From positions 1-64,000 of the forward strand of contig CABXEK010000002.1 of the NCBI GenBank assembly GCA_902511185.1: a stretch of 64,000 nt of DNA, given 5' to 3'. This document shows positions 1 through 64,000 of the stretch, piece after piece. The notes under the pieces are model-generated. The model worked only from the letters and a program-made list of their open reading frames with translations. It did no database searches and was not told where the DNA came from. Numbering within the stretch: the first letter of the stretch is position 1; each line of letters opens with the position of its first letter. The position numbers and the translations under genes were made by a program. The stretch is from an uncultured Pelagibacteraceae bacterium. Its GTDB lineage: Bacteria > Pseudomonadota > Alphaproteobacteria > Pelagibacterales > Pelagibacteraceae.

Positions 1-113
1 ATTTACTTAAATTATTTATTAACATTTTTTTGTTCTTTAATTATAAATAAAAATTTAAACAATATATTGTTTTACTTATTTAAATCATAATATATAAATT
101 TTTCTTTCATCAA

Positions 114-1508
114 ATGAATAATAAAAAACGAATTTACTTAGAAATTGAGTCAAAAAGACGTGAATTATATTCAAGAATCTATTTTGCAATTAAAGCAGCA
201 AAAAAAAATTTTTCCGTAGTTATTTCAAAAAAATCAAGATTATACGAAAATTTGAAGGGTAATCTTCAAAAAGGCCATGTTATTTTAAAATCAGCATCAA
301 TTGGGCCAGAAAAAACGATAAAATTTTTAAAAAAATTTGATCATAAAGTATATGCATGTGATGAAGAGGGTGCATTATTAATTAATGTGCTTGATACAAG
401 CGAAAGAGTAACTAACAATAGTGTAGAAAGTTTAAAAAATTATTTTTGTTGGGGAAAAAAAGAGTTTCTTTTTATCAAAAATAGAAAAAAAAAAATCAAA
501 TCAAAAAACATAGAAATTACTGGAAATACAAGAATTGAGTTATTGAAAAAAAAAAATCTTTATATTTACAAGCCTCAAATAAATAAAATTAAAGATCAGT
601 ATAAAAAATTTAACTTATATTTAACTTCTTTTCATCGATATAACTCAATAAATGACAACATCTCTATTTTAAAAAATAATAAATTAGAAGTTAGAAATTT
701 ATTTAACAAACATAATAAAAAAGAAATTATTAAAATAAGAAAAAGAGTTATAGAAATACAAAAAAAGAACTTTGAAAAAACAATAGAATTTTTTAGATCT
801 TATGAAAATAGTGAATTAAATATACCTTTAATTATAAGACCACATCCTGCAGAAAATATACAAGTTTACATGGATATGATTAAAAACTTCAAAAAAATAA
901 AAATTTGCTTTGATTATTCAAGTACAAATGCATGGATCTTAGCAAGTGAAAAAGTTATATCATGCAATTGTACTGCTCAAGTTGAAGCTTTTATAATGAA
1001 CAAACCATCTATTAATTTGATGCATTATAATGACAAACATTTGGAACTTAAGGAAGTATTAATGTGTTCAATAAATGTAAAAAAAAATAAGGAAGCAATC
1101 AACTTATTAAAATTATCAAATAAAGAAATTAATAAAAAAATTAATCGAAAATTAATCTTAAAAAAACTTAATGAAACCTTCTGTAATATCAAAAGCAATA
1201 CATGTGCAGTTCAAAATATGATTAATATTTTATCAAAAAATAAAAACTTTATTGATTATAATAAAGATAAAAAGACTAACTGGTATTATTTTTACTATTT
1301 TATGATTAGAAATTATTTAAAAAGTAAAATTTATAACTTTTTACACAGTAAGAAAGATATGAAAAGAAATTCACAAAAAATTGATGGGATAATTTTAGAA
1401 GAGGTTGTTGATTTAATAAAACAGTTTTCGAAAAAAGATTTTGATAAATTTATTATAAAACAGCTGTATCCTGGTGTAATCTGTGTAGAAAAGAAAACAA
1501 TAAGATAA
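114..1508 (+). CDS. surface carbohydrate/capsule biosynthesis-type protein (GT-B-like, putative)
   Basis: 464 aa ORF; late motif IIRPHPAE and 'SSTNAWILASEKVISCNCTAQVEAFIMNKPSINL' resembles surface-carbohydrate/polysaccharide transferases; glycan island context. Confidence 0.55.
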   Translation: MNNKKRIYLEIESKRRELYSRIYFAIKAAKKNFSVVISKKSRLYENLKGNLQKGHVILKSASIGPEKTIKFLKKFDHKVYACDEEGALLINVLDTSERVTNNSVESLKNYFCWGKKEFLFIKNRKKKIKSKNIEITGNTRIELLKKKNLYIYKPQINKIKDQYKKFNLYLTSFHRYNSINDNISILKNNKLEVRNLFNKHNKKEIIKIRKRVIEIQKKNFEKTIEFFRSYENSELNIPLIIRPHPAENIQVYMDMIKNFKKIKICFDYSSTNAWILASEKVISCNCTAQVEAFIMNKPSINLMHYNDKHLELKEVLMCSINVKKNKEAINLLKLSNKEINKKINRKLILKKLNETFCNIKSNTCAVQNMINILSKNKNFIDYNKDKKTNWYYFYYFMIRNYLKSKIYNFLHSKKDMKRNSQKIDGIILEEVVDLIKQFSKKDFDKFIIKQLYPGVICVEKKTIR

Positions 1509-1648
1509 TTAAAAACTTTCAAAAATTAGATAATAAAATTACTTTTTTAAGTATGCAATTAACACAAATATAAACTGGGTTAAAAAATTTATTTTAATGT
1601 TTAATTTACTATATAAATAAATAATAGGTTAATTTTAAAAAGAAAGTA

Positions 1649-2746
1649 TTATTTAATAGATGTCACTAAATTATAATATTCTTTTAAATTTTTATGATAA
1701 TCAAATCTATCTAATTTATTTATTGAATGTTTTAATAATTTGACACAATTCTTTTTATTTTTATGATAATAAATAATTTTTTTAGATAATTCTCTATAAT
1801 CCCCAACCTTAAATAGTAAGCCCCCTTTACCATTTAACAAAATTTCTTTTGGACCAGTTCTACAATTACTAGAAATGACAAACTTTCTTAAAGCTAAGCT
1901 TTCTAACAAAACATTAGGAAGACCTTCGAACTTTGAAGTTAAAATAAATAATTCTGTTTGTTTTATTAAGGGGTAGGGATTCTCTAAAAAATTTATAATT
2001 TTTATTTTTTTAGAGAGTTTATATCTATTAATATATTCTTTTAGATTTGATTTTAAAACTCCTCTTCCAACTATAATTGCTTCAAAATCAATAACTGATT
2101 TAATGATATTTAATGATTTAATTAAAGTAATTTGATCCTTTTGATCTGTAAATCTTCCTATATTTAAAATTTTTAAAATTTTCTTTTTTTTATTTTTAAA
2201 ATATTTTTTCGACTTTTTTTTTGATTTTTTAATAATATTTTCTAGATCAAGAGGATTATATATACACTTTGAGTTAACGTTAAATTCTTTTTTAAGGTCT
2301 TTTTTGAATTCAAAACTGTTAACCATAACTCTGTCTGCTTTATTAATAAAAAATTTAAATATTTTTTTTTTGAGCAAATTTTTAGTCCAACCAATTGGAG
2401 CAGAATTAGACCTGACAATTATTTTAATATTAAATATTTTACACAAAATTATGCAATAAATATTTGCCTGAAAAGCAAATACCACTAAGTTTTTGTTCTT
2501 TAATATTTCATATAACAATAAAATTATTGACAAGAAATATTTAATTTTTCTGGATTTTTTATCCCATAAATTTGATTTTAATGTAATAAAATTAATATTA
2601 TTTGATAGTTTCTTTTGAAACTTTTTAGAAATAGTGAGTACGCTTACCTTTATTTTTCTTGAAAGATAATTAGAAATTATAAACATGTTTTTTTCAACAC
2701 CACCTCCTTCTATTGAAGGTATAAAAATTATTAATTTTTTTTTCAT
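1649..2746 (-). CDS. glycosyltransferase family 4 (GT-B)
   Basis: N-term 'PSIEGGGVEKNM', C-term 'FILTSKFEGLPNVLLESLALRKFVISSNCRTGPKEIL' typical of GT4. Confidence 0.85.
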   Translation of the reverse strand: MKKKLIIFIPSIEGGGVEKNMFIISNYLSRKIKVSVLTISKKFQKKLSNNINFITLKSNLWDKKSRKIKYFLSIILLLYEILKNKNLVVFAFQANIYCIILCKIFNIKIIVRSNSAPIGWTKNLLKKKIFKFFINKADRVMVNSFEFKKDLKKEFNVNSKCIYNPLDLENIIKKSKKKSKKYFKNKKKKILKILNIGRFTDQKDQITLIKSLNIIKSVIDFEAIIVGRGVLKSNLKEYINRYKLSKKIKIINFLENPYPLIKQTELFILTSKFEGLPNVLLESLALRKFVISSNCRTGPKEILLNGKGGLLFKVGDYRELSKKIIYYHKNKKNCVKLLKHSINKLDRFDYHKNLKEYYNLVTSIK

Positions 2747-2860
2747 TTGATAATTATATTAAACTGGGAATTCATTTATATCATTTATCATTATTTGTCT
2801 TAAAATATAATTAGAAGAATTAAGAACTTAATTGTATTAATATAATATAAAAATTAAATT

Positions 2861-3847
2861 ATGAATATTTTAATTACTGGTGTTGCAGGATTTATTGGAT
2901 TTCACCTAGCATCTGAATTGTTAAAAAAAAGATATAATATAATAGGTCTTGATAATTTAAATGATTATTATTCTCCAAAATATAAAAATCAGAGGCTAAA
3001 TTTATTAAGAAGAAAAAAAAAATTTAAATTTTTAAAAATTGATTTAAAAAAAAAAAAGGATTTAGATTTAGTTTTTAAAAAATTTAAGCCTAAGGTAATT
3101 TTCCATCTAGCTTCACAACCAGGGATAATGTATTCTTTTAAAAATCCTAAAACTTACGTTACAAATAATATAGATGTTACCAAAAATTTAATTGAACAAT
3201 CTCTTAAAAATAAAATTGAAAAGTTTTATTTTACATCTTCAAGTTCAGTTTATGGGAATAAAAAAAAATTTCCAATTACTGAAAAAAGTTCTCTTGAACC
3301 AATAAATACTTACGCTAAAACTAAACAACAGTGTGAAAAAATTTTATTAAAAAAATTTAAGAATAGTGGTGTTGACTTAAAAATATTTAGACCTTTTACT
3401 GTATATGGACCTTATGCGCGTCCAGATATGATTTTTATAACTTATTTAAAAAAAGTTATGAGTGATGAAATATTTTTTTTATATAATTATGGTAATTATA
3501 TTAGAGATTTTACTTATGTTGAAGATTTAGCTAAAATTTTATCTAAGTTTCTAAGAGTAAAAAAACTTAAAAATAAAATTTTTAACATTTGCTCTTCTAA
3601 ACCAATAAAAGTTAAGAAATTAATTAACATAATAAACAAAAAAATAACTTATAAACCTAATATTGTTCTGAAACCGTATCGTAATGGTGAAATGAAAAAA
3701 ACTTATGGTGATAATAAATTACTAAAAAAAACAATCAATTTTAATAAATTTACTACTATAGAAAATGGAATTAAAAAAACTTTAAATTGGTATAAAAAAT
3801 TTAACAATAAAAAAATTCTTTATTTTAACAAGGTAAAATATAAGTAA
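2861..3847 (+). CDS. NAD-dependent sugar epimerase, UDP-glucuronate 4-epimerase-like
   Basis: GVAGFIG Rossmann motif, 'DNLNDYYSPKYKNQRL', 'SSSSVYG', YAKTK catalytic motif. Confidence 0.85.
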   Translation: MNILITGVAGFIGFHLASELLKKRYNIIGLDNLNDYYSPKYKNQRLNLLRRKKKFKFLKIDLKKKKDLDLVFKKFKPKVIFHLASQPGIMYSFKNPKTYVTNNIDVTKNLIEQSLKNKIEKFYFTSSSSVYGNKKKFPITEKSSLEPINTYAKTKQQCEKILLKKFKNSGVDLKIFRPFTVYGPYARPDMIFITYLKKVMSDEIFFLYNYGNYIRDFTYVEDLAKILSKFLRVKKLKNKIFNICSSKPIKVKKLINIINKKITYKPNIVLKPYRNGEMKKTYGDNKLLKKTINFNKFTTIENGIKKTLNWYKKFNNKKILYFNKVKYK

Positions 3848-3861
3848 TTATTTTCAAAAAT

Positions 3862-5010
3862 ATGAAAAAAACTATTTATTATTGGTCACCATGTTTAACA
3901 CATGTAGGCACAATTAAGTCAACTTTAAATTCTTCAATAGCGCTAGCAAAATATAATTCAAATTATGAAGTAATATTGTTAAACGTTTTTGGAGAATGGA
4001 ATACACACAAAGAATACTTAAATAAAAATGGTGTAAAAGTTAAAAATTTAACTTTTAGTTTTAAAAATTTACTTCCAAAATATGGATTTATTCAAAGTAG
4101 ATTTTCTTATATTTTAATTTCCTTAATTTCGTTTATACCTCTACTAATACTTTTGAAAAAAGAAAAACCTAATTACATAATTGTCCATCTTATTACTTCA
4201 CTTCCAATTTTATTATTTAATCTTTTTTCTTTTAATACAAAACTAATTTTAAGAATATCTGGATATCCAAAACTAAATTATCTAAGAAAAAAATTTTGGC
4301 AATTTTCATCAAAAAAAATTTCAAATATAACATGTCCAACAATTGAATTAATGAACGACTTACAAGATAAAAATATTTTCAAAAAAGACAAGATTTCTGT
4401 ACTTTATGACGCTATTTTAAATATTAATGATTTTAATAAAAAAATAAATAATAATAATTTCTCCCAAGCTCATTTAATGCCAGATAATTTTTTTTTATCT
4501 GTTGGTAGATTAACAGAACAAAAAAATTATTTTTATCTTTTGGATGAGTTCAAAGTATTTTGTAACAAATATCCTAGTCAAAAACTTTTGATTATAGGTG
4601 ATGGCGAATTGAGAACAAAAATAGAGAAATCAATTAAACAATTGGATTTAACAAATAACGTATTTCTTATTGGACATACAAATAATGTTTATTATTTTAT
4701 GAAAAGAGCTAGCGCATTTATATTGTCCTCTTTATGGGAAGAGGTAGGATTTGTGATAGTGGAAGCCGCAGTATCAAACTTACCAATAATATCAAGTGAT
4801 TGTAAAAATGGACCAAAAGAGTTTTTGTCTTATGGGGAAGGAGGCTTTTTGTTTAATAGCAACAAAAAACAAGACTTATGTAATTCACTCTTATTATTTA
4901 TGAACACAAATGAAAAAGAAATTTTAAAAAAAAAAATTAGTGCAAAAAAAAATTCTTCAAAATTCACCATGTATAGACATCAAATACAATTAAAAAATTT
5001 ATTAAATTAA
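3862..5010 (+). CDS. glycosyltransferase family 4
   Basis: 'SVGRLTEQKNYFYLLDEF' and 'ILSSLWEEVGFVIVEAAVSNLPIISSDCKNGPKEFL'. Confidence 0.85.
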   Translation: MKKTIYYWSPCLTHVGTIKSTLNSSIALAKYNSNYEVILLNVFGEWNTHKEYLNKNGVKVKNLTFSFKNLLPKYGFIQSRFSYILISLISFIPLLILLKKEKPNYIIVHLITSLPILLFNLFSFNTKLILRISGYPKLNYLRKKFWQFSSKKISNITCPTIELMNDLQDKNIFKKDKISVLYDAILNINDFNKKINNNNFSQAHLMPDNFFLSVGRLTEQKNYFYLLDEFKVFCNKYPSQKLLIIGDGELRTKIEKSIKQLDLTNNVFLIGHTNNVYYFMKRASAFILSSLWEEVGFVIVEAAVSNLPIISSDCKNGPKEFLSYGEGGFLFNSNKKQDLCNSLLLFMNTNEKEILKKKISAKKNSSKFTMYRHQIQLKNLLN

Positions 5011-5014
5011 TCTT

Positions 5015-5827
5015 ATGAGAACATCTTCAAAAATTAATATAGCAAAATTAATATCAAGATTAGTTATCTTCTTTTTTAAAAAAAAAAAGATTTGCCTTAA
5101 AAGAAATGGATTAAATTGGAGTCTAGATTTAAATGAAGCAATAGATTTATCAATTTATTTAACTGGACGTTTTGAGCCCTCAATTTTTAACATTATAAAA
5201 ACATTGTCTGAAAACAAAAATTATGACTATATAGATATTGGTGCTAATAATGGAGCTCACAGCTTGTATCTAGCTCAAAAATTTACTAAATCCAAAATAT
5301 ATGCAATTGAGCCTACAGATTATTCTTTTAACAAACTTTTAAAAAATATTGAGTTAAATCCTGGCATCAAAAATCAAATAATTCCAATCCAATCTTTTGT
5401 GACATCTAAAGTGAATAAACCAGATAGTGTTTATACAAGTTGGAAGCTGAATTCTGATGAAAAAAAACATTCTGAACACTTAGGAGTTAAAAAATCTTTA
5501 GAAAATTGTACTTTAATTACATTAGATTCCTTAGCTGAAAAAAATAAAATTGAAAAATCAATTATTAAATGTGATGTAGATGGAAATGAACTATTTGTAT
5601 TTGACAGTGGAATTAATTTCATAAGTAAATTTAAACCTAGAATTATTATGGAACTTGCACCATATTTATATCCTGAGAATGGTTATAAATCCTCTCAATT
5701 ATTTAATTTTTTTAAGCAATTTGGTTATAAATACTTTGAGGTATCTACCAAAAAAGAAATTCATGATATTCAAGATTTTTCTGATGCAATACCAACGGGA
5801 TCTAGTAAAAATATATTTCTTATTTAA
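5015..5827 (+). CDS. FkbM family methyltransferase
   Basis: 'YDYIDIGANNGAHSLYLAQKF', 'IIKCDVDGNELFVFDSG'. Confidence 0.8.
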   Translation: MRTSSKINIAKLISRLVIFFFKKKKICLKRNGLNWSLDLNEAIDLSIYLTGRFEPSIFNIIKTLSENKNYDYIDIGANNGAHSLYLAQKFTKSKIYAIEPTDYSFNKLLKNIELNPGIKNQIIPIQSFVTSKVNKPDSVYTSWKLNSDEKKHSEHLGVKKSLENCTLITLDSLAEKNKIEKSIIKCDVDGNELFVFDSGINFISKFKPRIIMELAPYLYPENGYKSSQLFNFFKQFGYKYFEVSTKKEIHDIQDFSDAIPTGSSKNIFLI

Positions 5828-5850
5828 ATAAACAAAAAATAAAAAATTAG

Positions 5851-6600
5851 ATGGATTTAGTAACTGTTATAATTCCGTATTATAAAAAAAAAAAATATAT
5901 AGCCAAAACTATAAAATCCGTAATTGTTCAATCATATAAAAATATAGAGATTATAATAATTTATGATAATGAAACTGATGCAGAATTGAATTATATCAAA
6001 AAGTTAAAAATTTTAGACTCAAGAATAAAATTAATTGTAAATAATAAAAATATTGGTGCTGGAAAGTCAAGAAATAGAGGAATTCAAATAGCAAAAGGTA
6101 AATATATTTCTTTTTTAGACTCAGATGATTTATGGAAAAAAGATAAATTAAAAAAACAATTGAGAATTATGAAAAGAAAAAATTTAAGTATTACTCATAC
6201 ATCTTATGAAATTATTGAAAAAAATAATAAAATTATTGGCTATAGGGCAGCCAGAACTTTTGATAATGTTGACTCTCTCATGAGATCTTGTGATATTGGA
6301 CTATCAACCGTAGTAATTAAAAAGTCAATATTAAAAAAAAGTGATTGCTTTTCAAGCATGAAAACAAAAGAAGATTTTGTTTTTTGGCTTAAATTATTGA
6401 GTAAAAATTTTAAAATATATGGAATTCAAATATATTTAACAAAATGGAGAAAATTAAATAATTCTCTTTCATCATCAGTTCTACAAAGGCTTTTAGATGG
6501 ATTTACTATTTATAATAAATATTTAAAGATGAACTTTGTAAAATCAATATATTATTTATTTTTATTGTCTATTAATTCAATTATTAAAAAAATAGTTTAA
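5851..6600 (+). CDS. glycosyltransferase family 2
   Basis: 'VTVIIPYYKKKKYIAKTIKSVIVQSYKNIEIIII', 'GAGKSRNRGIQIAKGKYISFLDSDDLW'. Confidence 0.88.
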   Translation: MDLVTVIIPYYKKKKYIAKTIKSVIVQSYKNIEIIIIYDNETDAELNYIKKLKILDSRIKLIVNNKNIGAGKSRNRGIQIAKGKYISFLDSDDLWKKDKLKKQLRIMKRKNLSITHTSYEIIEKNNKIIGYRAARTFDNVDSLMRSCDIGLSTVVIKKSILKKSDCFSSMKTKEDFVFWLKLLSKNFKIYGIQIYLTKWRKLNNSLSSSVLQRLLDGFTIYNKYLKMNFVKSIYYLFLLSINSIIKKIV

Positions 6601-6601
6601 A

Positions 6602-7627
6602 ATGTTTTACTATCTTTTATTTCCATTGCTAGCTCTCGTAGTTAATTTAATTATTAAAAGAAATAAAATATTATTAAATAATGTACAATTAAGTCACCAA
6701 AAATTAACAAATATTCACGTACCATCTGTAGGGGGCTACTTTTTAATAATTCCAATAATTGTTTTTTTTTATAAAGATAATATTTTCTTCTCTACAATAT
6801 CTATTTTTATTTTTTTATTGGGAGTTTTTTCTGATTTAAATATTTTATCTTCACCTAAAAAAAGATTTTTTATTCAGTTGATATTAGTTTTAGTGTTTGT
6901 TTTTTTAAAAAAGATAGAAGTTTTGCCAACTAGAATAGATTATCTTGATACAATATTTTTAAATACTTATTGGAGCTATTTTTTCACAGTATTTTGTTTA
7001 ATGATATTAATAAATGGCTCAAACTTTATTGATGGTTTAAATGGTTTATTGTTAGGATATTTGTTAATTATATTATTTATTATTTATAAACTAAATTTAT
7101 TTAATCACATTAATATTTCTACTGACCAAATAACTTTTTTAATTTATATTTGTTTTATAATATTAATTTTTAATTTAAGTAATCAATTTTTTTTAGGTGA
7201 TAGTGGAGCATACTTTTTAAGTTTTTTTACCGGATTTATATTAATTGAAATTTATAGTATGCATAAAGAATTATCACCATACTTTATCATTTTATTGCTT
7301 TGGTACCCATGCTTTGAAAATCTTTTTTCAATTCTTAGAAAACTAATAAAAAAAAGATCTGTATTAAAACCTGATAATGAACATTTGCATCAATTAATAT
7401 TTATTTTAATCAAAAATAAATTTACCTCACACAACTTATTTGCCAACATACTTTCAGGGTTATTAATAAACTTTTTTAATTTTATATTATTATATTGGGG
7501 ATCAACAAATCCTTATAACACCAAGTTTCAATTAAGCTTATTTTTAATGGCTATATTTTTCTATGTTATTATTTATTTAATTATTAAAATATATTTAAAA
7601 AATTTAATTATTTCACTTAAAGAATAG
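6602..7627 (+). CDS. MraY/WecA-like polyprenyl-phosphate sugar-1-phosphate transferase
   Basis: Polytopic; 'NGSNFIDGLNGL', 'NQFFLGDSGAYFLSFFTGF', 'PDNEHLHQLIF' motifs of the glycosyl transferase 4 (MraY/WecA) family. Confidence 0.85.
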   Translation: MFYYLLFPLLALVVNLIIKRNKILLNNVQLSHQKLTNIHVPSVGGYFLIIPIIVFFYKDNIFFSTISIFIFLLGVFSDLNILSSPKKRFFIQLILVLVFVFLKKIEVLPTRIDYLDTIFLNTYWSYFFTVFCLMILINGSNFIDGLNGLLLGYLLIILFIIYKLNLFNHINISTDQITFLIYICFIILIFNLSNQFFLGDSGAYFLSFFTGFILIEIYSMHKELSPYFIILLLWYPCFENLFSILRKLIKKRSVLKPDNEHLHQLIFILIKNKFTSHNLFANILSGLLINFFNFILLYWGSTNPYNTKFQLSLFLMAIFFYVIIYLIIKIYLKNLIISLKE

Positions 7628-8281
7628 TTTAAGCATTGATATGAGTATAAGAAAACCATCTTTAAAAGCATTCACTTTTTTTTTGCCTCCAAATCTAGCT
7701 CTTTCGTTCGATTTTGTTGTAGCGAGTAAATAGTTTTTTTTATGAGCTTTAATTGGTAGCTCAACACAGAATGTGAAATCCTTATTTTTAATATCTAGTT
7801 TTTTAAATATCTCAGTTGAACCAACTACATAAGTATAAAGTATATCTGTAACCTTTAATCCAAATAATACTTTTCCTAATTTGGTAAAAAAAAAATTACC
7901 TACGTAAGTGATAATATTATCATCTTCACTACTACAATTATCTTCATATCTACTAGCAAAGACCAATTTAATTTTATCATCTTTAATGATTTCATACATT
8001 TGTTTTAATTCAATTGGATTAAAAGAACCATCTGCATTAAAGATAGAAAAATATTTGGTTGTTACACTGTTAATACCTTCAATTAAAGCAGCACCATATC
8101 CTTGGTTTTTTTGATAAATTATTTTACAATTATAATTTCTTATAGAATTTATAGTTTCTATATCTGTTCTTTCTAATACTATAATTATTTTTAAATTATA
8201 TTTTTTTAACTCTTCAAGAACTGTAGGAAGAGATTCCTTTTCTCTTTTGGCAGGAATTACTAGTGTTAAATCATTTATCAT
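7613..8281 (-). CDS. glycosyltransferase family 2, DPM1-like, with 'NADGS' motif
   Basis: 'LTLVIPAKREKESLPTVLEEL', 'GYGAALIEGINSVTTKYFSIFNADGSFNP'; paralogous to 15391-16074. Confidence 0.78.
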   Translation of the reverse strand: MINDLTLVIPAKREKESLPTVLEELKKYNLKIIIVLERTDIETINSIRNYNCKIIYQKNQGYGAALIEGINSVTTKYFSIFNADGSFNPIELKQMYEIIKDDKIKLVFASRYEDNCSSEDDNIITYVGNFFFTKLGKVLFGLKVTDILYTYVVGSTEIFKKLDIKNKDFTFCVELPIKAHKKNYLLATTKSNERARFGGKKKVNAFKDGFLILISMLKLFFK

Positions 8282-8443
8282 TTAATTATTATATAATTGG
8301 TTATATGTACTAAATATAGAGAAATGTAAAATACTAAGCTTTAAATAAGTATTATATTAATAATAATGTAGTAATTTTTTTTTAAAACAGTATTTATGGC
8401 TATCATTAACTCTATTTAAATTGATCAAGGAATAAAAATAATA

Positions 8444-10150
8444 ATGTCAAATTTTTTCATACTATTTATTTCTTATTTTTTAATTTTATTTTCAATATTA
8501 GGCTATGGATCATTTTTATCTAGATTACATCAAAGCTCTATTTCTATTAATATTGGATTTAAAGGAATATATGGTATATTTTTTTTAATTATCTACTCTT
8601 ACTTATCACATTATTTTATCTCACATAATCTAAAGCACAATGTTGTTATTCTTTTGATTGGAATTTTGATTTTTATTTTAAATTTTAATAAAGAATTTGA
8701 TAAGAAAAATTTTTTTATTTTAACTATTTCATTTATAATTCTTTTTATTGCTTTACTTATTTTTAAAACACATGATGATTTTCCATATTATCATTTTGGT
8801 TATAGTTACTATCTTACACAAGAACCAATGATAATTGGTGTTGGCCAATATAATCATGGTTTTAGAACACCATCTTCAATTTTATATTTAAACTCTCTAT
8901 TTTATTTACCATTTATAAAATATTTTTCATTTGAGATACCAGCATTATTGATCTTAGGTTTTTCAAACTTAATTTTATTTTTTAATATAAAAGAATATTT
9001 TGAACGTAAAAAATTTAACTATATTTTTTATTTAAATTTATTGTTTCTTGCTTTTTTAAATATTTTTTTTTATAGAATACAAGAACACGGAACTGACCGC
9101 TCAGCACAAATTCTTATTTCAATTTTATTTATTCAAATTCTAACATTAATAAATTTTGACAAAAGTTACAAAACTCAGATAAGTAATATACTAGTTTTAC
9201 TTGGTATCATTGTTTCGTTAAAAGCATTTTATATTCTCTATTTAGTCGTACTTTTGCCATTGATTTGGATTTTTTATAAAGAAAAAAAATTAAATACATC
9301 AATTTGGTATCTATTAAAAAATAAGTATTTTTATCTGTTTCTGTTGCTAGTTTTACTTACTTTGTTGGTATATTTTTTCAACACAGGGTGTTTGATTTAT
9401 CCGCTGTCAGTAAGTTGTTTTAATAATTTTGAATGGTCATTAGGAGCAGAGGTAGCACTAAAAATGAATAATCATTATAATCTTTGGTCTAAAGGAGGAC
9501 ATACACCAAATTTTAAAGTAAGTGATCCAGAAACTTATTTACAAAATTTTAATTGGGTTTCAAATTGGATAAATATATATTTTTTTAATAAGGTCTCGGA
9601 TTTTTTAATTGGCTTACTAGCACTGGTTATAATTACCTTTGTTATTTTTAATTATAAAAAAAATAAAAAATTAAACTTAAATTATTCAAAAAAAAATATT
9701 ATTTTAATCTATAGTATAGTATTGATTTTATTTTTTGAGTGGTTTGTAAATCATCCTGCACTCCGTTATGGTGGCTATATCTTAGTTAGTTTATTATTGT
9801 TTATTCCATTTTCAATTTTTTTAGAGAAAAATCAAATTTCAATTGATAAATTGAAGCTAAAATTGAAAATTTTAATTTCAATTACAATTATAGTTTTTAT
9901 TTCAAGAAATGCAGTCCGAATAAATAATGAAATTGAACAATATAATTATAAACCTATTTCAAATTCATTTTATCGTATGCATGAAGGCCACTTTAGAATA
10001 GCATCCAATTTTGAAGGCTTAATAAAAAATTACAAAGATTGCAAGGATAAATTGAAAACATGTGATTTAAAAAGATCAAAATATGTTAGAGAAGTTTATC
10101 CTGGTAGATATATTTTTATAACTGATTTTTACTTAACTAAAGATGATTAA
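8444..10150 (+). CDS. polytopic membrane protein of surface glycan island
   Basis: 568 aa, many hydrophobic segments; no specific motif recognised. Confidence 0.6.
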   Translation: MSNFFILFISYFLILFSILGYGSFLSRLHQSSISINIGFKGIYGIFFLIIYSYLSHYFISHNLKHNVVILLIGILIFILNFNKEFDKKNFFILTISFIILFIALLIFKTHDDFPYYHFGYSYYLTQEPMIIGVGQYNHGFRTPSSILYLNSLFYLPFIKYFSFEIPALLILGFSNLILFFNIKEYFERKKFNYIFYLNLLFLAFLNIFFYRIQEHGTDRSAQILISILFIQILTLINFDKSYKTQISNILVLLGIIVSLKAFYILYLVVLLPLIWIFYKEKKLNTSIWYLLKNKYFYLFLLLVLLTLLVYFFNTGCLIYPLSVSCFNNFEWSLGAEVALKMNNHYNLWSKGGHTPNFKVSDPETYLQNFNWVSNWINIYFFNKVSDFLIGLLALVIITFVIFNYKKNKKLNLNYSKKNIILIYSIVLILFFEWFVNHPALRYGGYILVSLLLFIPFSIFLEKNQISIDKLKLKLKILISITIIVFISRNAVRINNEIEQYNYKPISNSFYRMHEGHFRIASNFEGLIKNYKDCKDKLKTCDLKRSKYVREVYPGRYIFITDFYLTKDD

Positions 10151-10874
10151 AATTATTATACTCAACATATTAAAATATTTTGATTTGTTTTATCAATTAA
10201 AAATGTTTAAGTTTTTAAAGAAAAAAGGTTTTTCGAAATTTGAAATATTTTTTGATGTAGGCGCACATAGAGGAGAAACAATTAAATTATTTACAAAAAA
10301 CTTCGAAATTGAAAAAATTTATTCATTTGAGCCAAGTAAAATTAATTTTGATTATTTAAAAAAAAATTCATTAAATTTTAGTAAAACAAAAAAAAATGTC
10401 CAAATTATTACAGAGAATTTTGCCTTTGGAGACAAAAATAATGATGTCAAAATCAAGCATTTAAATGAAAGTTCATCTTCGACTATTAATGAAATAGATA
10501 CTAACTCAAAATATTTTAGAAAAAAATCTTTTTTATTATACAATAATCAAGACAATAAATTTTATAAAGAAGAAAATACAATCCAAAAAAAATTATGTGA
10601 TTATATTTTGGATAATAATATTTCCAAAATTGACTTTTTAAAAATAGATACTGAAGGTTATGAGATGAAAGTTTTACTTGGTCTTGAAAAAGAATTTAAA
10701 AGAATATCTATTATTATGTTTGAGCATCATTTTAATGACATGATAGTTAAAAACTATAAATTTCGTGACATTAATAATTTATTGAGAGTTAATAATTTTA
10801 TTCAAATTTATAAGTATAAAATGCCTTTTAGAAAAACGTTTGAATATATCTATGTTAGAAGAGATCTTCATTAA
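10143..10874 (+). CDS. FkbM family methyltransferase
   Basis: 'FEIFFDVGAHRGETIKLFTKNF', 'IDFLKIDTEGYEMKVLLG'. Confidence 0.85.
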   Translation: MIKIIILNILKYFDLFYQLKMFKFLKKKGFSKFEIFFDVGAHRGETIKLFTKNFEIEKIYSFEPSKINFDYLKKNSLNFSKTKKNVQIITENFAFGDKNNDVKIKHLNESSSSTINEIDTNSKYFRKKSFLLYNNQDNKFYKEENTIQKKLCDYILDNNISKIDFLKIDTEGYEMKVLLGLEKEFKRISIIMFEHHFNDMIVKNYKFRDINNLLRVNNFIQIYKYKMPFRKTFEYIYVRRDLH

Positions 10875-10933
10875 AAATTAACTTAACGAAATTAAAAAAA
10901 GATTGTAAAATAATTTGCAAAATATATTTAAAA

Positions 10934-11980
10934 ATGAAAAAGAAAATAGCACTAATATTTGGAATTACTGGTCAAGATGGCTCTTACTTAGCTGAGCTAT
11001 TACTTAAAAAAAACTATGTTGTTCATGGAGTGAAAAGAAGATCGTCAAGTATAAACACTGGTCGTATTGATCATATTTACCAAGATCCCCATGAAAAAAA
11101 TTATAAATTCAGATTGCACTATGGCGATATAACAGACTCACTATCTGTTTCTAGAGTCATAAAAAAAACTAAACCTCATGAAATATATAATTTAGCAGCT
11201 CAATCTCATGTAGCTGTATCTTTTGAAGTTCCAGAATACACTGCGAATGCTGATGCATTAGGAGCGCTTAGAATTTTAGAAGCAATTAAATTTCATAAAT
11301 TAGAAAAAAAAACAAAATTTTATCAAGCTGGAACATCAGAGATGTATGGTAGAGTTCAAAGAATCCCACAAAATGAAAAAACTGAATTTTACCCTTTAAG
11401 TCCCTATGGTGTTGCTAAATTGTATGCTCACTGGATTACAAAAAATTATAGAGAGGCTTATAAAATATTTGCTTGTAATGGAATATTATTTAATCATGAA
11501 AGTCCTAGGAGAGGAGAGACTTTTGTTACAAAAAAAATAGTTAATGCCTTATGTAGAATAAAAGAAGGTAAGCAAAAAAAATTATTTCTTGGAAATCTTA
11601 ATGCTAAAAGAGATTGGGGACATGCAAGAGAGTATTGCTATGCAATGTGGAAAATACTACAACAAAAAAAACCAGATGATTATGTTATTGCGACAGGGGT
11701 GCAATATTCTATTAAACAATTTATAAACTTAACAGCAAAAAAACTTAAGATTAATATTACATGGAAAGGTAAAGGAATTAAAGAAAAAGCTTTGGATCAG
11801 AATGGATTAATTATAATCGAATGCGATAAAAATTATTTTAGACCTTTAGATGTAAATACCCTTTTAGGAGATGCGAACAAGGCTCGAAAAAAATTGAAAT
11901 GGAAACCTAAGCAAAATTTGAGCTCATTAATAGATGAAATGATAGACTCTGAATACCAAACTCTTAATGCAATTAAATAA
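10934..11980 (+). CDS. gmd: GDP-mannose 4,6-dehydratase
   Basis: 'ALIFGITGQDGSYLAELLLKKNYVVHGVKRRSSSINTGRIDHIY', 'NLAAQSHVAVSFE', 'NHESPRRGETFVTKKI'. Confidence 0.97.
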   Translation: MKKKIALIFGITGQDGSYLAELLLKKNYVVHGVKRRSSSINTGRIDHIYQDPHEKNYKFRLHYGDITDSLSVSRVIKKTKPHEIYNLAAQSHVAVSFEVPEYTANADALGALRILEAIKFHKLEKKTKFYQAGTSEMYGRVQRIPQNEKTEFYPLSPYGVAKLYAHWITKNYREAYKIFACNGILFNHESPRRGETFVTKKIVNALCRIKEGKQKKLFLGNLNAKRDWGHAREYCYAMWKILQQKKPDDYVIATGVQYSIKQFINLTAKKLKINITWKGKGIKEKALDQNGLIIIECDKNYFRPLDVNTLLGDANKARKKLKWKPKQNLSSLIDEMIDSEYQTLNAIK

Positions 11981-12902
11981 AAAATCAAAAATTTTTATAG
12001 CTGGCCATAATGGTATGGTTGGCTCATCAATAAAGAGAAAATTAGATAATAATGGTTATACCAATATAATAACAAAAAATAAAAATGAATTGGATTTACT
12101 AAATCAAGATAAAACTTTTAAATTTTTAAAAAGATATAAACCTCAATATGTTATTATTGCTGCCGCAAAAGTTGGTGGGATTGTTGCCAATCTTAAATAT
12201 AAAAACAAATTTATTTATGAAAATTTACAAATTCAAAATAATTTAATTCATGGTTCTTATTTAGCAGGAGTAAAAAATTTAATCTTATTAGGTTCAAGCT
12301 GCATATACCCAAAGTATTGCAAACAACCAATGAAAGAAGAATATCTCTTAACAGGGAAGTTAGAAGAAACAAATGATGCATACTCTATAGCAAAAATTGC
12401 AGGTATTAAAATGTGTGAATACTATAGTAAGTTTTATGGATTAAACTTTAAAAGCTTAATGCCCCCGAATCTATATGGACCAAACGATAATTATAATTTA
12501 AATGAATCACATTTTTATCCAGCACTAATAAAAAAAATTCATGAAGCTAAAATTAAAAATAAAAAAAATTTACAGATATGGGGGAGTGGAAAGGCTAAAA
12601 GAGAATTAATGTTTGTTGATGATTTTGCTGACGCTGTAGTTTTTTTTATGAAAAAAAAAATTAAAGAACCATATTTGAATATTGGTACAGGAAAAGATTT
12701 CTCTATTAAATGGTATGCAAACTTATTAATGAAAAAATTTAATATTAAGTTAAGAATTATATATGATAAATCAAAACCAGACGGAATGCCAAAAAAATGT
12801 TTAGATATAAGTTTAGCAAAGAAATATGGGTGGAGTCCAAAAAACAATTTTGATAAAGCTTTAAAAATTACATATAAAAATTTTTTAAAAAATAATAATT
12901 AA
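11967..12902 (+). CDS. fcl: GDP-L-fucose synthase
   Basis: 'IFIAGHNGMVGSSIKRKL', 'LGSSCIYPKYCKQPMKEEYLLTGKLEETNDAYSIAKIAGIKMCE'. Confidence 0.95.
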   Translation: MQLNKKSKIFIAGHNGMVGSSIKRKLDNNGYTNIITKNKNELDLLNQDKTFKFLKRYKPQYVIIAAAKVGGIVANLKYKNKFIYENLQIQNNLIHGSYLAGVKNLILLGSSCIYPKYCKQPMKEEYLLTGKLEETNDAYSIAKIAGIKMCEYYSKFYGLNFKSLMPPNLYGPNDNYNLNESHFYPALIKKIHEAKIKNKKNLQIWGSGKAKRELMFVDDFADAVVFFMKKKIKEPYLNIGTGKDFSIKWYANLLMKKFNIKLRIIYDKSKPDGMPKKCLDISLAKKYGWSPKNNFDKALKITYKNFLKNNN

Positions 12903-12903
12903 T

Positions 12904-13491
12904 TTAAATCAGAAATCTTCCAAAGTTTACACTTAAAAAAAATAGATAAAAAAAATAAATATTTAATATAAATTTACTATTAAAAATTTTCTTTATATCA
13001 AATTTAAATTCACAAAATAAAAAAAATAGCATGATTAATAATACATCAAAGTATTTATGATAAATTGTTAATTGTGGTGTTGATAAAATTAAAATTAAAA
13101 ATAATAAAAAATTGTTAAAATTTAATTTAAAAATATTAAAAATAAAAAGAATTGAAATGAATGACGTTATAAAAAAAAGAGTAGAATTATTAAATAAAAA
13201 ATAAGATAATTTAAAAAAAAATCCTCCCCCAGTATAGCTGATTGAATAATTAAAATAAAAAATTGAAACTAAAAATATAATTGATGTAATATAAAAATGA
13301 TTAATCCTAAAATTTTTTAAAAAATTTTTGATAAAAAAATTATTAAAAATAAAAGGTATCAAATAAAAGAAAATTAAAGTGGAAATTATAAAAATCTTAT
13401 TTGATAGATTTAACCTTGAATAGATATTAACATCAGAAACAGCAGTAATTTTAAAAAAATTTACTTCGAGAATAAATAAATAAAATATCAT
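12904..13491 (-). CDS. C-terminal part of polytopic membrane protein (apparently split gene, see findings)
   Basis: Hydrophobic; a -1 frame change at the 13569-13576 homopolymer joins it to the ORF at 13536-14135. Confidence 0.5.
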   Translation of the reverse strand: MIFYLFILEVNFFKITAVSDVNIYSRLNLSNKIFIISTLIFFYLIPFIFNNFFIKNFLKNFRINHFYITSIIFLVSIFYFNYSISYTGGGFFFKLSYFLFNNSTLFFITSFISILFIFNIFKLNFNNFLLFLILILSTPQLTIYHKYFDVLLIMLFFLFCEFKFDIKKIFNSKFILNIYFFYLFFLSVNFGRFLI

Positions 13492-13535
13492 TGGTAATGA
13501 TAAAATAAAATTTGATATTAAAAATGTAATTAGTT

Positions 13536-14135
13536 TTAAAGAAAAACCAAAGTGTCTAAAATAGTAATAAAAAAAATAATTGAAAAATTAGGACTTAAAT
13601 AAGAGGAAAAAATTAAAAAAAAATTATTAAGGAGACAATTTATAAATTTTTGATCTTTTTGAAATTTTAAAAAAAAATATATAGAAAAAAAAAATAATAC
13701 CAAACCTGAAATCCTGCTATCTGGCCATATTGCAATTGATCTAAGGTTAGGGGATAGAAAAAAAACACAACAAATTAAAAAAAGGATATTTTTATTAATG
13801 TCTGGAAATTTAAAAGCTAGACATTTGTATGTGGCGAAAACCAATAATGGCAAAAGATTTAAATGAATAAATCTTATGAAATCTAAATCCAACCCTAAGA
13901 GATTGAATGAGGATAAAATCATTATTAAAATTGGAGAATGTCTATCACTAAAATTATCATAGTTAAAAAATGTATATTTAAAATCTTTGTTAAATTTTTC
14001 AATCAAATCTGTTCTCATTAAAAAATCTGGATGTGCACCACCTGAACTATTTTCACCAAGATAGAAACCAATCAATAGAGAAAAATATAAGATTATAAAA
14101 AAAAATGTTTTAATTGAGTTATTTGTTATTTCCAT
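13536..14135 (-). CDS. N-terminal part of polytopic membrane protein (glycosyltransferase-like)
   Basis: Hydrophobic ORF ending just after a T8 run (minus strand). Confidence 0.5.
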   Translation of the reverse strand: MEITNNSIKTFFFIILYFSLLIGFYLGENSSGGAHPDFLMRTDLIEKFNKDFKYTFFNYDNFSDRHSPILIMILSSFNLLGLDLDFIRFIHLNLLPLLVFATYKCLAFKFPDINKNILFLICCVFFLSPNLRSIAIWPDSRISGLVLFFFSIYFFLKFQKDQKFINCLLNNFFLIFSSYLSPNFSIIFFITILDTLVFL

Positions 14136-14172
14136 ATAAATATTCAGCTTAATTTTATTACGTCATTTAGAT

Positions 14173-15411
14173 ATGAAGTCAAAAAAAAAATATATACATA
14201 AAATTTTATTACCAAAAAAACAAAATTATCTTTATCCTTTGTCAAACGATAGCTTAGGTAGGGATGATTTAAATGCTGGAATAAAAGTTATTAAATCAAA
14301 AAAAATTACAATGGGTGAAAAAACTACGCTATTTGAAAAAAGCTTTGCAAAAAAATTTAATTCAAAATTTGCTTTAATGGTAAATTCTGGATCTTCAGCT
14401 AATCTTTTAGCCACATTCGCTTCCTGCAATCCAATGAGAAAAAATAGATTTCAACCTGGTGACCATGCATTAATTCAATCTTTATGCTGGCCCACTTCTT
14501 TGTGGCCCTTGGTACAGACAGGATTAAAAATAAACTTTATTGATGTTGATCCTAAAACCTTAAATGTAAAAGCTGAAGAAGTAATAAAAAAAATTACAAA
14601 AAAAACTAAGGTAGTATTAATCATAAATGTTTTAGGATTATCTCCTAATATAAAAAAAATAAGAGACTTCTGTAAATTAAAAAAAATTATTTTAATTGAA
14701 GATAATTGTGAGGCACTAGGATCTAAATATAATAATAAATATTTAGGAACATTTGGTGATTTTTCTACTTTTTCTTTTTTTTACTCTCATCAAATAACTT
14801 CTGGAGAAGGTGGTATGATAATTTGTAAAAATAAAGAAGATTATGAAATTTTAAAATCGTTAAGATCACATGGTTGGTCACGGGATGAAAAAATTACAAA
14901 AAAATACCCAAATTTAGATCCAAGATATATTTTTATTAATTCTGGATTCAATTTAAGACCAACAGATATTCAGGCTGCAATTGGATTAAGTCAATTTAAA
15001 AAATTAGAAAAATTTAAGAATATAAGAATACGCAATAGAAAAAAAATAATTAATAGCCTAAAGCTTAATCCAAAATGGAATAATCAATTTTATTTTGTGG
15101 ACATTCCAAAAGAAATATCACCTAGTTATATGGTCTTTCCAATATTATTAAATGCTAGGTATGCTAATAAAAAAATTAAATTTATAAACTATATTGAGTC
15201 TAAGGGTCTGCAAACTAGACCAATAATAAGTGGGAATTTTGCAAGTCAGCCCTCATCCAAACTATATAAGTTAAACCTGATTAATAATAAATTTCCAGGA
15301 TCGGACGAAGTGCAGAAACTAGGTTTTGTAATAGGTCTTCATACAAAAAATATTGATAAAAGGAGAATTAATTTTTTAACAAAAGTTTTATTATCTATTG
15401 ATAGTATTTAA
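14173..15411 (+). CDS. DegT/DnrJ/EryC1 fold protein, His-type sugar 3-dehydrase (ColD/RfbH-like)
   Basis: 'NSGSSANLLATFA', 'EDNCEALGS', 'SFFYSHQITSGEGGMI' where His occupies the usual PLP-Lys position. Confidence 0.85.
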   Translation: MKSKKKYIHKILLPKKQNYLYPLSNDSLGRDDLNAGIKVIKSKKITMGEKTTLFEKSFAKKFNSKFALMVNSGSSANLLATFASCNPMRKNRFQPGDHALIQSLCWPTSLWPLVQTGLKINFIDVDPKTLNVKAEEVIKKITKKTKVVLIINVLGLSPNIKKIRDFCKLKKIILIEDNCEALGSKYNNKYLGTFGDFSTFSFFYSHQITSGEGGMIICKNKEDYEILKSLRSHGWSRDEKITKKYPNLDPRYIFINSGFNLRPTDIQAAIGLSQFKKLEKFKNIRIRNRKKIINSLKLNPKWNNQFYFVDIPKEISPSYMVFPILLNARYANKKIKFINYIESKGLQTRPIISGNFASQPSSKLYKLNLINNKFPGSDEVQKLGFVIGLHTKNIDKRRINFLTKVLLSIDSI

Positions 15412-16074
15412 ATATTTTGAAAAAAAATATAATAAAATTTTAAGACCATCGCTAAAAGCTTTAACTTTTTTTTTATCAGCAAACCTTTTTCTTTCTATGC
15501 ATGGAATTGTTGCATAATTAAATTTAGCTAATTTTGCTTTATATGGTATCTCAATACACAAACAGTAATCATCACAACTTAGCTCCATACTTTTTAAACA
15601 TTCTGTTTTTGCAAAAATATAAGTAAATAGTAAATCTGTAATCTTCAAATTCATAAAAAAATTTCCAAGAAATGTAAATCCATGATTTCCCAATCTTGTA
15701 ATAAAATCATCATCAAAACTATAAGCGTTTTTTTCATATCGTGACCCAAATATTAAATCTAGATTTTGATTCTGCAATTTTTCCAGCATTAATTCTATAT
15801 AGATTGGATCAGTAGAGCCATCCGCATAAAAAATGCAAGAATATTTAGTTTTAACATTATTAATACCTTCAACAATTGCATTTCCGTATCCTTTTTTTGA
15901 TTGAAAAAGAACTTCACAATCATATCCATTTGTAGCTTCTAAGGTTTTTATGTCTTCTTTACGCATAACAATTAACACCTTCACAGGTAATTTCTTTTTT
16001 TTAATCTCATTTAGAACTAATGGAAGCGCATTTGGTTCATCTTTAGCAGGTATAATAAGAGTTATTTCATTCAT
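15391..16074 (-). CDS. glycosyltransferase family 2, DPM1-like, with 'YADGS' motif
   Basis: 'EITLIIPAKDEPNALPLVLNEI', 'GYGNAIVEGINNVKTKYSCIFYADGSTDP'. Confidence 0.78.
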   Translation of the reverse strand: MNEITLIIPAKDEPNALPLVLNEIKKKKLPVKVLIVMRKEDIKTLEATNGYDCEVLFQSKKGYGNAIVEGINNVKTKYSCIFYADGSTDPIYIELMLEKLQNQNLDLIFGSRYEKNAYSFDDDFITRLGNHGFTFLGNFFMNLKITDLLFTYIFAKTECLKSMELSCDDYCLCIEIPYKAKLAKFNYATIPCIERKRFADKKKVKAFSDGLKILLYFFSKYLNTINR

Positions 16075-16252
16075 TTAAAAACCTAATAAAAATTAATTTT
16101 TCTAATATTTTACTTTAAATATTTTTATTGAAATATTTACAATTAATAAATCTTTGTATAAACCATTTTTAAAAGGTAAAAAAGTTTAAATTATATTTTT
16201 TCAATTTTATCTTCTAAAAGATTAATAAGGTTCAAAAAAAATAATTAACTTA

Positions 16253-17152
16253 ATGAATAAATATTTTATTGTTACTGGTGGTGCTGGATTTGTTGGATCC
16301 AACCTCATTGAGTATTTAGTTAAAAAAACAAATTTTAAAATAATTAGCCTAGACAATTATTCCTCAGGCTCAAAAAAAAATCATATTAAAAATACAAGAA
16401 TAAGATACATAAATGGTCATACAAAAGACATAAACAAAATTTTAAACAGATATAAGAAAAGTATTGATGCAATTTTTCACTTCGGAGAATTTTCTAGAAT
16501 TTATCAAAGCTTTTTACAAATGAACAAATGTATTCAGTCAAATACAATTGGTACAAATGCAGTTTTTGATTTCTGTTTAAAAAATAAAATAAAAGTAATT
16601 TATTCTGCTACCTCTGCATCTTTAGGAAATAAAGGAGAAGACAAAAATTTATCTCCATATGCTTTTACCAAAGCAAAGAATATTGAATTTTTAGAAAACC
16701 TAAAAAGATGGTTTAATTTTAAATATGATGTAATTTTTTTTTATAATGTTTATGGACCAAGACAAATAAGTATTGGAAAAATGGCAACTGTAATTGGAAT
16801 ATTTGAGGAATGTTATATTAAAAAAAAACCATTGCCTATTGTGAAGCCTGGCTCTCAATCTAGAAGATTTACTCATATTGAGGATACCATTCAAATTTGC
16901 TATAAAGCATGGAAAAAAGGTGGGTGTAAATACTATAGCATCACTAATAAAAAAAGTTATTCAATATTAGACGTTGCAAAGTTATTTGGTTCAAAAATTA
17001 GATTTTTTCCTGCTAGAAAGGGAGAGAGGTTTGCTTCAGCTTTAACCAATATGAGTTTATCAAATAAGGTTCATAAAAATTTTGGGAAAATTCAACTCTC
17101 AGATTATATTAGAAAATTCAAAAAAAACTTAATAAAAACCTCTTCTTTCTAG
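16253..17152 (+). CDS. NAD-dependent epimerase/dehydratase (GalE-like SDR)
   Basis: 'FIVTGGAGFVGSNLIEYLVKK', 'DNYSSGSKKNH', 'SPYAFTKAKNIE'. Confidence 0.85.
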   Translation: MNKYFIVTGGAGFVGSNLIEYLVKKTNFKIISLDNYSSGSKKNHIKNTRIRYINGHTKDINKILNRYKKSIDAIFHFGEFSRIYQSFLQMNKCIQSNTIGTNAVFDFCLKNKIKVIYSATSASLGNKGEDKNLSPYAFTKAKNIEFLENLKRWFNFKYDVIFFYNVYGPRQISIGKMATVIGIFEECYIKKKPLPIVKPGSQSRRFTHIEDTIQICYKAWKKGGCKYYSITNKKSYSILDVAKLFGSKIRFFPARKGERFASALTNMSLSNKVHKNFGKIQLSDYIRKFKKNLIKTSSF

Positions 17153-17197
17153 TTAAAAGTTAGTTTACATTCAATCGTTTTTAGGTATAACACTCGA

Positions 17198-17311
17198 GCC
17201 GGTGATTATTGCGTAGGTGTTATACCCGATCCCATTCCGAACTCGGAAGTCAAGACCTGCAGCGCCAATGGTACTTTGTCTTAAGACACGGAAGAGTAGG
17301 ACGTTGCCGGC
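17198..17311 (+). rRNA. rrf: 5S ribosomal RNA
   Basis: gccggtgattattgcg...gtgttatacccgatcccattccgaactcggaagtcaag...ggaagagtaggacgttgccggc; canonical CCGATCCCATTCCGAACTCGG core and complementary ends. Confidence 0.95.
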
Positions 17312-17326
17312 ATTAATTAAATTATT

Positions 17327-17452
17327 ATGAAAATAAAAAGCTCATTAAAATCAATAAAAAAAAGAGACCTGAACTCCAAGTTAGTTAGAAGAAGAGGTAG
17401 AGTTTACGTAATCAATAAAACTAATCCAAAATTTAAAGCAAGACAGAAATAA
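17327..17452 (+). CDS. rpmJ: 50S ribosomal protein L36
   Basis: 41 aa [41 protein letters not shown]; too short for the ORF track. Confidence 0.93.
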
Positions 17453-17457
17453 TTTTT

Positions 17458-17568
17458 ATGGATAATGAAGACCATAAAAATACTTGGAATAATTTTACAA
17501 AGTTTGTGTTGTGGGGAACAGTCGCAGTTATTGGTGTTTTGGTTTTAATGGCAATATTCTTACTGTAA
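17458..17568 (+). CDS. small single-TM protein, aa3-type cytochrome c oxidase subunit IV-like
   Basis: 36 aa MDNEDHKNTWNNFTKFVLWGTVAVIGVLVLMAIFLL; W..F.KF..WGT motif and position upstream of pnt genes. Confidence 0.7.
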   Translation: MDNEDHKNTWNNFTKFVLWGTVAVIGVLVLMAIFLL

Positions 17569-17577
17569 GATTAGGGT

Positions 17578-18666
17578 ATGAGAATTGCTTCTATTTTAGA
17601 AAATCAAAAAATTGAAAAAAGATTAGCAATTACTCCTGAGATTGCAAAAAAATATATAGCACTTGGTCTTGAAGTTTCTTTATATGAAAATTATGGAGAT
17701 CATCTTGGAATTAAAGATGAAGAATACAAAGAATTAGGAGTGTCAATTTTAAGAGATGAAAAAGAAATAATAGCTAACGCAGATATTATTGTTCAATTAG
17801 GTTTATTAGATGATGATAAAAGTTCTTTACTTAGAGAAAATCAAACGTTTATTGGGGTTTTAAATCCATATGATAATAAAGAAAAAATAAGCAATTTGGT
17901 TAAAAAGAATATTAATATTTTTTCACTTGAACTTCTTCCAAGAATAACAAGAGCCCAGTCTATGGATATATTGTCTTCACAGGCAAATCTTGCAGGTTAT
18001 AAAGCTGTAGTAGAGTCGTTTGCCAATTTTGAGAAAGCAATTCCAATGATGATGACTGCGGCAGGCACAATCCCAGCTGCAAAAGTATTAGTAGTTGGCG
18101 CAGGGGTTGCGGGATTACAAGCAATTGCAACAGCAAAACGAATGGGAGCAATTGTGTTTGCAACAGATGTTAGGATGGCCTCTAAAGAACAGGTGGAAAG
18201 TTTAGGAGGAAAATTTTTAACAGTTGAAGGTGTAGAGAATTTAGAGACAGAGGGAGGCTATGCTAAGGAAGCATCAGATGATTTTAAAAAAAAACAAGAA
18301 GAATTATTATCAGAAACATTAAAAAAAATAGACATTGTGATTTGTACAGCCTTAATTCCAGGAAAAAAAGCACCAGTAATTATTCGAGAAGATATGATTA
18401 ATAATATGAAGTCTGGTTCAATAATTTATGATCTTGCATCCATTCAAGGTGGAAATACAGCCCTTACTAAAGTTGATAAAGTTGTAGATAAAAATGGTGT
18501 TAAAATAATGGGGGAGAGCAATATTTTAAATAGACTTCCAACATCTGCATCAAATTTATATGCAAAAAATGTATTTAATTTTGTGTCAAATTTATATGAT
18601 AAGGAAAATAAAAAAATAAATATAAATTTAGATGACGAAATAATTGAAAAAACTTTAATAAAATAA
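17578..18666 (+). CDS. pntAA: NAD(P) transhydrogenase subunit alpha part 1
   Basis: 'EKRLAITPEIAKKYIALGLEVSLYENYGDHLGI', 'VLVVGAGVAGLQAIATAKRMGAIVFATDVR'. Confidence 0.95.
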   Translation: MRIASILENQKIEKRLAITPEIAKKYIALGLEVSLYENYGDHLGIKDEEYKELGVSILRDEKEIIANADIIVQLGLLDDDKSSLLRENQTFIGVLNPYDNKEKISNLVKKNINIFSLELLPRITRAQSMDILSSQANLAGYKAVVESFANFEKAIPMMMTAAGTIPAAKVLVVGAGVAGLQAIATAKRMGAIVFATDVRMASKEQVESLGGKFLTVEGVENLETEGGYAKEASDDFKKKQEELLSETLKKIDIVICTALIPGKKAPVIIREDMINNMKSGSIIYDLASIQGGNTALTKVDKVVDKNGVKIMGESNILNRLPTSASNLYAKNVFNFVSNLYDKENKKININLDDEIIEKTLIK

Positions 18667-18670
18667 GATT

Positions 18671-18979
18671 ATGGAAATAGATCCTTTTATATTCAGATTA
18701 AGTATTTTTATCCTTTCAATTTTCATTGGATACTATGTGGTTTGGAGTGTAACTCCGTCGCTACATACACCTTTGATGTCTGTTACTAATGCTATTTCAT
18801 CTGTGATTATTGTTGGTGCAATTATTGCAGGATTGGCTGGAAATTCTAATACTATATTCAGCACTTCAAGTATCTTTGGTTTTTTAGCAATATCATTAGC
18901 AGCAATTAATATATTTGGAGGTTTTCTAGTGACCCAAAGAATGCTTGCAATGTATAAAAAAAAGAAAAAGGATAAATAA
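18671..18979 (+). CDS. pntAB: NAD(P) transhydrogenase subunit alpha part 2
   Basis: 'GYYVVWSVTPSLHTPLMSVTNAISSVIIVGAI'. Confidence 0.95.
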   Translation: MEIDPFIFRLSIFILSIFIGYYVVWSVTPSLHTPLMSVTNAISSVIIVGAIIAGLAGNSNTIFSTSSIFGFLAISLAAINIFGGFLVTQRMLAMYKKKKKDK

Positions 18980-20376
18980 TGTTATCAGCAAATTTATCAG
19001 CAATTTTTTATTTAATTTCAGGAGTATTGTTTATTTTGGCATTAAGAGGTCTGTCATCACCAGAAACATCAAGACAAGGAAATTTATTTGGAATCTTAGG
19101 AATGATTATTGCAGTTACAGTTACTTTTTTGTCAATTGGAAATTTTTCAACTGGATTTATAGTTGTTTTAATTTTTCTGTTAATAGGAGGATTAATTGGC
19201 GCTTTTATCGCTTATAAAATTCCAATGACAGCAATGCCAGAATTAGTTGCTGGTTTTCATAGTTTAGTTGGGCTTGCAGCAGTATTTGTTGCAATAGCAG
19301 CTTTTTTAAATCCAGAAGCTTTTAACTTAGGGTCTCCTGGCAACATTAAACTTGGAAGCTTAATTGAAATGTCAATTGGTGCAGCTGTGGGTGCAATAAC
19401 ATTCTCAGGATCAATAATAGCTTTTTTAAAACTACAGGGAATAATGTCAGGATCACCTATAACTTTTAAAGGTCAGCATCCACTTAATGCTTTAATTTTA
19501 ATTTCAATTATCATCATTACTTATCTGCTTTGCTCAACTCAGTCCTCCAATTTGTTTTGGATATTGCTTGCAATTTCTTTTTTAATTGGTTTTTTATTAA
19601 TAATTCCAATTGGTGGCGCAGATATGCCAGTGGTTATCTCAATGTTAAATTCTTATTCAGGTTGGGCTGCAGCTGGTATTGGATTTACTCTTGAAAATAC
19701 TGCATTAATAATTACGGGTGCATTAGTTGGATCATCTGGGGCAATTTTATCTTATATAATGTGTAAAGGAATGAATAGATCATTCTTTAATGTAATTTTA
19801 GGAGGATTTGGTGCAACAGAACAATCAGCTTCAGCAAAAAATAAAGAACAAAGACCAGTTAAAAGTGGAAATGCAGATGACGCTGCTTTTTTAATGAAAA
19901 ACGCTTCATCAGTAATAATTGTTCCAGGCTATGGAATGGCAGTTGCTCAAGCACAACATGCATTAAGAGAGATGGTTGATACATTAAAAAAAAATGACAT
20001 TAAAGTTTCTTATGCAATTCATCCTGTAGCAGGACGAATGCCAGGTCATATGAATGTATTGCTCGCAGAAGCAAATGTGCCTTATGATGAAGTATTTGAG
20101 TTAGAAGAAATTAATAATGATTTTGCAAATGCAGATGTTGCATTTGTAATAGGTGCCAATGATGTAACAAATCCAGTTGCAAAAACAGACCCACAAAGTC
20201 CAATTTATGGAATGCCAGTTTTAGATGTTGAAAAATGTAAATCCGTCTTATTCGTAAAACGAAGTTTATCACCTGGTTATGCTGGAATTGACAATGATTT
20301 ATTTTATAAAGAAAATACTCTTATGTTGTTTGCAGATGCAAAGAAAATGACAGAAGATATTACTAAAAATCTATAG
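18979..20376 (+). CDS. pntB: NAD(P) transhydrogenase subunit beta
   Basis: 'AMPELVAGFHSLVGLAAVFVA', 'GGADMPVVISMLNSYSGWAAAGIGF', 'GYGMAVAQAQHALREM'. Confidence 0.97.
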   Translation: MLSANLSAIFYLISGVLFILALRGLSSPETSRQGNLFGILGMIIAVTVTFLSIGNFSTGFIVVLIFLLIGGLIGAFIAYKIPMTAMPELVAGFHSLVGLAAVFVAIAAFLNPEAFNLGSPGNIKLGSLIEMSIGAAVGAITFSGSIIAFLKLQGIMSGSPITFKGQHPLNALILISIIIITYLLCSTQSSNLFWILLAISFLIGFLLIIPIGGADMPVVISMLNSYSGWAAAGIGFTLENTALIITGALVGSSGAILSYIMCKGMNRSFFNVILGGFGATEQSASAKNKEQRPVKSGNADDAAFLMKNASSVIIVPGYGMAVAQAQHALREMVDTLKKNDIKVSYAIHPVAGRMPGHMNVLLAEANVPYDEVFELEEINNDFANADVAFVIGANDVTNPVAKTDPQSPIYGMPVLDVEKCKSVLFVKRSLSPGYAGIDNDLFYKENTLMLFADAKKMTEDITKNL

Positions 20377-20384
20377 GTTTAAAT

Positions 20385-21083
20385 TTGAATACTAAAATAT
20401 TTTGTGACATTGCAGAATTAGATCAAATAAGAAAATTTAATAAAAAAAAGATTGTTAAAGGATTTACAACTAATCCAAGCTTAATGAGAAAAGCTGGAGC
20501 AAAAGATTACAAATCTTATTCAAAAAAAATTCTTAAAATTTGCAATAATAAGCCAGTATCACTTGAAGTATTTGCTGATGAATACAAAGAAATGAAAATT
20601 CAAGCAATGAAAATTAATACTTGGGGGGAAAATGTTTATGTAAAAGTACCGGTTGCTAATTCAAAGGGCAAATTTATGGGTCGAATTATCAAAGAATTAA
20701 ATAATCGAAATATAAAAATTAATATAACAGCAGTTTATAGTTCTAAACAAACTGAAAAAATTTTAAAATTAATTAATAAAAGAACTAAAGTAATTATTTC
20801 TATTTTTGCAGGAAGAGCAGGTGATACTGGTAAAGATCCAGTTCCAGAATTTGTTAAGAGTTTAAAGTTGGCTAAGAAATTTAAGAATGTTGAGATATTA
20901 TGGGCTAGTGTTCGTGAGCCTTATAATTATTTACAGGCAAAACAATTGGGTTGCCACATTATTACTGTTCCTCCAGCTATTATTGAAAAAATAGAAAAAT
21001 TTGGAAAATCATTTGATCTACTTACAAAAGAAACAGTTAAAGCTTTTTTGATTGATAGTAAAAAATCTAATTTTAAAATCTAG
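20385..21083 (+). CDS. transaldolase / fructose-6-phosphate aldolase-like
   Basis: 'IFCDIAELDQIRKFNKKKIVKGFTTNPSLMRKAG', 'NVYVKVPVAN', 'ISIFAGRAGDTG'. Confidence 0.88.
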   Translation: MNTKIFCDIAELDQIRKFNKKKIVKGFTTNPSLMRKAGAKDYKSYSKKILKICNNKPVSLEVFADEYKEMKIQAMKINTWGENVYVKVPVANSKGKFMGRIIKELNNRNIKINITAVYSSKQTEKILKLINKRTKVIISIFAGRAGDTGKDPVPEFVKSLKLAKKFKNVEILWASVREPYNYLQAKQLGCHIITVPPAIIEKIEKFGKSFDLLTKETVKAFLIDSKKSNFKI

Positions 21084-21091
21084 TCTGGAAT

Positions 21092-21168
<77 letters not shown>

Positions 21169-21174
21169 GTATAC

Positions 21175-21369
21175 TTAAATTCTATTTTTAAGTTTGTTTA
21201 ATTTTTTTACTCTCTTGATATTTTCTTGCAATATTCTTTTTTTCTTCTCGGAAGGTTTTTCGTAAGTATTCTTTAATTTTATTACTTTAAAAAATCCATC
21301 TCTTTGAAGTTTTCTTTTTAAAACTCTCAAAGCTTGTTCAATATTATTATCTTTAACTTCTATTTTCAT
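21175..21369 (-). CDS. rpsU: 30S ribosomal protein S21
   Basis: 'MKIEVKDNNIEQALRVLKRKLQRDGFF...YEKPSEKKKR'. Confidence 0.93.
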   Translation of the reverse strand: MKIEVKDNNIEQALRVLKRKLQRDGFFKVIKLKNTYEKPSEKKKRILQENIKRVKKLNKLKNRI

Positions 21370-21423
21370 AAGTATTTTTAAATGTGAGTAATTATCACTT
21401 TAAAATTTTGATGTCTATTAAAT

Positions 21424-22011
21424 TTAATCAATGTTTGAAATTTCTTTTGCTTGTTTTGCTTTTTCTTTTTCTTTTTTTTCTCTTTTTATTCTTCTTTCAG
21501 CTTTTTCTAGAGCTTCTATAAGATCTTTCTGGCTAAAAAGGTTTAAAGCAACAGGATCTTTTGGATTTAAATTATTATAATTCCAATAGCTTTTATTTCT
21601 TATAGAGGTAACCGAATTTTTTGTAATACCAACTAGTTTTGCTATTTGTGAGTCTTTTAACATATTGTGTTGCCTTATTAACCATAATGCTGAATCGGGC
21701 TTATCTTGTCTCTTGGATAAAGGTATGTATTTTTTAGTCTTCTTTTCAGTATTAGATATCTCAATATCAGTATTTTTAATTAGTAAGGGTCTATTTTCAT
21801 CTTTTGATGATAATTCAATTTCTTCTCTAGAAAGTTGGCCAGAGATGATTGGATTATAAGCCTTAATTCCTTTTGCCACTTCACCATCTGCGATTCCTTG
21901 AATCTCAACCTCGTGAAGGTTGCAAAAGTTTGCGATTTGTTTGAAGGTAAGAGTTGTATTTTCAACTAACCAAACAGCTGTAGCCATTGGCATCAAAGGA
22001 GCATTTGACAT
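21424..22011 (-). CDS. DUF1013 / TrcR-type cell cycle transcriptional regulator
   Basis: 'PLMPMATAVWLVENTTLTFKQIANFCNLHEVEIQGIADGEVAKGIKAYNPI' typical of alphaproteobacterial DUF1013. Confidence 0.88.
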   Translation of the reverse strand: MSNAPLMPMATAVWLVENTTLTFKQIANFCNLHEVEIQGIADGEVAKGIKAYNPIISGQLSREEIELSSKDENRPLLIKNTDIEISNTEKKTKKYIPLSKRQDKPDSALWLIRQHNMLKDSQIAKLVGITKNSVTSIRNKSYWNYNNLNPKDPVALNLFSQKDLIEALEKAERRIKREKKEKEKAKQAKEISNID

Positions 22012-22242
22012 TTAATTTTTTTTATCTGATTTAAAGTTTTGAAATTTTTTATTAAATTTACTTATTCTGCCTTTATCCATTAACTTTTGTTTACCACCTG
22101 TCCATGCAGAATGCGACTTAGGATCAATTTCTAACTTAAGTAAATCACCCTCAGCACCCCAAGTTGATTTTGTTTCAAATTGAGTTCCATCAGTCATTTC
22201 GACTTTAATTGTATGGTAGTTAGGATGTATATCTTTTTTCAT
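22012..22242 (-). CDS. rpmE: 50S ribosomal protein L31
   Basis: '[29 protein letters not shown]...[10 protein letters not shown]'. Confidence 0.95.
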
Positions 22243-22277
22243 ATCGAGATTTATAGCAAAAGAATTTTATAACACAA

Positions 22278-23060
22278 TTAAAAGTTAACTAAATTTTCTA
22301 ACATTTTACTGTTAATTGCAGCACTTGAAGCTTTAATATCAATCTTATTTACTTCAAATTTATGAATATCATTTACTATTCCTCCTGCTTCGTTTATCAT
22401 TAGAGCTCCAGCAGCCACATCCCATATGTTGATCTTGTTCTGAAAGTATCCATCTAGTCTACCAGAGGCCACATATGCTAAATCTAATGCGGCAGAACCA
22501 CTACATCTCATATTTAAATTACTAAATTTTACACCTTCATTATTACTTGAAAACAAACAGTCATCCAAAGAATTTTTATTTGAAACTCTTAATCTCTGAT
22601 TATTTAAAAAAGCACCTTTGTCTTTTTCAGCAAAAAACATCTCATCTTTAATTGGATCAAATATTAAACCACTTAATAATTTCTCTTTTGACATAAGAGC
22701 AATAGAAATTGCAAAGTGAGGTATACCATGAAGAAAATTAGTCGTTCCATCAATTGGGTCAATTATCCAAGTATTTTCTTTATCTTTATTCTTAATAACA
22801 CCCGTTTCTTCGGTTAAGAAAGAATAATTTTTTTTTGTTTTCGACAACTCTTCGATTAATATTTTTTCAACTTGCTTATCTGTTTTAGTTACGAAATCGT
22901 GGGGTCCTTTTTTTGATACTTGTAACTTTTCAATTTCTCCAAAATCTCTTATTATTGATTTAGATGCTTTTTCAGCAGCTTTAATCATTATGTTAAGATT
23001 TGCAGATATAGAGATCATAGAATTATATTTTTTTGATATATTCAAGTGTTCTTGTATCAA
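22278..23060 (-). CDS. inositol monophosphatase family protein
   Basis: 'WIIDPIDGTTNFLHGIPHFAISIAL', 'NIWDVAAGALMINEAGG'; true start probably internal (Met in SANLNIMIKAAEKA) rather than overlapping efp. Confidence 0.93.
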   Translation of the reverse strand: MIQEHLNISKKYNSMISISANLNIMIKAAEKASKSIIRDFGEIEKLQVSKKGPHDFVTKTDKQVEKILIEELSKTKKNYSFLTEETGVIKNKDKENTWIIDPIDGTTNFLHGIPHFAISIALMSKEKLLSGLIFDPIKDEMFFAEKDKGAFLNNQRLRVSNKNSLDDCLFSSNNEGVKFSNLNMRCSGSAALDLAYVASGRLDGYFQNKINIWDVAAGALMINEAGGIVNDIHKFEVNKIDIKASSAAINSKMLENLVNF

Positions 23061-23583
23061 TAATTACTTCATCACCAGATTCTATAAATGGTGGTACTTG
23101 AATATTCAAACCATTATCAAGAGTGGAAGGTTTATAAGATGAAGAAACTGTTTGTCCTTTGAGAGCAACATCTGTTGTTTCAATTTTGCATTTCACCTGA
23201 TTAGGAAGTTCAACTGAAATTGGACTATCATTATAAAAACTTACTGAGACTTCAAGGTTTTCAGTCATTAGTTTACCTTTTTCTCCAACAATATCTTTTT
23301 TAATTTCAATTTGGTCAAATGTTTTAGGGTTCATAAAAATATAATTAACTTCATCATCATATAGATAGTTAAAATCTGTTTCTTCTAGAGATGCTTTTTC
23401 AACAGTTTCACTAGATCTAAACCTTTCATTTAATTTTGTGTTTTTGCCTACACTTTTCATTTCTACTTGAGCAAATGCTCCACCTTTACCTGGTTTCACA
23501 TGTTGAGTTTTTAGGACTTGCCACAAATCATTTTTGTACTCTAAAAGCATTCCTACTCTTATTTCTCCTGCATTAATTTTCAT
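23023..23583 (-). CDS. efp: elongation factor P
   Basis: 'AGEIRVGMLLEYKNDLWQVLKTQHVKPGKGGAFAQVEMKSV'. Confidence 0.97.
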   Translation of the reverse strand: MKINAGEIRVGMLLEYKNDLWQVLKTQHVKPGKGGAFAQVEMKSVGKNTKLNERFRSSETVEKASLEETDFNYLYDDEVNYIFMNPKTFDQIEIKKDIVGEKGKLMTENLEVSVSFYNDSPISVELPNQVKCKIETTDVALKGQTVSSSYKPSTLDNGLNIQVPPFIESGDEVIIDTRTLEYIKKI

Positions 23584-24194
23584 TTAAGTTTTTTTATACT
23601 TTCTATGGGTTTATATTTTTTATTATTCCAAACGTAGCCTGAAATAGCTAATAAATTAGCATTGTTCAATAACAGTTTTTTATAATTATCAAAATTTATT
23701 CCACCAATAGCAACTAGGGGGACTTTGGTTAACTTTTTTACTTTATTTAAAATTTTAGTTGTGGCCTTAAATTTCACTTTTTTTGTTTTAGTAGAAAAAA
23801 AAGCCCCAATAGCAATATAACTAGCTTTTTCTTTGATAGCAGTTTTTGCTAGTCCAATAGAGTTGTGACATGTAATTCCAATAATTTTATTTCCTATAAT
23901 TTTTCTTGCATTTTTAATATCCATATCCTTTTGTCCCAAATGACAACCATCAGCATTTAGCTTTTTTGAAAGTATTGGATCATCATTTACTAAAAATTTA
24001 ACATTATTTTTTTTACAAATTCGTCGAATTTTTTTTCCAATTAAATTTTTTTCCTCAAAAGAGTATTTTTTAAGTCTCATTTGAAAGAACCCAATTTTTC
24101 CAGTTTCAAGTATTTCTTTTAAATCTTTATAGAATTGAGTGTATATTTTGTTAGGCGAAATAAGATAAATAAATTTTTTTTTATTTATTTTCAA
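23580..24194 (-). CDS. thiE: thiamine phosphate synthase
   Basis: 'FLVNDDPILSKKLNADGCHLGQKDMDIKNARKIIG', 'VPLVAIGGI'. Confidence 0.9.
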   Translation of the reverse strand: MKINKKKFIYLISPNKIYTQFYKDLKEILETGKIGFFQMRLKKYSFEEKNLIGKKIRRICKKNNVKFLVNDDPILSKKLNADGCHLGQKDMDIKNARKIIGNKIIGITCHNSIGLAKTAIKEKASYIAIGAFFSTKTKKVKFKATTKILNKVKKLTKVPLVAIGGINFDNYKKLLLNNANLLAISGYVWNNKKYKPIESIKKLK

Positions 24195-25191
24195 GTTCGC
24201 TAGACCATTTTCCTTGAGCTGCTAAAGTATTCATTCTTGCTCTATGATTAAAAATATTTTGGGTTCCTTTGATATTCTTAATATCTTTTGACCAGAATTT
24301 TAAAGCACTTTGTTGAAGAGCTCTTCCGTATGAATAGGTCATTATAAAATTAGTATCATTATTTATATTTATAAGATTTAAATTTTCAGTAGCCTCTACC
24401 TCAGATTGGCCACCAGATAAAAAGGCAATTCCAGGAACTTCACTTGGAACAGACTTTTTTAAGCATTGAAGTGTTTTAGAGGAAACTTCTTCACTAGAGA
24501 TTTTGTTTTTTGATTTATTTCCTGATAGAATCATATTTGGTTTCAAAATTATTCCTGTGAGATCAATTTTATGAATTATAAGTTCCTCGAAACACTTTTG
24601 AATTACTTCTGACGTTTTAATTAAGCAATCTTCTGAAGAGTGCTCACCATCCATTAACACTTCTGGTTCAACAATTGGAACCATTCCAATTTCCTGTACC
24701 AAAGCTGAATATCTTGCAAGTGCATGAGCATTTGAGCTAATTGCAAGTTTACTGGGATATTTTTCTCCAATATTGTAAACACCTCTCCACTTTGTAAATC
24801 TTGCTCCAAGTTTATAATATCTTTTTAATCTTTCTCTTAGTCCATCTAAACCCTCAGTAACTTTTTCATCTGATGAATTTGCTAGATCTTTAGCACCTGT
24901 ATCTACTTTAATTCCTGGAATGGCTCCTGTTTCTGAGATCTTAGATGGGATTGTTTTTTTATCATTCGATATTTGATTGATTGTTTCATCATATAAAATA
25001 ACACCACCAATACAGTCTCTCATACTGTTCGATGTGAAAAGTGTTTCTCTAAAAAGAAGTCTATTTTCTGGTGATGATTGAATATTGACTGAGTCCAATC
25101 TTTTAGTCATAGTTCCATTACTCTCGTCTGCAGCAAGTATACCTTTACCGTTTGAAAGAATTTTTAAAGCAATTTTATTAAGTTCTGACAT
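24181..25191 (-). CDS. fbaB: class I fructose-bisphosphate aldolase
   Basis: 'GKGILAADESNGTMTKRLDSV', 'FTKWRGVYNIG', 'VPIVEPEVLMDGEH'; contains both K of class I. Confidence 0.96.
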   Translation of the reverse strand: MSELNKIALKILSNGKGILAADESNGTMTKRLDSVNIQSSPENRLLFRETLFTSNSMRDCIGGVILYDETINQISNDKKTIPSKISETGAIPGIKVDTGAKDLANSSDEKVTEGLDGLRERLKRYYKLGARFTKWRGVYNIGEKYPSKLAISSNAHALARYSALVQEIGMVPIVEPEVLMDGEHSSEDCLIKTSEVIQKCFEELIIHKIDLTGIILKPNMILSGNKSKNKISSEEVSSKTLQCLKKSVPSEVPGIAFLSGGQSEVEATENLNLININNDTNFIMTYSYGRALQQSALKFWSKDIKNIKGTQNIFNHRARMNTLAAQGKWSSELENK

Positions 25192-26370
25192 TTAATTTAA
25201 AGCTTTTATACCAGGAAGTTCTTTACCTTCAAGATATTCTAAAAAAGCTCCACCAGCAGTTGAAATAAAATTAAAATCATTTATTGCATTTAAATTATTT
25301 AACAATGAAACTGTATCTCCTCCTCCAGCAACTGAAAAGATTTTATTAGACTTATTATTCTCAATTATTTTTTTAGCAATTTTAATGCTACCATTAGCAA
25401 AACTTGGATTTTCAAAATATCCTGCAGGCCCATTCCATAAAATTGTATTGCTTTCATCAATAATATTACTAATCATATTTATAGTTTTTGGACCAATATC
25501 TAAAATCATTTCATCTGATGAAATGTCATTCAATTCTTTTATTTGAGGTTTTCCATTTAAATCTTTTCCAACAACAATGTCTTGAGGATATATTAATTTA
25601 CAGTTCTCCGTTTCTGAAAGTGAAAAAATTTCTTTAATAATTAGATCAGAGTTTTCCTCTTGTAATGATTTTCCAATATTATTACCCATATATTTGATAA
25701 TATTGTTAGCCATTCCTCCCACAATTATAATATTATCAAATCTAGGTATTAAATTTTTAATTATATTAATTTTAGTAGAGACTTTTGATCCTCCAATTAT
25801 ACAAGTTATAGGTTTTTTAATTTCAGAAGTAATTTTTTTTAGAGCATTAATCTCTAAATCAAGTTGCAATCCAGAAAAAGAAGGTAAAAAATTTGTTATC
25901 TCATGAATTGATGCGTGTGCTCTATGAGAACATGAAAAGGCATCATTAACATAAATATCACCTAAAGTTGAAAGTTTTTTTGCAAATGACTGATTATTTT
26001 TTTCTTCTTCAGGATAAAATCTTATATTTTCTAACATTATTATTCTTTCATCATCATTCTGAAATAAATCATTAGACACAATTTCTTTAATATCTTTAGA
26101 TAAGAGTTTTATATTTTGACTTAATTTCATCTCCAAATCTTTACATATTGGCCTAAGCGAAAGGTCGTTTACAACTTTTCCTTTTGGTCTTCCGACGTGA
26201 GAAATAATTATAATTTTTGCATTTTGAGAAATTAGAAAATTTAAAGTAGGTAAAATTTTATCAATTCTTGTTGTGTCAGTTATTTTGTCACCAAGCAAAG
26301 GAACATTTAGATCTAATCTTAATAATATTTTTTTATTCTCAAGATTGATTTCTTCTTTTATACTTTTCAT
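25192..26370 (-). CDS. pgk: phosphoglycerate kinase
   Basis: 'KKILLRLDLNVPL', 'IIISHVGRPKGK', 'CIIGGSKVSTKI', 'ILWNGPAGYFE'. Confidence 0.97.
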   Translation of the reverse strand: MKSIKEEINLENKKILLRLDLNVPLLGDKITDTTRIDKILPTLNFLISQNAKIIIISHVGRPKGKVVNDLSLRPICKDLEMKLSQNIKLLSKDIKEIVSNDLFQNDDERIIMLENIRFYPEEEKNNQSFAKKLSTLGDIYVNDAFSCSHRAHASIHEITNFLPSFSGLQLDLEINALKKITSEIKKPITCIIGGSKVSTKINIIKNLIPRFDNIIIVGGMANNIIKYMGNNIGKSLQEENSDLIIKEIFSLSETENCKLIYPQDIVVGKDLNGKPQIKELNDISSDEMILDIGPKTINMISNIIDESNTILWNGPAGYFENPSFANGSIKIAKKIIENNKSNKIFSVAGGGDTVSLLNNLNAINDFNFISTAGGAFLEYLEGKELPGIKALN

Positions 26371-27377
26371 TAAGAAATGTTATGGACGTATTCTGCAATG
26401 TCACACATTCTATTCGAAAATCCCCATTCATTATCATACCATGCTGAAATTTTTCCCATATTTTTATCTACTGCACTAGTAAGCGACAAGTCTACAATTG
26501 CTGATGAAGAATTATGATTAAAGTCAATAGAAACTAGTTTTTCAGATGTTATTTCTAATATTTTTTTTAACTGATTTTTTGAAACTTCTTTAAAGGCGTC
26601 ATTAATTTTTTCTTTGCTTATTTCCTTTTTAGTGCAGAAAACTAATTCAATAAGTGAAACATTTGGAGTTGGAACTCTCATAGCAACACCTTCTAACTTT
26701 CCTTTTAAATCAGGAATAATCTCTCCAATAGCTTTTGAGGCCCCAGTAGACGTTGGCACTATAGACTGACTTGCAGATCTTGCTCTTCTAGGATCTTTGT
26801 GAGAATTATCTAATATTCTTTGATCACTAGTAAAAGCATGAATTGTAGTCATAAAACCTCTTTCAATTTCAAAATTTTTATGAATTACATTTGCAACTGG
26901 AGCTAAACAATTAGTAGTACATGAAGCAGCTGAAATTATTTGATCATTTTTTGTAAGCACATCTTCGTTTACTCCAAACACAATAGTTTTGTCTGCATTT
27001 TTGCATGGAGCAGAAACTATCACTTTTTTTGCACCATTTTTAATATGTGCCACTAGTTTTTCTTTTGAATTGAATTTTCCTGTACATTCGAAAACATAAT
27101 CGACATCAAATTTTTTCCAATCAATATCCTCAATTTTAGATTTTTGGGTAAATGTAATTTTATTTTTATTTATAAATAAATGATTTTCATCAAAATTTAA
27201 CTCAGCATTAAATTTTCCATGAACAGAGTCATATTTTATTAATTTACAACTTGCCTCTGAATTAGATCTATTATTGATATGTTGTATTTTAATATTTTTA
27301 TTTTGGCTTTCAATTATTGCTCTAATTACCATCCTACCGATTCTTCCCATTCCATTAATTCCAACTTTTATGGTCAT
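26370..27377 (-). CDS. gap: glyceraldehyde-3-phosphate dehydrogenase
   Basis: 'KVGINGMGRIGRMVIRA', 'ISAASCTTNCLAPV', 'WYDNEWGFSNRM'. Confidence 0.97.
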   Translation of the reverse strand: MTIKVGINGMGRIGRMVIRAIIESQNKNIKIQHINNRSNSEASCKLIKYDSVHGKFNAELNFDENHLFINKNKITFTQKSKIEDIDWKKFDVDYVFECTGKFNSKEKLVAHIKNGAKKVIVSAPCKNADKTIVFGVNEDVLTKNDQIISAASCTTNCLAPVANVIHKNFEIERGFMTTIHAFTSDQRILDNSHKDPRRARSASQSIVPTSTGASKAIGEIIPDLKGKLEGVAMRVPTPNVSLIELVFCTKKEISKEKINDAFKEVSKNQLKKILEITSEKLVSIDFNHNSSSAIVDLSLTSAVDKNMGKISAWYDNEWGFSNRMCDIAEYVHNIS

Positions 27378-27379
27378 TT

Positions 27380-29338
27380 CTACCCTTTTATCAATTTTTT
27401 TGATTTACTGGCAATGTTTACTGCAGTCAAACCAAAATGTTTGTAAATTTCTTTATATGGTGCACTTTTGCCAAAAGTATCAATACCAAAAGTCAAACCT
27501 TTATTGCCCACATATTTTTTCCAATTATTTGTTGACGCAGCTTCAATAGAGATTTTCATTTTAGTTTCATTAAGAATTTTTTGCTTGTATCTATTGGATT
27601 GAGAGTCAAAAAGATCCTGACATGGCATTGATATAACTTTAGAATATATTTTTTGTTTGGCTAATTTGTGGCTAGTTTCAATTGCTAAATTTACTTCAGA
27701 ACCACTTGCAATTATAGTTAAATGAATTTTTTTGTTAGTTCGCAAAACTTCATAAGCTCCCAAAGAACATTTATTGACTTTTGAATATTTTTTTCTAATG
27801 GCATCTAAATTTTGTCTAGTTAAAGATAAAACACTTGGAGTTTTAGAACTTTTTAACGCGTGCTCCCAACATTCAATAGTTTCCATTCTATCCGCAGGTC
27901 TAAAAACATTAAGATTTGGAATAGATCGTAGGCCTGACAATTGTTCTATTGGTTGGTGAGTTGGACCATCTTCACCAAGGCCAATAGAATCGTGCGTCAT
28001 AACATAAATTACTCTTTGTTCCATCAACGCTGACAATCGTATTGATGGTTTACAATAATCTGAAAAAATTAAAAATGTTCCACCATATGGAATTAAATTG
28101 CTGTGAAGAGCTAGACCATTCATTATTCCACTCATAGCATGCTCTCTTACCCCATAGTGAATATAGTCACTATTAAAGTCACCAGGCTTAGTTATTTTTT
28201 GATGTTTTGTTTTAGTGTTATTTGATCCTGCTAAATCTGCAGAACCTCCAATTAAAGTATTATTTTCTTTAGTTAGTGCAACCAAAACTTTTTCTGAAGA
28301 CTTTCGAGTGGCTAAACTTTTTAATTCTTTTACCGCATTTTGTTTTTCTACTTTTAAAACTTTTGTAAAATTATTCTTAAATATTTTATTTATTGAGCTC
28401 TTTCTTTTTTTATATATTTTATTCCATTTATTTTCAATTAGTTGCCCCTTTTTACCAATTTTTTTCCATTCATTTAAAATTTTATCTGGAATTTCAAAAG
28501 GCTTATGTTTCCAATTCAGATTATCTCTAACTAGTTTTATTTCATCCAGGCCCAAAGGACTTCCATGAGATGAGGATTTGCCTGATTTGTTTGGTGAGCC
28601 ATAACCAATTTTAGTTTTACATGAAATAACAGTTGGTTTTTTTGCATGCTGAACTTTTTTTAAAGCTCTAAAAATTTCCTTTTCATCATGACCATCAGTA
28701 ATAACATAGTCCCACCCATAACTTTCAAATCTTTTCTTAAAATTATCTGATACTGCTAGACTAGTTGGTCCATCAATAGATATTGAATTGTTATCAAAAA
28801 GCATTATTAAATTTTTAAGCTTTAAATGTCCTGCTAAACTCATTGCTTCATGACTTATTCCCTCCATCAAACAACCATCTCCAGCTAAAACATAAGTTTT
28901 GTGATCTATAATATCTTTACTAAGTTTTTTTTTTAGAATTTCTTCAGCTAAAGCAAAACCAACAGCATTTGCAATTCCTTGACCAAGAGGTCCAGTTGTA
29001 GTTTCAATACCAGTTTTTGGATGATATTCTGGATGGCCTGCACATATTGAATTAAGTTGTCTAAATTTTTTTATGCTGCTAAGAGAAATACTTTTGTACC
29101 CAGTTAAATACAACAAAGAGTATAGAAGCATTGAGCCATGACCTGCTGACAATACAAACCTATCTCTGTTTAACCAGTCTGGGTTTTTTGGGTTAAATCT
29201 TAAAAAATTTTTAAACAGAACTGTTACTACATCAGCCATACCCATTGGCATACCTGGATGACCAGAATTTGCCTGCTGCACAGCATCAATTGATAAAAAT
29301 CTGATGCAATTTGCCAAATCATTGTGTAGTTTATTCAA
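27380..29338 (-). CDS. tkt: transketolase
   Basis: 'SGHPGMPMGMADV', 'GDGCLMEGISHEAMSLAGH', 'HDSIGLGEDGPTHQPIEQL'. Confidence 0.98.
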   Translation of the reverse strand: MNKLHNDLANCIRFLSIDAVQQANSGHPGMPMGMADVVTVLFKNFLRFNPKNPDWLNRDRFVLSAGHGSMLLYSLLYLTGYKSISLSSIKKFRQLNSICAGHPEYHPKTGIETTTGPLGQGIANAVGFALAEEILKKKLSKDIIDHKTYVLAGDGCLMEGISHEAMSLAGHLKLKNLIMLFDNNSISIDGPTSLAVSDNFKKRFESYGWDYVITDGHDEKEIFRALKKVQHAKKPTVISCKTKIGYGSPNKSGKSSSHGSPLGLDEIKLVRDNLNWKHKPFEIPDKILNEWKKIGKKGQLIENKWNKIYKKRKSSINKIFKNNFTKVLKVEKQNAVKELKSLATRKSSEKVLVALTKENNTLIGGSADLAGSNNTKTKHQKITKPGDFNSDYIHYGVREHAMSGIMNGLALHSNLIPYGGTFLIFSDYCKPSIRLSALMEQRVIYVMTHDSIGLGEDGPTHQPIEQLSGLRSIPNLNVFRPADRMETIECWEHALKSSKTPSVLSLTRQNLDAIRKKYSKVNKCSLGAYEVLRTNKKIHLTIIASGSEVNLAIETSHKLAKQKIYSKVISMPCQDLFDSQSNRYKQKILNETKMKISIEAASTNNWKKYVGNKGLTFGIDTFGKSAPYKEIYKHFGLTAVNIASKSKKLIKG

Positions 29339-29391
29339 AATTATCCTGACTAGACTAAGAAGATTCTATTTAATAATATAAACATATATAT

Positions 29392-29649
29392 ATGAATTCT
29401 ATAAACGAAAAAGAAAAAAAATTAAATAACGCTTTAGATAAATTAAAAAATATAGATTTAAGTAATCCTGATCTACAAAATAATATAAAAACTTTAAGTT
29501 CTCAAAAAACTCAATTAGAAATTGAAAAAAATCAATTGGAAGATAAATACAAATTACTAATAGATGAGCATAAAAGTTTAAGTAAAAAACTTGAAGATAT
29601 CCAAAACAAAGAAAAATTAGAGCAAAAAAAAACAGACAGAGTTTTCTGA
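29392..29649 (+). CDS. small coiled-coil protein (DUF4164-like position), apparently frameshifted
   Basis: Heptad-rich 85 aa between tkt and zapA; removing one A from the A9 run extends it to ...SEKIDELNQETDTLLEEIDKWQM*. Confidence 0.65.
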   Translation: MNSINEKEKKLNNALDKLKNIDLSNPDLQNNIKTLSSQKTQLEIEKNQLEDKYKLLIDEHKSLSKKLEDIQNKEKLEQKKTDRVF

Positions 29650-29703
29650 GAAAATTGATGAATTAAATCAGGAAACAGATACTTTATTAGAAGAGATTGA
29701 TAA

Positions 29704-30150
29704 ATGGCAAATGTAACTATTAAATTTAACAATAAAGAGTTTTTATTGTCATGTGAAGATGGTCAAGAGGAGCATCTTGAAGAACTTCTAATTCATATTA
29801 ATCAAAAGTTTAATGAATTAAAAAATAATCTAGGAAATTTGGGGGAAAATAAATTACTTTTAATTACAGCGGTTAAAGTCATGGACGAATACTATGAGAC
29901 AAAAAAAAAAGTTGATTTAAAAAAAAATGAGTTAAGAGATCTTTCAAATAAATTTAAAGAATTGAAATCACTTATTTATGATTACAGAGACAAGAAGGAA
30001 GAAGAGATCAAAGAAATAAACACAAATCATCTAAATTTCAAAAATGAAATTGAAGCAAATCACAAAAAGTATGAAAAATTAATTGATGAAGCTGCAGATG
30101 AAATATCTAACTTTGTTGAAAAGGCAAAATTAGAAACTATATCTCAATAA
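29704..30150 (+). CDS. zapA: cell division protein ZapA
   Basis: 'MANVTIKFNNKEFLLSCEDGQEEHLEELLIHINQKFNELK' and 'LLLITAVKVMDEYYE'. Confidence 0.88.
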   Translation: MANVTIKFNNKEFLLSCEDGQEEHLEELLIHINQKFNELKNNLGNLGENKLLLITAVKVMDEYYETKKKVDLKKNELRDLSNKFKELKSLIYDYRDKKEEEIKEINTNHLNFKNEIEANHKKYEKLIDEAADEISNFVEKAKLETISQ

Positions 30151-30156
30151 ATTTTT

Positions 30157-30702
30157 GTGAATAAATCTAAGATAAGAGGTAAAATTATAAAATTAAGAAA
30201 AAATAATGCCAACAAAAACTTTAAAATTAGTCTAGATAGATTTTTTTCTTTCTTAAAAACAAATAAATTTAACCTTAAGAATTTAGGTGGATATTATCCT
30301 TATAATTTTGAAATTGATGATTTAGAAATTTTAGAACTATTAGAAAAAAAAGGTTTTAAAATATCATTGCCAATTATAAAAATGAATAACCAGATGGATT
30401 TTTTTAGGTGGTCTAATAGCGATCCATTAAAGATTAATAAATTTGGTATACCTGAACCCATATCAACGAAAAAGTTCAATCCAGATATTTTATTAATTCC
30501 ATTGGTTGGCTATGATAATAATTTAAATAGATTAGGTTATGGAGGTGGATTTTATGACAGATATATTGAGAAAATTGAAAAAAAGAAAAAAATCATTAAA
30601 ATTGGTTTGGCTTTTTCTTATCAAAAATTAAAAAATATACCATTAACTCAACATGACAAAAAATTAGACTATATAATTACTGAAAAGGAAATTTTAAAAT
30701 GA
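30157..30702 (+). CDS. 5-formyltetrahydrofolate cyclo-ligase
   Basis: 'PDILLIPLVGYDNNLNRLGYGGGFYDRYI'; GTG start. Confidence 0.93.
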   Translation: MNKSKIRGKIIKLRKNNANKNFKISLDRFFSFLKTNKFNLKNLGGYYPYNFEIDDLEILELLEKKGFKISLPIIKMNNQMDFFRWSNSDPLKINKFGIPEPISTKKFNPDILLIPLVGYDNNLNRLGYGGGFYDRYIEKIEKKKKIIKIGLAFSYQKLKNIPLTQHDKKLDYIITEKEILK

Positions 30703-31502
30703 AAATATTATTTCTAGGTGATGTTGTTGGTGTTTCAGGATGTTCAAAATTAATGAAAAGTCTTTTAAGTGAAATTAAACTAAAAAAAATAGACTTTGTT
30801 ATTGTTAATGGAGAAAATGCTGCATCGCAAGGGGTAGGTTTAACAAAAGAAATATGCCAAGATTTTTTTAATTGCGGGGTAGACGTAATTACTACTGGCA
30901 ATCATGTTTGGGATCAAAAAGAGATAATGGAATTTATAGAAAATGAAGATAGATTATTACGTCCAAAAAACCTGTTTGAACCAGCCCCAGGAAGAGGCTT
31001 TAACATTTATACTACAAAAAAAAATGTAAAAATAGGAGTACTTAACTTGATGGGAAATGTCTTTATGAAAAAATGTGAGGACGTTTTTGAGATTTCTAAA
31101 AAGTTTATGTCACAAAATGAATTAAAAAAAAATTATGATTTATTAGTAGTCGATTTTCATGGTGAAATAACGAGTGAAAAGAATGCAATTGGCCATTATT
31201 TTGATGGTAAAGCCACTTTAGTTGTCGGAACTCATACTCATATTCCAACTAATGACGCAAGAATATTAAATGGTGGCACTGGCTATCAAACAGATGCTGG
31301 AATGTGTGGAGATTATAATTCTGTAATAGGTATGAATACAGATAATTCACTGAATAGATTTTTAAAGAAAAATTCAACAAAGCATTTTCCTGCTTTAGGT
31401 GAGGCTTCTTTGTGTGGTGTAATTGTTGATTGTAATATAGAAACTGGGTTAGCAAATAATATTGAAAGTTATATTTGTGGAGGTCAGTTAAAAAATACTT
31501 AG
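30699..31502 (+). CDS. YmdB-type (TIGR00282) metallophosphoesterase
   Basis: 'MKILFLGDVVGVSGCSKL', 'VNGENAASQGVGLT', 'DVITTGNHVWDQKEI', 'VGTHTHIPTNDARIL'. Confidence 0.95.
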   Translation: MKILFLGDVVGVSGCSKLMKSLLSEIKLKKIDFVIVNGENAASQGVGLTKEICQDFFNCGVDVITTGNHVWDQKEIMEFIENEDRLLRPKNLFEPAPGRGFNIYTTKKNVKIGVLNLMGNVFMKKCEDVFEISKKFMSQNELKKNYDLLVVDFHGEITSEKNAIGHYFDGKATLVVGTHTHIPTNDARILNGGTGYQTDAGMCGDYNSVIGMNTDNSLNRFLKKNSTKHFPALGEASLCGVIVDCNIETGLANNIESYICGGQLKNT

Positions 31503-31509
31503 AAAAATT

Positions 31510-32235
31510 ATGTCAGGTCATTCAAAATGGGCAAGTATAAAGCATTCAAAAGGTAAAGCTGATAAGCAGAGATCTAAAATATTTTCTAAATTATCAAAAG
31601 AAATAAGTGTATCAGCAAAACTTGGCGATAAAGACCCAGGTATGAATCCAAGACTAAGATCTGCTATTCAAGCAGCAAGATCTGCTAATATGCCAAAAGA
31701 TAATATAGAGAGAGCAATTGATAAATCTACAACAGCAACAGAATCAAATTTTGAAAATTTAAGATACGAAGGATTTGGTCCAGATAAAATTGCTGTAATT
31801 GTAGAAACCTTAACAGATAATAAAAATAGAACTGCATCAAATATTAGAACTATTTTTCAAAAAAGTGGAGGTAGTTTAGGAACTCAAGGATCTGCGTCAC
31901 ATAATTTTAAGCAATTAGGTATTATTAAGATTGATAAAAAAGAAATTTCTGAGGAAAATATATTTGAGCTATCTATTGAGTCTGGAGCAGAAGAATGCAT
32001 ATCTCATGATGAATATCATGAGGTTCAGTGCGCAATGAGTGAAATTTATAATGTAAAAAAGAAATTAGAAAAAATAATTTCAAACTTCATTTCAACAGAG
32101 ATTGAATGGGTTCCATTAAATAGTGTTAATGTTGAAAAAGATAGAGAAGAGTCTGTGATTGAATTTTTAGAAACATTAGAAGAAGATGATGATGTACAAA
32201 ATGTTTTTTCAAATGTTAATTTTGGTAATAATTAA
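31510..32235 (+). CDS. yebC: YebC/PmpR family transcriptional/translation regulator
   Basis: 'MSGHSKWASIKHSKGKADKQRSKIFSKLSKEI', 'AIQAARSANMPKDNIERAI'. Confidence 0.97.
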   Translation: MSGHSKWASIKHSKGKADKQRSKIFSKLSKEISVSAKLGDKDPGMNPRLRSAIQAARSANMPKDNIERAIDKSTTATESNFENLRYEGFGPDKIAVIVETLTDNKNRTASNIRTIFQKSGGSLGTQGSASHNFKQLGIIKIDKKEISEENIFELSIESGAEECISHDEYHEVQCAMSEIYNVKKKLEKIISNFISTEIEWVPLNSVNVEKDREESVIEFLETLEEDDDVQNVFSNVNFGNN

Positions 32236-32729
32236 TGTTAGTTATTGGAATTGACCCAGGTATCTCAGGATCGATTTGTTTTTTTCAGGATGGAAAAATA
32301 ATTGACGTAATAGAAATGCCAACAATGACTGAAGGTAAAAAAAATAAAAAACAAGTTAATGGTTCACAAATTTTCAACGAAATTTCTGAAAGAATTAAAA
32401 AGTTAGATAAAAAAGATATCAAGGTAATTATAGAGCAAGTATCAGCTATGCCAGGTCAAGGTGTTACTAGTATGTTTAATTTTGGTCAATCATTTGGAAT
32501 TTTAAAAGGAATATGTTCAGCAATGCAATTATCAATGTATTTTGTAAGACCCACAAAATGGAAAAAATATTTTAACCTTATAAATTCAGAAAAAGATGCA
32601 AGCAGAACAAGAGCAATTGAGATTTTTCCTTATTTTTCAGGGCATTTATCAAGAAAAAAAGATTCAAATAAAGCAGATGCAATTTTAATTGCTAGTTTTT
32701 ATTATGAAACTTATCAAAAAGAAGAGTAA
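32235..32729 (+). CDS. RuvC-like Holliday junction resolvase, atypical (phage-type) subfamily
   Basis: 'VIGIDPGISGSICFF', 'VIIEQVSAMPGQGVTSMFNFGQSFGILKGI', 'RPTKWKKYF', 'SRKKDSNKADAILIASF'. Confidence 0.85.
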   Translation: MLVIGIDPGISGSICFFQDGKIIDVIEMPTMTEGKKNKKQVNGSQIFNEISERIKKLDKKDIKVIIEQVSAMPGQGVTSMFNFGQSFGILKGICSAMQLSMYFVRPTKWKKYFNLINSEKDASRTRAIEIFPYFSGHLSRKKDSNKADAILIASFYYETYQKEE

Positions 32730-32781
32730 TCAAAAAAATTACAAGACAAATTCATGACACATTTAAGTGTGAATAGTAATT

Positions 32782-33456
32782 ATGGAAGCTGATATCGCAT
32801 CTCAAGCAGTAGGCTTAGGGACAAATACTGATTTTTCACTAATGAGCTTATTTTTTAGAGCAGACATTGTTGTAAAATCTGTAATTATAATTTTAATAGT
32901 TTGCTCAATTTATTCATGGGCAGTTATTATTGAAAAGTTTAGGTTATTTAAAAAAATAAACAAATCATCTGAGGAATTTGAGGAAAAATTTTGGAACTCT
33001 AAATCTGCAGAAACTTTTTATAATAACTTACCAGCAAATGTTGAAGACCCAATGGGTATAGTTTTTCAAGATGCCATGGAAAGTTTGTTGAAAAAAAAAT
33101 CAAAAAATAATTTAAGTGAAAGAATGACCATCTTTCTAGAGGTTGGTATAGAAAGACAAATGTCTAAAATTGATAAAGGTTTTACATTTTTAGCAACAGT
33201 TGGATCAACAGCACCCTTTATTGGTTTGTTTGGAACTGTGTGGGGTATAATGAATTCTTTTCAATCAATAGCAATATCAAGAAACACTAGTTTAGCTATT
33301 GTTGCTCCGGGTATTGCTGAAGCATTGTTTGCTACTGCATTAGGGTTGTTAGCTGCCATACCAGCAGTTGTTGCTTACAATAAATTTAATACTGACTCAA
33401 AAAAATATTCTCAGAAATTAGAAAATTTTTCAAAAAGATTTTTAACTATAATTTAA
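32782..33456 (+). CDS. tolQ: Tol-Pal system TolQ
   Basis: 'GFTFLATVGSTAPFIGLFGTVWGIMNSFQSIA', 'VAPGIAEALFATALGLLAAIPAVVAYNKF'. Confidence 0.97.
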   Translation: MEADIASQAVGLGTNTDFSLMSLFFRADIVVKSVIIILIVCSIYSWAVIIEKFRLFKKINKSSEEFEEKFWNSKSAETFYNNLPANVEDPMGIVFQDAMESLLKKKSKNNLSERMTIFLEVGIERQMSKIDKGFTFLATVGSTAPFIGLFGTVWGIMNSFQSIAISRNTSLAIVAPGIAEALFATALGLLAAIPAVVAYNKFNTDSKKYSQKLENFSKRFLTII

Positions 33457-33457
33457 G

Positions 33458-33874
33458 ATGGCTTTTAAATTAAATCGTTCATCAAAAGAACCAATGAGCG
33501 AAATTAATGTAACTCCTTTTGTTGATGTTATGTTAGTTTTATTAATTATTTTTATGGTTACAGCTCCCCTTTTAACAGTAGGTGTTCAAGTAGATTTACC
33601 TGAAAGCTCTGCCGACTCTCTTCCAGAAGAAACTGAACCACTTACTTTATCAATAAATGCAAAGGGTGAAATTTTTATTCAAGAAGCTAAAGTAGAATAC
33701 GATAATATCATAGCAAAAGTTTTAGCAGTTTCAAAAAATAGAACAGATACTAGAATTTATGTAAGAGGAGACAAGACCATTAACTATGGAAGAGTATTGG
33801 AAATAATGGGTTTATTATCTGGCTCAGGCTTTACTAAAGTCGCATTGATATCTGAACCTTATAAACAAAGGTAA
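33458..33874 (+). CDS. tolR: Tol-Pal system TolR
   Basis: 'SEINVTPFVDVMLVLLIIFMVTAPLLTVGVQVDLPES'. Confidence 0.97.
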   Translation: MAFKLNRSSKEPMSEINVTPFVDVMLVLLIIFMVTAPLLTVGVQVDLPESSADSLPEETEPLTLSINAKGEIFIQEAKVEYDNIIAKVLAVSKNRTDTRIYVRGDKTINYGRVLEIMGLLSGSGFTKVALISEPYKQR

Positions 33875-33879
33875 TTTTA

Positions 33880-34740
33880 GTGAATAGAAGTATAATTATT
33901 TCTTCTGCGTTACATGGTATTTTAATTTTTATTACAGCTATGAGCTTACCATTTCTTGCAAAAAAACCTTTAGACATACCTCCAATTGTTTCTGTAGAAC
34001 TAATACAAATTACTGAAAAAACCAATATACCTTTTGCACCTAAGGCAAAAAAAATTATAGAAAAAATTAAAGAGAAAGAAAAAAAATTAGTATCAGAACA
34101 AGCGCCACCAAAAAAAGTGAAAAAAAATAAAACTAAAACAGTGGTTGCTCTTGATCAAAATAGTGAGATAGAAAATCAGAGACCTGACGCTATTCCATTA
34201 CCAGAAAAAAATGTGAAAAAGATAAAAACAAAAAAAGAAAAAAAACAAAACCCTGACAAAGTAGATGAAGAGGTTAAACAAGTGTCAGAATTTGAAAAAA
34301 AAGAATTATTTGACCCAACTAATATTGCTGCTTTAATTGATAAATCCAAGGTCGATAGTGCTGAAGTGGTTAAAAAAAATGATGATATTACTCAAGATAA
34401 AGACCGAAGTATTGAAAATACTGGGCTTACTCTAAGTGAAGAAGATGCGTTAAAAGCACAGATTTTTGGTTGTTGGAGTATACCGTTAGGTTTGCCTTAT
34501 AATGAAGATTTACTAGTTAGAATAAAATTAATGTTAGAGCCAGATGGCTCTGTCAAAAAAACTGAAATCCTAGATCATGCCAGAATGAATAAACCTGGCC
34601 AGGGTTTTTATAAAGTGTTAGCTGAAAGTGCTTTGAGAGCAGTCAAATTATGCCAACCTCTAAGAGTGCCAACAACAGGCTATGAAAGATGGAAAGAATT
34701 ACAATTAAATTTTGATGCAAGAGAGATGTTAGAAGGTTAA
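33880..34740 (+). CDS. tolA: TolA-like protein
   Basis: GTG start; N-term TM, KE-rich middle, C-term 'QIFGCWSIPLGLPYNEDLLVRIKLMLEPDGSVKK'; position. Confidence 0.85.
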   Translation: MNRSIIISSALHGILIFITAMSLPFLAKKPLDIPPIVSVELIQITEKTNIPFAPKAKKIIEKIKEKEKKLVSEQAPPKKVKKNKTKTVVALDQNSEIENQRPDAIPLPEKNVKKIKTKKEKKQNPDKVDEEVKQVSEFEKKELFDPTNIAALIDKSKVDSAEVVKKNDDITQDKDRSIENTGLTLSEEDALKAQIFGCWSIPLGLPYNEDLLVRIKLMLEPDGSVKKTEILDHARMNKPGQGFYKVLAESALRAVKLCQPLRVPTTGYERWKELQLNFDAREMLEG

Positions 34741-34748
34741 GATAAGGT

Positions 34749-36092
34749 ATGAAAAAGAAGTTTATAATTTTATTTTTATTATTGATACTTCCAATTAAAG
34801 TATTCGCTTTAATTGAAGTTGATATTACAAGGGGAAATCTAAACCCACTTCCATTAGCTGTGTCACCATTATCAATTGATAATAAATCTAAAAAAAGTTT
34901 TGAAAAAATTCTTAAAAAAGAAAATATTGGATCTGAAATTTCAACTATTGTTGAAAATAATTTGAGAACCTCAGGTCTTTTTAACCCTCTAAACAAAGAT
35001 GCTTTTTTACAAGCACCTGAGATTGCAAATTTAAAACCAAGATTTGAAGATTGGAATTTAATTAAAGCTCAAGCACTAATTACTGGTAAAGTAACTTATG
35101 TTGATGAAAAATTGAGAGTTGAGTTTAGATTGTGGGATGTTCTTGCAGCTAAAGAAATGATGGCACTAGCATTTACTACAGTTCCAAATAATTGGAGAAG
35201 AGTTGGACATATTATATCAGACAAAGTTTATGAAAGATTAACTGGAGAAAAAGGATATTTTGATACAAGAATAATTTATGTTGCTGAAGAAGGTCCAAAA
35301 ACTCAAAGAAAAAAAAGGTTGGCAATTATGGATCAAGATGGAGCCAATAATAAATTTTTAACACTTGGTAATGAGCTTGTATTAACTCCTAGATTTAATC
35401 CAACAAGTCAGATGGTTACATATTTGTCATACTTTAAAAACTTACCTAGAGTTTATTTGTTAGATATTGAAACAGGAACACAAGAAGTTGTTGGTGATTT
35501 TCCTGGAATGACATTTGCACCAAGGTTTTCACCAAATGGTAAAAAAATAATTATGAGTTTTGCTAAAGATGGTAAATCAGATATTTATACAATGGATTTA
35601 GAAAATAGAATAGTTGAAAGAATTACTAACCATCCTTCAATCGACACTTCTCCATCTTATTCTCCCAATGGTAAGTTTATAGCTTTTAATTCTGATAGAA
35701 GTGGATATCAACAAATTTATATTATGAAAAGTGATGGCAAAAATGTTAAAAGAATTTCATTTGGAAATGGTATATATGGAACACCAGTCTGGTCACCTAG
35801 AGGAGATTTGATTGCTTTTACAAAATTACACAAGGGAAAATTTTATATTGGTGTTATGAGAACAGACGGTACTGGAGAAAGATTGTTAACTGAGAATTAT
35901 TATCAAGAAGCTCCATCCTGGTCACCAAATGGTAGAGTATTAATTTTTTATAGAGAAACTAAGACAAACAGCAAAGGAGAAGGTTTTTCAGCAAAGCTAT
36001 GGTCAATTGATTTAACTGGCTACAATGAGAGATTAGTAAAGACTGTGACTGATGCATCCGACCCATCTTGGTCATCATTATTAAGTAATTAA
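34749..36092 (+). CDS. tolB: Tol-Pal system beta-propeller protein TolB
   Basis: '[16 protein letters not shown]', repeated '[15 protein letters not shown]' propeller motifs. Confidence 0.97.
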
Positions 36093-36190
36093 TAAGATAA
36101 TTCGGTAAAATATCTTGATTTTTTAACTTGAAACATTTAGTTAGTTGTGAAAAAGTAAAGTAAAGGAAATTAGCAGCAAGGAGCAATTTA

Positions 36191-36676
36191 ATGATATTAA
36201 GCAAAATTTTTAAAAACACACTTTTAGTATTAGCATCGTGCCTAGTATTAACTGCATGTGCAACAAAAAAAGTTGATACGGTAGGTGGTCAAATGCAAAG
36301 TGATGTTTATACAGGAACAGACACAGTTGAATATTTAGCTGATGGTGTTCCAGACAGAGTATTCTTTGCAACAAATGAAACTGTTTTAACCACAGCTTCA
36401 CGAGAAACTCTTAGAGCCCAAGCAACCTGGTTAAGAAAAAATTCAAATATAAATGTAGTACTTGAAGGGCATGCAGATGAAAGAGGTACTAGAGAGTACA
36501 ACTTGGCTCTTGGTGAGAGAAGAGCTAACTCAGCAAAAGATTATTTAATGACTTACGGTATATCTTCTGACAGAATATCTGTACTAAGTTATGGAAAAGA
36601 AAGACCAGTTGATGCTGGCTCAAACCCATTAGCTTGGTCAAAAAATAGAAGATCTGTAACGGTTAAAGCAAATTAG
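36191..36676 (+). CDS. pal: peptidoglycan-associated lipoprotein Pal
   Basis: Lipobox 'VLTACATKK'; OmpA motif 'VVLEGHADERGTREYNLALGERRANSAKDYL'. Confidence 0.97.
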   Translation: MILSKIFKNTLLVLASCLVLTACATKKVDTVGGQMQSDVYTGTDTVEYLADGVPDRVFFATNETVLTTASRETLRAQATWLRKNSNINVVLEGHADERGTREYNLALGERRANSAKDYLMTYGISSDRISVLSYGKERPVDAGSNPLAWSKNRRSVTVKAN

Positions 36677-36689
36677 TAATTTAAATTTT

Positions 36690-36728
36690 AAAGACCCTGA
36701 AGCGCAAAGTTTTAGGGTCTTTTTTTTT
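36690..36728 (+). terminator. Rho-independent terminator after pal
   Basis: AAAGACCCT-gaagcgcaaagtttt-AGGGTCTTT followed by T run. Confidence 0.85.
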
Positions 36729-36759
36729 GCCATTTTTATAATCATAAATAAATTTATTA

Positions 36760-37758
36760 ATGAAATTTATATATAAATTAATAATATTAAAATTTATTTT
36801 CTTATTTAACCTAAGTTTCTTGAATATTTCACATGCAGACAATCATGATATTTATGAAACATTAGAAATTATTAAAAATGATCTTAAAACTCTTGAACGA
36901 GCTGTTTATTCTGGTTCAGTTGAGGTTAAAACTTCAGCTACCGAAAATTCAAATATTGAATTAGACTCAAATTCAGAGGACGTGCTTACAAGACATTTGT
37001 TAAAACTATCTGAAGTAGAAGATCAGTTTAGACAATTAACCAATAAATTTGAAGAAATAAATTTTAAACTAGATAAACTTTCCAACAGATTGTCAAAGAT
37101 TCAAGCTGACAATCAGGTGCGATTTCAAGACATAGAGGTGGCTATAAATTCTAGCGAAGATACATCACAATTGTCCTTAAAACCAAAATCAGATGTTAAT
37201 GAAGTATTACCAGGAAGTTCTCAACCTCAAGATCTTGGTTCGATTTCATATAAAGATACTGAGACCTCTGAAACTTCTCAACAAATTCAATCTGTAGATA
37301 CTACTGCATCAGTTGTAACTGAAAATTTTCAAGCAGAAGAAAAAATATTACCACAAGATCTAACACCAAAAAAACAATATGAATTTGCAACAAGTTTTTT
37401 AAAAGTCGGAGATTATAGTACTGCAGAAAGAGCTTTTAGGGAATTTGTAATAACTAATTCAGAGCATGAGTTAGCAGGAAGTGCTCAATATTGGTATGCT
37501 GAAACTTTCAGAATAAGACAACTTTATACAGATGCTGCTTCAGCTTATTTAGAGGGTTATCAAAAATACCCTAAAGGTAAGAAAGCTCCTATAAATCTTT
37601 TGAAACTTGGTGTATCAATGGTTCAGATTGGAGAAAAAGATCAAGGTTGCAAAATGATTAACGGTGTTGAGGTTCAGTATCCTAATGCCAATCAGTCTAT
37701 AATTCAAAAAGCAAAATATGAGTCTAAAAAATTCGAATGCATCAAACAGGACTCATAG
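36760..37758 (+). CDS. cpoB: cell division coordinator CpoB/YbgF
   Basis: Signal peptide, coiled coil, TPR 'YEFATSFLKVGDYSTAERAFREFV...AGSAQYWYAETFRIRQLYTDAASAYLEGYQKYPKGKKAP'. Confidence 0.9.
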   Translation: MKFIYKLIILKFIFLFNLSFLNISHADNHDIYETLEIIKNDLKTLERAVYSGSVEVKTSATENSNIELDSNSEDVLTRHLLKLSEVEDQFRQLTNKFEEINFKLDKLSNRLSKIQADNQVRFQDIEVAINSSEDTSQLSLKPKSDVNEVLPGSSQPQDLGSISYKDTETSETSQQIQSVDTTASVVTENFQAEEKILPQDLTPKKQYEFATSFLKVGDYSTAERAFREFVITNSEHELAGSAQYWYAETFRIRQLYTDAASAYLEGYQKYPKGKKAPINLLKLGVSMVQIGEKDQGCKMINGVEVQYPNANQSIIQKAKYESKKFECIKQDS

Positions 37759-38743
37759 TTTTTTATTAAATAAGCTAAAAGATAAGCGAATTCTTCAAAT
37801 TTATAAAAAGTTTGAAAATAATTTAAATATTAATGAAAATTTTATTGTAGCTGTCTCAGGAGGTCCAGACAGTCTTGCTTTATCCTTTTTAGCAAAGATT
37901 TATTCAATTAAATATTTCTTAAACGTAAAATATTTAATTGTAGATCATAAACTTCGAAACAATTCTTCTTCAGAAGCAAAATATGTTCAGAAACAATTAA
38001 AAAAGTATTCAATAAAGCTAAATATTTTGACTTGGAATGGCGCAAAACCAAAAAAAAACATTCAATCTATTGCAAGAGATAAAAGATATAAGTTATTGAT
38101 AGACAAAACCAAAAAACTTAAAATGAAAAGTATTTTGTTAGGTCATCATATAGATGATTTATTTGAAAATTTTTTTATAAGAATTTTAAGAGGAAGTGGT
38201 CTTAATGGATTAGTTTCGTTAGATCAAAAATCAAAGGTTGCAAAAATTAATCTATTAAGACCTCTATTAAATTTTGATAAAAAGGATTTGATATATATTA
38301 GCAAATATGTCTTTGGTTCATTTGTTGAAGATCCATCAAATAAAAATGATAAATTCAAAAGAGTAAGAATTAGAAATTTTTTAAAACAATTAGAGAATGA
38401 AGGGTTGGATAGATATAAATTTCTTTTAACAATTAAAAATTTAAAATCTGCCAATGAATCTATTAATTTTTATATTAAAGAAAACTTAAAACATAATATA
38501 TCATTTTTAGAAAAGAAAAAATCTATTATTTTAAAACAAGATTTTTTTAATCATTCAAGAGAAGTTATTTTTAGATCATTTACCGAGGTAATTAAAATGG
38601 TTGGAAAAAAATATTACCCTGTAAGAGGAAAAAAAGTTGATAAAATTATCAGTGAAATAAACAGCAAAGCTTCATTTAAAGTTACTTTAGGTGGTTGTAT
38701 AATAAAAAAAGTTAATCAAACTATAATATTATCAAAAGAATAA
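37718..38743 (+). CDS. tilS: tRNA(Ile)-lysidine synthase
   Basis: 'FIVAVSGGPDSLALSFLAKI', 'ILLGHHIDDLFENFFIRILRGSGLNGL'; 41 nt overlap with cpoB. Confidence 0.94.
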   Translation: MSLKNSNASNRTHSFLLNKLKDKRILQIYKKFENNLNINENFIVAVSGGPDSLALSFLAKIYSIKYFLNVKYLIVDHKLRNNSSSEAKYVQKQLKKYSIKLNILTWNGAKPKKNIQSIARDKRYKLLIDKTKKLKMKSILLGHHIDDLFENFFIRILRGSGLNGLVSLDQKSKVAKINLLRPLLNFDKKDLIYISKYVFGSFVEDPSNKNDKFKRVRIRNFLKQLENEGLDRYKFLLTIKNLKSANESINFYIKENLKHNISFLEKKKSIILKQDFFNHSREVIFRSFTEVIKMVGKKYYPVRGKKVDKIISEINSKASFKVTLGGCIIKKVNQTIILSKE

Positions 38744-38809
38744 TAAAATTCTCTAATTTAATGATATTTTGTCACTTGTTATATTTTTAATAATTCTTAT
38801 CTTATAGTC

Positions 38810-40702
38810 ATGAATCTAAAAAATCTCGCAATGTGGGGAATTATAGTTTTTTTGACTATTGGACTTTATAATATGTTTAAAAATCCACAGTCCAACATAA
38901 GAAGTAGTAATCAAATTATATTTTCAGAATTCTTAACTTCAGTAGAGAATGGAGAGGTTTTAAAAGTTGATATACAAGGCAATAACATCAAAGGTGTGTT
39001 TTCAAATGGTAACTCATTTACAACTTACTCACCTAATGACCCAAACTTAATTGAAAAACTTTCTGATAAAGGTGTCAGCATTTCTGCTGCTCCTCTAGAT
39101 GAAAAGATGCCATCGTTGTTTGGTGTTCTTCTCTCTTGGTTTCCAATGTTATTATTAATTGCTGTTTGGATTTTCTTTATGAGGCAAATGCAAGGTGGCA
39201 AAGGTGGTGCTATGGGTTTTGGGAAATCCAAGGCTAAAATGATGAATGAATTAAAAGGTAAGGTGACTTTTAATGATGTTGCTGGTGTTGAAGAAGCCAA
39301 AGAAGAAGTTGAAGAAATTGTAGAATTTTTAAAAGATCCAAAAAAATTTAGTAGACTGGGTGGAAAAATTCCCAGAGGAGCACTTTTAGTCGGAAACCCT
39401 GGTACTGGAAAAACTTTATTAGCAAGAGCAATTGCAGGTGAAGCTGGAGTTCCATTTTTTACCATATCAGGTTCAGATTTTGTTGAAATGTTTGTTGGTG
39501 TTGGTGCATCAAGAGTTAGAGACATGTTTGAACAAGGAAAAAAAAATTCACCGTGCATAATTTTTATTGATGAAATAGATGCAGTTGGCAGAAGTAGAGG
39601 AGCTGGTTTAGGTGGTGGAAATGATGAAAGAGAACAAACTTTAAACCAATTATTAGTAGAGATGGATGGTTTTGATACTAATGAAGGAGTAATTATTATT
39701 GCAGCAACGAATAGACCAGATGTACTTGACCCTGCATTACTAAGACCAGGTAGATTTGATAGACAGGTTGTTGTTGGTTTACCAGACATTATAGGAAGAG
39801 AGAAAATTTTAAAAGTACATGCTAAAAAAATTAAGATAGCTCCAGATGTAAATTTAAGAACTGTTGCTAGAGGAACTCCTGGTTTCTCTGGCGCTGATTT
39901 AGCAAATATTGTTAATGAAGCAGCGCTACTTGCAGCTAGAAAAAGTAAACGTATTGTAACATTGGCTGAGTTTGAGGAAGCTAGAGATAAAGTTATGATG
40001 GGTGCTGAAAAAAGATCAATGGTTCAAACAGAAGATGACAAAAAATTAACTGCATATCATGAAGCTGGACATGCGATTGTGTCTTTAAATGAAAAGGCCG
40101 ATGATCCTATTCACAAAGCTACAATACTACCAAGAGGAAGAGCTTTAGGTATGGTTATGACTTTACCTGAAAGAGATAAATATTCACAAAATAGAGAATA
40201 TATGAAATCACAAATAGCAAAAGCTATGGGTGGAAGGGTTGCTGAAGAAATTATTTTTGGACATGATAAAGTTACCTCAGGTGCAATGTCTGATATTAAA
40301 GCAGCAACATCAACTGCTAAACATATGGTTACAGAAGCAGGCATGAGTGAGTTGCTTGGCCCATTAAGTTATGGAGATAATCAGGATGAAGTATTCTTGG
40401 GCAGATCTGTTGCAAGAAATCAACAAATGTCTGAAGATACTCAAAAAAAAGTAGATTCAGAAGTGAAAAAGTTAGTAGACGAGGGATATGATAGAGCAAA
40501 AAAAATATTAAATGAAAAGATTGAGGACTTACATAAACTGGCAAAAACATTACTACTTTATGAAACGCTAACTGGAGATGAAATAAGAGATTTAATATTG
40601 CGCAATAAACCTATTGAAAGAAGTGATGAAAAAGATCTTGCTGAAGAAGAGAAGAGTTCAGCTTTAGGATCAATGGGACTTAAACCAAAAATAGTTCATT
40701 AA
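38810..40702 (+). CDS. ftsH: ATP-dependent zinc metalloprotease FtsH
   Basis: '[27 protein letters not shown]', '[10 protein letters not shown]'. Confidence 0.98.
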
Positions 40703-40708
40703 AAATTT

Positions 40709-41014
40709 ATGAGAAGATATTACACACGTGCGTGTAATTTCTACTATGGCAAAGAGTCAAAAATATTAATAAGTAATAAAAAATCTCTACCATTAAATGG
40801 TAATAAGAAAATATCATTTGATAGTGTTGAAATAATTTCAAGAAAATCAAGAAGAAAAATTCTTATAAAAGATTTAGATAAATTACCTAAATTATTAAAA
40901 AAGAATATAAAGTTTGATTTAGGAATTATAACATCAAAAAAAAAAAATTTTGCAAATTTAAATTTTCAAAAAATTACCCAACATTATGGGAGTATTAAAT
41001 CTTACACCAGATAG
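40709..41014 (+). CDS. folP: N-terminal segment of alphaproteobacterial-type FolP, out of frame with catalytic ORF
   Basis: 'RRYYTRACNFYYG...LPLNGNKKISFDSVEIISRKS' resembles the N-terminal extension of alphaproteobacterial DHPS. Confidence 0.6.
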   Translation: MRRYYTRACNFYYGKESKILISNKKSLPLNGNKKISFDSVEIISRKSRRKILIKDLDKLPKLLKKNIKFDLGIITSKKKNFANLNFQKITQHYGSIKSYTR

Positions 41015-41762
41015 TTTTTCAGATGGTGGAAAATATAATGCTAAAAATAAAGGAATTAAACATGGACTTGAAATGTTTAAATCAGGTGCCAATATAATTG
41101 ATGTAGGTGGTGAGTCCACTAGGCCAGGTTCTAAAATGGTAAATAAAAATCTTGAATGGAAAAGAATTCATAAAACCTTAAAATATATTTGTAGCAAGTT
41201 CCCTGTGTCATTAGATACACGAAAATCAGAAATTATGGAAAAAGGCATTAAGATTGGTGTTAAAGTTATCAATGATATTTCAGGATTAAACTTTGATCAA
41301 AAAACTAAAAATATTTTAAAAAAATACAAAATACCATTTGTGATTCATCATTCAAAAGGAACGCCTGAAAATATGCAAATTAAACCAAGTTATAAAAATG
41401 AGTTATTGGATATTTATGATTTTTTTGAAAAAAAGATTGAGTCATTAAGATCAGCTGGCATAAAACATAATAATATTATTATTGATCCAGGAATAGGATT
41501 TGGAAAAAATTTGAAACATAATATGAGCCTAATTAGCAATATTTCTATTTTTCATACACTTGGTTTTCCTATACTTGTGGGTAATTCAAGAAAAAGATTT
41601 ATTAAAGAGTTATCTGGAAACAACGATACGAAGAAACGAATTGGTGGAACTGTTGCTTCGTCAATTTATTTAATGACACAAGGAGTTCAAATTTTAAGAA
41701 TTCATGATGTTAATGAATTGCTTCAAGGATTAAAAGTCTTTAAAGAATTGATAAAAAACTAA
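40986..41762 (+). CDS. folP: dihydropteroate synthase (catalytic region)
   Basis: 'MGVLNLTPDSFSDGGKYN', 'IIDVGGESTRPGS', 'NDISGL', 'IIDPGIGFGK'. Confidence 0.93.
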   Translation: MGVLNLTPDSFSDGGKYNAKNKGIKHGLEMFKSGANIIDVGGESTRPGSKMVNKNLEWKRIHKTLKYICSKFPVSLDTRKSEIMEKGIKIGVKVINDISGLNFDQKTKNILKKYKIPFVIHHSKGTPENMQIKPSYKNELLDIYDFFEKKIESLRSAGIKHNNIIIDPGIGFGKNLKHNMSLISNISIFHTLGFPILVGNSRKRFIKELSGNNDTKKRIGGTVASSIYLMTQGVQILRIHDVNELLQGLKVFKELIKN

Positions 41763-43093
41763 TGGCAAAAAAATATTTTGGCACAGATGGAATAAGAGGA
41801 GCAATTAATAGCAAAAATATTAATGGTGACATGTTTTTTAAATTTGGTTTAGCGTCAGGCACATATTTCAAGTCACAAAAAAAAAAGAAGCAGACAGCAA
41901 TTATTGCAAAAGATACTAGATTATCTGGATATACTTTAGAACCAGCATTAGTCTCGGGACTCGCATCAGCTGGAATGCATGTTTATACGTTAGGACCATT
42001 GCCAACTAATGGCTTAGCTATGCTGACAAAAACGATGAAAGCAAATATGGGAATCATGATTACTGCTTCTCATAATCCACATTATGATAATGGATTAAAG
42101 TTATTTGGTCCTGATGGTATGAAATTATCAGATAAAATTGAAAAGAAAATTGAAAGTTTAATAGATAAAAAAATTTCAAAAAATTTATCAAACCCTGAGA
42201 AATTAGGAAGAGTAAAAAGATTAGAAACTGGAACAAAAGATTATATAAAAATTTTAAAAAATAATTTTCCAAAAGAATTTAATTTAAGAGGTTTAAGAAT
42301 TGTTATAGATTGTGCAAATGGAGCAGGTTACAAAGTAGGTCCACAATTACTTAAATCCCTTGGAGCAAAAGTAATTTCAATAGGTGTAAATCCCGATGGT
42401 CTCAATATTAATAAAAATTGTGGATCAACATTTCCAAATAAAATTAAGCTAGCTGTAAAGAAATATCGAGCACATATTGGTATTTCCCTGGATGGTGATG
42501 CTGATAGAATTATTATGTGCGATGAAAAAAGCAATATAATCGATGGTGATCAGATAATTGCATCTTTAGCAATAAGATGGAAAAATAAAAAAATGTTAAA
42601 AGGTGGTGTAGTTGGAACTCTAATGTCAAACTATGGTTTAGAAAAGTTTTTTAAATCTGAAAAGATAAAATTTATTAGAGCGAATGTAGGAGATAGGTAT
42701 GTTAAAGAAAAAATGCAAAAAAATAATTTTAATTTAGGTGGCGAACAATCTGGACATATTATATTAGGAAAATTTGCAACAACTGGAGATGGTTTGCTCG
42801 TTGCATTAGAAGTGCTTTATGCGATTAGAAAAGGAATGAAGGCTAGTAATTTTTTTAATAAATTTAAAAAAACACCTCAAATCTTAAATAATATTCAAGT
42901 AAAAGATAAAACGATAATTAAGAAACCAGAAATAAAAAAATCTATAAAAATTGTTGAAAAATTAATAAAAGGAAAAGGAAGAATATTGGTAAGGAAGTCA
43001 GGTACTGAGTCAAAAATAAGAGTTATGGGTGAAAGTCAAAATAAGGAACTTTTAAAAAAGTGTATTAATATCATCTCAAAAAAAATAAAATAA
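41762..43093 (+). CDS. glmM: phosphoglucosamine mutase
   Basis: 'KYFGTDGIRGAIN', 'GIMITASHNPHYDNGLKLF', 'GDADRIIMCDE'. Confidence 0.97.
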   Translation: MAKKYFGTDGIRGAINSKNINGDMFFKFGLASGTYFKSQKKKKQTAIIAKDTRLSGYTLEPALVSGLASAGMHVYTLGPLPTNGLAMLTKTMKANMGIMITASHNPHYDNGLKLFGPDGMKLSDKIEKKIESLIDKKISKNLSNPEKLGRVKRLETGTKDYIKILKNNFPKEFNLRGLRIVIDCANGAGYKVGPQLLKSLGAKVISIGVNPDGLNINKNCGSTFPNKIKLAVKKYRAHIGISLDGDADRIIMCDEKSNIIDGDQIIASLAIRWKNKKMLKGGVVGTLMSNYGLEKFFKSEKIKFIRANVGDRYVKEKMQKNNFNLGGEQSGHIILGKFATTGDGLLVALEVLYAIRKGMKASNFFNKFKKTPQILNNIQVKDKTIIKKPEIKKSIKIVEKLIKGKGRILVRKSGTESKIRVMGESQNKELLKKCINIISKKIK

Positions 43094-43094
43094 A

Positions 43095-43910
43095 TTGAAA
43101 CCTAGATCAAAAATATTAATTATAGCAGGCTCCGATTCATCTGGTGGAGCAGGAATTCAAGCTGACATTAAAACTGTTACAGCATTAGGCTCTTATGCAA
43201 TGACAGCAATCACGGCTGTAACTTCACAAAATACTACAGGAGTCAAATCCATAGTTGCGATTGATCCTAAAGAAATTTTAAATCAAATTATATTTACATC
43301 AAATGACATTAATCCTGATGCAATCAAAATTGGAATGCTGCATTCTTCTAAGGTCATAGAGATTGTGATCAAATCTTTAGATAAAATTAAAGTAAAAAAG
43401 ATAATACTTGACCCAGTAATGGTTGCCAAAGGTGGAGCTAAATTAATAGACAATAAAGCAATTAAATTGCTTAAAAATGAATTAATAAAAAGAGTTACTT
43501 TGATTACTCCTAATATTCCTGAAGCTGAAATTTTAACAAAAACTAAAATTAAAAGTAAAGAGGATATGATTTTTGCTGCAAATAAATTATTAGAAGTTGG
43601 TGCAAAAAACGTCTTAATTAAGGGTGGGCATTTAAAGTCTAAAACAGTTCAAGATATATTTGTTACAAATTCTGACATAAAAATCTTTAATAGTTATAGA
43701 CACAAAACAAAAAATACTCACGGGACAGGATGTACTTTATCTAGTGCAATAGCTACCTTTGTATCATGTGGAAAACCTATAAAGAAATCTTGTGAGCTTG
43801 GAATTAAATATGTAAATTCTGGCATTAAAACAAACCCAAACTATGGAAAAGGTCATGGTCCAATTAACCACCTGAATACAATATTTATAGATAGAAAATT
43901 TAAATTATGA
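43095..43910 (+). CDS. thiD: hydroxymethylpyrimidine/phosphomethylpyrimidine kinase
   Basis: TTG start; '[41 protein letters not shown]', '[15 protein letters not shown]'. Confidence 0.95.
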
Positions 43911-45199
43911 AAAATATAGTTGTAGTTGGATCTCAGTGGGGTGATGAGGGAAAAGGAAAAATTGTTGATTGGCTTTCAGAGCAAGCTGATATTGTAATTA
44001 GATTTCAAGGTGGTCATAATGCTGGCCATACATTAGTTATAGATGGTGTTACATATAAATTAAGATTGTTACCATCAGGCATTGTAAGGAAAAATAAAAT
44101 TTCAATTATTGGAAATGGTGTTGTGGTTGATCCCTGGGCCTTACTTGATGAAATTGAAGAAATAAAATCAAAAGGTGTTGATGTAAATATGGACAATTTT
44201 ATTATTTCTGAAGCTGCAAACTTAATATTACCATTTCATAGGGAAATGGATGAGATTAGGGAAGATGCTGCTGGCAAAGGTAAAATTGGTACAACTAGAA
44301 GAGGGATTGGTCCTGCATATGAAGATAAAGTTGGAAGAAGATCAATTCGAGTAATGGATTTAAGATCTGAAAAAAATTTAGATCAAAGATTAGAGGCTGT
44401 TCTTGTTCATCACAATGCAATTAGAAAAGGCTTAGGTAAAAAAGTTTTTGAAAAACAGCAATTAAAATCTGATTTATTAAAAATTGCTCCCGAAATATTA
44501 AAGTTTTCACAACCAGTTTGGCTCAAAATCGATGAATTTAAAAAACAAAAAAAGAAAATTTTATTTGAAGGTGCTCAAGGAATTTTGTTAGATGTAGATC
44601 ATGGCACTTACCCCTATGTAACTTCATCTAATACAGTTGCATCAAGTGCTGCAACAGGCACTGGATGTGGTCCAAATTCAATAAATTATGTTTTAGGTAT
44701 TACTAAAGCTTATACCACAAGAGTTGGCGAAGGTCCTTTTCCAACAGAGTTAACTGATGATATCGGAGAACAGTTAGGTACACGAGGTAAAGAATTTGGA
44801 ACAGTGACTAGTAGAAAGAGAAGATGTGGTTGGTTTGACGGAGTTCTTGTTAGACAAACAATAAAAATTTCAGGAATAGATGGGATAGCGCTTACCAAAT
44901 TAGACGTTCTTGATGCACTAGATGAAATTAAGATGTGTATTGAGTATGAGCTTGATGGTAAAAAAATAGATTATTTGCCTGCAGCAGTTGAGGATCAACT
45001 AAAAATTAAACCCGTCTATAAAACATTCCCAGGATGGAAAACTTCTACCAATGGAATAAAGAATATGGAATCGTTGCCTGAAAATGCTAAAAAATATATC
45101 TATGCTGTAGAAGATTTTATAGGTGCAAAAGTATCTAGTGTGTCTACTAGCCCTGAAAGAGATGACACCATTTTAGTTGAGAATCCTTTTGATATTTAA
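43907..45199 (+). CDS. purA: adenylosuccinate synthetase
   Basis: '[40 protein letters not shown]'. Confidence 0.98.
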
Positions 45200-46089
45200 T
45201 TAACAGGTAACAAATTTTTTGATTTTGCTAAAAGAAGCATATGCTTTTGTAGTTTTTCAAAGCCTTTATTTTCTATCTGTCTAACTCTTTCTCTGCTAAT
45301 TTTGTACTTCTTACTTAAATCTTCTAAAGTTGTTGGGTTATCATTTAATCTTCTAGAGTATAAAATTTCTCTTTCTCTATCGTTTAGAACTTTAATTGAA
45401 TTTTTTAATAAATCTTTTCTTTGTTCCAATTCCTCTTGATGAGCAAATTTTAAATCATGGTCTAATTCTTTATCAACCAACCAATCTTGCCATTCGTCTC
45501 CATCTTCACCAACTTGAGCATTTAATGAAAACTCTTTTCCCGAAAGTCTTCTATTCATAGAAACAACTTCCTCTTTGCTAACATCCAATTTGCTAGCTAT
45601 TTCATTTACATGTTCGTCTCTTAAATCACCTTCTGTTTGGGGTGCAATTTGATTTTTTATTTTTTTAAGATTAAAAAATAATTTCTTTTGTGCTGTCGTT
45701 GTCCCAATTTTTACTAAACTCCACGATCTTAATATGTATTCTTGAATAGATGCTTTAATCCACCACATTGCATAAGTAGCTAACCTAAACCCTTTCTCTG
45801 GTTCAAATTTTTTAACTGCTTGCATAAGACCAACATTACCTTCAGAGATCATCTCATTTACAGGTAAGCCATAACCCTTGTATCCCATCGCAATTTTAGC
45901 AACTAATCTTAAGTGACTTGTAACCAATTTTTCTGCAGCTTTAATATTTCCAGTAGTTTTCCAATTTTTAGCTAGCATATACTCTTCTTCCGCTGCAAGC
46001 ATTGGAAATTTTTTAATCTGATCAAGGTATGCAGAGAGACCTCCTTCATTTGATAGGACTGGTAGGTTTTTATTAAATGTTGCGCTCAT
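45196..46089 (-). CDS. rpoH: RNA polymerase sigma-32 factor
   Basis: '[38 protein letters not shown]' diagnostic RpoH region 2.4/RpoH box. Confidence 0.96.
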
Positions 46090-46130
46090 GACTATATTTA
46101 TTTAGTTAACTATCCTAAATTATCAATGAT

Positions 46131-47111
46131 TTATTCGTTAGTATTTCTTAGCATTTTTAATAAATTATTTAGTTCTTGTGGTAAAATTGAGGAAAAAATC
46201 ATTTCTTCATTAGTTTTAGGATGAATGAAACCCAGAGTTTTTGCATGTAAAAATTGTCTATTTAATTTGGAGATTAAATTTTCTAATCTCATGTCAATAT
46301 TTTTTAATTTCTTATATTTTTTTTTATATTTATCATCTCCAACAATACTATTTCCCTTATGAGTCATGTGAACACGAATTTGATGAGTTCTTCCAGTTTC
46401 TAATTTACATTCAACCAAACTTAATGTGGGTGTTTTATCATTTTCAAAAATTTCTATAGTTTTATAATTGGTTATTGCATGTTTACCTTTAGAGCGGCTA
46501 ACTTCCATTAATTGTCTATTCTTTGAGCTTCGAGTTATAAAAGTATCAATTTTGCCAGATGACGGCCTTAGTTTGCCCCAAATTAGAAGTTGGTACACTC
46601 TTATAATTGTGTGATCACTAAATTGTTTTGATAAATTATCGTGACTTTCATTATTTTTTGCAATGACCACTAAACCAGATGTATTTTTATCAATTCTATG
46701 TACTATTCCAGGTCTTAGCTCATCTCCGACAGTTGAAAGGGAGTCCTTGTTATAATGAATTAAGGCATTAACTATTGTTTTGTCATAATTTCCAGCTCCT
46801 GGATGCATAATTATTCCAGCTGGTTTATTTATTACCAATAAATCTTCATCTTCATAAATTATTTCTAGTTTAAAGTCATAGGGTTTTAGAGAGGCTTCTT
46901 CAGGCTCTGGAATATTAAGGCTTAATTCGTCACCAGTTAAAACTTTTTTTGAAGGACTTTTAATAATTTCATCATTTAATTTTAGTTTTTCTTTTATGAT
47001 TAGGTTTTTAATTCTTGTTCTACTAATCAACTTCTCTCTTTTGTTGATTAATACATCAACTCTTAGATTATTTTCATTCTCATCAACTATAATATTAATG
47101 TTTTTTTCCAT
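46131..47111 (-). CDS. rluD: RluA/RluD family 23S rRNA pseudouridine synthase
   Basis: 'LLVINKPAGIIMHPGAGN', 'GIVHRIDKNTSGLVVIAKN', 'ETGRTHQIRVHMTHKGNSIVGDDKY'. Confidence 0.93.
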   Translation of the reverse strand: MEKNINIIVDENENNLRVDVLINKREKLISRTRIKNLIIKEKLKLNDEIIKSPSKKVLTGDELSLNIPEPEEASLKPYDFKLEIIYEDEDLLVINKPAGIIMHPGAGNYDKTIVNALIHYNKDSLSTVGDELRPGIVHRIDKNTSGLVVIAKNNESHDNLSKQFSDHTIIRVYQLLIWGKLRPSSGKIDTFITRSSKNRQLMEVSRSKGKHAITNYKTIEIFENDKTPTLSLVECKLETGRTHQIRVHMTHKGNSIVGDDKYKKKYKKLKNIDMRLENLISKLNRQFLHAKTLGFIHPKTNEEMIFSSILPQELNNLLKMLRNTNE

Positions 47112-47134
47112 AAAATGTAATATTAATACTAAAT

Positions 47135-47211
47135 GCGCTTGTAGCTCAACTGGATAGAGCGCCTGACTTCGGATCAGGAGGTTCTGGGTTCGACTCCTAG
47201 CAGGCGCACCA
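47135..47211 (+). tRNA. tRNA-Arg (TCG)
   Basis: gcgcttgtagctcaactggatagagcgcctgacttcggatcaggaggttctgggttcgactcctagcaggcgcacca; 7-nt loop CTTCGGA, encoded CCA. Confidence 0.95.
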
Positions 47212-47213
47212 AT

Positions 47214-48005
47214 TTATTCACCAATATTAATTAAAGTACCTTTCTCTCTAGCTTTATCAAAAGAATAATAAAATACTGATATTGATACAATTAGATAAGT
47301 GGCGTTCAAATAAAAAGCTTGTAGAATGTTTTCATAGTTAACAGACTGATTTACCAAGATATTTCTTGTTTCTTCAAAGATATAAACTAACGGAAGAGCA
47401 TAAGCTATAGATTGAAAAATTTCTGGTAGAGTTTCAACCGGGTAATAGATGCATCCAAAGGGTGCCAGCAAAAACATAGTTGACCATGCAATATTTTCAA
47501 AAGATGGACCAAATCTTAACAATCCTGCAGAAACAAACAAACCTAAGGTTATTCCAAAAACATATAAACTTAAAAAAAGAAATGCTAGAGGCAAACCTAA
47601 ATCTAATAGAGAAATTCCAAATATAGGAGATGTTAATAGTATTGCTGGAACCAAACCAATTAAAGCTCTAATCAAAGCAGTAAAAACAAGTGATATAATA
47701 ATTTCGCTTATTTTCATTGGAGCAATAAACAAGTTAGTAAAATTTCTACTCCAAATTTCCTCTAAAAATAGCATGTTAAACCCAATACTGGTTCTAAATA
47801 AAAAATCATATAGAATTGCACAAGAAAGTATGACTCCTACAGCACCATTATAATAGGTGCTATGATCAGCAAAAAAATTTGAAATAAAGCCCCAAAGTGT
47901 AATTTGAATTGATGGCCAATAAATTAAATCTAAAATTCTTGGAAATGATCTTGTGATTAAATAAAAGTGTCTTAAAAAAAGACCATATATTCTAGTTATA
48001 TTCAT
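47214..48005 (-). CDS. ABC-2 type exporter permease
   Basis: Polytopic; overlaps ABC ATPase; 'LIYWPSIQITLWGFI', 'APFGCIYYPVETLPEIFQSIAYALPLVYIFEETR'. Confidence 0.88.
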   Translation of the reverse strand: MNITRIYGLFLRHFYLITRSFPRILDLIYWPSIQITLWGFISNFFADHSTYYNGAVGVILSCAILYDFLFRTSIGFNMLFLEEIWSRNFTNLFIAPMKISEIIISLVFTALIRALIGLVPAILLTSPIFGISLLDLGLPLAFLFLSLYVFGITLGLFVSAGLLRFGPSFENIAWSTMFLLAPFGCIYYPVETLPEIFQSIAYALPLVYIFEETRNILVNQSVNYENILQAFYLNATYLIVSISVFYYSFDKAREKGTLINIGE

Positions 48006-48729
48006 ATTTATTTCTCACAAGTTCTAAAAAAACTTCTTCTAAATTTTTTCTTCCATGTTTTTTTATTAAATGATCAGGGGTTCCACTATCTACTATTTGG
48101 CCACCTTTCATCATTAAAACAGAATTACATAGCCTCTTAACCTCATCCATGTTATGTGAAGCAAGCAATACTGATATTTTATTTTCTTTTTTATAATTTT
48201 CTAAAAAAGTTCTAACAAAATCTCCAGTCTCAGGATCTAAAGACGCAGTAGGTTCATCAAGCAAAAGTACAGAGGGATTATTAATTAATGCTTTCGCTAA
48301 ACTCACTCTATTTTTTTGCCCTGAAGAAAGTTCTCCTGTAACATTATCTAATAGTTTATCTAATCTTAATTTGTTGGATAAATAATCAATTTGTTCATTT
48401 AAGTTGTTTACATTATATAATTTTCCGTAGACCACTAAATTTTGTCTTACTGTGAGTTTTTTTGGTAATTCTATATATGGAGAAATAAAATTCATTTTGT
48501 GAAGCAGAGAAATCTTATTTTTTTCTATATCCATTCCATTAATTAATACTTGTCCATTGGTTGGCTTTAACAAGCCTAGCATCATTCCAATTGTAGTCGT
48601 TTTTCCACATCCATTTGGCCCTAATAAACCAACAATTTCATTTTCGTTAATTTTAAAGTTAATATCATTTACAGCTTGTTTTGAATTATAACTTTTTGAT
48701 AAATTAATTACTTCAATTGAATTAGACAT
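47992..48729 (-). CDS. ABC transporter ATP-binding protein
   Basis: Walker A 'GLLGPNGCGKTTTIGMM', 'LSSGQKNRVSLAKAL', 'LLLDEPTASLDPE'. Confidence 0.95.
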   Translation of the reverse strand: MSNSIEVINLSKSYNSKQAVNDINFKINENEIVGLLGPNGCGKTTTIGMMLGLLKPTNGQVLINGMDIEKNKISLLHKMNFISPYIELPKKLTVRQNLVVYGKLYNVNNLNEQIDYLSNKLRLDKLLDNVTGELSSGQKNRVSLAKALINNPSVLLLDEPTASLDPETGDFVRTFLENYKKENKISVLLASHNMDEVKRLCNSVLMMKGGQIVDSGTPDHLIKKHGRKNLEEVFLELVRNKYEYN

Positions 48730-49662
48730 TTAATATTTCGAGGCTCTATTCAATCTATCATTTATTGTTTTGCCAATGCCTTTGTTTTGAATTTTTTCAA
48801 CTGCAATCATTTTATAACCTTCTTTTTTAATTTTTCTTAATAATGAGTATAAATTTTTAGCAGATTGTTGAAGATTATTATTTTTACTTAAATAGTAATA
48901 ATTTTTAAACTTAGCTTTTCTTTTTTTTACTAATACAAAAGCTTCATCTTTTTTTGGTTTTTTAGCATTTATTCTTAATGGAATACCAGGAGAGTAATGT
49001 AATGGAAATTGACCAGGTGCAATTTTCTTTTTTGAATTAGTTTTTATTAAAACTTTTTTTTTTAATATTTTTTCTATTTTTGAAACATCCAATCCTCCAT
49101 ATCTAAGCAATGTTGGTTTTCCTAAAAGATTTATAATTGTTGACTCTAAACCAATCTCACATTTGCCCCCGTCTAAGACAAATTTAATTTTTGATCCAAA
49201 CTCTTCAATAACGTCAGACGCCTTAACTGAGCTTAATTTACTTGAAATATTTGCACTCGGGGCAGCTAATGGATATTCCAGGCTTTTGAGTAGTTTTCTA
49301 AATAAAGAATGTTTTGGAAAACGAATAGCAATGCTGTTTCGTTTATTTGTTACAAATTTAGAAATTTTAGAGTTTTTTTTTAATTTTAAAATAAATGTAA
49401 TCGGTCCAGGAGAGAACTTATTATATAGCTTAATAAAATTATCATTAATATGACAATCATCTTTAAGCTTGTCGATATCTGAATAATGAACAATTAAAGG
49501 ATTATTCATAGGTCTTTTTTTCAATCTGAATATCTTTTTTACTGATGTATTTGAATAAGCATTTCCAGCTAATCCATAGACAGTTTCGGTAGGTACAGCC
49601 ACACAATGATTTTTATCTAAATATTTCTTAGCTTTTTTGATATTTGATTGAATAGATTTCAT
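48730..49662 (-). CDS. tsaC: L-threonylcarbamoyladenylate synthase (Sua5/YwlC)
   Basis: 'CVAVPTETVYGLAGNAYSNTSVKKIFRLKKRPMNNPLIVH', 'APSANISSKLSSV', C-term Sua5 domain. Confidence 0.93.
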   Translation of the reverse strand: MKSIQSNIKKAKKYLDKNHCVAVPTETVYGLAGNAYSNTSVKKIFRLKKRPMNNPLIVHYSDIDKLKDDCHINDNFIKLYNKFSPGPITFILKLKKNSKISKFVTNKRNSIAIRFPKHSLFRKLLKSLEYPLAAPSANISSKLSSVKASDVIEEFGSKIKFVLDGGKCEIGLESTIINLLGKPTLLRYGGLDVSKIEKILKKKVLIKTNSKKKIAPGQFPLHYSPGIPLRINAKKPKKDEAFVLVKKRKAKFKNYYYLSKNNNLQQSAKNLYSLLRKIKKEGYKMIAVEKIQNKGIGKTINDRLNRASKY

Positions 49663-49682
49663 GTATTAATAATTATTATTAT

Positions 49683-49919
49683 ATGAAAGATAAAAATTTA
49701 CTACCTGATAATGATACAAGTTCAATAGAGGAGCTAACTGATCAAGCAAATCAAATAATAGAGTCTTTGGAAAATGAAAAAGATCTAAATAATTCTGTTG
49801 AAAACTATCAAGAATTATTGAGGTTAAACAATATTATTGAAAAAAAATTTCATAAAAGCTTTAGATCTATTGGTGAAGAAACTAATAAAAAAATTAAAGA
49901 AATCATTAAAAAAAAATGA
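49683..49919 (+). CDS. xseB: exodeoxyribonuclease VII small subunit
   Basis: 78 aa 'SIEELTDQANQIIESLENEKDLNNSVENYQELLRLNNI'; upstream of ispA-dxs. Confidence 0.78.
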   Translation: MKDKNLLPDNDTSSIEELTDQANQIIESLENEKDLNNSVENYQELLRLNNIIEKKFHKSFRSIGEETNKKIKEIIKKK

Positions 49920-50788
49920 AAACCAAGCTTAATAGGATTGCAAAAGACACAAACATCTTTCTAAAAAAATTTTTAAACAAACAAAATAATTCTAAATTAA
50001 TTCCAGCCATGAAGTATGGGTTATTTCCAGGTGGAAAAAAAATTAGATCTAAAATTTTGATTGATATTGGTTCATTACTAGCAATAGATTATAAAACATT
50101 AATTGCTATCGGAGCCTCTGTGGAATGTATTCATGCTTATTCCCTAATTCATGATGATTTACCATGCATGGATAACGATAAAATTAGAAGAGGAAAACCA
50201 TCTACGCACATTAAGTTTGGAGAGTCCACAGCAGTCCTTGCAGGAAATTCATTACTTACAATGGCATTTGAAATTTTAGCAAGTCCTGCTTTAAAAATAA
50301 GTGAAAAAATTAAGATTAATTTAATAAAGAAACTATCTGAATGCTCAGGTCATTTAGGTATAGCGGGTGGTCAATATTTAGATCTAAGTTATGAAAAAAA
50401 AAAGATAACTAAAAATAAAATTATAGAAATGGAAATAAAAAAAACAGGAAAATTATTTAGTTTTTGTTGTGCTGCTCCTGCAATTATTAAGAAAAAAAAT
50501 ATCAAAGAAGTAAAATTTTTTGAAAATATTGGTTCAGATATAGGTTTATTATTTCAAATAGCTGATGACTTGATTGATTTTAAAGGTAGCTCTAAAATAG
50601 CTGGAAAAAAAACAGGAAAAGATCAAAAAAAAGGTAAAGCTACATTAATAAGTTTGCTAGGCTATATGAATGCAATTAAATATTGTGATAGAATTATTTT
50701 AAAAACAAATAAAAATTTAAAGAAATACGGTACAAGTTCTGAATATATAAAAGAAACATTGAATTATATTTTGTATAGAGACAAGTAA
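49916..50788 (+). CDS. ispA: farnesyl diphosphate synthase
   Basis: '[14 protein letters not shown]', '[24 protein letters not shown]', '[11 protein letters not shown]'. Confidence 0.95.
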
Positions 50789-52701
50789 TGATAAATTATA
50801 AATTTTTAAATGATATAAATTTTCCATCTGATTTGAGAAAGTTATCAGAAGATGATTTGCAAAAAGTTTCAGATGAAGTTAGAGAAGAAATGATTAGTGC
50901 AGTTTCTGAAACTGGAGGACATTTAGGTGCAGGTTTAGGAGTAGTAGAGCTATCAGTTGCTCTTCATTATGTTTTTGACACACCTAATGATAAATTGATC
51001 TGGGATGTAGGACATCAATCTTATCCACATAAAATTCTAACTGGAAGAAAAAATAAGATTAAATCTTTAAGACAAGGAAATGGTTTATCAGGATTTACAA
51101 AAAGATCAGAAAGTGAATACGATCCTTTTGGTGCTGCTCATAGCTCAACATCTATATCTTCAGCACTAGGGATTGCTGAAGCAAATAAATTAGCAAATAA
51201 ATCATCCAATGTGATAGCAGTAATTGGTGATGGCGCAATCAGTGCAGGAATGGCTTATGAAGCAATGAATAATGCTGGAGCATCAAAAACAAAAATGATT
51301 GTTATTTTGAATGATAACGATATGTCAATTGCAAAACCAGTAGGTGCTATGAGAACTTATCTAGCAAAGTTATTAACAGGAAAAATTTATTTTAGTCTAA
51401 GAGAAACTATTAAATTAATAATGTCTTCGTTTTCAAAACGATTTAGTGCAAAAGCTGGTAAAGCTGAAGATTTTTTAAGATCAGCTGTAACAGGAGGGAC
51501 ATTGTTTAGTTCATTAGGTTTTTATTATGCAGGTCCAATTGATGGTCATGACTTAAATAGTCTTGTTCCTATTCTTAAAAACGCAAGGGACTCTAAACAC
51601 GAAGGACCAATTATGATCCATATAAAAACACAAAAAGGTAAAGGCTATTCTTATGCAGAAAAAGCATCTGATCATTACCATGGTGTTTCAAAATTCAATG
51701 TAAAAACAGGAGAACAAGTTAAAAGTGGAAGCAATCTTCCAGCCTATACAAAAGTATTTGCAAATACGTTGGTTAAACATGCTCAAAAAGATAGTAAAAT
51801 TGTTGGGATAACAGCTGCAATGCCAGGGGGCACAGGAATGGACATTTTTGGAAAAGAATTTCCTAAAAGAATGTTTGACGTAGGAATAGCCGAACAACAT
51901 GCAGTAACTTTTGCTGCTGGACTAGCTACAGAGGGCTATAAACCTTATGCAGCAATTTATTCAACTTTTTTACAAAGAGCTTATGATCAGGTTGTTCATG
52001 ATGTAGCTATTCAAAGTTTACCTGTAAGGTTTGCAATAGATAGAGCGGGTCTAGTAGGTGCAGACGGATCAACACATGCTGGCTCATTTGATATTACATA
52101 TTTAACAACTTTGCCTAATTTTATTGTGATGGCAGCAAGCGATGAAGTTGAGTTGGTAAAAATGATTAATACATCTGTGGATATTAACGATAAACCGAGT
52201 GCAATCAGGTATCCTAGAGGAACAGGGTTGGGTCTTGATCTACCTTCAATTGAGGAAAAGATTGAAATAGGCAAAGGAAAAATAATTCAAGAAGGAAATC
52301 AAGTCTGCCTTTTAAGTCTGGGTACTAGGCTTGAAGAGTGCAAATTAGCAGTTGAGGAATTAAAGAATAAAGGTGTATCAGTAACAATTGTTGATGCAAG
52401 ATTTGCTAAACCTTTAGACCAAGAACTTATTTTAAAATGTGCCAGACAACATGAAGTAATGATCACCATTGAAGAAGGATCAATAGGTGGTTTTGGTTCT
52501 CATGTTAAAAATTTATTAGCTGAGAAAGGAATATTTGACAAAGGATTGAAGTTTAGAGCAATGACACTACCTGATACTTTTATTGAACAAGATAATCCTA
52601 AGAAAATGTATGACGTTGCTGGGTTAAATGCTTCACAAATTTCAAAGAAAGTTTTAGATATTTTTTTTACAAAAGACTCAATTAAGGTAGTTAAAAATTA
52701 A
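50788..52701 (+). CDS. dxs: 1-deoxy-D-xylulose-5-phosphate synthase
   Basis: '[21 protein letters not shown]', '[18 protein letters not shown]', '[19 protein letters not shown]'. Confidence 0.98.
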
Positions 52702-52710
52702 AAAATAGTT

Positions 52711-53793
52711 TTAACTGCACTGAGCTTTATGCATTAAATAATGATCTAATAAAACACAATTCATCATAGCTTCACCAACAGGAACAGCTCTTATGCCTAC
52801 GCAAGGATCATGCCTTCCTTTAACTGATATAGTTGTATTTTTTCCGAATTTATTAATAGTTTTTCTAGTTGTTAAAATTGATGATGTAGGTTTTACCGCA
52901 AATGAAGCAATAATTTCTTGACCAGATGATATACCACCTAAAATACCTCCAGCATTATTGGAGTCAAATTTTAATTTTTTACCTCTTTGAGAAATTTCAT
53001 CTGAGTTTTGTTCTCCACTCAATTGTGCAGAATTCATTCCAGCTCCAATGTTCACTCCTTTAACTGCATTTATACTCATTAACCCTGATGCTATATCTGA
53101 GTCTAATTTTGAATAAATTGGAGCACCTAGTCCTGCAGGTATTCCTCTTGCTCTAATTTCTATTACAGCACCACATGAAGATCCAGATTTTCTAACATCC
53201 AATAAATATTTTTCCCAAAGTTTTAACATAGACTTATCAGGACAGAAAAAAGGATTTTTATAAATTGTTTGATCGTTCCATTGACTAGTATCACATCCCA
53301 ATATTCCTAGTTGAGTAACAGCACCTATAACTCTAAATTTTTTACCTAATTTTTTTTGTAAAACTAATTTAGCTATTGCACCTGCCGCAACCCTAGCAGC
53401 TGTTTCTCTTGCAGAAGATCTTCCACCACCTCTATAATCCCTTATTCCATATTTTCTAAAATAAGTATAATCAGCGTGACCTGGTCTAAATTTATCTTTT
53501 ATTTTACCATAATCTTTTGACCTCATATCTTTATTGTAAATAATAAGAGATATAGGTGTTCCAGTAGTTTTTCCCTCAAACACACCAGACAATATTTGAA
53601 CTTTATCATCTTCTTTTCTTTGAGTTGTAAATTTTGACTGACCCGGTTTTCTTTTATTTAGTTCTAACTGAATATCATGTTCTTTAAGGCTTATATTTGG
53701 TGGACAGCCATCAACCACACAACCAATAGCTGGTCCATGAGATTCACCCCAAGTTGAGAAACGAAATAACTTTCCAAAAGTATTAAATGACAT
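52711..53793 (-). CDS. aroC: chorismate synthase
   Basis: '[23 protein letters not shown]', '[39 protein letters not shown]'. Confidence 0.98.
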
Positions 53794-53826
53794 TATTTAT
53801 ATTATATAGATTATTTTGTTTAAATT

Positions 53827-54453
53827 ATGAATCAAAAAAACTCACTTGGCCTGAATAATTGTTTTTTGGATCTAGATGATCCAATTCAACTATTTGAAAT
53901 ATGGATGGATGAAGCAAAAAAATCAGAACCAAACGATCCTAATGCACTTTCATTGGCAACATCAAATAAGGATAATATCCCATCTGTAAGAATGGTTTTA
54001 TTAAAAGAGTTTAGCCAAAATGGATTTATATTTTACACCAATTTAAATAGTCAAAAAGGAAACGAATTAAAAGAGAATCCTAAAGCAGCAATGTGCTTTC
54101 ATTGGAAAAGTCTTTTACGACAAATAAGAATTAGTGGAACGGTAACTCAAGTAGAAGACAAAATTGCTGACCAATATTATAATTCAAGAAGTTATGAAAG
54201 TAGAATCGGTGCTTGGGCTTCAAATCAAAGTAGTAAGTTAGTTAATAGGGATGAACTGGTAAATTCAATTAAAAAATATAAACATAAATATAATGATGAA
54301 AATAACGTTCCAAGACCCAGTCATTGGTCAGGTTGGAATTTATCTCCATTAAGTATTGAATTTTGGTTAGATGGAGATAGCAGAATTCATGAAAGATTAA
54401 AGTATACGATCGATAAGAATGGTAATTGGATAAAATCTTTATTGAGTCCTTAA
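53827..54453 (+). CDS. pdxH: pyridoxamine 5'-phosphate oxidase
   Basis: 'PSVRMVLLKEFSQNGFIFYTNLNSQKGNELKENPKAAMCFHW', 'RPSHWSGWNLSPLSIEFWLDGDSRIHERLKY'. Confidence 0.96.
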   Translation: MNQKNSLGLNNCFLDLDDPIQLFEIWMDEAKKSEPNDPNALSLATSNKDNIPSVRMVLLKEFSQNGFIFYTNLNSQKGNELKENPKAAMCFHWKSLLRQIRISGTVTQVEDKIADQYYNSRSYESRIGAWASNQSSKLVNRDELVNSIKKYKHKYNDENNVPRPSHWSGWNLSPLSIEFWLDGDSRIHERLKYTIDKNGNWIKSLLSP

Positions 54454-55463
54454 AAATTTCTAGCCAAACTAAATGAAGCAATATTTTTAAAAATTTCTTT
54501 TTCTTTACAGTCTTTAAATACAGTTAAAGAATTTGAAGCAAGATTAATATAATGTTGAGCTTTTTGATAACACTCTTTAATAATATCATATTTTTTAATC
54601 AAAGAAGCTATTTCTTTTAAATCATTTTTATCTCTCATATCTTTTTTAAACAATTCGATTAATAATTTTTTTTCATCAAGATTTATTCTATGGAAAAGAA
54701 GGATTATAGGTAAAGTAATTTTTCCTTCAAAAAAATCTTGACCAACTTTTTTTCCAAATAATTTTAGATCAGAATTATAATCTAAAGTATCATCAGCAAT
54801 TTGAAAAGTTAGTCCAAGATTTCTTCCATAAAATTCTAACGCGTTTTTTTCTTTGGTATTTGCATCTGATAAAATTGCACCAACTTTTGTTGCAGCTGCA
54901 AATAGCTCTGCAGTTTTTGCAGAGATAATTTTTAAATAAGTTTCTTCAAGCATATCAACTTCACCTTTGTGCTGAAGCTGCAAAACTTCTCCCTGAGCAA
55001 TCTTAGAAGAGGTTGACGATAATAATTTTAAAACTTCCAGATTGCCATCTTCTACCATCATCTCAAAACACCTACTTAATAAATAATCTCCAATTAAAAC
55101 TGAAGAATGATTATTCCAAACTTTATTTAAAGTTTTTTTTCCTCTTCTTACAACACCCTCATCAATTACATCGTCATGCATTAATGTTGCACTGTGAATT
55201 AATTCTACACAAGCTGCTAAGTTAATATCTCTTGATCCTTTAGAATATCCACATAATTTTGCAGCCCCTAAGGTCAAAAGAGCTCTTAATCTTTTTCCAC
55301 CTGTTTTAATATGGTAGTCAGTCATTTTTTGTACCAACTCCACATCACTAGCTAACTTTGATTTAATTTTTTCTTCAGTTAGAACAAGTTTGTCCTCAAC
55401 AGAATCCTTCAGTTGAAAGTAAGAGTCGTTTATCTGATTTTTAAGCTGTACTACAGTTCCCAT
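54450..55463 (-). CDS. ispB: long-chain polyprenyl diphosphate synthase (IspB-like)
   Basis: 'TGGKRLRALLTLGAAKL', 'LMHDDVIDEGVVRRGKKTLN', 'QIADDTLDYNSD'. Confidence 0.92.
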   Translation of the reverse strand: MGTVVQLKNQINDSYFQLKDSVEDKLVLTEEKIKSKLASDVELVQKMTDYHIKTGGKRLRALLTLGAAKLCGYSKGSRDINLAACVELIHSATLMHDDVIDEGVVRRGKKTLNKVWNNHSSVLIGDYLLSRCFEMMVEDGNLEVLKLLSSTSSKIAQGEVLQLQHKGEVDMLEETYLKIISAKTAELFAAATKVGAILSDANTKEKNALEFYGRNLGLTFQIADDTLDYNSDLKLFGKKVGQDFFEGKITLPIILLFHRINLDEKKLLIELFKKDMRDKNDLKEIASLIKKYDIIKECYQKAQHYINLASNSLTVFKDCKEKEIFKNIASFSLARNF

Positions 55464-55576
55464 ATACTATTTAGATTAATATAATTAAGTTTTATATATT
55501 ACTTATCAATTGACGCACCTTTTTCTTCAATTATAAGTGTTTTTATATTCAATTAATAATTTTATAAGGAATAATA

Positions 55577-56383
55577 ATGTTCTCTTTTTTTAAAAAGAAA
55601 AAGACTGTAGCTCATATCAAATTAAATGGAGTTATAGGAAATGCTGGAAAATTCAAACAAGGCATTGATTTTGCTGGACAAGAAGAACTAATAAAGAAGG
55701 CTTTTTCTCTAAAAAAAGCTGCTTGTGTTGCTATCACTATTAATTCACCTGGTGGATCACCTGTTCAATCACATTTAATTTATAGTTTAATTAGACAAGA
55801 GGCTAAAAAAAATAAAAAAAAAGTTATCGTATTTGCTGAAGATGTAGCTGCATCTGGAGGATATCTTATTTCATGTGCTGGTGATGAAATTTATGCAAAT
55901 TCAAGTTCAATCATTGGATCTATAGGAGTTATATATTCTTCATTTGGATTTACAGAATTGATAAAAAAAATTGGTGTTGAAAGAAGAATTCATACAGCTG
56001 GAAAAAATAAAAGTACATTAGATCCTTTTCTAGAAGAAAAAAATGAGGACATTGAAAGATTAAAAAAAATTCAATTAGATTTGCATAAAGACTTTATAAA
56101 TGTAGTAGAGGAAAGTAGAGGATCTAAATTAAATAAATCTGAATTAGAACTTTTTTCAGGAGAATTTTGGTCAGGCAGTAAAGCAAAAGATTTGGGACTA
56201 ATAGATGGAATAGGTGATGCGCACATAATTTTAAAAGAAAAATTTGGAGAAGATGTTGTAATTAAAAAATTTGAAAAGTCCAAAAGTTGGTTAAGTCAAA
56301 AACTTTCATCTTCAAGTAATCAAGTAGATCAATTAGCTAACATCTTAGATGAAAGGTCAATCTGGCAAAGATATGGTTTCTAA
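55577..56383 (+). CDS. S49 family signal peptide peptidase-like protease
   Basis: '[28 protein letters not shown]', '[35 protein letters not shown]'. Confidence 0.93.
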
Positions 56384-57254
56384 AATAAAAAAACCAAAGC
56401 AAAAGTTTCAATCATTTCAAGAAATAATTTTAAATCTTCAAAAGTTTTGGAGCAAGAAGGGTTGTATTGTTTTACAACCATACGATATGGAAGTTGGCGC
56501 TGGAACATTCCATCCAGCCACTACTCTTAGGTCACTTGGACCAAAACCATGGAAAGCTGCTTATGTTCAGCCATCAAGAAGACCAACAGATGGAAGGTAT
56601 GGCGACAACCCCAATAGACTTCAACATTATTATCAATTTCAAGTTTTAATTAAACCCTCACCAGATAATATAAAAAAGTTATATCTTAATAGTTTATCAG
56701 TGATTGGAATAGATCATAATGAACACGATATTAGGTTTGTAGAAGATGACTGGGAAAGTCCAACGTTAGGTGCGGCTGGTTTAGGCTGGGAAGTTTGGTG
56801 TGATGGCATGGAAATAACACAATTTACATACTTTCAGCAAATGGCAGGATTTGAATGTAAACCTGTTTCAGTAGAAATTACTTATGGTTTAGAGAGAATA
56901 TGTATGTTTACACAACAACAGAAAAATGTTTATGACCTTTTGTGGAATGATGAAGGGATGAAATATCATGATGTCTTTCATCAAGCAGAAAAAGAATTTT
57001 CAGCATATAATTTTGAACACGCAAATGTAGATAGTTTATTCAAGATGTTTGATATGCATGAAATAGAAGCAAAATCCCTTGTGGAAAAAAAGATATCATT
57101 ACCTGCATATGACCAATGTTTGAAAGCAAGTCATGTATTCAATATTTTAGATGCGCGTGGAGCTATAAGTGTTGCTCAAAGAGCAGGATATATAGGCAGA
57201 ATTAGAGATATAACAAAAGCGGCTGCAGAAATTTGGTTAGACAGTCAAAGTTAA
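56349..57254 (+). CDS. glyQ: glycyl-tRNA synthetase alpha subunit
   Basis: '[47 protein letters not shown]'; start probably at internal Met. Confidence 0.98.
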
Positions 57255-59324
57255 ATGTCAGATTTTTTTTTAGAACTATTTAGTGAAGAAATACCATCAT
57301 CTCTTCAAAAGAATTTGAGAGAAGATTTATTAGAAAGATTTAATAAATTATTTAGTGAAAAATTTATTTCTTTTAAAAAAAGCTCCTCATTTTCAACACC
57401 CAATAGATTAGTAATTTTATTTGAAGGTCTACCAAAACAGATAGTTTTAAAATCCGAAGAAATTAAGGGTCCAAATATAAATACTCCTGAAGTAGCACTA
57501 GAAGGGTTTATGAGATCAAATAATTTATCTAAAAAAGACATTTTTAAAAAAAAGATAGATAAAGGAGAGTTTTATTTTTTCAAAATAAAATCAAAAAAAC
57601 TTAATACACGTGATTTGTTAGAAGAGCTTGTGCCTTTTGTATTACAAAAAATTCAATGGAAGAAATCAATGAAGTGGGGAGATTTTGATTTGAATTGGGG
57701 CAGACCATTAAAATCATTATTAGCAGTATTTGATAAAAAAAAATTAACTTTTAATTTTCATCATTTGGTTTCATCAAACTCGACTTTTATTGATAAAGAG
57801 TATGAAGAAAAGAAAAAAATATTTATTGGTTTTAAAGAATATAATAATTTTTTTAAAAAATTAAATATCATTATTGATCATAAACAAAGAAAAATTTTGA
57901 TAGAAAAAAAATTAAACGAAATTTCAAATAAAAAAAATATAAAAATTGAAAGTAATCCAAAACTCCTTGATGAAGTTGTTGATTTAACAGATCAACCAAA
58001 TGTTATATTATGTGAATTTGATAAAAAATTTCTTAATATTCCAAAAGAAATTTTGATTATTACTATGCAGCATCATCAAAAATATTTCCCTACTTTTGAT
58101 AAAAAAGGGAATATTACAAATGAATTTTTAGTTGTAATAAACAAAAAAGACACAAAAGGTTTTATAAAATTAGGAAACGAAAGAGTTGTAAATGCTAGAT
58201 TAAGCGATGCCGAATTCTTTTGGCAAAAAGATAAATCTCAAAATTTAGTTAAAAGAGTTTCAAAACTAAAGTCCATGAATTATTTCAAAGGATTGGGGAC
58301 ATACTTTGATAAAGTTCAAAGAATGAGGAAACTTGGAGGAATACTTTCAGATGAATTATTAATTAGTAAGGAAAAAGTAGAATTATCTGCATCAATTTGT
58401 AAAGTAGATTTAGTTTCCGAACTAGTAGGAGAGTTTCCAGAACTGCAAGGGGTTATGGGTGGTTATTTTGCAAATGCTCAAGGCTTTGAAAAAGATGTTT
58501 CGCTTGCAATAAGTGAACAATATTTACCCGAAGGTATAAATTCAAAAGTACCAAAGAAACCTTATAGTATTGCACTTTCGTTAGCTGATAAGATAGACAC
58601 ATTAGTTGGTTTTTTTGGAATAAATCAGAAGCCAACTAGTTCGAAAGATCCATTTGCCTTAAGAAGACTTGCACTAGGAATAATAAAAATAATAGTTGCA
58701 AATAAAAAAGATTTCAAAATAAGAGACTTAATTAGTTTTTCAGTAAGTTTATACTTTGAGCAAGGTTTTAAATTTGAGAATGAATTTTTACAAAAAGAGC
58801 TATCTAATTTTTTGATGGATAGACTAAAATTTTACATGAAAGAAGAGAATATACGTCATGATATTATTCAGGCTTCAACAAATTTTCTTAATTTAGATCA
58901 ATCGGTTGTAATTTTTGATAAAGCCAAAACCCTAAATAAGATTATTGATAAACCGGATGGGATTGATCTTATTGCAACTTATAAAAGAGCATCAAATATC
59001 TTAGATAGTGAATTAAAAGGTGATAAATTTGCTCTATCAAATACAACTGATCCTGGTATTTTTAAAACAGATTTTGAAAAAAATTTATTTAAAAAAATAA
59101 ATGAATTAAGAAAATATTTTCAAAGTATCAATAGAGATGAGAATTTTGAGCAAACACTTGTCAGTTTAGCTGAGTCAAAAAAAGTAGTTTTTGATTTTTT
59201 TGATAGTGTAATTGTAAACGATAAAGATCCGATAATTAAGAAAAACAGATTGGAACTAATTCAAATGTTATGTAAAACGTTTGAAAATTATGTTAATTTT
59301 TCTTTAATCGATTCCCACAAATGA
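57255..59324 (+). CDS. glyS: glycyl-tRNA synthetase beta subunit
   Basis: 'FFLELFSEEIPSSLQKNLREDL', 'MQHHQKYFPTFDKKGNITNEFLVVIN', 'DPFALRRLALGIIKII'. Confidence 0.97.
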   Translation: MSDFFLELFSEEIPSSLQKNLREDLLERFNKLFSEKFISFKKSSSFSTPNRLVILFEGLPKQIVLKSEEIKGPNINTPEVALEGFMRSNNLSKKDIFKKKIDKGEFYFFKIKSKKLNTRDLLEELVPFVLQKIQWKKSMKWGDFDLNWGRPLKSLLAVFDKKKLTFNFHHLVSSNSTFIDKEYEEKKKIFIGFKEYNNFFKKLNIIIDHKQRKILIEKKLNEISNKKNIKIESNPKLLDEVVDLTDQPNVILCEFDKKFLNIPKEILIITMQHHQKYFPTFDKKGNITNEFLVVINKKDTKGFIKLGNERVVNARLSDAEFFWQKDKSQNLVKRVSKLKSMNYFKGLGTYFDKVQRMRKLGGILSDELLISKEKVELSASICKVDLVSELVGEFPELQGVMGGYFANAQGFEKDVSLAISEQYLPEGINSKVPKKPYSIALSLADKIDTLVGFFGINQKPTSSKDPFALRRLALGIIKIIVANKKDFKIRDLISFSVSLYFEQGFKFENEFLQKELSNFLMDRLKFYMKEENIRHDIIQASTNFLNLDQSVVIFDKAKTLNKIIDKPDGIDLIATYKRASNILDSELKGDKFALSNTTDPGIFKTDFEKNLFKKINELRKYFQSINRDENFEQTLVSLAESKKVVFDFFDSVIVNDKDPIIKKNRLELIQMLCKTFENYVNFSLIDSHK

Positions 59325-61978
59325 AAAAACTTATTTTAAATTTTAAATCTAAAGATAGCAAAAATATTAAAAACTCTAAAAATTTTTTAGGAGGCAAAGG
59401 TGCTAATCTTTCTGAGATGGGCAGGATGGGGCTTCCAGTACCTCCTGGATTCACAATTTCAACTAAAGTATGTGAACTTTTTTATATAGATAAAAAAAGA
59501 TTAAATAAAAATTTAGTTGCTCAAATTAAAAAAGAATTAAAAGTTGTTGAAAAAGATGTTGGTAAAAGATTTGGTGATTTAAAAAACCCTTTACTTCTTT
59601 CTGTTAGATCAGGAGCAAGAGTATCAATGCCTGGAATGATGGATACAATTTTAAATCTTGGATTAAATGATAAAACTGTAAATGCATTAGCTTTAAAAAC
59701 TTCTAATGGTAGGTTTGCAAAAGATAGTTATAGAAGATTTATTCAAATGTATGGCAACGTTGTGATGGGAGTTGAAGGCTATCATTTTGAAGAATTAATT
59801 GAAAATTATAAACTTACTAAAGGAGTTCTGCTAGATACGGATCTAGATGAAAATGACTGGGATGGATTAATCGTAGATTTTAAAAGAACAGTTAAAGAAA
59901 AAGCTAAAAAAGATTTTCCTCAAGATGTTTATGCACAATTATTAGGAGCAATAAGTGCAGTATTCTTATCTTGGGAGAGTAATAGGGCAAAAGTTTATAG
60001 AAAATTAAATCAAATACCAGCTGAATGGGGAACAGCTGTAAATGTTCAATCTATGGTTTTTGGTAATATGGGAAATGATTGTGCAACTGGTGTTGTGTTT
60101 ACAAGAAATCCATCAGACGGATTAAATGAAATTTATGGTGAATATTTGATTAATGCACAGGGCGAGGATGTTGTTGCTGGTACCAGAACACCACAATACA
60201 TTACTAAAAAAGCGAGACTGCATGCAAAAGTTAAAGACCTCTCAATGGAAGAGGTTATGCCAAATGTTTACAAACAACTTAACAAAATTTTAAAAAAATT
60301 AGAAAAGCATTACAGAGATATGCAAGACGTTGAATTTACAGTTGAAAATAAAAAGTTATGGATGCTTCAAACAAGATCTGGAAAAAGAACGTCTAAGTCA
60401 GCAGTAAAGATTGCTGTTGACATGGTTAAAGAAAAATTAATTTCAAAAAAAGAAGCTGTTTTAAGAATTGACCCAAATTCTTTGGATACTTTGCTTCATC
60501 CCACGTTAGATGAAAAAAGTTCAATAAATGTTATAGCCAATGGTTTGCCAGCATCTCCAGGTGCAGCTAGTGGAAAAGTAGTTTTTACTTCGGAAGAAGC
60601 TGAAAGATTAACAGGAATGATGCAAGATACAATTTTAGTTAGAGTTGAGACTTCACCAGAGGATATTCAAGGTATGCATGCAGCTAAAGGAATTTTAACA
60701 GCCAGAGGAGGAATGACAAGTCATGCAGCAGTAGTTGCAAGAGGCATGGGTAGGCCGTGTGTTTCTGGTTCGAGCGAAATTGATATAAATTATGAAAGTA
60801 AATCATTTAAAACTTCTTCAATGGAAATAAAGGAAGGAGAAGTTATAACTATTGATGGATCCACAGGTAGAATTATTTCTGGAAGTGTTGCTACGGTTAA
60901 ACCAGAAATTTCAGGTGATTTTTCTAAATTAATGTTATGGGCAGATAGTTTTAGAAAATTAAAAATAAGAACAAATTCAGAAACTCCTAAAGATACAAAA
61001 ACAGCTAAAGATTTTGGTGCAGAGGGCATTGGTCTTTGTAGAACAGAACATATGTTTTTTGATGAAGAAAGAATTTTATCTGTTCGAGAAATGATTTTAT
61101 CAAAAAATAAAGAAGATAGAGCCAAAGCACTCAAAAAACTTTTACCACATCAAAAAAAAGATTTTGAAGAAATCTTCAAAATTATGGGTGGGCTACCAGT
61201 CACAGTTAGATTACTGGACCCTCCACTTCATGAGTTTTTACCCAGAAGCGAAAAAGAAATAAGTGAAGTCGCAAATGTGGTAGGTCTTTCAATAAAGGAA
61301 GTAGAGTCTAGAATAGAAGAGCTACATGAACAAAATCCAATGTTGGGTCATAGAGGGTGTAGACTTGGTATATCTTTCCCGGAAATTTATGAAATGCAAT
61401 GTAGAGCAATTTTTGAAGCATTAGCTGAGCTTAAAGATAAAAAAATTAAAATTGCATTTCCAGAAATTATGATCCCTTTAGTTTCAACAGAAGCAGAAAT
61501 AAAAATAATGAAAGATTTAGTAATTAATGTTGCAAATGAAGTACAAAAACAACAAAAAGTAAAAATAGAATTTATGGTTGGAACTATGATTGAGCTTCCA
61601 AGAGCAGCAATTAAAGCTAAGGAAATAGCCAAACATGCAGAATTTTTTAGTTTTGGTACAAATGATTTAACACAAACTACTTTTGGAATTAGCAGGGATG
61701 ATAGCGGAAAATTTTTAAATGATTATTTAGATAATAAAATTTTTTCAATTGATCCATTTGTTTCAATAGATGATGGAGTTGAAGATTTAATTAAAATTGC
61801 TGTCGAAAAAGGAAAAATTCAAAATAAAAAATTAAAACTTGGTATCTGTGGAGAGCATGGGGGTGACCCTAGAAGTATAGAGTTTTGTTCTAAAGTTGGT
61901 TTAAATTATGTTTCTTGTTCACCTTATAGAGTCCCTATTGCTAGATTGGCTGCTGCTCAAGCAGAACTTAAAAAATGA
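59321..61978 (+). CDS. ppdK: pyruvate, phosphate dikinase
   Basis: 'GGKGANLSEMGRMGLPVPPGFTIS', 'GMTSHAAVVARGMGRPCVSG', 'LGICGEHGGDPRSIEFC'. Confidence 0.98.
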   Translation: MKKLILNFKSKDSKNIKNSKNFLGGKGANLSEMGRMGLPVPPGFTISTKVCELFYIDKKRLNKNLVAQIKKELKVVEKDVGKRFGDLKNPLLLSVRSGARVSMPGMMDTILNLGLNDKTVNALALKTSNGRFAKDSYRRFIQMYGNVVMGVEGYHFEELIENYKLTKGVLLDTDLDENDWDGLIVDFKRTVKEKAKKDFPQDVYAQLLGAISAVFLSWESNRAKVYRKLNQIPAEWGTAVNVQSMVFGNMGNDCATGVVFTRNPSDGLNEIYGEYLINAQGEDVVAGTRTPQYITKKARLHAKVKDLSMEEVMPNVYKQLNKILKKLEKHYRDMQDVEFTVENKKLWMLQTRSGKRTSKSAVKIAVDMVKEKLISKKEAVLRIDPNSLDTLLHPTLDEKSSINVIANGLPASPGAASGKVVFTSEEAERLTGMMQDTILVRVETSPEDIQGMHAAKGILTARGGMTSHAAVVARGMGRPCVSGSSEIDINYESKSFKTSSMEIKEGEVITIDGSTGRIISGSVATVKPEISGDFSKLMLWADSFRKLKIRTNSETPKDTKTAKDFGAEGIGLCRTEHMFFDEERILSVREMILSKNKEDRAKALKKLLPHQKKDFEEIFKIMGGLPVTVRLLDPPLHEFLPRSEKEISEVANVVGLSIKEVESRIEELHEQNPMLGHRGCRLGISFPEIYEMQCRAIFEALAELKDKKIKIAFPEIMIPLVSTEAEIKIMKDLVINVANEVQKQQKVKIEFMVGTMIELPRAAIKAKEIAKHAEFFSFGTNDLTQTTFGISRDDSGKFLNDYLDNKIFSIDPFVSIDDGVEDLIKIAVEKGKIQNKKLKLGICGEHGGDPRSIEFCSKVGLNYVSCSPYRVPIARLAAAQAELKK

Positions 61979-62754
61979 TTAAAATAATAAAAAAAATAAG
62001 TAATAAATTTTTTAATGATTTTTATAAAATTGAATTATTTAGAACATTAATTTCTATTTTAAGGTTTGTATATTTTTATTATATAAGAAAAAAAATTAAT
62101 TTTTATATAGATCCTGATAAAAAAATTGACGATCATACTTTGGTAAAAAATTCAATTAGCAAATTTTCTGAAAATGAAACAGGAGACCAAACTGTTATAG
62201 CTCATAATATGCATTTTGTTGATAATTTTTTTAATTTAAAAAAGACTTATAAAAAATTTAATGGAAATAAAACTGCTGAAATTGGATATCCAATCCAATC
62301 AATGGATTTTATTGATTATGAAAATAACAAAGTTTTATCTGTTGGACCCAGAAATGAAGGGGAGCTTTTTTTCATTAAAAGTATGGGTTTTAGGTGGCAT
62401 AATATTTTTGCTTTAGACTTATTAAGCTATTCACCAAAAATTCAACTAGGAGACATTCACAAAACTAATTACGAAGAAAATACGTTTAATGTTATATTTT
62501 GTGGTTGGGTTTTGAGGTATAGCGATAATTTTGAAAAAATTTTAAAGGAAATGTTGAGAATTGCGAAAAATGGTGCGGTAATATCTATCGGGTTTACTTA
62601 TTATCCAGACAAATTTAGACAACTATATACAACAGATCAAATTATTCAGTTTTACAAAGAAAATATTTCTAATGTATATTTTAATTTTGATGCTTATAAA
62701 AAAAAAGAAGAAGGCAAAAGACACTCAATAATTATTTTAAAGATTAAAAAATAA
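61975..62754 (+). CDS. class I SAM-dependent methyltransferase-like protein
   Basis: 'VLSVGPRNEGELFFIKSMGF', 'NTFNVIFCGWVLRYSDNFEKILKEMLRIAKNGAVISIGFTYY'. Confidence 0.65.
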   Translation: MIKIIKKISNKFFNDFYKIELFRTLISILRFVYFYYIRKKINFYIDPDKKIDDHTLVKNSISKFSENETGDQTVIAHNMHFVDNFFNLKKTYKKFNGNKTAEIGYPIQSMDFIDYENNKVLSVGPRNEGELFFIKSMGFRWHNIFALDLLSYSPKIQLGDIHKTNYEENTFNVIFCGWVLRYSDNFEKILKEMLRIAKNGAVISIGFTYYPDKFRQLYTTDQIIQFYKENISNVYFNFDAYKKKEEGKRHSIIILKIKK

Positions 62755-62758
62755 GATT

Positions 62759-62820
62759 ATAGGATTGTGAAGGGGCGTTCTGTTACCCGGTGCCCCAGAC
62801 CGTGCTTTTATAATCCTTAT
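62759..62820 (-). ncRNA. orphan copy of the tmRNA coding-piece terminal hairpin domain
   Basis: + strand ataggattgtgaaGGGGCgttctgttacccggtGCCCCagaccgtgcttttataatccttat; core shared with 63174-63205, arms differ but remain complementary. Confidence 0.55.
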
Positions 62821-62864
62821 TTTGCAACGATGTTGAAATACATAAGGGTAGAAAATTACCAAAA

Positions 62865-62886
62865 ATTCCGCCACTAGGCCGCCAAA
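62865..62886. repeat. imperfect direct repeat copy A
   Basis: attccgccactaggccgccaaa; matches copy B at 63099-63120 apart from four positions. Confidence 0.55.
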
Positions 62887-62905
62887 GATATTAGTGCTAA
62901 AATAA

Positions 62906-63094
62906 GTGATGATTCGTAATTTAATAATAAGCAGTTTGTTCGTGCTATTAATTTTTCTAAATGCTTGTAATACAGTAACAGGAACGGTTGAAGGAACTGG
63001 CCGAGGAATTATTAAGGATGTTAAAACATTTCATCATTATAGCACATGTATCTTTACTGATACTCAATGTGGAAATTTAGACTTAAAAAAATGA
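62906..63094 (+). CDS. small entericidin-like lipoprotein
   Basis: 62 aa; signal peptide with lipobox 'LIFLNAC' then 'NTVTGTVEGTGRGIIKDV' like EcnA/EcnB. Confidence 0.7.
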   Translation: MMIRNLIISSLFVLLIFLNACNTVTGTVEGTGRGIIKDVKTFHHYSTCIFTDTQCGNLDLKK

Positions 63095-63098
63095 TTTA

Positions 63099-63120
63099 AT
63101 TTCACCACCAGTCCGCCAAA
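63099..63120. repeat. imperfect direct repeat copy B
   Basis: atttcaccaccagtccgccaaa. Confidence 0.55.
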
Positions 63121-63158
63121 AACTAACCTAAACGTTAATCAGTATTATAAATAAAAAG

Positions 63159-63425
63159 AAGTAGAAGGGTTGTAAGGGGCGTTCTGTTGCCAGGTGCCCC
63201 AAACCCCGTCTACTTAATCAACAAAGTTAATTAGGCAGCAAGTGCGTAACTTTCGTTAGCAATTATAAATTAGCCCGTTACGGTGGAACAATTCCGAACA
63301 AAAGAATAGCTTTTAGTCATCCGTCGAATCTAGTTCACCCCCATAAGTTGTAATGGTGGAGGTGGTGGGTACTGCCCCCACGTCCGCAATGGTTATTACG
63401 AAATTCGTTTATCGTCATAGTTGGA
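63159..63425 (-). ncRNA. ssrA: circularly permuted two-piece tmRNA (alphaproteobacterial type)
   Basis: Coding piece 5' end at 63342: GGGGGUGAACUAGAUUCGACGG; tag ORF 63260-63231 GCT AAC GAA AGT TAC GCA CTT GCT GCC TAA; acceptor piece ends at 63354 with ...GUGGG-GGCAGUA-CCCAC-CACCUCC-ACCA, pairing with GGGGGUG. Confidence 0.92.
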
Positions 63426-63475
63426 AAACCAACTTTATTAATATAAAAGCAATTACAAGAGATTCAATAAAAATC

Positions 63476-64000
63476 ATGAAATTAACTAAAGAACAGTCAC
63501 AAGAGATTAAAGAACAACAATCTCAACAATATCAAACAAAAAGAGTTACTGCTCCAGAGCTCGAAAAAATCCTATACGAAGCAATTCCAGCTTTAGACCA
63601 TGGTTTTGTAAGAGTCGTTGACTACATGGGGGATGATACATCAATAGTTCAATCAGCCAGAGTTTCTTATGGAAAAGGAACAAAAAAAGTTTCAACAGAC
63701 GCTGGTCTTATTAAATATTTAATGAGACATTGGCATAGCACTCCATTTGAAATGTGTGAAATTAAATACCACGTTAAACTTCCAATTTTTATTGCACGAC
63801 AATGGATTAGACATAGAACAGCAAATGTAAATGAATACTCAGCAAGATATTCAATTTTAGATAAAGAGTTTTATTTACCAAGCGCTGAAAATTTAGCAGC
63901 TCAATCTTCAAGTAACAGACAAGGTAGAGGAGATGTTTTAGAAGGCAAGCAAGCTAAAGAAGTTCTAGAACTTTTAAAAAATGACTCAGAAAGAACATAT
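63476..64000 (+). CDS. thyX: FAD-dependent thymidylate synthase ThyX (truncated by window end)
   Basis: ATG at 63476, open to the window end; '[12 protein letters not shown]', '[47 protein letters not shown]' (RHRxxxxNExSxRY). Confidence 0.97.

Follow-up and report, generated by a model that had tools for sequence, protein, structure and literature searches.

The tmRNA gene and its surroundings

Towards the end of the window (the whole 64,000-nucleotide stretch analysed), a permuted tmRNA gene lies on the minus strand next to thyX and is followed by a 404-bp unit bounded by two copies of the tmRNA 3' hairpin. The features of the locus are as follows:

63440-63467, minus strand: candidate sigma-70-like promoter of the tmRNA, TTGAAT-16-TATATT, in the conserved 5' extension of the Rfam model
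63354-63416, minus strand: acceptor piece (5' end approximate, taken as the start of the RF04321 match)
63381-63365, minus strand: T arm GTGGG-GGCAGTA-CCCAC, within the acceptor piece
63364-63358, minus strand: acceptor strand CACCTCC, within the acceptor piece
63357-63354, minus strand: A followed by CCA, end of the acceptor piece
63343-63353, minus strand: intervening spacer TTACAACTTAT (11 nt), of which removal is expected
63173-63342, minus strand: tmRNA coding piece GGGGGTGAACTAGATTCGACGG, with the 5' acceptor strand GGGGGTG (3' end approximate)
63231-63260, minus strand: tag frame GCTAACGAAAGTTACGCACTTGCTGCCTAA, reading ANESYALAA and the stop codon TAA
63176-63200, minus strand: 3' hairpin GGGGCACCTGGCAACAGAACGCCCC (25 nt), which is also core 1 (attachment-like site)
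63098-63120, minus strand: left arm-like repeat TTTGGCGGACTGGTGGTGAAATT
62906-63094, plus strand: cargo gene of the cassette, coding for a 62-aa lipoprotein-like protein
62864-62886, minus strand: right arm-like repeat TTTGGCGGCCTAGTGGCGGAATT
62772-62796, minus strand: core 2 GGGGCACCGGGTAACAGAACGCCCC, displaced copy of the tmRNA 3' hairpin
62772-63200, minus strand: 404-bp cassette (counted from core to core), with a counterpart behind pnp in locus L157
63476-64000, plus strand: thyX, with ATG 63476 as likely start (the start given by the ORF caller, 63353, overlaps the tmRNA)

The original prediction had proposed a permuted tmRNA on the minus strand, with the absence of an RF01849 match there taken as refuting. 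When positions 62000-64000 were scanned with cmscan, the minus strand from 63471 to 63173 matched RF01849 (alpha_tmRNA) over the full model length with 220.3 bits (E 5.9e-64), above the cut-off (gathering score) of 50 bits, and RF04321 (tmRNA_permuted) matched at 63416-63231 on the same strand (126.8 bits, E 6.5e-26), scores that lie well outside anything chance would give. ARAGORN, which uses a separate algorithm, also called a permuted tmRNA (tmRNA*) at 63448-63140 minus, with the predicted tag ANESYALAA that is obtained by direct reading of 63260-63231. All the elements that had been named (T arm, acceptor strand, CCA, spacer, coding piece and tag) sit at their claimed minus-strand positions, and the 11-nt length of the spacer (63353-63343) was confirmed in the sequence. 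Their order is T arm, acceptor strand, CCA, spacer, coding piece, tag and 3' hairpin. The window gene is the only full alpha_tmRNA match in the 55-contig genome. A mir-753 match at 63550-63600 (20 bits, E 0.81) was set aside as due to chance.

The acceptor piece lies upstream of the coding piece, and the acceptor stem bridges the spacer with seven pairs, among them the single G.U that had been predicted, which is the third pair (G3.U70). G3.U70 is well known as the pair by which alanyl-tRNA synthetase identifies its substrates. Among the 257 tmRNAs that were parsed from the retrieved loci (one entry seems spurious), the third acceptor pair is G.U without exception; pairs 4, 5 and 6 covary in the same set, both sides changing while the pairing is kept, which shows that selection maintains the stem between the two pieces. 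The CCA is present, and the resume codon and the tag frame ANESYALAA, with its hydrophobic end followed by the stop codon TAA, are intact. SmpB is encoded in the source genome (G000:C29, the gene being cut by a contig edge) and was found in 38 of the 41 genomes searched. As for the promoter-like TTGAAT-16-TATATT, its position coincides with a conserved part of the Rfam model, and the number of such sites here is no higher than in shuffles. These results support the identification of an alphaproteobacterial permuted two-piece tmRNA gene with the tag ANESYALAA; judging from the gene order and from published work on relatives, the mature RNA would consist of two pieces.

The short spacer and the tag, both of which the original prediction had singled out as specific observations, turned out to be commonplace, the spacer on comparison with those of other alphaproteobacteria, as it had proposed. 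Nearly all same-genus relatives (Pelagibacteraceae, SAR11) have a spacer of 11-16 nt, and order-mates one of 4-9 nt; across 85 alphaproteobacterial tmRNAs, surveyed in a non-random sample (the 30 best-scoring matches and 60 hand-picked others), the range is 2-333 nt with a median of 29, and 28 of the 85 have 16 nt or fewer; the idea that so short a spacer is new was rejected on these grounds. Among the tags of the genus, ANESYALAA is the most frequent, followed by ANDKFALAA, ANQKFALAA, ANESYAIAA and ANNKFALAA. The string ANESYALAA was found in no paper of the literature searched, which does not amount to novelty because tag lists sit in databases. Two alphaproteobacterial loci (L289 and L300, in genomes G194 and G116, respectively) have only 2 nt (AT) between the CCA and the coding piece, and locus L318 (G146:C5:288509-288849) holds a diverged alpha_tmRNA (72.8 bits) with a different T loop and the acceptor stem CCGGTCC/GGGCCGG, the second one of a genome in which a normal one is present as well.

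In "Ca. P. ubique", the tmRNA adjoins thyX and is overlapped by a misannotated thyX start, as published in 2009 (PMC2704228). Both the arrangement and the pitfall recur in the window: the ORF from 63353 (thyX) overlaps the tmRNA and, as had been predicted, ORF-based annotation misses the gene. Compared with RF01849, RF04321 and the tmRNA of "Ca. Pelagibacter ubique", the window tmRNA shares the permuted order, G3.U70, the GGCAGUA-type T loop, a tag ending in ALAA and the thyX neighbour, with no essential difference, its 11-nt spacer and its tag being ordinary for the genus. It is an ordinary member of its family: the analysis contributes one well-supported gene, which ORF callers overlap and overlook, and the two peculiarities that had been suggested for it disappear in the survey.

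The 404-bp cassette and the hairpin in related genomes

A second copy of the tmRNA 3' hairpin, at 62796-62772, had been overlooked in the original prediction. In the cmscan results, a weak second alpha_tmRNA match (27 bits) is present at 62931-62768 because the tmRNA 3' hairpin recurs there: repeat analysis located the hairpin of 63200-63176 again on the same strand, 404 bp downstream. The same analysis found an inner 23-nt repeat pair between the hairpins (63120-63098 and 62886-62864). Also between the two copies is the plus-strand ORF of 62 aa with a lipoprotein-like start, the product of which has no Pfam, PHROG or NCBIfam match. No integrase gene is found inside the 404-bp unit.

The same cassette is present at another locus of another SAR11 genome, AG-422-C07, where a unit behind pnp (L157) is 91% identical to it over 429 bp. 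Homologues of the cargo protein were found in two further loci, at other positions. At the window locus, the cassette has no matching empty site for comparison, a methyltransferase gene lying between core 2 and ppdK in this locus alone. This methyltransferase-like gene (Methyltransf_11; 61975-62754, plus strand) overlaps the ppdK stop codon and occurs in no other fetched tmRNA locus.

At least one hairpin copy is present in 164 of the 201 genomes of the genus and at least two in 70 (counted by hand from the table), while the reversed hairpin pattern, used as a control, occurs in none of the 201. Around the tmRNA in 148 distinct loci, for which 493 kb of upstream and 477 kb of downstream sequence were searched, 33 extra hairpin copies were found, all of them downstream and on the tmRNA strand, with none upstream or on the opposite strand. 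Seven genomes have the empty arrangement, in which the tmRNA is followed after about 40 bp by ppdK. In L105, 754 bp are inserted, and the ppdK-side sequence of the empty sites (L106, L140 and L198) resumes behind the second hairpin. As in tmRNA-specific islands, the gene end is intact and its 3' sequence recurs at the far boundary as a displaced direct repeat. This filled and empty site pattern is what a precise insertion at the hairpin would leave behind.

Hairpin copies elsewhere have different upstream genes and, at times, a common downstream sequence (L083 and L038; L045, L050 and L137). Many copies are located directly behind a stop codon. The core is found within a few nucleotides of the stop codon of an rnhA-like gene in L060, L073, L129, L175 and L188, and of that of pnp in L083, L098, L141 and L333. 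That the hairpin behind pnp is a native terminator used by the cassettes is unsupported: the core is missing there in most genomes, and pnp is therefore a second landing place and not a native feature. Arrays of three to five same-orientation hairpins within a few kb were observed in L051 (G028:C12, RIS_SAG_26) and L124 (RIS_SAG_59), with longer shared flanks than elsewhere; the G028 array lies away from the tmRNA.

Altogether, fifty core-to-core units were found, ranging from 159 bp to 6.3 kb. Their genes include those for small secreted or lipoprotein-like proteins, an HNH endonuclease, an inverse-autotransporter beta domain and a SHOCT protein, and the 6.3-kb unit resembles, on reading of its sequence, a type I restriction system. 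In many units, paired tandem short repeats are located some 40-65 nt inward of the left hairpin and some 60-90 nt ahead of the right hairpin (e.g. TTGGCACA.TAGTGGCACAATT or CTGTACGGGATATGTACGGGATT). These arm-like repeats match within a unit, with a mean score of 15.0 vs. 9.4 between units, a value reached in none of 20000 shuffles; scores of at least 20 make up 26% of the within-unit comparisons vs. 1.2% of those between units. One arm repeat is present in only three of the 201 genomes, each time beside a core. In several other units, the stop codon of a gene adjoins the core and matched arms are absent, so that insertion may take place by more than one mechanism.

Competing explanations and the agent of insertion

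The locus very probably contains a single SAR11 permuted ssrA gene, the 3' hairpin of which serves as a cassette insertion site, with one 404-bp cassette in place here. With less assurance, although still on balance the better guess, the SAR11 tmRNA 3' hairpin would be the core of widespread non-autonomous cassettes of about 0.16-6.3 kb that lack a recombinase, with unit-specific arms choosing the helper integrase, and with units that also land, and form arrays, elsewhere.

Among the rival explanations, the one that survives best, improbable as it is, considers the extra hairpins as dispersed terminators or REP-like repeats, a GC-rich hairpin having spread as a handy terminator. Many copies do lie just behind a stop codon, and the GGGGC/GCCCC stem could stop transcription, but all 33 copies near the tmRNA share orientation and side, the insertion in L105 falls exactly between two hairpin copies, the loop sequence is conserved even though a terminator would not need it, and the arm repeats are matched within units. 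It is very doubtful that the units represent integron cassettes in which the hairpin belongs to an attC-like site. Their small size (one or two genes), their same-orientation arrays and the stop codons found in some cases beside the site recall such cassettes, whereas no integrase gene was found beside the arrays, the core is the 3' end of the host tmRNA, most genes lie on the opposite strand and are flanked on each side by about 100 bp, and the arm repeats differ from unit to unit. Even less credit can be given to a local tandem duplication of the tmRNA 3' end without any mobile element: although the two copies are only 404 bp apart with no integrase, they have only the hairpin and the arms in common, the remainder being unrelated, the complete unit is also present at the unrelated pnp locus of another genome, and relatives have many different units at this position. 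Finally, it is scarcely conceivable that the window tmRNA is a decayed or non-functional copy, since, despite an RF01849 score slightly below that of most relatives (220 vs. about 218-244 bits), it is the sole full copy in the genome and its acceptor and T-arm pairs, tag frame and CCA are all intact.

Concerning the agent of insertion at the hairpin, the layout of core and arm-like repeats resembles that of a phage attachment site, which makes a tyrosine integrase the favoured candidate. Searches with PF00589 yielded roughly one gene of XerC size in each genome, together with a few larger integrases; no integrase was found beside the hairpin at any core examined, and no PF00589 gene was seen on any contig with a listed core. 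The window cassette could thus only be a non-autonomous form of a tyrosine-integrase-type island, with insertion presumably occurring in trans by a helper integrase. In genus g1, although XerC and XerD would both be expected, most genomes show only one tyrosine recombinase, of XerC size (about 325 aa).

In eight viral contigs (L084-L091), a complete permuted tmRNA is present with no thyX beside it; its 3' hairpin is that of SAR11, and its tag, where read, is ADENLALAA. Phage two-piece tmRNAs of the alphaproteobacterial type have already been published (PMC9004378). The possibility of a phage bearing the core as a bare attachment site was rejected, all eight core-bearing viral contigs holding the whole permuted tmRNA. 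The two commonest arm repeats are absent from viral contigs, and no annotated phage shows similarity to the window tmRNA. Pelagiphages are known to use tRNA-Leu for integration (PMC3861242).

From the above, we infer two separate roles for this gene. A single transcript would contain the acceptor piece first, then the 11-nt spacer and the coding piece; the spacer would be cut out by tRNA-processing enzymes, leaving two pieces held together by the 7-bp acceptor stem and further pairing. Once charged by alanyl-tRNA synthetase via the G3.U70 pair, the tmRNA would, with SmpB, free stalled ribosomes, appending the tag (A)ANESYALAA. Separately from ribosome rescue, the 25-nt 3' hairpin would act as an insertion site: upon entry of a small cassette, the tmRNA would keep an intact hairpin and the displaced copy would mark the far end, insertion being probably the work of a tyrosine integrase supplied from elsewhere, i.e. 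by a phage, a satellite or a larger island.

Comparison with known islands

If the cassette reading is true, it provides an exact sequence signature and a likely mechanism for the gain and swap of small genes in the streamlined SAR11 genomes, the swapped genes coding for secreted proteins, endonucleases and a restriction system, as well as a handle for finding the helper phage or island. In the literature searched, which covered few subscription journals, there is no report of tmRNA-directed, integrase-less SAR11 cassettes.

That tyrosine integrases insert DNA at tRNA and tmRNA genes and leave a displaced gene fragment is classical knowledge (PMC4383910). In Dehalococcoides, ssrA islands occur in tandem with 20-bp repeats, some of them without an integrase (PMC3146451). 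The SAR11 cassettes resemble these islands in their tandem insertion behind the tmRNA, each with a short direct repeat of its 3' end. However, the Dehalococcoides islands are far larger, often include an integration module and insert at the T-loop end of a standard tmRNA, whereas in SAR11 it is the 3' hairpin of the coding piece that is targeted, with no integrase found.

The passages compared from PMC10872708 describe an additive flexible genomic island in "Ca. Methylopumilus" that has repeats of the tRNA-Lys 3' end and takes inserts of 330 bp and more. As portrayed there, it shares with the SAR11 units a streamlined aquatic host, recurring repeats of an RNA gene 3' end (20 bp in that case) and mostly unknown proteins; its target is tRNA-Lys instead of tmRNA, and arm repeats are not described in those passages. 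The same passages present tycheposons as cargo elements that are also aimed at RNA genes in streamlined marine bacteria, although they are 4-200 kb long with a tyrosine recombinase, while the SAR11 units are minimal and without one. Like integron gene cassettes, the SAR11 units are short, hold one or two genes and line up in arrays with a common orientation; unlike them, they have a core derived from the host tmRNA and unit-specific arm repeats, with no integrase found alongside. As a whole, the SAR11 cassettes seem to be a small form, lacking an integrase, of an already known type of island.
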